A stretch of 20,132 bases of DNA from a virus: positions 1 through 20,132 of the IMG/VR virus record IMGVR_UViG_3300025674_000517. The stretch is one strand, 5' to 3'. Shown piece by piece: positions 1 through 20,132 of the stretch (the first letter of the stretch is position 1; every line of letters begins with the position of its first letter). The translations under genes were made by a program, and so were the position numbers. The notes beneath the pieces are model-generated. The model was not told the DNA's origin. It ran no database searches and saw only the letters and a program-made list of their open reading frames with translations.

Positions 1-87
1 ACGGTCCACCATCTTGATGATGCCGTATTCGAACTCTCCCCCTACAGGTCCTGCCAGCATGGTGCTGGCGATAGTAGTAAGTAACAT
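1..87 (-). CDS. Hypothetical protein, N-terminal part only (runs off the left edge)
   Basis: The frame opens with ATG at base 87, just after the reductase stop codon, and stays open to the edge of the window (29 codons). An AGG-containing ribosome site lies about nine bases upstream, overlapping the end of the reductase gene. The visible start is MLLTTIASTMLAGPVGGEFE, mildly hydrophobic for about 15 residues. That could be a weak signal or membrane segment, but it has no basic N-terminus. I do not recognise the protein. By position it belongs to the transcript carrying dUTPase and reductase and precedes whatever structural genes follow to the left. Confidence 0.55.
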   Translation of the reverse strand, partial: MLLTTIASTMLAGPVGGEFEYGIIKMVDR

Positions 88-91
88 AGTT

Positions 92-2032
92 TTAACCTTG
101 TGTTAGGTCCACGACCTCGCACACACCACCGGTGCATGCCATAGTCTGAGTACCCTTAGTCTGGTCGCTGCTCTCATAGTTAGACAAGAGCGACCAATCA
201 ATTTCACTAGGCAGGCGGGCAGCTAATTCTGCACACTCCTCAGCAGAACAATCCTGATATGGCGCCTGCTGATACGTATGGTCAGAGAAGGGCAAGAAAG
301 AGATGCCGCTAATCTTTCCAAGGTGATTCCATACCCAAGCTCCAACCTCCACCCACTCATGCTCCTTGACGGAGATGGTTACGGATGGCTTGTGCTCACA
401 CCAATACTCTTGGTAGGTGAGCCAGAGCTCCAGCTGCTCGAGAGCAGTCATGTCGTTACGGAATACAGAACCTTCTGGTGCAGTCATAGGGAATGAGAAG
501 ACAGTCACATTGTCTGGCTTCATCACACAGGGTTCGTGAGGGAATCCCTGATCCTTCATGAACTCGCACAGCGGGTCCTTGTTATCAGCTCTCACAGTCC
601 GAATGTAGTTCGGGTTGTGACGAGCGTGGATACCTGATGCGGCATCCACTAATTGAGAGACAGTACCGCTAGGCTTGACGCAGGTGGTAGCAACGGATTG
701 CTCAACGCCCAGTTCGCTAGCGTGCTTTCTATTGGCTACGATTACTTCGTCACGCAGGCAGCTAAGTAGGTCTGGGAGACCGTCCTGTTTGCCGTTGGTA
801 ACTTCGCAGTCCATGATACCAGTCATGGATACACCAAGCAGTCTCTCATCCTCGCAGTTCCGCCTCCATGCGGAGCTGAGGTATCTGAAGTTGGTCAAGG
901 TCGATTGCCATGTTCCGAGGATGGAAGCAAGGCGGGCCTTACGCATCAACGATTTCTTAGTATCGTCTGCGCGTACAACCATTTCAGTGAGATTACAAAA
1001 TTCTGAGTCTCGAAGAATGATCTCCGAGCACGGGTTTGTTCCGAAGGCATAGTCTACATCGCGAATACGATCGACGTTAGGGTCACGGATCTCTCGGGCT
1101 GCGAGAGTCTTGGCGGCATCTCGGTTGAAGATACCACGCTCACCTGACTTCGAGTTGTACAGCGACAACCATTCCTCCATGAACTGACCGACAGGAACAT
1201 CGCCCTCATACACAGCACTGTTGTTAGCCAGTGCTCGATGCGGAGCGGTGATCCACCATTGTCCATCCTTAGCATGACGCATACGGTCATCGTCCAAGGT
1301 AGACAGGGAGATCAGTGCCGAGCGGCGAACGCCACCCACCACCACGATCTCAGCGATCTTACATACAAGGTCGTGGCACTCGATAGACGAGAGCTTACGA
1401 CCAGCTGCCTCTTGGAACGTGGTCACGGTAAACTTGAACAAGTCTTCCAGTGGCTTCGGTCCTGAGGCTCGCCCTCCGAAGGTCTTTAGTCGTGCGCCTT
1501 CTGGACGCACACGGGAAGTATCCCACTTGGGGGTCTGTCCCTGAAGCAGCAGAGCTACGAGTTCCTTGTAGGCTTTCGCCCACCCGATCTTACTGTCGGC
1601 CACCATGATGGTGGTGTCAGTTTCGTAGAACTCTTCAGCGATGACTGGCATCTGCTTAACTTCGTCAGCCTCGCAGCTGAAGCCTACACCGGTGCCACAC
1701 ATGAGAACATAGAGGATCTCATCGAAGGCACGCAGTCGGTTCACGCTTACGAAGGCACAGTTGTAGCCAGCCACGTTGTCCCTATGAAGGGCAGGGCCAG
1801 CAGTCATGAGAGCACGCATCGATGGCATGATCTCTTGATTGAGTACCGCAGTCTCGAGCTCGGCTCGAAGGTCTGCAGGCACAGTGTAGTCACAGTTCTC
1901 CTTGAGGTGTTCCTCAAAGAAGTTAAAGTAACGAGCCACGGTCTCCTCCCAAGACTCTCGACGTTGTTCGTCTTCGAGCCATCGGGAGTACCGCGACAAG
2001 TGAATGAATTGTTGATATTGCGTGGGCAGCAT
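92..2032 (-). CDS. nrdJ: Adenosylcobalamin-dependent (class II) ribonucleotide reductase
   Basis: Reduces ribonucleotides to deoxyribonucleotides with coenzyme B12, supplying dNTPs for phage replication. The 646-residue protein shows the monomeric class II layout: Cys92 (YNCAFV) and Cys346 (EFCNLTE) as the active-site redox pair, NPCSEI at 333-338 with Cys335 as the expected thiyl-radical cysteine, and TTCVKPSGTVSQ further on. The 11-residue spacing between Cys335 and Cys346 matches what I recall for the Lactobacillus leichmannii enzyme. The C-terminal CTGGVC (Cys633, Cys638) is the usual shuttle pair that re-reduces the active site. It is somewhat shorter than bacterial relatives (roughly 740 residues), as in phage versions. 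Its start overlaps the dUTPase stop (TAATG), implying coupled translation. Class II enzymes need neither oxygen nor a second subunit, but the host must supply B12. Confidence 0.95.
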   Translation of the reverse strand: MLPTQYQQFIHLSRYSRWLEDEQRRESWEETVARYFNFFEEHLKENCDYTVPADLRAELETAVLNQEIMPSMRALMTAGPALHRDNVAGYNCAFVSVNRLRAFDEILYVLMCGTGVGFSCEADEVKQMPVIAEEFYETDTTIMVADSKIGWAKAYKELVALLLQGQTPKWDTSRVRPEGARLKTFGGRASGPKPLEDLFKFTVTTFQEAAGRKLSSIECHDLVCKIAEIVVVGGVRRSALISLSTLDDDRMRHAKDGQWWITAPHRALANNSAVYEGDVPVGQFMEEWLSLYNSKSGERGIFNRDAAKTLAAREIRDPNVDRIRDVDYAFGTNPCSEIILRDSEFCNLTEMVVRADDTKKSLMRKARLASILGTWQSTLTNFRYLSSAWRRNCEDERLLGVSMTGIMDCEVTNGKQDGLPDLLSCLRDEVIVANRKHASELGVEQSVATTCVKPSGTVSQLVDAASGIHARHNPNYIRTVRADNKDPLCEFMKDQGFPHEPCVMKPDNVTVFSFPMTAPEGSVFRNDMTALEQLELWLTYQEYWCEHKPSVTISVKEHEWVEVGAWVWNHLGKISGISFLPFSDHTYQQAPYQDCSAEECAELAARLPSEIDWSLLSNYESSDQTKGTQTMACTGGVCEVVDLTQG

Positions 2033-2466
2033 TAGACTCTACCTGTAGATCCGTAGCCACCAGTTCCGCGTTCGGTCTCCCACATCTCACCTAGCTCCAC
2101 CTCCTGAATAAACATTCTAGGTTGTGGCAGCACGACGAGCTGCACGATCCGCTCACCACGATCGATGTCGATGGGTTCGTCGGATGTGCTTTCGAGAGTG
2201 ACCATCACCTCGCCACGGTAGTCAGAGTCGATGACTCCGATTTGGTTGGCGAGCTTCAGGCCTTTGACTCCCATGGACGAGCGTAGGCACAGTAGGCCTA
2301 CGTGGTCGTCTGGGATTTCAACATGGATACCTGTTCCTACACAGATTGATTCGCCTCGCTCGATACGAGTGAAGCGGTCGCAGCGTAGGTCAAGACCACC
2401 TGCTCCATCCGTAGCACAGATGGGTCGCAGGTCAGGGGCTTGACAAAAGTAACTCAGGGTCTCCAT
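2032..2466 (-). CDS. dut: dUTPase (deoxyuridine 5'-triphosphate nucleotidohydrolase)
   Basis: Hydrolyses dUTP to dUMP and pyrophosphate, keeping uracil out of phage DNA and providing the thymidylate precursor. The 144-residue length is standard for the trimeric family. All five motifs can be read: AGGLDLRC (motif 1), RSSMGVKG (2), NQIGVIDSDYRGEV (3), RGERIVQLVV (4) and the C-terminal glycine-rich RGTGGYGSTGR (5), whose arginine and aromatic residue close over the substrate. AAGGAG lies about six bases before the ATG. The stop overlaps the reductase start, so the two nucleotide enzymes form a pair on the transcript from the promoter near base 3740. Confidence 0.96.
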   Translation of the reverse strand: METLSYFCQAPDLRPICATDGAGGLDLRCDRFTRIERGESICVGTGIHVEIPDDHVGLLCLRSSMGVKGLKLANQIGVIDSDYRGEVMVTLESTSDEPIDIDRGERIVQLVVLPQPRMFIQEVELGEMWETERGTGGYGSTGRV

Positions 2467-2487
2467 CTTAGTCTCCTTGGTCAGGGA

Positions 2488-2628
2488 TCAGATGGCACGA
2501 CGAATGCGGTCTTGCAATGAACGCAGACCACCACGAGCTTTGGAAGAGCTCCAGTCGATAGCAGCGATAGGAAGTTCGACCACTCCGAGAAGGAACAGTT
2601 CGACACGACGCAAGAATTTAATAAGCAT
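2488..2628 (-). CDS. Small basic amphipathic protein (46 aa)
   Basis: The ATG at 2628 is preceded by GAGG eight bases upstream, four bases after the previous stop, and the frame runs 46 codons to TGA. The protein starts MLIKFLRRVELFLLGVVELP, a basic hydrophobic stretch that could lie in or on the inner membrane, and ends in an arginine-rich helix (SLQDRIRRAI). I do not recognise a family. It sits between the lipoprotein/membrane pair and dUTPase, so a lysis or membrane role is conceivable but unproved. The tight spacing, ribosome site and otherwise empty stretch support a real gene. Confidence 0.7.
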   Translation of the reverse strand: MLIKFLRRVELFLLGVVELPIAAIDWSSSKARGGLRSLQDRIRRAI

Positions 2629-2631
2629 TAG

Positions 2632-2838
2632 TTAGTCCTCTTTCATAAGGAACCAGAAGAGCACTCCTGCTCCAAGGATCCACCATGCAGGTGAGATCTC
2701 TGGAAGCATAGGCTCAATAGGTTCCCCTACAGTTTTAGTTTCGTATTTATTTTCGGGCTGAGGTTCGGGAGCCTCGCCCACACTTGTAATTTTCATAGCC
2801 TGACATCCAGTCAGGAGCAACAGGGGTAGCCACTTCAT
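2632..2838 (-). CDS. Small lipoprotein with C-terminal membrane segment; candidate unimolecular spanin
   Basis: The 68-residue protein begins MKWLPLLLLTGCQA: a short signal ending in a lipobox (LTGC) with Cys12 as the lipidation site. Residues 13-48 are polar and rich in Pro and Glu. Residues about 49-65 (PAWWILGAGVLFWFLMK) form a hydrophobic segment followed by a charged end. An outer-membrane lipid anchor plus a C-terminal inner-membrane segment is the plan of unimolecular spanins such as T1 gp11, which join the two membranes during lysis. The linker here is much shorter than in T1. The start overlaps the stop of the holin-like gene (ATGA) and has no strong ribosome site, suggesting coupled translation. 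An inner-membrane lipoprotein of other function is the alternative. Confidence 0.75.
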   Translation of the reverse strand: MKWLPLLLLTGCQAMKITSVGEAPEPQPENKYETKTVGEPIEPMLPEISPAWWILGAGVLFWFLMKED

Positions 2839-3269
2839 CGGGCTTTTGCACTTGCCGTGCCGAAGTAGAATCCGACGATGGCCAAGAGCACCTGTCTAAG
2901 CTCTGGGATCAGAAGCACACCGTTGATCTCGGTAAAGATCTTCTTCGGCGCTTCTGAGATCAGACCCCAGAGCACATCCTTTCCTCCTGTCTCGCCTTCA
3001 ACCACAACTGGGAGTCCCCACAATGGGGCCAGCAGTGGGATGAAGACGACAGCAAAGAGGATTGCTAAGACGATGACTCTGCGAACAAACCTACCAGCAT
3101 TAACACTGACTCGTGCGGCAGCGGCATCGTAGGTTGCGACCTGTTGTTTATCGCGTTCGAGAGCTGCCATCATCATGTCAGAGTTTTGCTGACTGCGAAT
3201 GGCAATCAGCTTCATGACGAATCCAGCTACAGATCCGCCTAGGGTGGTAAGTAGTTCAGCAGTGAACAT
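2835..3269 (-). CDS. Membrane protein, possible holin
   Basis: The 144-residue protein has a mildly hydrophobic N-terminal stretch (residues about 5-25), a charged helical region rich in Gln, Ala and Met (26-62), a clear transmembrane segment at about 65-88 (IVLAILFAVVFIPLLAPLWG) and a final hydrophobic segment at about 120-138 (VLLAIVGFYFGTASA). No catalytic motif is visible. Size, two to three membrane segments and the adjoining lipoprotein suggest a holin or another inner-membrane lysis or virion protein. The call rests on topology and context only. GAGGAGG lies four bases upstream of the ATG, and the start overlaps the stop of the preceding gene (TGATG). Confidence 0.75.
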   Translation of the reverse strand: MFTAELLTTLGGSVAGFVMKLIAIRSQQNSDMMMAALERDKQQVATYDAAAARVSVNAGRFVRRVIVLAILFAVVFIPLLAPLWGLPVVVEGETGGKDVLWGLISEAPKKIFTEINGVLLIPELRQVLLAIVGFYFGTASAKAR

Positions 3270-3592
3270 CAGTCCTCCTCAATGGGCAGTGTCTCCGTTG
3301 GTTCCGCATCAGCAGCAGCCATGGCCTCCGCCGAATCGACGAAGAGTTTAGCGACAGCTTGAATCTGGACAGCCATAGAGACCAAGACTGCTCGGTCGCC
3401 GGGAAGGGCAAACTGGATTGCAGTCTGGCAGTTCTCAGTGGCGGCATTCAGATACCGGACCAACTCAGAGAGCGGGTTAGGGGTGAAGGTTTCGGACTGG
3501 GCCTCGAAAGAGTTGGACTCTCCGACTTCAGTAGTGCTGGTGACTTCGCCTTCAATAGGTTCTTGTGAGATGTTAATGTCTGGTGTGCTCAT
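3269..3592 (-). CDS. Hypothetical protein, first gene after the second phage promoter
   Basis: I chose the ATG at 3592 because AAGGAG stands five bases before it. A longer in-frame version could only use a TTG at 3673 with no ribosome site. The 107-residue product has a low-complexity, Ser/Thr/Glu-rich N-terminal half (MSTPDINISQEPIEGEV onward) and a C-terminal half with two probable helices (PLSELVRYLNAATENCQTAI; VSMAVQIQAVAKLFVDSAEA) ending in an acidic tail. I do not recognise a family. It is the first gene of the promoter-proximal unit that continues into the membrane, lipoprotein, dUTPase and reductase genes. Confidence 0.7.
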   Translation of the reverse strand: MSTPDINISQEPIEGEVTSTTEVGESNSFEAQSETFTPNPLSELVRYLNAATENCQTAIQFALPGDRAVLVSMAVQIQAVAKLFVDSAEAMAAADAEPTETLPIEED

Positions 3593-3631
3593 GGTTTCTC
3601 CTTGGTTAAGCACTAGTTCTCCTTCGAAACT

Positions 3632-3668
3632 CCCGGCTAAGGCACCACTTAGGATGCCTATAGCCGGG
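3632..3668 (-). promoter_or_regulatory. Strong RNA hairpin in the leader, possible RNase III processing site
   Basis: Read on the minus strand, CCCGGCTA and TAGCCGGG form a perfect 8-bp outer stem. Inside it, GGCAT pairs with GTGCC (one G-U), leaving an 8-base loop and a small internal loop. It lies about 40 bases before the first gene after the promoter. No T tract follows on either strand, so a factor-independent terminator is unlikely. T7 mRNAs are cut by host RNase III at hairpins in such positions, and that role is my inference. Confidence 0.55.
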
Positions 3669-3703
3669 GCCAAGGAGATGATAATTAGGGTGAGAAAACT
3701 CTT

Positions 3704-3719
3704 GACAACCTAGGTTGTC
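3704..3719. repeat. 16-base perfect palindrome in the leader
   Basis: GACAACCTAGGTTGTC is its own reverse complement. It begins just downstream of the minus-strand promoter at 3731-3756. As DNA it could bind a dimeric protein. As RNA it could form a 6-bp stem with a CUAG loop at the 5' end of the transcript. The leader after the other phage promoter also contains TTGTCCTA, a partial match to one half. Confidence 0.6.
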
Positions 3720-3730
3720 TATGTAATTTC

Positions 3731-3756
3731 CTCTTATGGTGTACGCTCAAGGGCAC
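3731..3756 (-). promoter_or_regulatory. Phage RNA polymerase promoter (second copy)
   Basis: The minus strand reads GCCCTTGAGCGTACACCATA followed by AGAG. It matches the element at 15816-15841 at 22 of 26 positions, although both lie between unrelated genes. The core ACACCATAAGAG resembles the initiation region of T7/SP6-type promoters (CACTATAG in both), so transcription probably starts at or near AGAG. Both copies are followed by TACATA. It sits after the exonuclease stop and would drive the genes from 3592 leftwards, probably as the middle/late promoter. Confidence 0.75.
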
Positions 3757-3762
3757 GTCGTA

Positions 3763-4521
3763 TTACGATACATCCCAAGGCGTTTTGTAACTAATCTCGC
3801 CAGTTTCTTTATCGTATTCATCAGGTCTGAGCAGGTGGATACACCTGTATTGACGCATCAGATAGTCGTCTGGGTCGGTAATTTTTACCTCATTTATGAC
3901 CCGATCCCGCTTCTCAACATACCGTTTTCCGGGGTTGTTGAAGGCGTCTCGGTTCTCCTGAAGAACGCCCAGCCATGGGATGCTGGCGTTCTTCTTGGCC
4001 CATGCCTCACCTCGACCGAGGATACCGAAGATGTTATCGGTGCTATCCCCAGCGATGATCTGTACCCGCTCGAAGGCAGCTGCCTCCTCCTCGGATACCT
4101 TGACTGGGTTATCCTCTTTACGGGGGTTCCAGTGCCAGCCGGGCACGGTGCGCATGTCCTTATCGATGGCCACGCCACACCAGCCTTCACAGATGAGCAT
4201 GCTGATCAGGTCGTCGGCCTCGAGTCGTGGCCTGTCGAGGACCATCTCGGACCTTTCCCGAAGCATATCCATCGCGTCCTTAAGGAACTCTGGCTTCGGC
4301 TTACCGTCTCGGTTCGCTTTATAGAGGGGCCAGAAATCGCGACGGAAATTATCGCTACGACTGCAAGAAAAGGCAACAGCACAAGTGCTAAAACGACTTG
4401 CAATATTGCTATAATCATACTGAATGCGATCCTCAAGCCAATCAAAACCTTCATTATCGGCATAGCATGCTGCGGTATAGGCCAACCAGTCACCGTCAAT
4501 GACAGCTTTAGTCGGTTTCAT
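3763..4521 (-). CDS. 5'-3' exonuclease (T7 gp6-like, FEN/PIN family)
   Basis: Removes RNA primers and degrades host DNA from 5' ends in T7-like phages. The 252-residue protein carries the acidic metal-binding motifs in family order: VIDGDWLAYTAAC near the N-terminus, the helical-arch basic stretch WPLYKANRDGKPKPEFLKDA, LEADDLISML, AIDKDMRTVPGWHWNP, and IIAGDSTDNIFGILGRGEAWAKK, which combines the last catalytic aspartates with the helix-hairpin-helix-like turn. Length is close to the usual range. The ATG lies inside the end of the kinase-like gene (14-base overlap), and GAGGAGG is correctly spaced six bases before it. It is the last gene before the second phage promoter, matching gene 6 at the end of the T7 replication block. 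Confidence 0.93.
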   Translation of the reverse strand: MKPTKAVIDGDWLAYTAACYADNEGFDWLEDRIQYDYSNIASRFSTCAVAFSCSRSDNFRRDFWPLYKANRDGKPKPEFLKDAMDMLRERSEMVLDRPRLEADDLISMLICEGWCGVAIDKDMRTVPGWHWNPRKEDNPVKVSEEEAAAFERVQIIAGDSTDNIFGILGRGEAWAKKNASIPWLGVLQENRDAFNNPGKRYVEKRDRVINEVKITDPDDYLMRQYRCIHLLRPDEYDKETGEISYKTPWDVS

Positions 4522-5392
4522 TCACATCCTCCTCGTCTTCGTCCTCGTCGAGGAACTCTTCAAGGATGCTACCGGGTCCGGGCTCTACATCATCTGCAGC
4601 AGTGGAATCTTCCATGATGTATCCGTCCAAGTCTCCGCCTTCTTCAATGTCGAGATCTTCGATAAGTTGATTAATAAAGTCCATGAGTTGTTCCTTTTCT
4701 TCTTCTGAGATATTGTTGATGTCCGCGATTTCTCTTGCGGCTGACGTTAGTTGTTCTCTATTGGTCATCAGTCCAAAGCTTACTCCAAGCAGGACCTCTA
4801 AGTCCTCAGGCGTGCCTGAGTTGTCGAGCCAGAATACATCCAGCTCTTCGTTTCTTTTGCCCCAAGGCATGACAGTCTGGAAGAAAGCCTCGAACCTCTT
4901 GCCCTTACCTTTGGTACGGTCAATAGCCTTGGCCATCTTTTCTGACTCGTGTCGTCGCCACCTTGCGTGTGGCGTAGGCAGGCGATCCCCAGCACAGATG
5001 TGTGCCATGGTGCCGCCCATTCTGAGGATGGCATCGATCTCATTCTGGTAGCGAACGTCGTCGATAATGACGACTTGTTCCCAGAACTTGTGGCCTTCTT
5101 CCAGCTTCTTGTCTTCCTTGTCTCGGATCTCTTTGATCTCTTGCAAGGTTAGCTTGACCCAGTGGTCTGGATCTTCAGCTCGTCGAGCAGCACCTTCAGT
5201 CTGACAGAACTCTCTGTACTCCTTGGGGTGTGTCTCCTTGGGGAACCCTGCCTCTGCTGAAGCCCGCTTCAGGGCACCAGCGAACGAGACACGGTGTGGT
5301 GTAGCGCCAGCCTCGAAGGCTAGCTTGCACAGGTACTCAGCAGCGTGTGATTTGCCGCAGCGTGCCTGTCCAGTAAGTCCGATGATCTCCAT
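4508..5392 (-). CDS. Deoxynucleoside monophosphate kinase-like protein with acidic C-terminal extension
   Basis: I start it at ATG 5392, where the protein opens MEIIGLTGQARCGKSHAAEY: a first beta strand and Walker A loop (G8 to S15). An in-frame start 25 codons upstream lies inside the preceding gene and would add an unrelated stretch. VVIIDDVRYQNEIDAI with a following arginine-rich lid (HARWRRHESEK) fits P-loop dNMP kinases, which phosphorylate dNMPs for the dNTP pool. The kinase-like part ends near residue 205. Residues 208-294 add a predicted helix pair (NREQLTSAAREIADIN; SEEEKEQLMDFINQ) and a tail dominated by Asp and Glu, which I cannot assign. The start overlaps the DUF4406 stop (TAATG). 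Confidence 0.8.
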   Translation of the reverse strand: MEIIGLTGQARCGKSHAAEYLCKLAFEAGATPHRVSFAGALKRASAEAGFPKETHPKEYREFCQTEGAARRAEDPDHWVKLTLQEIKEIRDKEDKKLEEGHKFWEQVVIIDDVRYQNEIDAILRMGGTMAHICAGDRLPTPHARWRRHESEKMAKAIDRTKGKGKRFEAFFQTVMPWGKRNEELDVFWLDNSGTPEDLEVLLGVSFGLMTNREQLTSAAREIADINNISEEEKEQLMDFINQLIEDLDIEEGGDLDGYIMEDSTAADDVEPGPGSILEEFLDEDEDEEDVNETD

Positions 5393-5730
5393 TATTCCTT
5401 CTCCTCTGGGAGAGGGAGTTCGTAGTAGATCTCCAGACCCTTGTTCTTGGCATGAGCCCATTCCCAATTGGCTCCCTTGCTCTCTTCCCAGCCTTCTAAG
5501 AAGTAGATGGCATCTGCTTGGTCGAGTGCATACAGATCACGGCGTGCAGCACGCATGTAATCCAGCGGGGTATAGTCTAGATTAGGGTCAATACCTGCTT
5601 CGAGATCCATCTCTGCTGGGTTCAGTACGTCCCAGCCGATGGCTCGAAGCTGTGCTGCCTTGACATTGAAGGCAGGAAAGTTAAAATTTTTTAGGCCAGA
5701 CATAGGTCCGGCAATGTATATCTTTTTCAT
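5392..5730 (-). CDS. DUF4406 / nucleoside 2-deoxyribosyltransferase-like protein
   Basis: The protein starts MKKIYIAGPMSGLKNFNFPA, the characteristic opening of DUF4406 proteins, small Rossmann-like proteins related to nucleoside 2-deoxyribosyltransferases. Further family features are the conserved region NPAEMD and DLYALDQADAIYFLEGWEES, followed by GANWEWAHAKNKGLEI. With 112 residues it matches the family. ATG 5730 overlaps the polymerase stop (TAATG). An in-frame ATG nine bases upstream, within the polymerase gene, is also possible; GGAG lies three bases before that one and twelve before the chosen one, so the start is not settled. Its position between DNA polymerase and a dNMP-kinase-like gene suggests a role in nucleotide metabolism. 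The exact reaction is unknown. Confidence 0.85.
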   Translation of the reverse strand: MKKIYIAGPMSGLKNFNFPAFNVKAAQLRAIGWDVLNPAEMDLEAGIDPNLDYTPLDYMRAARRDLYALDQADAIYFLEGWEESKGANWEWAHAKNKGLEIYYELPLPEEKE

Positions 5731-7532
5731 TAGTGGCATTCGCTCCAGTTGGCACCGATCTGAGCTTCGGAATCGACAGGCATACGAATGCCCAGCTTTT
5801 CTCCAGCCAGTACGGAGCTTGAGGTAAGGAGTTCGCAGAGTTGTTCTGCGTCGTCAGGATGACACTCCCACTGCATCTCATCGTGGATAAAGCCAAGTTG
5901 GTTAGCCCGAAGGCCAGCTTCCTTGACACGCTCGTTGGCAATGATACACCATTGCTTAGAGATGATAGCACCGCATCCCTGCAGCAGCACGTTCAGGCTC
6001 TTGTGAGCTGAGCGCACAGGACAGCGGCGTCCGTCCAAGAGCTTGATGTAGCCCTTAGCTTCTGCCACCATCTGACTGTCATCGATAAGCTTGGCCAAGG
6101 CAGGCAGGTTCTTGAAGAAGTTACTCTTCAGTTCCGCACCTTTCTTAGCAGAGCCACCCACAACACTCCCGATCTTTGCATTGCCTGCGCCATAGATCAG
6201 GGCATAGATGAATGTCTTGGCTTGGTTACGAGTCTCCAGACCCGCAGCGTTCTGGTTGGCGGTGTGGATATCACCGTTGAGAATCTCATCGGCGTACGCA
6301 CCACCATCCATTGGCGCCATGTAGTGAGCCAGAGCACGCAGCTCCAGACCACTGAGGTCAGCACCCACCTGAACCATACCCTCGGAAGGGATCCACAAGG
6401 ACCGTGCTGCTTTATCAGACGACACCTGTTGGATGTTAGGTTGGGTAGCTGCGGTACGACCAGTGACCGTACCTAAGGTCTTGAGGTTGCCATGGATGCG
6501 CCCGTCTCTGCTGTATCCTGAGCGGGCATTCCAATCTTCCACCTGACCTCGAAGCTTATCAGTCTCCCGATACTCGAGCAGTAGCTTGGCTTCTGGGAAG
6601 TCGAGCTCAGCCAGCTCGTCTGAACCACAGATAGGCTTGCCAGTGTCAGGGTTGACCTTGGCCTGCCAGCCGTACTTCTCCTTGAATCGATCAGCGATTT
6701 GCATAGAGCTGCTCGGGTTGAAGGGATGCTTCTTCTCCCAAGGAGGACCCTTCTCGAGTCGTTCCTTGATTTCTCCTTGGCCCTTGCCTGTGACTGCACC
6801 CTTGGTTGGGTACTTGACACCGGTCACTGGATCCAACCAGTAAGCGGGCTTTTTCATAATCTCAATGCGGTCTGGAAAGATACGGCGCAGCTCGTCTTCG
6901 ATCCCTCTCTTGCGAGTGAGGATCTCAAACAGGTACCGCTCACCACGCTTGATGTCGTAGTTCCAGCCACGTGCTGTCTGCTCCATGATGACCTTGGCGA
7001 AGTCGTGCTCGAACTTCAGTACCTCAGCAGGTACCTTGTCCTTGCAGTCCTTAGTCAAGTGCTTAAAGACATCCACGTTGGTACGTACGTCTTGCTGACA
7101 GTACCGGAACATCTCCTCGCTAAACTCTTCCCAACCGCCGTCGTAGTCTGCCTTCTCGTTCTCTCCATAGTAGAGGCCGAGGTTCTTGAGGCCGTAGCCT
7201 CCAGCTGGGCAGGCACCACGGTCAGGCCAGAGCAGCATTGCCATGAGCAGCGTGTCCACAATCTTTACAGACTCTGGCAGCTTGGTGCCCATGATCCTCT
7301 CCATGACTGGGATGTCATAGCCGAGGATGTTGTGGCCGATGATCGTGTCTGCATTGCAGAGCAGATCCCAGCCCTCTTTAATCTGGTGAGGTCGGAAGCT
7401 GTACATCTCATTGGTCTGGATGTCCACAGCCACCAAGCAGTGCACCTTTGTACACTCCGGCTTAGGCTGCCCCTTCTGGTCGAGGACGATCTCGTGTAGA
7501 CCATCGCCTTCAATGTCCCATACTAGGTGCAT
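5730..7532 (-). CDS. DNA polymerase, family A (T7 gp5-like) with 3'-5' exonuclease domain
   Basis: Replicates the phage genome. The start at ATG 7532 has GAGG five bases upstream and gives a 600-residue protein; an ATG eight codons earlier is possible. The N-terminal proofreading domain shows MHLVWDIEGDGL (Asp6, Glu8), NADTIIGHNILGYD and YCQQDVRTNVDVF. The polymerase domain shows motif A GADLSGLELRAL (Asp392), motif B RNQAKTFIYALIYGAG (Arg435, Lys439, Tyr443) and motif C FIHDE (His550, Asp551, Glu552). It is about 100 residues shorter than T7 gp5. Much of the difference lies between the exonuclease region and FNPSS, where T7 carries its thioredoxin-binding insertion, so it probably does not use host thioredoxin in the T7 way. 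A tyrosine at 443 (T7 Tyr526) is retained. Confidence 0.97.
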   Translation of the reverse strand: MHLVWDIEGDGLHEIVLDQKGQPKPECTKVHCLVAVDIQTNEMYSFRPHQIKEGWDLLCNADTIIGHNILGYDIPVMERIMGTKLPESVKIVDTLLMAMLLWPDRGACPAGGYGLKNLGLYYGENEKADYDGGWEEFSEEMFRYCQQDVRTNVDVFKHLTKDCKDKVPAEVLKFEHDFAKVIMEQTARGWNYDIKRGERYLFEILTRKRGIEDELRRIFPDRIEIMKKPAYWLDPVTGVKYPTKGAVTGKGQGEIKERLEKGPPWEKKHPFNPSSSMQIADRFKEKYGWQAKVNPDTGKPICGSDELAELDFPEAKLLLEYRETDKLRGQVEDWNARSGYSRDGRIHGNLKTLGTVTGRTAATQPNIQQVSSDKAARSLWIPSEGMVQVGADLSGLELRALAHYMAPMDGGAYADEILNGDIHTANQNAAGLETRNQAKTFIYALIYGAGNAKIGSVVGGSAKKGAELKSNFFKNLPALAKLIDDSQMVAEAKGYIKLLDGRRCPVRSAHKSLNVLLQGCGAIISKQWCIIANERVKEAGLRANQLGFIHDEMQWECHPDDAEQLCELLTSSSVLAGEKLGIRMPVDSEAQIGANWSECH

Positions 7533-7539
7533 ACCTGCC

Positions 7540-7680
7540 TCACTTTCTATGTTCAATAAGTTGTTTATTAATCCATGACAGACCAGCCTTAAGGTCTTCG
7601 TCTGCGTAGTCCCTAATGTCTGGGTGTGTCATGATGAGTTGAAGGATCTCAAGGAGACCCTGTATTTCTTTGCTGTTCAT
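7540..7680 (-). CDS. Small acidic/helical protein between helicase and polymerase (46 aa)
   Basis: The ATG at 7680 overlaps the helicase stop (ATGA), and the frame runs 46 codons to a TGA seven bases before the polymerase start. It fills the only gap between these two replication genes. The product, starting MNSKEIQGLLEILQLIMTHP, looks like two or three helices, with ADEDLKAGLSWINKQLIE near the end. I recognise no family. Coupling to both neighbours suggests it is translated and may act with the replisome, perhaps as an accessory or regulatory peptide. That is inference from position only. Confidence 0.75.
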   Translation of the reverse strand: MNSKEIQGLLEILQLIMTHPDIRDYADEDLKAGLSWINKQLIEHRK

Positions 7681-9389
7681 GCGAACTCCGGTAGGTTGTC
7701 CGCGAACGATGGATCGATCTCGTCGAGCCGGGCCGTGTCGCGGTCATAGTATAAAGCACTTGCGATACCGGCACGTCCGGTCAAACGATTCTTCAAGACA
7801 CGAACCGTGGTGGTGTTAGCCTCACGGTCATCTCCTGACTGTCGGTCACGCTCGAGTCCGATCACAGTGTTGGGCACTGAGGACAGCGAGCCTGAGCCAC
7901 GCAGGTCTTGAAGGGTGATGCGGCTGCCTTCTTCGTAGGCCTTATCAGACTTACGAAGCTGCGAGATGACATCGACATGGACACCTGTGCGAACACATAG
8001 GGATCGAATGGACTTCATCAGTCCGTCGATAAGGATACGCTCGTTGTTCGCATCCTCTTCTGCCATCATAGCAGTAGCAGCAGCAGTGATATGGTCAAGG
8101 ACAATCACCTTGACACCGAGAGAGGTAGCCATGAACTCCATCCTCGCAATGAGGTTGGCCATAGCGTTATGTCCCTCGTGGTTATAGACATAAAATCCGG
8201 TGTCACCAAGCCACTTCATAGCAGCTTCGTACTCACCGTCTTCAATCTTTTCTTCAATGTTAATTTCAACAGGCTTCTGGCCCATTTTCTCACGGAGATC
8301 GTTCATCATCTCCCCAGCACGGATAGCCCGCACTGGCTTGTTAATGTGGATAGAGATGAGGTCGTCGATGGTTTCCATCGGCGTCTCTTCCAGCATGATC
8401 GCCCCAACGGATCGGCCTTCCTGCAAGTGGTGGTACATCAGCTCACGGACAATGGTAGACTTACCAGAGCCAGTGCCTGAGGTCCAGAGTGTGATCTCTC
8501 CTGATCTCTGACCAATAAGGTAGTCAGTCAGTTGCATCCATGGGAATGCCCAGACTTCCTGATCGTCAGGCTTAAGCTGGGACATCACGTTAGACACGTG
8601 AAGGATCTCATCAGGGGAGTACAGTTGTGCTTCCCAGATAGCAGTGATGAGAGATTGCGACTCGCCTGCACACAGATGCTCGTTCGCATCCTTCAGCATG
8701 GTCCGACCAATCTTAGCCTTGCCCGGAGGCAGGATGTCAGCGACAGCCTTGGCTGCCTCACGACCCGGCTCGTCGTTATCGAAGAGGATCACGACCTCGT
8801 CGTATGATGCCACGAAGTCCAGGTTGTTCTTGATATCTCTCACTGCGGATGCAGCACCATTTGGCAGGCTTACTACCGGCCACTTGTTCTCCATCAGCTG
8901 GCTGACTGTCATACAGTCGATCTCGCCCTCGGTAATTATCAACCGTCGGCCACCCCTCTTGAAGAGAGCCTGTCCAAACAGTTGAGGATTGCGGGAATTC
9001 CCTACCCATTTAAACTCCTTAGCCCCGACTCGGCGAAGCTTCTGTGCGACGAGAGTACCGTCGCTGTTGAATGCGTTCCAGAATTGGAACTCTTGGTCGC
9101 CCACTTGGGCACACTTGTACCCATAGAGGCGAGCTGTCTTAGCGTTGATCTGCCGGTCGCTCAGCTCAGCGTAGGCCCCGTTGTAGGGCTTCCACTCGCC
9201 TTCGATCTGCAGCTTCTTGGTTGTTACTACAGCGCCGTCACCTTTCTCATGGTGTCCGCACGCGAAGCAGTGACCATGGCCGTCGTTATAACGTGCCAAG
9301 TTGTCACCACTGCTGTCCTTGCCTGCGTCTTGGCAGGTAGGACATGGTTCTCGGTCGACCACATAGGTCAGCTCAAGATCTTCAGTCAT
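7677..9389 (-). CDS. Primase-helicase (T7 gp4-like)
   Basis: Unwinds the fork as a hexamer and makes RNA primers. The 570-residue protein has all expected parts: an N-terminal Cys4 zinc-binding domain (Cys16, Cys19, Cys41, Cys44) that reads primase sites, a TOPRIM core with LIITEGEIDC (Glu154) and VVILFDNDEPG (Asp204, Asp206), a linker, and a RecA-like helicase with Walker A GTGSGKST (305-312), catalytic-glutamate region IMLEETP, Walker B VKVIVLDHITA and VDVISQLRKSD. The C-terminal part contains DLRGSGSLSSVPNTVIGLER, typical of DnaB/gp4 helicases. The C-terminus is rather short (ends FADNLPEFA). The ATG overlaps the preceding stop, with GAGG about ten bases upstream. Confidence 0.97.
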   Translation of the reverse strand: MTEDLELTYVVDREPCPTCQDAGKDSSGDNLARYNDGHGHCFACGHHEKGDGAVVTTKKLQIEGEWKPYNGAYAELSDRQINAKTARLYGYKCAQVGDQEFQFWNAFNSDGTLVAQKLRRVGAKEFKWVGNSRNPQLFGQALFKRGGRRLIITEGEIDCMTVSQLMENKWPVVSLPNGAASAVRDIKNNLDFVASYDEVVILFDNDEPGREAAKAVADILPPGKAKIGRTMLKDANEHLCAGESQSLITAIWEAQLYSPDEILHVSNVMSQLKPDDQEVWAFPWMQLTDYLIGQRSGEITLWTSGTGSGKSTIVRELMYHHLQEGRSVGAIMLEETPMETIDDLISIHINKPVRAIRAGEMMNDLREKMGQKPVEINIEEKIEDGEYEAAMKWLGDTGFYVYNHEGHNAMANLIARMEFMATSLGVKVIVLDHITAAATAMMAEEDANNERILIDGLMKSIRSLCVRTGVHVDVISQLRKSDKAYEEGSRITLQDLRGSGSLSSVPNTVIGLERDRQSGDDREANTTTVRVLKNRLTGRAGIASALYYDRDTARLDEIDPSFADNLPEFA

Positions 9390-10200
9390 AATAAATATCC
9401 CTCAGCACATAGGCTTGGTCAAGTGTAGTTGCGGCAGGCACGTAGCCTCTGTTAATCATGTCCTCGTAGTGACGAAGCTCAAACTGCTGACGTGGCAGCG
9501 GCATGCGGTTGAACACAGCCACGGCCTCAATGTCCCAGACATCCCATTCGCCACGGTCTCGTCCCGTGTATGGGTTCATCAGGTAGTCGTACATAGCCAA
9601 CACTGGGTACCGATCACAGAACTCTGGATCTGGTTGGCCGTCGATGGTTGGGATTGCTTCCATACCTGATTCGATGTTCAGGTTGGTCTTCATCCACTCA
9701 GCAGTATCGTGGAAGGTGTATCGGTTCGCAGGGTCAACCAGCTTGGCTGCCCAGTCAAACCAGACCTTCTTACAACCACGGATAGCCCATGGCTTAATGT
9801 TAAGGTGTGCGTGCCAATAGTCCCAGCCTGTGCTCCAGTCTGGTGGCTCCAGCTCACCACGTGGCATCTCCCTAGTCAGGGGATGGTACGGGTTGTAGCC
9901 AGTGTACAGCTCGAAGTCAAGGTTGTTCAGGACACACCAGTCAAGGATCTGGGACCATTGTTCTCGGTGGTCCTCACTCAGTGGCATCCAGTTAGCAGAT
10001 GGCATAACGTGCTCGTGCCCATGGATCTTACCAGCTGGCAGCCAGTAGATGATCCGTTCGATGCCCAAGTCTCGGACTGGTTTAAAGATACGGTCCAGCT
10101 CATAGAGCGGACCTTGTTCTTCCACACCGGGGTGCTGACCGAACTCGGTCTCTTGGTACCCACGGTGGGTTTGTGCGAAGACAAGACGACGGTCAATCAT
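9382..10200 (-). CDS. Unrecognised 272-residue protein, possibly an alpha/beta (TIM-barrel-like) enzyme
   Basis: I start it at ATG 10200, which follows GAGGAGGAG at good spacing and overlaps the preceding stop. A start 18 codons upstream lies within the previous gene. I do not recognise the family. The sequence alternates likely strands and helices: RRLVFAQTHRGY, then LYELDRIFKPVRDLGIERII and YWLPAG, then REQWSQILDWCVLNNLDFEL and YTGYN, then CKKVWFDWAAKLV. This rhythm, with polar and aromatic residues at strand ends (His, Tyr, Trp, Asp), resembles a TIM barrel, and sugar- or nucleotide-active enzymes are possibilities. It is unusually rich in Trp and Tyr. It sits directly before primase-helicase in an overlapping gene chain, so expression with replication genes is likely. 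Confidence 0.8.
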   Translation of the reverse strand: MIDRRLVFAQTHRGYQETEFGQHPGVEEQGPLYELDRIFKPVRDLGIERIIYWLPAGKIHGHEHVMPSANWMPLSEDHREQWSQILDWCVLNNLDFELYTGYNPYHPLTREMPRGELEPPDWSTGWDYWHAHLNIKPWAIRGCKKVWFDWAAKLVDPANRYTFHDTAEWMKTNLNIESGMEAIPTIDGQPDPEFCDRYPVLAMYDYLMNPYTGRDRGEWDVWDIEAVAVFNRMPLPRQQFELRHYEDMINRGYVPAATTLDQAYVLRDIYYD

Positions 10201-10573
10201 CGTACTCCTCCTCGTATTCGTCGTACGGGTTGTCTCTTTCCACGAAGTCGACATCGTCTTCTTCGTATGGATAGTATTTGATCTGATCCATGGCCCAGCT
10301 GTAAGCGAACTCGTAGAGAGTGTCGCCGGGCAGAGCCTCGTTCCCGTTGATGTAGATTGTTATGTCTTCGATTGTGCAGTCCCGCAAGCACGGTGGCTCT
10401 GGGTAATCATCTGGGTCTTCATGATTGAAGTCGTAGACGCTCCACTCAGCTTCCACTTCAGCATAGAATCCGATATGGACTGTTGCATAGTAGTCTTCGC
10501 ACTCCATCCTCAAGGTAGCGCAGACGCTGTCCTCAATGGTATGCTTGCTCCACTCAGGGTAGTACATTGGCAT
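10193..10573 (-). CDS. Acidic hypothetical protein (126 aa)
   Basis: The chosen ATG at 10573 follows AAGGAAG at five bases. A longer frame to 10657 would overlap the methyltransferase-like gene without a ribosome site. The product starts MPMYYPEWSKHTIEDSVCAT and has beta-strand-like patterns in the first two thirds (YYATVHIGFYAEVEAEWSVY; CTIEDITIYING). The C-terminal 30 residues are very acidic and tyrosine-rich, ending EYEEEYDD. I recognise no family. The strong negative charge makes a DNA-mimic or protein-binding role conceivable, but nothing in the sequence proves it. It overlaps the next gene by eight bases. Confidence 0.8.
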   Translation of the reverse strand: MPMYYPEWSKHTIEDSVCATLRMECEDYYATVHIGFYAEVEAEWSVYDFNHEDPDDYPEPPCLRDCTIEDITIYINGNEALPGDTLYEFAYSWAMDQIKYYPYEEDDVDFVERDNPYDEYEEEYDD

Positions 10574-10575
10574 AG

Positions 10576-11187
10576 TTACTTCCTTTCTATGTAGGGGCAC
10601 CATTGCTCTGCCATAGCAGAAGCGATGCCGGTGTAGGTTGCCGATCGAATCTTCCATCGATCTTTTGTGGGGGGTAGATTGTTCTGGCCCGAGTCAGTCT
10701 GGTTAGCCCAGCGTTTCTTACCGTTTACAATCCTTGGTTCTATTAGTTTAGTAGGCGTCAGCTCTGGCAGATCTTTTAGCCAGAGACAAGTCTTCTTTGA
10801 CGCATTGTGTCCGAACTCCCAAGGTTGAATAGCTTGGTCGTATTTACGGATGCGAGTAGAGATACAGCCTACGGGATTTTCGATTGCGATATGCGGGATC
10901 GGAGCGTCCATCAGCTTTTGCACAAACTCAAGAGCGAGCTCTGTTTGCTCGGCTCTCTCAGGCCTGCGCTTGTTCCAGTGCAGGCCGGAGCTGCACAGGT
11001 AAGTGCACGGCGGGTGTGCGATCATAAGATCCCAGTCTTGGTCAATGATGTCAAGAACGTCACCAAGGTAGTGGTCACCCGGTGCCTCAGTAGGCAAGAG
11101 ATCACACGAGACAGCGTGCCATTCTGGACGTTCGTTAATAGCGTCACGGACTACTCCGCTGTATTCACAGGCTATTAATGCTCTCAT
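10576..11187 (-). CDS. Cytosine-C5 DNA methyltransferase-like protein without target-recognition domain
   Basis: The 203-residue protein resembles the catalytic half of C5-cytosine methyltransferases: an N-terminal strand MRALIACEYSGVVRDA in place of motif I, an acidic turn (SCDLLP), LMIAHPPCTYLC with Pro59-Pro60-Cys61 as motif IV (catalytic Cys), and AIENPVGCIS (Glu103-Asn104) as motif VI. KKTCLWLKDLPELTPTK is typical of a phage subgroup often annotated as C5 methyltransferase. No target-recognition domain is visible and the length is about half that of complete enzymes. It could be a minimal methyltransferase or a derived enzyme acting on nucleotides. GGAGG lies three bases before the ATG, and a 106-base non-coding leader with a hairpin precedes it. 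Confidence 0.82.
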   Translation of the reverse strand: MRALIACEYSGVVRDAINERPEWHAVSCDLLPTEAPGDHYLGDVLDIIDQDWDLMIAHPPCTYLCSSGLHWNKRRPERAEQTELALEFVQKLMDAPIPHIAIENPVGCISTRIRKYDQAIQPWEFGHNASKKTCLWLKDLPELTPTKLIEPRIVNGKKRWANQTDSGQNNLPPTKDRWKIRSATYTGIASAMAEQWCPYIERK

Positions 11188-11229
11188 AAACCTCCAAATT
11201 TTTTCGGGGTAATTTTTTACATCGGTTTG

Positions 11230-11272
11230 TTAAGGCCTTACCTGAGCGCTAACTCAGGCAAGGCGGGCTTAA
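11230..11272 (-). promoter_or_regulatory. Strong bulged RNA hairpin between RusA and methyltransferase-like genes
   Basis: On the minus strand, GCCTTGCCTGAG and CTCAGGTAAGGC pair as a 12-bp stem (one G-U) around a 6-base loop. Outside a 3-base bulge, CTTAA and TTAAG add five more pairs. It lies in the 106-base gap 11188-11293, the longest gap inside the replication block. No T tract follows in either direction. The AT-rich rest of the gap (AAAAAATT runs near the next ribosome site) shows no gene. An RNase III-type processing site is the most likely role; a terminator is possible but less likely. Confidence 0.6.
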
Positions 11273-11293
11273 GGTTAATTCCTCGGCAGGTTG

Positions 11294-11677
11294 TTAAACC
11301 TCCGGGTCGATGTGACCAAATAGGTCATCGCCTAGGTCACTGGGCTCTTCGTCAAGAGGGTACAGCTCAAAGGCAAGATATTCCTGCCCCTTTTCTGTCT
11401 TGACTTTAGTCATTTCAATTCTGTATATTCGGTTGTCGTTGAAGCCATAATGGCTCTGCAGTATGTCAAGGAAAGGCTTGACCACGTTGTCGAGATCAGC
11501 TGCTCTGTTACTCAAGCCAGCCCGAATGCGGAGCCCTAGTGGGCCCCGCTCGGGTAGCTCGATAGAAGGCAGCTCCTTGGGAACCTTCTGCTCATAGTCT
11601 CGATACTTGGCAGTCTTTCTTTTCCTGCCTAAAAACGCCTCGTTCATCGACAACGGTTTCATGTTGACGCGATGCAC
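11294..11677 (-). CDS. rusA: RusA-family Holliday junction resolvase
   Basis: Cuts branched DNA during replication and before packaging. The 127-residue protein has the RusA hallmark NRAADLDNVVKPFLDIL with Asp61, Asp63 and Lys67, followed by GFNDNRI with Asp81. Spacing is almost the same as that of the catalytic aspartates of Escherichia coli RusA (Asp70, Asp72, Asp91). The N-terminal PLSMNEAFLGRKRKTAKYRD is also family-typical. The start is uncertain: GTG at 11677 gives a short strand before PLSMNEA, whereas ATG at 11662 would begin MKPLSMNE. Neither has a strong ribosome site. It follows the SSB gene, where T7 carries its unrelated endonuclease I, so it probably does the same job. Confidence 0.88.
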   Translation of the reverse strand: MHRVNMKPLSMNEAFLGRKRKTAKYRDYEQKVPKELPSIELPERGPLGLRIRAGLSNRAADLDNVVKPFLDILQSHYGFNDNRIYRIEMTKVKTEKGQEYLAFELYPLDEEPSDLGDDLFGHIDPEV

Positions 11678-11688
11678 GAGGCTTCAAC

Positions 11689-12243
11689 TCAGAAGGGCAA
11701 GTCTGCGTCGTCCTCAGCCACGACAGCTTCAGACTCAACAGTTTCCTTGACCACTGGTGCTTCAGCATCAGCGCCATCGAAGCCGCCTTCGACGACACCG
11801 AAGCCACCGTCGCCAGTGTCTTCGCGCTCGTGCTTCTCGATGATCTGACATCCGTCGAGGTAGATCGACAGCGAGTTGTCCCGCTCGAGCAAGCAAGGCA
11901 CGAGCTTCAGACGGACCACGTCGCCGCCGAATGGCACAGCCTTGGTGGACTTGGCGTTAGCGTCGACACAACCGAATGCGCCAGTGCTGCCGTCCTTACA
12001 GGCCTGCGAGTTCTTCACCTTAAGGACTTTACCGTCCTCTCGGTTACCAACACCGTTGACCTTAGAGACCTTGCCGAAGCCAGCTTTGGACGCAGCGTCC
12101 TTGATGGCGGACTCGAGTTCTGGGGTCAGCTCGACGGTGATGTTGTAGTTAGGGTTGCCGAACTTGGTGTCGGGCTTATGGAGGTGGCTCCACACAACGT
12201 TAACAGAGTCAGTGGTGAATTTCTTGCCGTATTGATTAGCCAT
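11689..12243 (-). CDS. Single-stranded DNA-binding protein (T7 gp2.5-like)
   Basis: Coats single-stranded DNA and coordinates polymerase and primase-helicase. The 184-residue protein begins MANQYGKKFTTDSVNVVWSH and has an OB-fold-like pattern with VVRLKLVPCLLERDNSLSIY and LDGCQIIEKH. The C-terminal 45 residues are glycine-rich and then strongly acidic, ending DDADLPF. The terminal phenylalanine after an acidic tail is the hallmark of gp2.5 proteins and is needed in T7 for contacts with other replication proteins. Order (after the polymerase region, before the resolvase) and length fit. The ATG overlaps the preceding 35-residue gene by eight bases. Confidence 0.9.
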   Translation of the reverse strand: MANQYGKKFTTDSVNVVWSHLHKPDTKFGNPNYNITVELTPELESAIKDAASKAGFGKVSKVNGVGNREDGKVLKVKNSQACKDGSTGAFGCVDANAKSTKAVPFGGDVVRLKLVPCLLERDNSLSIYLDGCQIIEKHEREDTGDGGFGVVEGGFDGADAEAPVVKETVESEAVVAEDDADLPF

Positions 12244-12343
12244 AAATAAATTCCTTGATTTGGATTAGAAGCGTAATGATTATGATAAGTGGTACGCCCA
12301 GAGTGAGCGACCAGAATGCGATGTGCTGACTTGGCTTCTTCAT
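12236..12343 (-). CDS. Tiny single-pass membrane protein (35 aa)
   Basis: The ATG at 12343 overlaps the phosphoesterase stop (ATGA), and the frame ends overlapping the SSB start. It encodes a short polar N-terminus (MKKPSQHIAFW), a strongly hydrophobic stretch (SLTLGVPLIIIITLLIQI) and a short tail. A longer upstream frame exists but would lie wholly inside the phosphoesterase gene. The overlaps on both sides and the clean membrane helix support a real gene. Function unknown; a membrane peptide embedded among replication genes is notable. Confidence 0.72.
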   Translation of the reverse strand: MKKPSQHIAFWSLTLGVPLIIIITLLIQIKEFIYG

Positions 12344-13041
12344 TTCAGCACGCCGTACTTGTTGCCCAGTTCCATGGGCTCGAAGACTGCGGTCATACCA
12401 TCGATGACCACACCGCAGCCGAGGATAGGCTTCTGGTTGTACTTGACACCGTAAGCCATAGCTGCTTTGCGATAGTCCACACCACATCCAACCTGCATGC
12501 CGAAGACACGGAGATTATTGTTAGCGTGGTACTCAACGCCTGCTTGACCATGAAGGTGGCCTTGCACGACGGAGCAGAACTCCGCCTTAGCGTTATTGAG
12601 GGCAGCCATACGGCCACCTTTTCCTCTGTCGCCATGCTGATACATGACGCCGTCAATGGTGACGGAACCGAAGCGAGGGATGACATTCCATCCGTTCACT
12701 CCCCAGAGCTCATCATATTCCTTGAGTACCTGCAGAGGCAGGCCAAGGTCCGTAGCTTGTCGCTCAGTCAGAGCGTCGTGGTTACCCACGAGCCAATCTA
12801 CGTCATTGCCTAAAGCTTGATAGAGCTCTTGAACTTGCTCGTAAGCATTCTCAAACTCCTGCTCGGAGTTCTTGAGGCTTGGAGCCTTTGGGTGGTAGGA
12901 GATACTTGCCCAGTCGACAAGGTCTCCAATGTGGACGATGCGGTCGCAGTCCCACTGATCCCGAATGTCAGCGAGGAAGTCAACGTAACCGTCCATCATA
13001 CATGGGGCGTGTGTATCCCCTACAACTAGTACTCGTGCCAT
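12340..13041 (-). CDS. Calcineurin-like metallophosphoesterase
   Basis: A two-metal phosphoesterase of 233 residues. The motifs are in the right order: VVGDTHAP (Asp9, His11), HIGDLVD (Asp40), LVGNHDA (Asn87, His88, Asp89), YQHGDRGKGG (His136) and VVQGHLHG (His162, His164). The substrate (nucleotide, nucleic-acid end or phosphoprotein) cannot be read from the sequence. Related proteins are common in T7-like and other phages near replication genes. AAGGAG lies seven bases before the ATG, which overlaps the upstream stop (TAATG). Confidence 0.92.
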   Translation of the reverse strand: MARVLVVGDTHAPCMMDGYVDFLADIRDQWDCDRIVHIGDLVDWASISYHPKAPSLKNSEQEFENAYEQVQELYQALGNDVDWLVGNHDALTERQATDLGLPLQVLKEYDELWGVNGWNVIPRFGSVTIDGVMYQHGDRGKGGRMAALNNAKAEFCSVVQGHLHGQAGVEYHANNNLRVFGMQVGCGVDYRKAAMAYGVKYNQKPILGCGVVIDGMTAVFEPMELGNKYGVLK

Positions 13042-13313
13042 TAGTCTTCTCCTTGGCCCTTCGGCTCAATACCGTGCACGATGAATCTCCATTCTTCCAG
13101 AGTGATCTCTTCTCTGGCGTAGGCATCATTAGCCTCAACGGATCGTCGGTACTTGTCTGTTGTAATCCATGAGGCACTTGTGCGGTCACCTTTACCGGCA
13201 CCGTTTCTGCCTCTGTTTTTCTTGCTAATTTCTTGGGATGCAAAGTTTTGCTTGTCACCTAAACGTTCGCGCTTAGTGTGCTCGTCCCATTTGGTTGGTT
13301 TCTTTTTACTCAT
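13041..13313 (-). CDS. Small basic protein with NGAGKGDR motif (90 aa)
   Basis: The start overlaps the RNA polymerase stop (ATGA). The protein opens MSKKKPTKWDEHTKRERLGD, is very basic in its first half, contains SKKNRGRNGAGKGDR at about residues 30-44, and becomes neutral to acidic towards the end (EEITLEEWRFIVHGIE). The NGAGKGDR pattern is widespread in small phage proteins of unknown function, often near replication or nucleotide genes. No enzyme motif is visible. It is translationally linked to RNA polymerase upstream and the phosphoesterase downstream. Confidence 0.82.
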   Translation of the reverse strand: MSKKKPTKWDEHTKRERLGDKQNFASQEISKKNRGRNGAGKGDRTSASWITTDKYRRSVEANDAYAREEITLEEWRFIVHGIEPKGQGED

Positions 13314-15781
13314 GCGAAGAAATATGGTGCCTCCAACACCTTGTCAATATCTAGGCCACCATTTGGCGGCGGATTAATGACGTCAGTACCACACCTTCGT
13401 GCGGTTTCATCAGCCAGTTCTTGCGCAGGATCGTACTCCGAGTACATCCAGACAAACTGTTCCCGAATGTGGGTGTGCATATCGTCTACGTCGCTAGCAT
13501 GACAGCCATAGGAATCATGGATCATACTGAAGTTCTGTATCCCGTCCTCCCACATAGCGCAGATGGTCAGCAGCATATGGCTGGCATCTAGGCTGTGCAC
13601 GAAGTTAGGTGCTACACCCGACACTTGCTCTCCAGCTGAGAGCTTCGGGTTGTCAAAGTTCACCGCTTGGATGTTGACCCTCTTGTTCAACACATCGAGG
13701 CGAACAATCTCTTCCTCGAAGTAGTTGTGAAGGACACGAGTTCCAATCGGAGTGACCCACTCCAAGTGAGTCTGTGCCTTATTAGCTTGGCGTGCTATCT
13801 CCTTAGCCCAAGCCATGAATTTGTACGAGGCAGACACCACATCTGGGATAGCCTCCTCCATGAGAAGGCGCCCAATGTACTGCGCTGCCACGGCCTTGCC
13901 GTCTCCGGCCCAGTCACAATGCCCATCAGCCTTGAGTGCATCGACACACCCACGCAGCGTAACGCCGTATGGGTAGGTCATGCAAGGCCGCTTGGCACAC
14001 TTACGACTGACACCTTGCTGTCTCCAGACCTGATGCCATTCGTCCGTCCGTTCCTCTTGGAGGAACTTATTTGCGGACTGTGCGACCTCCGTATAGAGAT
14101 CGCAAGGTTCGTCGAACGGAAGCAAGTTGGTAGCCTTAGCTCCAATCTCGTCTCGTCCAATGGCACTCCAATGTTGAATACCATTGCACGACCCGTCCAT
14201 CTGGACAGCCACTTGGTTCATCCCATCCTCTCGGTAGAAGTCGAGGATGGAAGCCAAGAGCTGCCACTTCTTCTTGTCATCGCCTTCGTCAGACCACCAC
14301 TTGTTAGCAATGGGGTCCTCAGCAATGGCACGAATGTCAGCCTCGTTGTCGTCGAACCATTTGACCCGATCGTCGAAGCTGATCTTATCCTCACCGAACA
14401 GGTTGGCAATTTGTACTTTCATCCAGTACCGACCACGTTCAGTGTAGGGTTTGGCCTCTGCGAACTGGCAGAGAGCCTTATCGAAGTCTGAGCCTTGGGG
14501 GCTCAGCATTTCTGTTGAGGTATAGCACCTGCCTCTGAAGTCCATGGTGATGGGCAACCAGTAGGCTGGGTACTTGAGTAGGTCCCGAGCCAGATCGAGA
14601 CGCATAATCATGCGCATGCGATCAGCCCAAGCCTTAGCCCACTCGCTGTGGGCAGCCTCGCGCTGGGCGAGATGCGCCTTAAACTCCTCAGTATACTTGT
14701 CGTTCTCATCCTTCTGCGGCCCTTCATAGAGCTGGAAGTCGAAGTCGTTTTGAACGCTTACTGGGCAGTCTCCTAACGCAACGGAGTGCTCGAAGGCCAA
14801 TCTCATGACCTCCAATACCTGAGTGTTAACGGTATAGGGTGTGGACTGTAGGCGATTGATCGCTTGTACAGCCATATCTCCCGGTTCGGTCAGACCAAAC
14901 TTGGAGTAACCCGGTGTTGCAGAACGCACGAAGCGCATTTGCATACCCGGTAACAGGTATCCACCCTCCCATTTACCAGACTCACTTTTGGTCCAGCTAT
15001 TGGGTGGGCACACCATAGGCCCCCACTTGGGCCGCAGCCATTGCCTCAGCTCATGGTTCTCTTCCATGTCTCTGAGGATAGCTGGGTTAGTGGTGACGAC
15101 AGACAGCGTTCTACTAGGGGACACTCTCTTCTTTTCAATCTTGGCAAAGTATTCACCTGCCTCGATCTGCTCATCTGATACAGCGCTGGTGATGCACTGT
15201 ACCATGGCCACGCCGAAGGCCATCTTGGCCTCGCGTGGGAGCTTCATCATTCCATGGACCTCCTTGACGAAGCGACGTTGCTTCTTGGGGGTCCAGTTCT
15301 TGATGAGGCGGCTACGATAGTTCCATATCTCATCGAACTCATCCTTAGCCTTAAGGTAGTGGAGGAGCTGCCACGTCTTGTCAGCAATTGTGCTAGCGAC
15401 TGACTGTAGCCTCAACTCTTGAGCACGTACCTCCACCTTCTTATTCCCGAACGAGTAGTGACCTACAGGTAACAGGGCTTGGAAGGTGATCAGGCACAAG
15501 TGCTCGGGCGTAAGGAACAGTGCTGGTGCATGCCATTGTGCGAGTCGGTGCATTCCTAGCTCGATGTCTAGGTGCAGCGCCTCAAAGGCAGGCAGGAAGT
15601 ACTGTCCATACGTCCGGATAACTTGCTCCTCCGGAGTCTTTAACAAGGAGGACTGGCTGGCAGAAGTCTCAGTATCCGATTCATCAGATGCCTGAGACAA
15701 TCCCCAGTAACGCTTGAGGCCAGCGAAGAGCATATCCTCTTCGCGTACCATTTCTACGCCAATTAGGGTCTTCTGATCCAA
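13310..15781 (-). CDS. Single-subunit DNA-directed RNA polymerase (T7 family)
   Basis: Transcribes the middle and late phage genes from phage-specific promoters. The 823-residue protein has the T7 palm and fingers motifs: ITMDFRGRCYT, motif A QMDGSCNGIQHWSA (catalytic Asp529), motif B AKRPCMTYPYGVTLRG (Lys597, Tyr605; same eight-residue spacing as T7 Lys631 and Tyr639), FVHSLDASHM and motif C MIHDSYG (catalytic Asp756). It ends APYFFA, like the hydrophobic foot of T7 polymerase. The start is TTG at 15781 with AAGGAG six bases upstream. The first in-frame ATG is ten codons later and has no ribosome site. A phage-type promoter stands about 35 bases before the gene. Confidence 0.98.
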   Translation of the reverse strand: MDQKTLIGVEMVREEDMLFAGLKRYWGLSQASDESDTETSASQSSLLKTPEEQVIRTYGQYFLPAFEALHLDIELGMHRLAQWHAPALFLTPEHLCLITFQALLPVGHYSFGNKKVEVRAQELRLQSVASTIADKTWQLLHYLKAKDEFDEIWNYRSRLIKNWTPKKQRRFVKEVHGMMKLPREAKMAFGVAMVQCITSAVSDEQIEAGEYFAKIEKKRVSPSRTLSVVTTNPAILRDMEENHELRQWLRPKWGPMVCPPNSWTKSESGKWEGGYLLPGMQMRFVRSATPGYSKFGLTEPGDMAVQAINRLQSTPYTVNTQVLEVMRLAFEHSVALGDCPVSVQNDFDFQLYEGPQKDENDKYTEEFKAHLAQREAAHSEWAKAWADRMRMIMRLDLARDLLKYPAYWLPITMDFRGRCYTSTEMLSPQGSDFDKALCQFAEAKPYTERGRYWMKVQIANLFGEDKISFDDRVKWFDDNEADIRAIAEDPIANKWWSDEGDDKKKWQLLASILDFYREDGMNQVAVQMDGSCNGIQHWSAIGRDEIGAKATNLLPFDEPCDLYTEVAQSANKFLQEERTDEWHQVWRQQGVSRKCAKRPCMTYPYGVTLRGCVDALKADGHCDWAGDGKAVAAQYIGRLLMEEAIPDVVSASYKFMAWAKEIARQANKAQTHLEWVTPIGTRVLHNYFEEEIVRLDVLNKRVNIQAVNFDNPKLSAGEQVSGVAPNFVHSLDASHMLLTICAMWEDGIQNFSMIHDSYGCHASDVDDMHTHIREQFVWMYSEYDPAQELADETARRCGTDVINPPPNGGLDIDKVLEAPYFFA

Positions 15782-15815
15782 AGTATTCTCCTTACTTAGG
15801 ACAACTTATGTATCT

Positions 15816-15841
15816 CTCTTTTAGTGTACGCTTAAGGGCTC
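15816..15841 (-). promoter_or_regulatory. Phage RNA polymerase promoter (first copy, before RNA polymerase gene)
   Basis: The minus strand reads GCCCTTAAGCGTACACTAAA followed by AGAG, 22 of 26 positions identical to the element at 3731-3756. The core TACACTAAAAGAG resembles T7 and SP6 promoter start regions (CACTATAG in both). It fills the gap between the preceding 117-residue gene and RNA polymerase, overlapping the former's stop. TACATA follows at the same place as in the other copy. It would let the polymerase transcribe its own gene. Confidence 0.75.
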
Positions 15842-16193
15842 AATCCATGTAGTATCGAGCCAAATCGTCGTACACACCGTAACCACACCCACACCGCACC
15901 CAGATCCAGAGGCCATCAGTGGTCTCCATGATCGGATCTCTGCGAGCTTCGTGCTTAAGCATTTGCTTAGCGAGCCACTCGTCAATGATAAAGTACTGCA
16001 TAGGTTCAGGTTCAGTCAGATCTCCGAATTCGTCAGGCTCAGTGTACATGAGAGGCATGTGCATCTCTTCGAGGTACTTACCTTGGCCTACGTAGAACTC
16101 ACTGAGGATATCCTCACCCCAACTATTAACAAGACACAATACGTCTCGGTTAATACAGGTCAGGATGCGGGCTTCTTCTTCTCGGGTTTCCAT
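15840..16193 (-). CDS. Hypothetical protein (117 aa)
   Basis: I start at ATG 16193, seven bases after GGAAGG. An in-frame ATG at 16208 lacks a ribosome site. The protein is acidic with METREEEARILTCINRDVLC at the start, a central YTEPDEFGDLTEPEPM stretch, and DEWLAKQMLKHEARRD followed by LWIWVRCGCGYGVYDD near the end. The final pattern (a WLA helix, then a short tryptophan-rich hairpin with a glycine turn) faintly resembles small phage and plasmid proteins of unknown function. It is the last gene before the RNA polymerase promoter. Confidence 0.75.
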   Translation of the reverse strand: METREEEARILTCINRDVLCLVNSWGEDILSEFYVGQGKYLEEMHMPLMYTEPDEFGDLTEPEPMQYFIIDEWLAKQMLKHEARRDPIMETTDGLWIWVRCGCGYGVYDDLARYYMD

Positions 16194-16357
16194 TCTACAA
16201 CCTTCCATATATCTTGTTTGACTAGTTTGTTCATAGACTCTGCCTCAGCCTGCGCCTCACGGCGGAGACTGAAGAGAGCTGGTTTCGTATAGTCCTCGTC
16301 CGTCACGTAACGGACATTGGCCTTGTCATGGACTTCGATAGCCCATTGTTTAGCCAA
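16160..16357 (-). CDS. Small hypothetical protein with TTG start (65 aa)
   Basis: The open frame is longer upstream, but that part lies inside the preceding gene. The first sensible start is TTG at 16357, with GAGGTG just before it and an overlap of eight bases with the preceding stop. The product begins with AKQWAIEVHDKANVRYVTDE and has one charged helix (LRREAQAEAESMNKLVKQDI) and a lysine/proline tail. WAIEVHDKANVRYV with a later SLRREAQAEAESMNKL helix looks like a small folded domain, but I recognise no family. The exact start is less certain than the gene itself. Confidence 0.6.
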   Translation of the reverse strand: MAKQWAIEVHDKANVRYVTDEDYTKPALFSLRREAQAEAESMNKLVKQDIWKVVEWKPEKKKPAS

Positions 16358-16790
16358 AGGGCACCTCGCCGTAGATGAGCCACTGAATGAAGATGTCAGC
16401 GTACTCAGCGCCGACAGCGTCACGCTCTTTGAGGATCATCTCGCCAGCCTTGTAGACGTCTGAATCAACGCAGTGGTTGTTGTTCTCGGTGTCCCGACAG
16501 AAGTCGAGGAACTCAGTGAACTTGGCGTTGATTACGCTCAAGGTGTAAGGCACGTAGACGTTGCCGGGGTTGACTGGATTTTCGCCAGCCAAGTAAACTT
16601 CTTCTCCGAACCGAAGGGCAGCCGACAAGATAGCGTCGGGGTTAGCACCCTGCAGCTTTCCGGTAGAGTTGCCGTCTTCCATGACCTGAACCAAGGGACG
16701 CTTGGTCCATGAGCCATAGGCTTCGGACATGTAGTAGTACGAGGCGAACTCAGGGCCGTCGATATCTTTAGCACGGTAGGTAATCAGCAT
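16350..16790 (-). CDS. Hypothetical protein (146 aa)
   Basis: ATG 16790 overlaps the preceding stop (ATGCTGA), and GGAG lies seven bases upstream; four codons of open frame precede it without a better start. The protein begins MLITYRAKDIDGPEFASYYY and has a mixed composition without membrane segments. One region (YVPYTLSVINAKFTEFLDFC) is followed by a helix (YKAGEMILKERDAVGAEYAD) and the end FIQWLIYGEVPFG. I recognise no domain. It belongs to a run of five overlapping small genes between the ClpP-like gene and RNA polymerase, a typical place for host-takeover proteins in T7-like phages. Confidence 0.78.
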   Translation of the reverse strand: MLITYRAKDIDGPEFASYYYMSEAYGSWTKRPLVQVMEDGNSTGKLQGANPDAILSAALRFGEEVYLAGENPVNPGNVYVPYTLSVINAKFTEFLDFCRDTENNNHCVDSDVYKAGEMILKERDAVGAEYADIFIQWLIYGEVPFG

Positions 16791-17014
16791 ACTACGCTCC
16801 ACTCATAATGAACTTCTTGGATCTCGCTGTCATATCCGTCCCACTCACCGTTAATCTCGAAAGGATCGACGGCTCCGTTCTGGATAAGGACATTGAGTTC
16901 CTCTGCCTTGGTTACGCCATGCTCTGCCAAGAGCTCCGGAGTGCACTCAAAGTAGTACACCTCGGTGACTTGGCTAGTGACTGGCACTTCAATCCATGGG
17001 TTCTTATCAGCCAT
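16784..17014 (-). CDS. Acidic hypothetical protein (76 aa)
   Basis: AAGGAGG stands six bases before ATG 17014, and the start overlaps the preceding gene by eight bases. The protein begins MADKNPWIEVPVTSQVTEVY and is acidic, with YFECTPELLAEHGVTKAEEL in the middle and EIQEVHYEWSVVC at the end. The pattern of strand, helix, strand suggests a small folded domain. Family and function are not recognised. Confidence 0.78.
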   Translation of the reverse strand: MADKNPWIEVPVTSQVTEVYYFECTPELLAEHGVTKAEELNVLIQNGAVDPFEINGEWDGYDSEIQEVHYEWSVVC

Positions 17015-17285
17015 TGCGGCCTCCTTTAAACTGTCGCTTGTAGCGTGGGTGGAACCGAAGGTCGGACCACTTCTTGTCCGTGATCAGAGGCTCAGGTGCA
17101 CCACTAAGTCTGGCGGCTTGTTTGGCCGTAGCGAATGCCACAGCAATGTCTGAGAGCCGTGCCATACGGACCATTTCACCGAGCCCCAGCTCGTAATCGA
17201 AGGACGCTTGTGGTCCCTGTCCTGTGATCGTGCTGTTCGGGGCAAATGAACAGATGTCACCCTTTTTGTAAACTTTGTCGCCCAT
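17007..17285 (-). CDS. Hypothetical protein (92 aa)
   Basis: The ATG at 17285 has AAGGAAA about seven bases upstream and lies 29 bases inside the end of the ClpP-like gene. The protein begins MGDKVYKKGDICSFAPNSTI, has an alanine-rich helix (MARLSDIAVAFATAKQAARL) and a basic end (RFHPRYKRQFKGGRNG). No family is recognised. It shares the overlapping arrangement of its neighbours. Confidence 0.75.
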   Translation of the reverse strand: MGDKVYKKGDICSFAPNSTITGQGPQASFDYELGLGEMVRMARLSDIAVAFATAKQAARLSGAPEPLITDKKWSDLRFHPRYKRQFKGGRNG

Positions 17286-17907
17286 TTGCGATTTCCTTTA
17301 CTTCTTCTTCCGTGTACAGGCGATCCGAAACGTTCGGATTCATATAGCCTGAGGTAAGCTTGCCGTTCTCGTCAGGAAAGACAACAAAGTATCCATGACG
17401 GTCAAAGGCGTCGTATGCGTTCTGCATCTTGAGTAGCAGATTGGTAGCTCCAGTTAGGTCGGGAGCGCCTTGATAAATCGAGGCACCAGCAATACCATGG
17501 TAAGCCTGAGGTGCAGGCTCCTTGGTCGAGTCCTCGAAGGGGAAGTGGAATCCGATCTTAGCCTCAGGCCAGATGTCGGTCTTCTTCCCATTCCAGAACA
17601 TAAAGGCTGCGGCACTCCAAGCGCCTACGCCCCATGCTTCAGTGTTGTACTCGTTCTTCTTGATGAGGTCTGCGAGCCTGATGCCCGTGATAAATGTGCC
17701 ACCACCGGAATTGATGGAGATCCATTTACACTTGGGATTGTCGGCCATGAGGACCTTGACCTTGGTCAGGTCTTCTGGGACCACCTCGCCTTGGAAGACG
17801 ATGGTACCGCCTGCCTGAACGCCGGGTGTCGTGTCTGGCACGAATGATACATCGGCTGCACATACGGCTGGACCGAGTGATAGTGATAATATTGTTGCGA
17901 GCTTCAT
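17257..17907 (-). CDS. Exported ClpP/crotonase-fold protein, probable serine protease
   Basis: ATG 17907 overlaps the upstream stop (ATGA) and gives 216 residues; a GTG two codons earlier is less likely. The start MKLATILSLSLGPAVCA is a signal peptide with a plausible cleavage after Ala17. The body follows the ClpP/SppA pattern: KWISINSGGG (67-70, oxyanion glycine loop), TGIRLADLIKK, then GVGAWSAAAFMFWNGKK with Ser98 in the nucleophile position, and AKIGFHFPF with His121 in the catalytic histidine position. It resembles predicted periplasmic proteins of bacteria (COG3904-like) rather than cytoplasmic ClpP or a capsid-maturation protease. The early location and export suggest action on the host envelope. 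The target is unknown. Confidence 0.8.
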   Translation of the reverse strand: MKLATILSLSLGPAVCAADVSFVPDTTPGVQAGGTIVFQGEVVPEDLTKVKVLMADNPKCKWISINSGGGTFITGIRLADLIKKNEYNTEAWGVGAWSAAAFMFWNGKKTDIWPEAKIGFHFPFEDSTKEPAPQAYHGIAGASIYQGAPDLTGATNLLLKMQNAYDAFDRHGYFVVFPDENGKLTSGYMNPNVSDRLYTEEEVKEIANGRQSLQKG

Positions 17908-17978
17908 CGGCACTTGTCCTTACTGAGCAGGATGCACATGATAAGGTAGATGCCGATGATGAATACGACGGCAGACAT
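17904..17978 (-). CDS. Tiny membrane peptide (24 aa)
   Basis: A 24-codon frame begins at ATG 17978, with AAGGAG about six bases upstream, and its TGA overlaps the start of the ClpP-like gene. The peptide begins MSAVVFIIGIYLIMCILLSK and ends with four mostly charged residues: one membrane helix with a cytoplasmic-type basic end. The ribosome site, the overlap and the lack of any other use for the 74-base gap support it. It may be a leader that couples translation of the exported protein or a functional membrane peptide. Confidence 0.6.
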   Translation of the reverse strand: MSAVVFIIGIYLIMCILLSKDKCR

Positions 17979-17987
17979 AAAGTCTCC

Positions 17988-19175
17988 TTATGTTGATGAG
18001 CAACGACCGAAGTCAATGCACACGAGGTTACCGTTAAAGTAGCCAAGGTTACCTTGGTGGAGATCGTCTCCTGCGCCAACGGTAAGTAGACGCTCTCTCA
18101 GGTCCTCCAGCTCTGGGCTGTGAGTCCTGAGTGCAGGGATCATTTCGTCCGCATCAAATTCATGCTGCACACGCTTGAAGGCATCATCCCTGTATCCCTC
18201 AAGATAGTTATCGAGAACCATCTCGGCAATAGCCGTGAGTTCGTTCTCAAGGTCATCAATGTAGTCCTGATCGCGGCACTCCTCCGCTGCATGCTGCACT
18301 GCGATCTCGAAGCAGTCTTGCTTGACGTCTTCGTAGGTGACAGAGCATTCCTGACCGGGGAACAAGATTCCTGTGTTCTTCCAGTCATCGCCGTAGTCCT
18401 CTGGCAGGTTAATGTTATCGTCAAGGAACCGATAGACAGCCATAGCACATTCGTCAGCGATAAACCACGCCCGATCATAGAGCTCGTCTGTGTCTTCCCA
18501 GAACTCCATCATCTCGTACAGCTCGTCTGTGCTAGCGATACAGGTCTCAAACCCGTACCACCAAGCGTCGACTTTGTGCTCGATACGCATAGGCGCACCG
18601 TCCTTGTCGACACCGATAAACCAGACAGTCTTCTTGCCACGCACGATGCAGGGACTACCCACTTCTGGCCCAGCGTCAAGATTAGCAGCCTCACGCTGCA
18701 TAGTCTCTGACTCCATGGCCTCCTCTTTGACTCGACGATGGTAGTCTTCGCAGAACCAGTTTCGAGTGTTAATCAACTGGTCAGCAGACTGTGGCACGTC
18801 GATGAAGTTCTGAGGCTCCGAGGTGTAGTACCAGCAGATGTCATGGACTTCCATGGCTTGGCTAGCCATACGGTACGCAAAACGGAACGACTTCTCATCC
18901 AGACAGTAGGACTGATTAAGCTTCAGTGCGAAGCGATCAGACTCATCGTAGTCACAGGCTGGGTCGCCAAGTGGACAGAAGTACCACTCCACACCCTCAC
19001 CTTGGACGATGCTGTTGATCTGCACGCCGTAGTCAAGGTCGTAGATGTTGTAGCCTTCGTCGTCAGAGCCGATAAGTGTGACCTCATTGGACTGGTCCGA
19101 AGCGATGCCAGTGTCAATCAACCATTCCCAATCCATGTGATCGGTCTTAGGGTTCATAGTGTGTTTAGGAATCAT
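17988..19175 (-). CDS. Large acidic early protein with C-terminal kinase-like motifs
   Basis: The 395-residue protein starts at ATG 19175, seven bases after GGAG and overlapping the previous stop (ATGA). It is strongly acidic and rich in Trp, Tyr and Cys. Most of it is unrecognised. The last 31 residues contain GDDLHQGNLG (Asp371, His373, Asn376) and LVCIDFG (Asp388-Phe389-Gly390), the order and spacing of the catalytic loop and metal-binding DFG of protein-kinase-like folds. In complete kinases a long C-lobe follows DFG, but here only five residues do. It may be a minimal or permuted phage kinase. T7 carries an early protein kinase (gp0.7) that alters host transcription, so a similar takeover role is possible. 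Confidence 0.85.
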   Translation of the reverse strand: MIPKHTMNPKTDHMDWEWLIDTGIASDQSNEVTLIGSDDEGYNIYDLDYGVQINSIVQGEGVEWYFCPLGDPACDYDESDRFALKLNQSYCLDEKSFRFAYRMASQAMEVHDICWYYTSEPQNFIDVPQSADQLINTRNWFCEDYHRRVKEEAMESETMQREAANLDAGPEVGSPCIVRGKKTVWFIGVDKDGAPMRIEHKVDAWWYGFETCIASTDELYEMMEFWEDTDELYDRAWFIADECAMAVYRFLDDNINLPEDYGDDWKNTGILFPGQECSVTYEDVKQDCFEIAVQHAAEECRDQDYIDDLENELTAIAEMVLDNYLEGYRDDAFKRVQHEFDADEMIPALRTHSPELEDLRERLLTVGAGDDLHQGNLGYFNGNLVCIDFGRCSST

Positions 19176-19336
19176 GAGTTGCTCCTAGCGGCCAAGATGA
19201 GGCCAACGTTTGACAGGGCGTAACAGAACCAGACCAAGCACCAAGGCCAGTCTCGTTTGGCTGCATAGCCCAAAGAAGTAAGAAAATAGAGCACGGCTAC
19301 AATTGCCGGGCTTACACGAATAAGCAGATCAACCAT
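19172..19336 (-). CDS. Small two-segment membrane protein (54 aa)
   Basis: The start is ATG 19336 because AGGAGG lies six bases upstream. The longer frame to 19387 overlaps the nuclease gene and has no ribosome site. The protein begins MVDLLIRVSPAIVAVLYFLT and has a second hydrophobic stretch (WCLVWFCYALSNVGLILAA) after a short basic loop (KRDWP), so two membrane helices with a positive cytoplasmic loop are likely. No family recognised. Its stop overlaps the start of the kinase-like gene. Confidence 0.75.
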   Translation of the reverse strand: MVDLLIRVSPAIVAVLYFLTSLGYAAKRDWPWCLVWFCYALSNVGLILAARSNS

Positions 19337-19353
19337 AGCGGTCCTCCTGATAG

Positions 19354-19731
19354 TTACCGATCTAAGTAATCGGCTAGTAGTCTGCATCTTTCAGCAGAAG
19401 TTAAGTAGCCTTCTGCAGTATTGCAAGCAAGGCATAAAGTTCCTCTAATGTTGTTGCCGTCTGTGATGGCATGATCATGATCGACAACAAGACTATTGAG
19501 CTGGCCCTTTTGCGAGGTCAGCTTAACGCCACAACAGTCACAATGCGTTTTGGATAATGCTGCGGCATACTCTTCTTGAGTAGCAATGCCGCCTGCTTTG
19601 CACCAAACCTTCCAGCGAACGTAAGGATTTCGTCCTTCTCTCCAGTTGAGGCAATCATCGCATTTGCACTTGCGGCTGTTGTAAGCAGTGCTACAGGCTA
19701 GCCCATGGACTGAGCATTGGGGTGTAGTCAT
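19354..19731 (-). CDS. HNH endonuclease of the endonuclease VII (T4 gp49) family
   Basis: The 125-residue protein carries a zinc-binding and beta-beta-alpha-metal core: HCDCCG (Cys64, Cys67), LVVDHDHAIT (Asp84-His85-Asp86-His87) and IRGTLCLACN (Cys100, Cys103, Asn104), the endonuclease VII pattern. The first 30 residues are a separate Cys-rich module (CSVHGLACSTAY then RKCKCDDC), similar to short N-terminal modules in many phage HNH proteins. Family members either resolve branched DNA or act as free-standing homing-type nucleases. A lone HNH gene at the edge of the early region fits either. The ATG at 19731 has AGG about ten bases upstream; another ATG four bases earlier is out of frame. Confidence 0.88.
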   Translation of the reverse strand: MTTPQCSVHGLACSTAYNSRKCKCDDCLNWREGRNPYVRWKVWCKAGGIATQEEYAAALSKTHCDCCGVKLTSQKGQLNSLVVDHDHAITDGNNIRGTLCLACNTAEGYLTSAERCRLLADYLDR

Positions 19732-19756
19732 ACATGGGTTCCTGTGTAAGAATAAA

Positions 19757-19805
19757 ACCGGCTTACATCTATGTTACCATAGAACGCGGCGACCGACTTA
19801 CATCT
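19757..19805. repeat. Pair of 14-base direct repeats upstream of the HNH gene
   Basis: ACCGGCTTACATCT at 19757-19770 and ACCGACTTACATCT at 19792-19805 differ at one position and are spaced 35 bases start to start. They lie in the non-coding stretch 19732-19857 together with a small hairpin and a promoter-like motif. They could be paired protein-binding sites. Confidence 0.55.
19768..19783 (-). promoter_or_regulatory. Small hairpin with GNRA-type tetraloop in leader
   Basis: On the minus strand TCTATG-GTAA-CATAGA makes a 6-bp stem with a GUAA loop, a stable RNA loop class. It overlaps the end of one direct repeat and lies about 40 bases before the HNH start. No T tract follows directly, so it is more likely a leader structure than a terminator. 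Confidence 0.4.
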
Positions 19806-19828
19806 CCTTGGATTGCGGCAGTGGCCTA

Positions 19829-19857
19829 GATTTTAGTGTATAGAGTAATAGACTAGG
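19829..19857 (-). promoter_or_regulatory. Weak phage-promoter-like motif
   Basis: The minus strand contains TACACTAAAA, a 10-base exact match to the core of the promoter at 15816-15841, in a gap between genes. The upstream half (CCCTTRAGCG) and the AGAG start region are not conserved. Short inverted arms (CCTAG/CTAGG) flank it. It may be a degenerate phage promoter or chance. Confidence 0.3.
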
Positions 19858-20040
19858 TCACTTAGTAAAGGTTGATTTGATCTTCCGCCAGAAGAGTACA
19901 CACTCGTATGGCCAGAAGTAGATCAGTGACGACAAGAGCGACATTGATCCGAAGAAAATGAAAACGTAGGCCCAATTAGGATCCACGACGAATGCCTGCG
20001 TACCAGCTGGTAGCAGTCTCCTTGATGGATGGTCCTTCAC
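19858..20040 (-). CDS. Small single-pass membrane protein
   Basis: The open frame to GTG 20040 gives 60 residues. A second GTG at 19984 would give 42 residues starting just before the hydrophobic part and reduce the overlap with the upstream gene from 65 to about nine bases; a CAGG sequence lies upstream of it. Either way the core is a membrane helix (NWAYVFIFFGSMSLLSSLIY) followed by an aromatic and basic end (FWRKIKSTFTK). I recognise no family. The start is uncertain. Confidence 0.6.
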   Translation of the reverse strand: MKDHPSRRLLPAGTQAFVVDPNWAYVFIFFGSMSLLSSLIYFWPYECVLFWRKIKSTFTK

Positions 20041-20131
20041 GGAGCCATCTCACGATACGCCCGGAAAGGCTCGGCTTGTTGAGACGATCCTCGAGTTCCT
20101 TGACTCGATCGACCAGCATGGTCCACTCAGT
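19976..20131 (-). CDS. Hypothetical protein, C-terminal part (start lies beyond the right edge)
   Basis: One minus-strand frame is open from the window edge for 51 codons and ends in TAA at 19976. The visible part has a charged coiled-coil-like helix (MLVDRVKELEDRLNKPSLSG) followed by a basic end (RIVRWLREGPSIKETATSWY). Family not recognised. Because it overlaps the next gene, the two are probably translated together. Confidence 0.5.
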   Translation of the reverse strand, partial: TEWTMLVDRVKELEDRLNKPSLSGRIVRWLREGPSIKETATSWYAGIRRGS

Positions 20132-20132
20132 G

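Follow-up and report, generated by a model that had tools for sequence, protein, structure and literature searches.

The window, a virus record analyzed over its full length of 20,132 bases, carries the replication genes of a T7-like phage, with a single-subunit RNA polymerase, a metallophosphoesterase, a gp2.5-like SSB, a primase-helicase, a family A polymerase, an exonuclease, a dNMP kinase, a dUTPase and a ribonucleotide reductase. The nearest named DNA polymerases (37-39% identity) are mostly those of Roseobacter CRP phages and pelagiphages, and we infer that the host is a marine alphaproteobacterium. Upstream of the RNA polymerase gene, where no structural genes were seen nearby, lies a gene for a ClpP-fold protein together with a very short open reading frame (Table 1; L027 denotes IMG/VR contig 3300020393_000006, a syntenic relative of the window phage). 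In T7-like phages the block upstream of the RNA polymerase gene is the early region, and by this gene order the ClpP-fold gene is probably made early. The sequence-only reading had also assigned it to the early region; its position agrees, but no promoter above chance speaks for early expression, promoters and terminators being at chance level. No repeats were found around the gene.

Table 1. Features of the ClpP-fold locus, in window coordinates.
Feature	Position	Strand	Remark
Downstream neighbor, 92 aa	17007..17285	-	Conserved in L027, 68%
Exported ClpP-fold protein (predicted export), 216 aa, Ser98 and His121	17257..17907	-	Stop codon 17257-17259
His121 codon, putative general base	17545..17547	-	Alignment and profile match to ClpP
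Ser98 codon, putative nucleophile	17614..17616	-	Alignment and profile match to ClpP
Signal-peptide-like residues 1-17, predicted cleavage VCA/ADVS	17857..17907	-	Hydropathy and sequence inspection; inferred
Single-TM peptide ORF, 24 aa	17904..17978	-	ATGA overlap with ClpP-fold gene start
Upstream neighbor, 395 aa	17988..19175	-	Conserved in L027, 37% identity

The ATG of the ClpP-fold gene (17905-17907) stands 8 nt downstream of AAGGAC; for an alternative GTG start at 17913, giving 218 residues, the spacing to AAGGAC would be only 2 nt. Codon usage favors this frame (CAI 0.69 versus 0.58 and 0.62 in the other two, with the phage genes as reference), and the start of the 92-residue gene overlaps its 3' end by 29 bases. 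The predicted N-terminus reads MKLATILSLSLGPAVCA, followed by ADVS, and on inspection the VCA-A site resembles a signal peptidase I cleavage site, with no lipobox. Its most hydrophobic N-terminal 12-mer exceeds that of all other proteins among the 18 genes (KD 1.88; others ≤1.45). Hydropathy and cleavage-site inspection agree on the export signal proposed earlier, and the N-terminal segment is a putative signal peptide for periplasmic export.

The short reading frame before the gene, likewise described previously as a tiny membrane ORF overlapping the start, was recovered as such: it encodes MSAVVFIIGIYLIMCILLSKDKCR, in which a single 17-residue segment is strongly hydrophobic (KD 2.87), carries the Shine-Dalgarno-like site AAGGAGA just before its ATG, and shares 4 bases with the start of the ClpP-fold gene. 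No homologues of the 24-residue peptide were found, and for that reason its translation is to be regarded as putative.

Profile, structure-model and PDB-sequence comparisons all pointed to the ClpP-like fold that had been claimed from the sequence. The Pfam CLP_protease family matched with E 0.0017, just under its gathering cut-off, and a search of the PDB with the family profile returned only ClpP among the 60 matches listed (E 6e-9), with the catalytic serine and histidine in register. A single-sequence AF2 model (pLDDT 38.5) was discarded; the model of the mature protein used here was built on an alignment of only 4 sequences and has block-mean pLDDT values of 68-83 for mature residues 11-100, falling below 50 from mature residue 105 (residue 122) on. 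ClpP was the best match in VIA-align (Listeria ClpP; Z 11.7, with an rmsd of 1.8 across 95 residues); the top Foldseek rows were also ClpP, SppA was matched as well, and the best viral structural matches included the exported relatives of phages RaK2 and Atu_ph07. The ClpP fold is accordingly supported for the first ~110 mature residues. In the model Ser98 (mature residue 81) lies at the start of a helix following a strand, like the nucleophile of ClpP, whereas confidence is already falling off around His121 (mature residue 104); neither alignment nor model pointed to a catalytic Asp. The window protein shares with ClpP (MEROPS S14) the fold of this core and the register of Ser and His, but differs from it in its predicted export signal, in the unassigned Asp and in its likely periplasmic location, where no unfoldase partner is expected. 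ClpP itself has a Ser-His-Asp triad and forms a heptameric barrel that cooperates with an AAA+ unfoldase in the cytosol.

Direct tblastn matched only bacterial plasmid proteins and a jumbo phage of Vibrio (34% across 91 aa), and no close homologue was present in any collection searched; a peptide-pattern search of IMG/VR and GTDB genomes for close relatives, and scans of IMG/VR with the 395-residue neighbor, the Vibrio phage protein and the Rhodobacterales subfamily, likewise returned nothing. More distant relatives, first gathered by a profile containing the window protein, are widespread: among the genomes sampled, a six-sequence profile picked them up in 155 of 293 from the Ruegeria order and in 75 of 398 from its phylum. 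On a family model built without it, the window protein scored 65.6 bits, compared with at most 4.5 bits for 2000 shuffled sequences, so its similarity to the family is beyond chance. The family is known but has no assigned function, and the window protein is one of its divergent members; in a tree of the core it forms the longest branch, with its placement not settled, and the family profile aligns with it only up to about residue 130. A cytochrome c Pfam match farther on (residues 137-208, E 0.0095, below cut-off) was rejected, the sequence having no CxxCH motif.

The 216-residue protein has SGGG at 67-70, GAWSAAA with Ser98 and GFHFPF with His121. Gly69, Gly70 and Ser98 are invariant in the alignment (65/65 each) and Ser67 and His121 are each present in 64/65, counts that are partly inflated because the relatives were picked by a profile containing those columns. 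The assignment of Ser98 and His121 to the ClpP catalytic positions, made originally from the sequence, is supported by the alignment and by the profile match to ClpP. Cysteines at positions 96 and 100, flanking the serine in a CxSxC motif, occur in 63/65 sequences; the window protein has A96 and A100, and the cysteines are also missing from the Serratia plasmid protein WP_241389690. Being common but not universal, they do not define the family by themselves.

In many relatives the N-terminus contains a signal-like or membrane segment, and exported or membrane-anchored members are common in Pseudomonadota. Examples are the Ruegeria pomeroyi protein WP_011241798 and the Serratia plasmid protein, which have the size of the window protein, a signal-like N-terminus, the SxGG loop and the Ser and His positions; identity is about 25-34% and confined to the core, the C-terminal part not being confidently alignable. 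Among phages, relatives were found in PBECO4, 121Q, RaK2, K64-1, Hallingskeid, Vibrio 2.275.O, VnaP, Atu_ph07 and Atu_ph08, several with signal-like N-termini, and in most stretches read they lie away from capsid genes. Those in PHROG 26024 and 30575 (RaK2 gp038, PBECO4 gp097, 121Q, Vibrio 2.275.O, VnaP, Atu_ph07) are phage-encoded like the window protein and share its signal-like N-terminus and ClpP core, but come mostly from large phages and retain CxSxC; the window protein matched neither PHROG at E 0.01. Several of their genes, unlike the window gene, adjoin NAD-salvage or dCMP deaminase genes. The NAD-salvage neighbors belong to RaK2, Hallingskeid and Vibrio 2.275.O (nucleotidyltransferase), with a nicotinamide phosphoribosyltransferase gene in addition in RaK2 and Hallingskeid. 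A signal peptide had been thought unusual for a phage ClpP-fold protein; this may apply to the head proteases, but it does not apply to the exported ClpP-like family, given its members in jumbo and other phages and its frequency in Pseudomonadota.

Comparison with L027, whose RNA polymerase and metallophosphoesterase are 64% and 89% identical to those of the window, showed that the ClpP-fold gene and the 24-residue ORF are both absent there while gene order is kept on both sides: the stop of the 395-residue gene is followed by 8 bases and then by the ATG of the 92-residue gene. A search of the whole contig did not find the ClpP-fold gene elsewhere. As a syntenic phage lacks them, both ORFs are dispensable in that lineage, and in the two genomes compared they were gained or lost together; the ClpP-fold gene is therefore a helpful extra and not a core function. 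Both ends of the two-ORF segment (17285 and 17988; compare L027 6490-6505) lie at TAA(A)GGA-like ribosome-binding sequences, which suggests that the segment may have been exchanged at a short shared sequence.

We favor, with about even confidence, the reading that the gene encodes an accessory, probably early, periplasmic ClpP-fold hydrolase that uses Ser98 and His121 to act on an envelope protein or peptide. The signal peptide would send the protein to the periplasm, where, to judge from profile and model comparison, it would fold as a ClpP/crotonase-type domain with the conserved Ser98-His121 pair as its putative active site. Probably made early, from the block upstream of the RNA polymerase gene, it would hydrolyze or clip a protein or peptide of the envelope, from either host or phage, probably soon after infection begins. 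Since ATP is not supplied to the periplasm, the enzyme would act with no ATP-driven unfoldase to help it. A comparative jumbo-phage study (PMC7824862) proposes that patchily distributed jumbo-phage proteases, ClpP included, may be deployed against the host; the argument fits the window gene but is no evidence for it. In the literature searched (COG3904; phage periplasmic or ClpP-like exclusion proteins) nothing was found on the exported ClpP-fold family, and thus no paper giving it a function, although it is widespread in Pseudomonadota. A compact phage with the gene and a sister phage without it constitute a simple system for probing a role in the envelope and for asking whether phages turn periplasmic proteolysis against their hosts.

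The protein could instead have little or no catalytic activity and exert its effect through binding, for example by co-assembling or competing with exported ClpP-like proteins of the host, which are encoded in about half of the sampled genomes of one candidate host order. The lack of an identifiable catalytic Asp, the divergent C-terminal part and the loss of the cysteine pair would all be accommodated by such a role. However, although identity to the nearest relatives is about 30%, the protein has kept Ser98, His121 and the SGGG loop, a pattern suggestive of constraint on the active site, and we regard a purely binding function as rather unlikely. Lower still is the probability we give to superinfection exclusion, in which the exported protein and the coupled 24-residue peptide would alter or block an envelope receptor or DNA-entry protein. 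The ATGA overlap, the predicted envelope destination of both products, the early-type position and the accessory presence are consistent with it; against it, the PADLOC defence-system library gave no match up to E 0.1, no link was found in the literature searched, and in the other phage relatives inspected the annotation shows no such small ORF immediately ahead of the gene, although ORFs of this size are often left unannotated. A broader formulation, that T7-like marine phages carry a two-gene module in which exported hydrolase and translationally coupled peptide reshape the envelope early, e.g. excluding competing phages, is a long shot.

SppA-like housekeeping, that is, clearance of residual signal peptides, or of small membrane peptides produced in the course of infection, would suit the several small membrane proteins encoded by this phage group and the SppA matches by fold, and SppA and NfeD-type S49 peptidases are envelope-located members of the ClpP-class fold, as proposed here for the window protein. 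These S49 enzymes use a Ser-Lys dyad and have a different architecture, whereas the window protein has the histidine of ClpP in register, and we consider this role improbable. Least credible, to the point of being very improbable, is a ClpP-class prohead protease for capsid maturation. Such head proteases are common in phages, and the model for ClpP-related phage head maturation proteases (NF045542) gave a weak match (E 0.022; 14.7 bits against a cut-off of 120), but the N-terminus is signal-peptide-like, the position ahead of the RNA polymerase gene is away from any structural genes seen, and the syntenic contig does without it.

Other genes around the locus were noted in passing. The 395-residue neighbor matched no Pfam or PHROG family, but a kinase-like motif, DDLHQGNLGYFNGNLVCIDFG, stands directly before its C-terminus and reads DLHGGNIAYWNGNIVCIDFG in the L027 counterpart (5220-6494, + strand); from this motif it may possibly be an early protein kinase-like protein. 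At 19354-19731 (- strand) the window encodes a recombination endonuclease VII-like protein (PF02945, E 3.2e-10). L027 has two RNA polymerase-type genes: besides the main one, a divergent gene of the T7 type stands upstream of its early genes (7-1716, + strand; PF00940, E 5.5e-23), the corresponding part of the window phage falling beyond the window. An early-region protein of L027 (2381-2839, + strand) starts with a signal-like segment and weakly resembles Destabilase, the i-type lysozyme family (E 3e-5, below cut-off).
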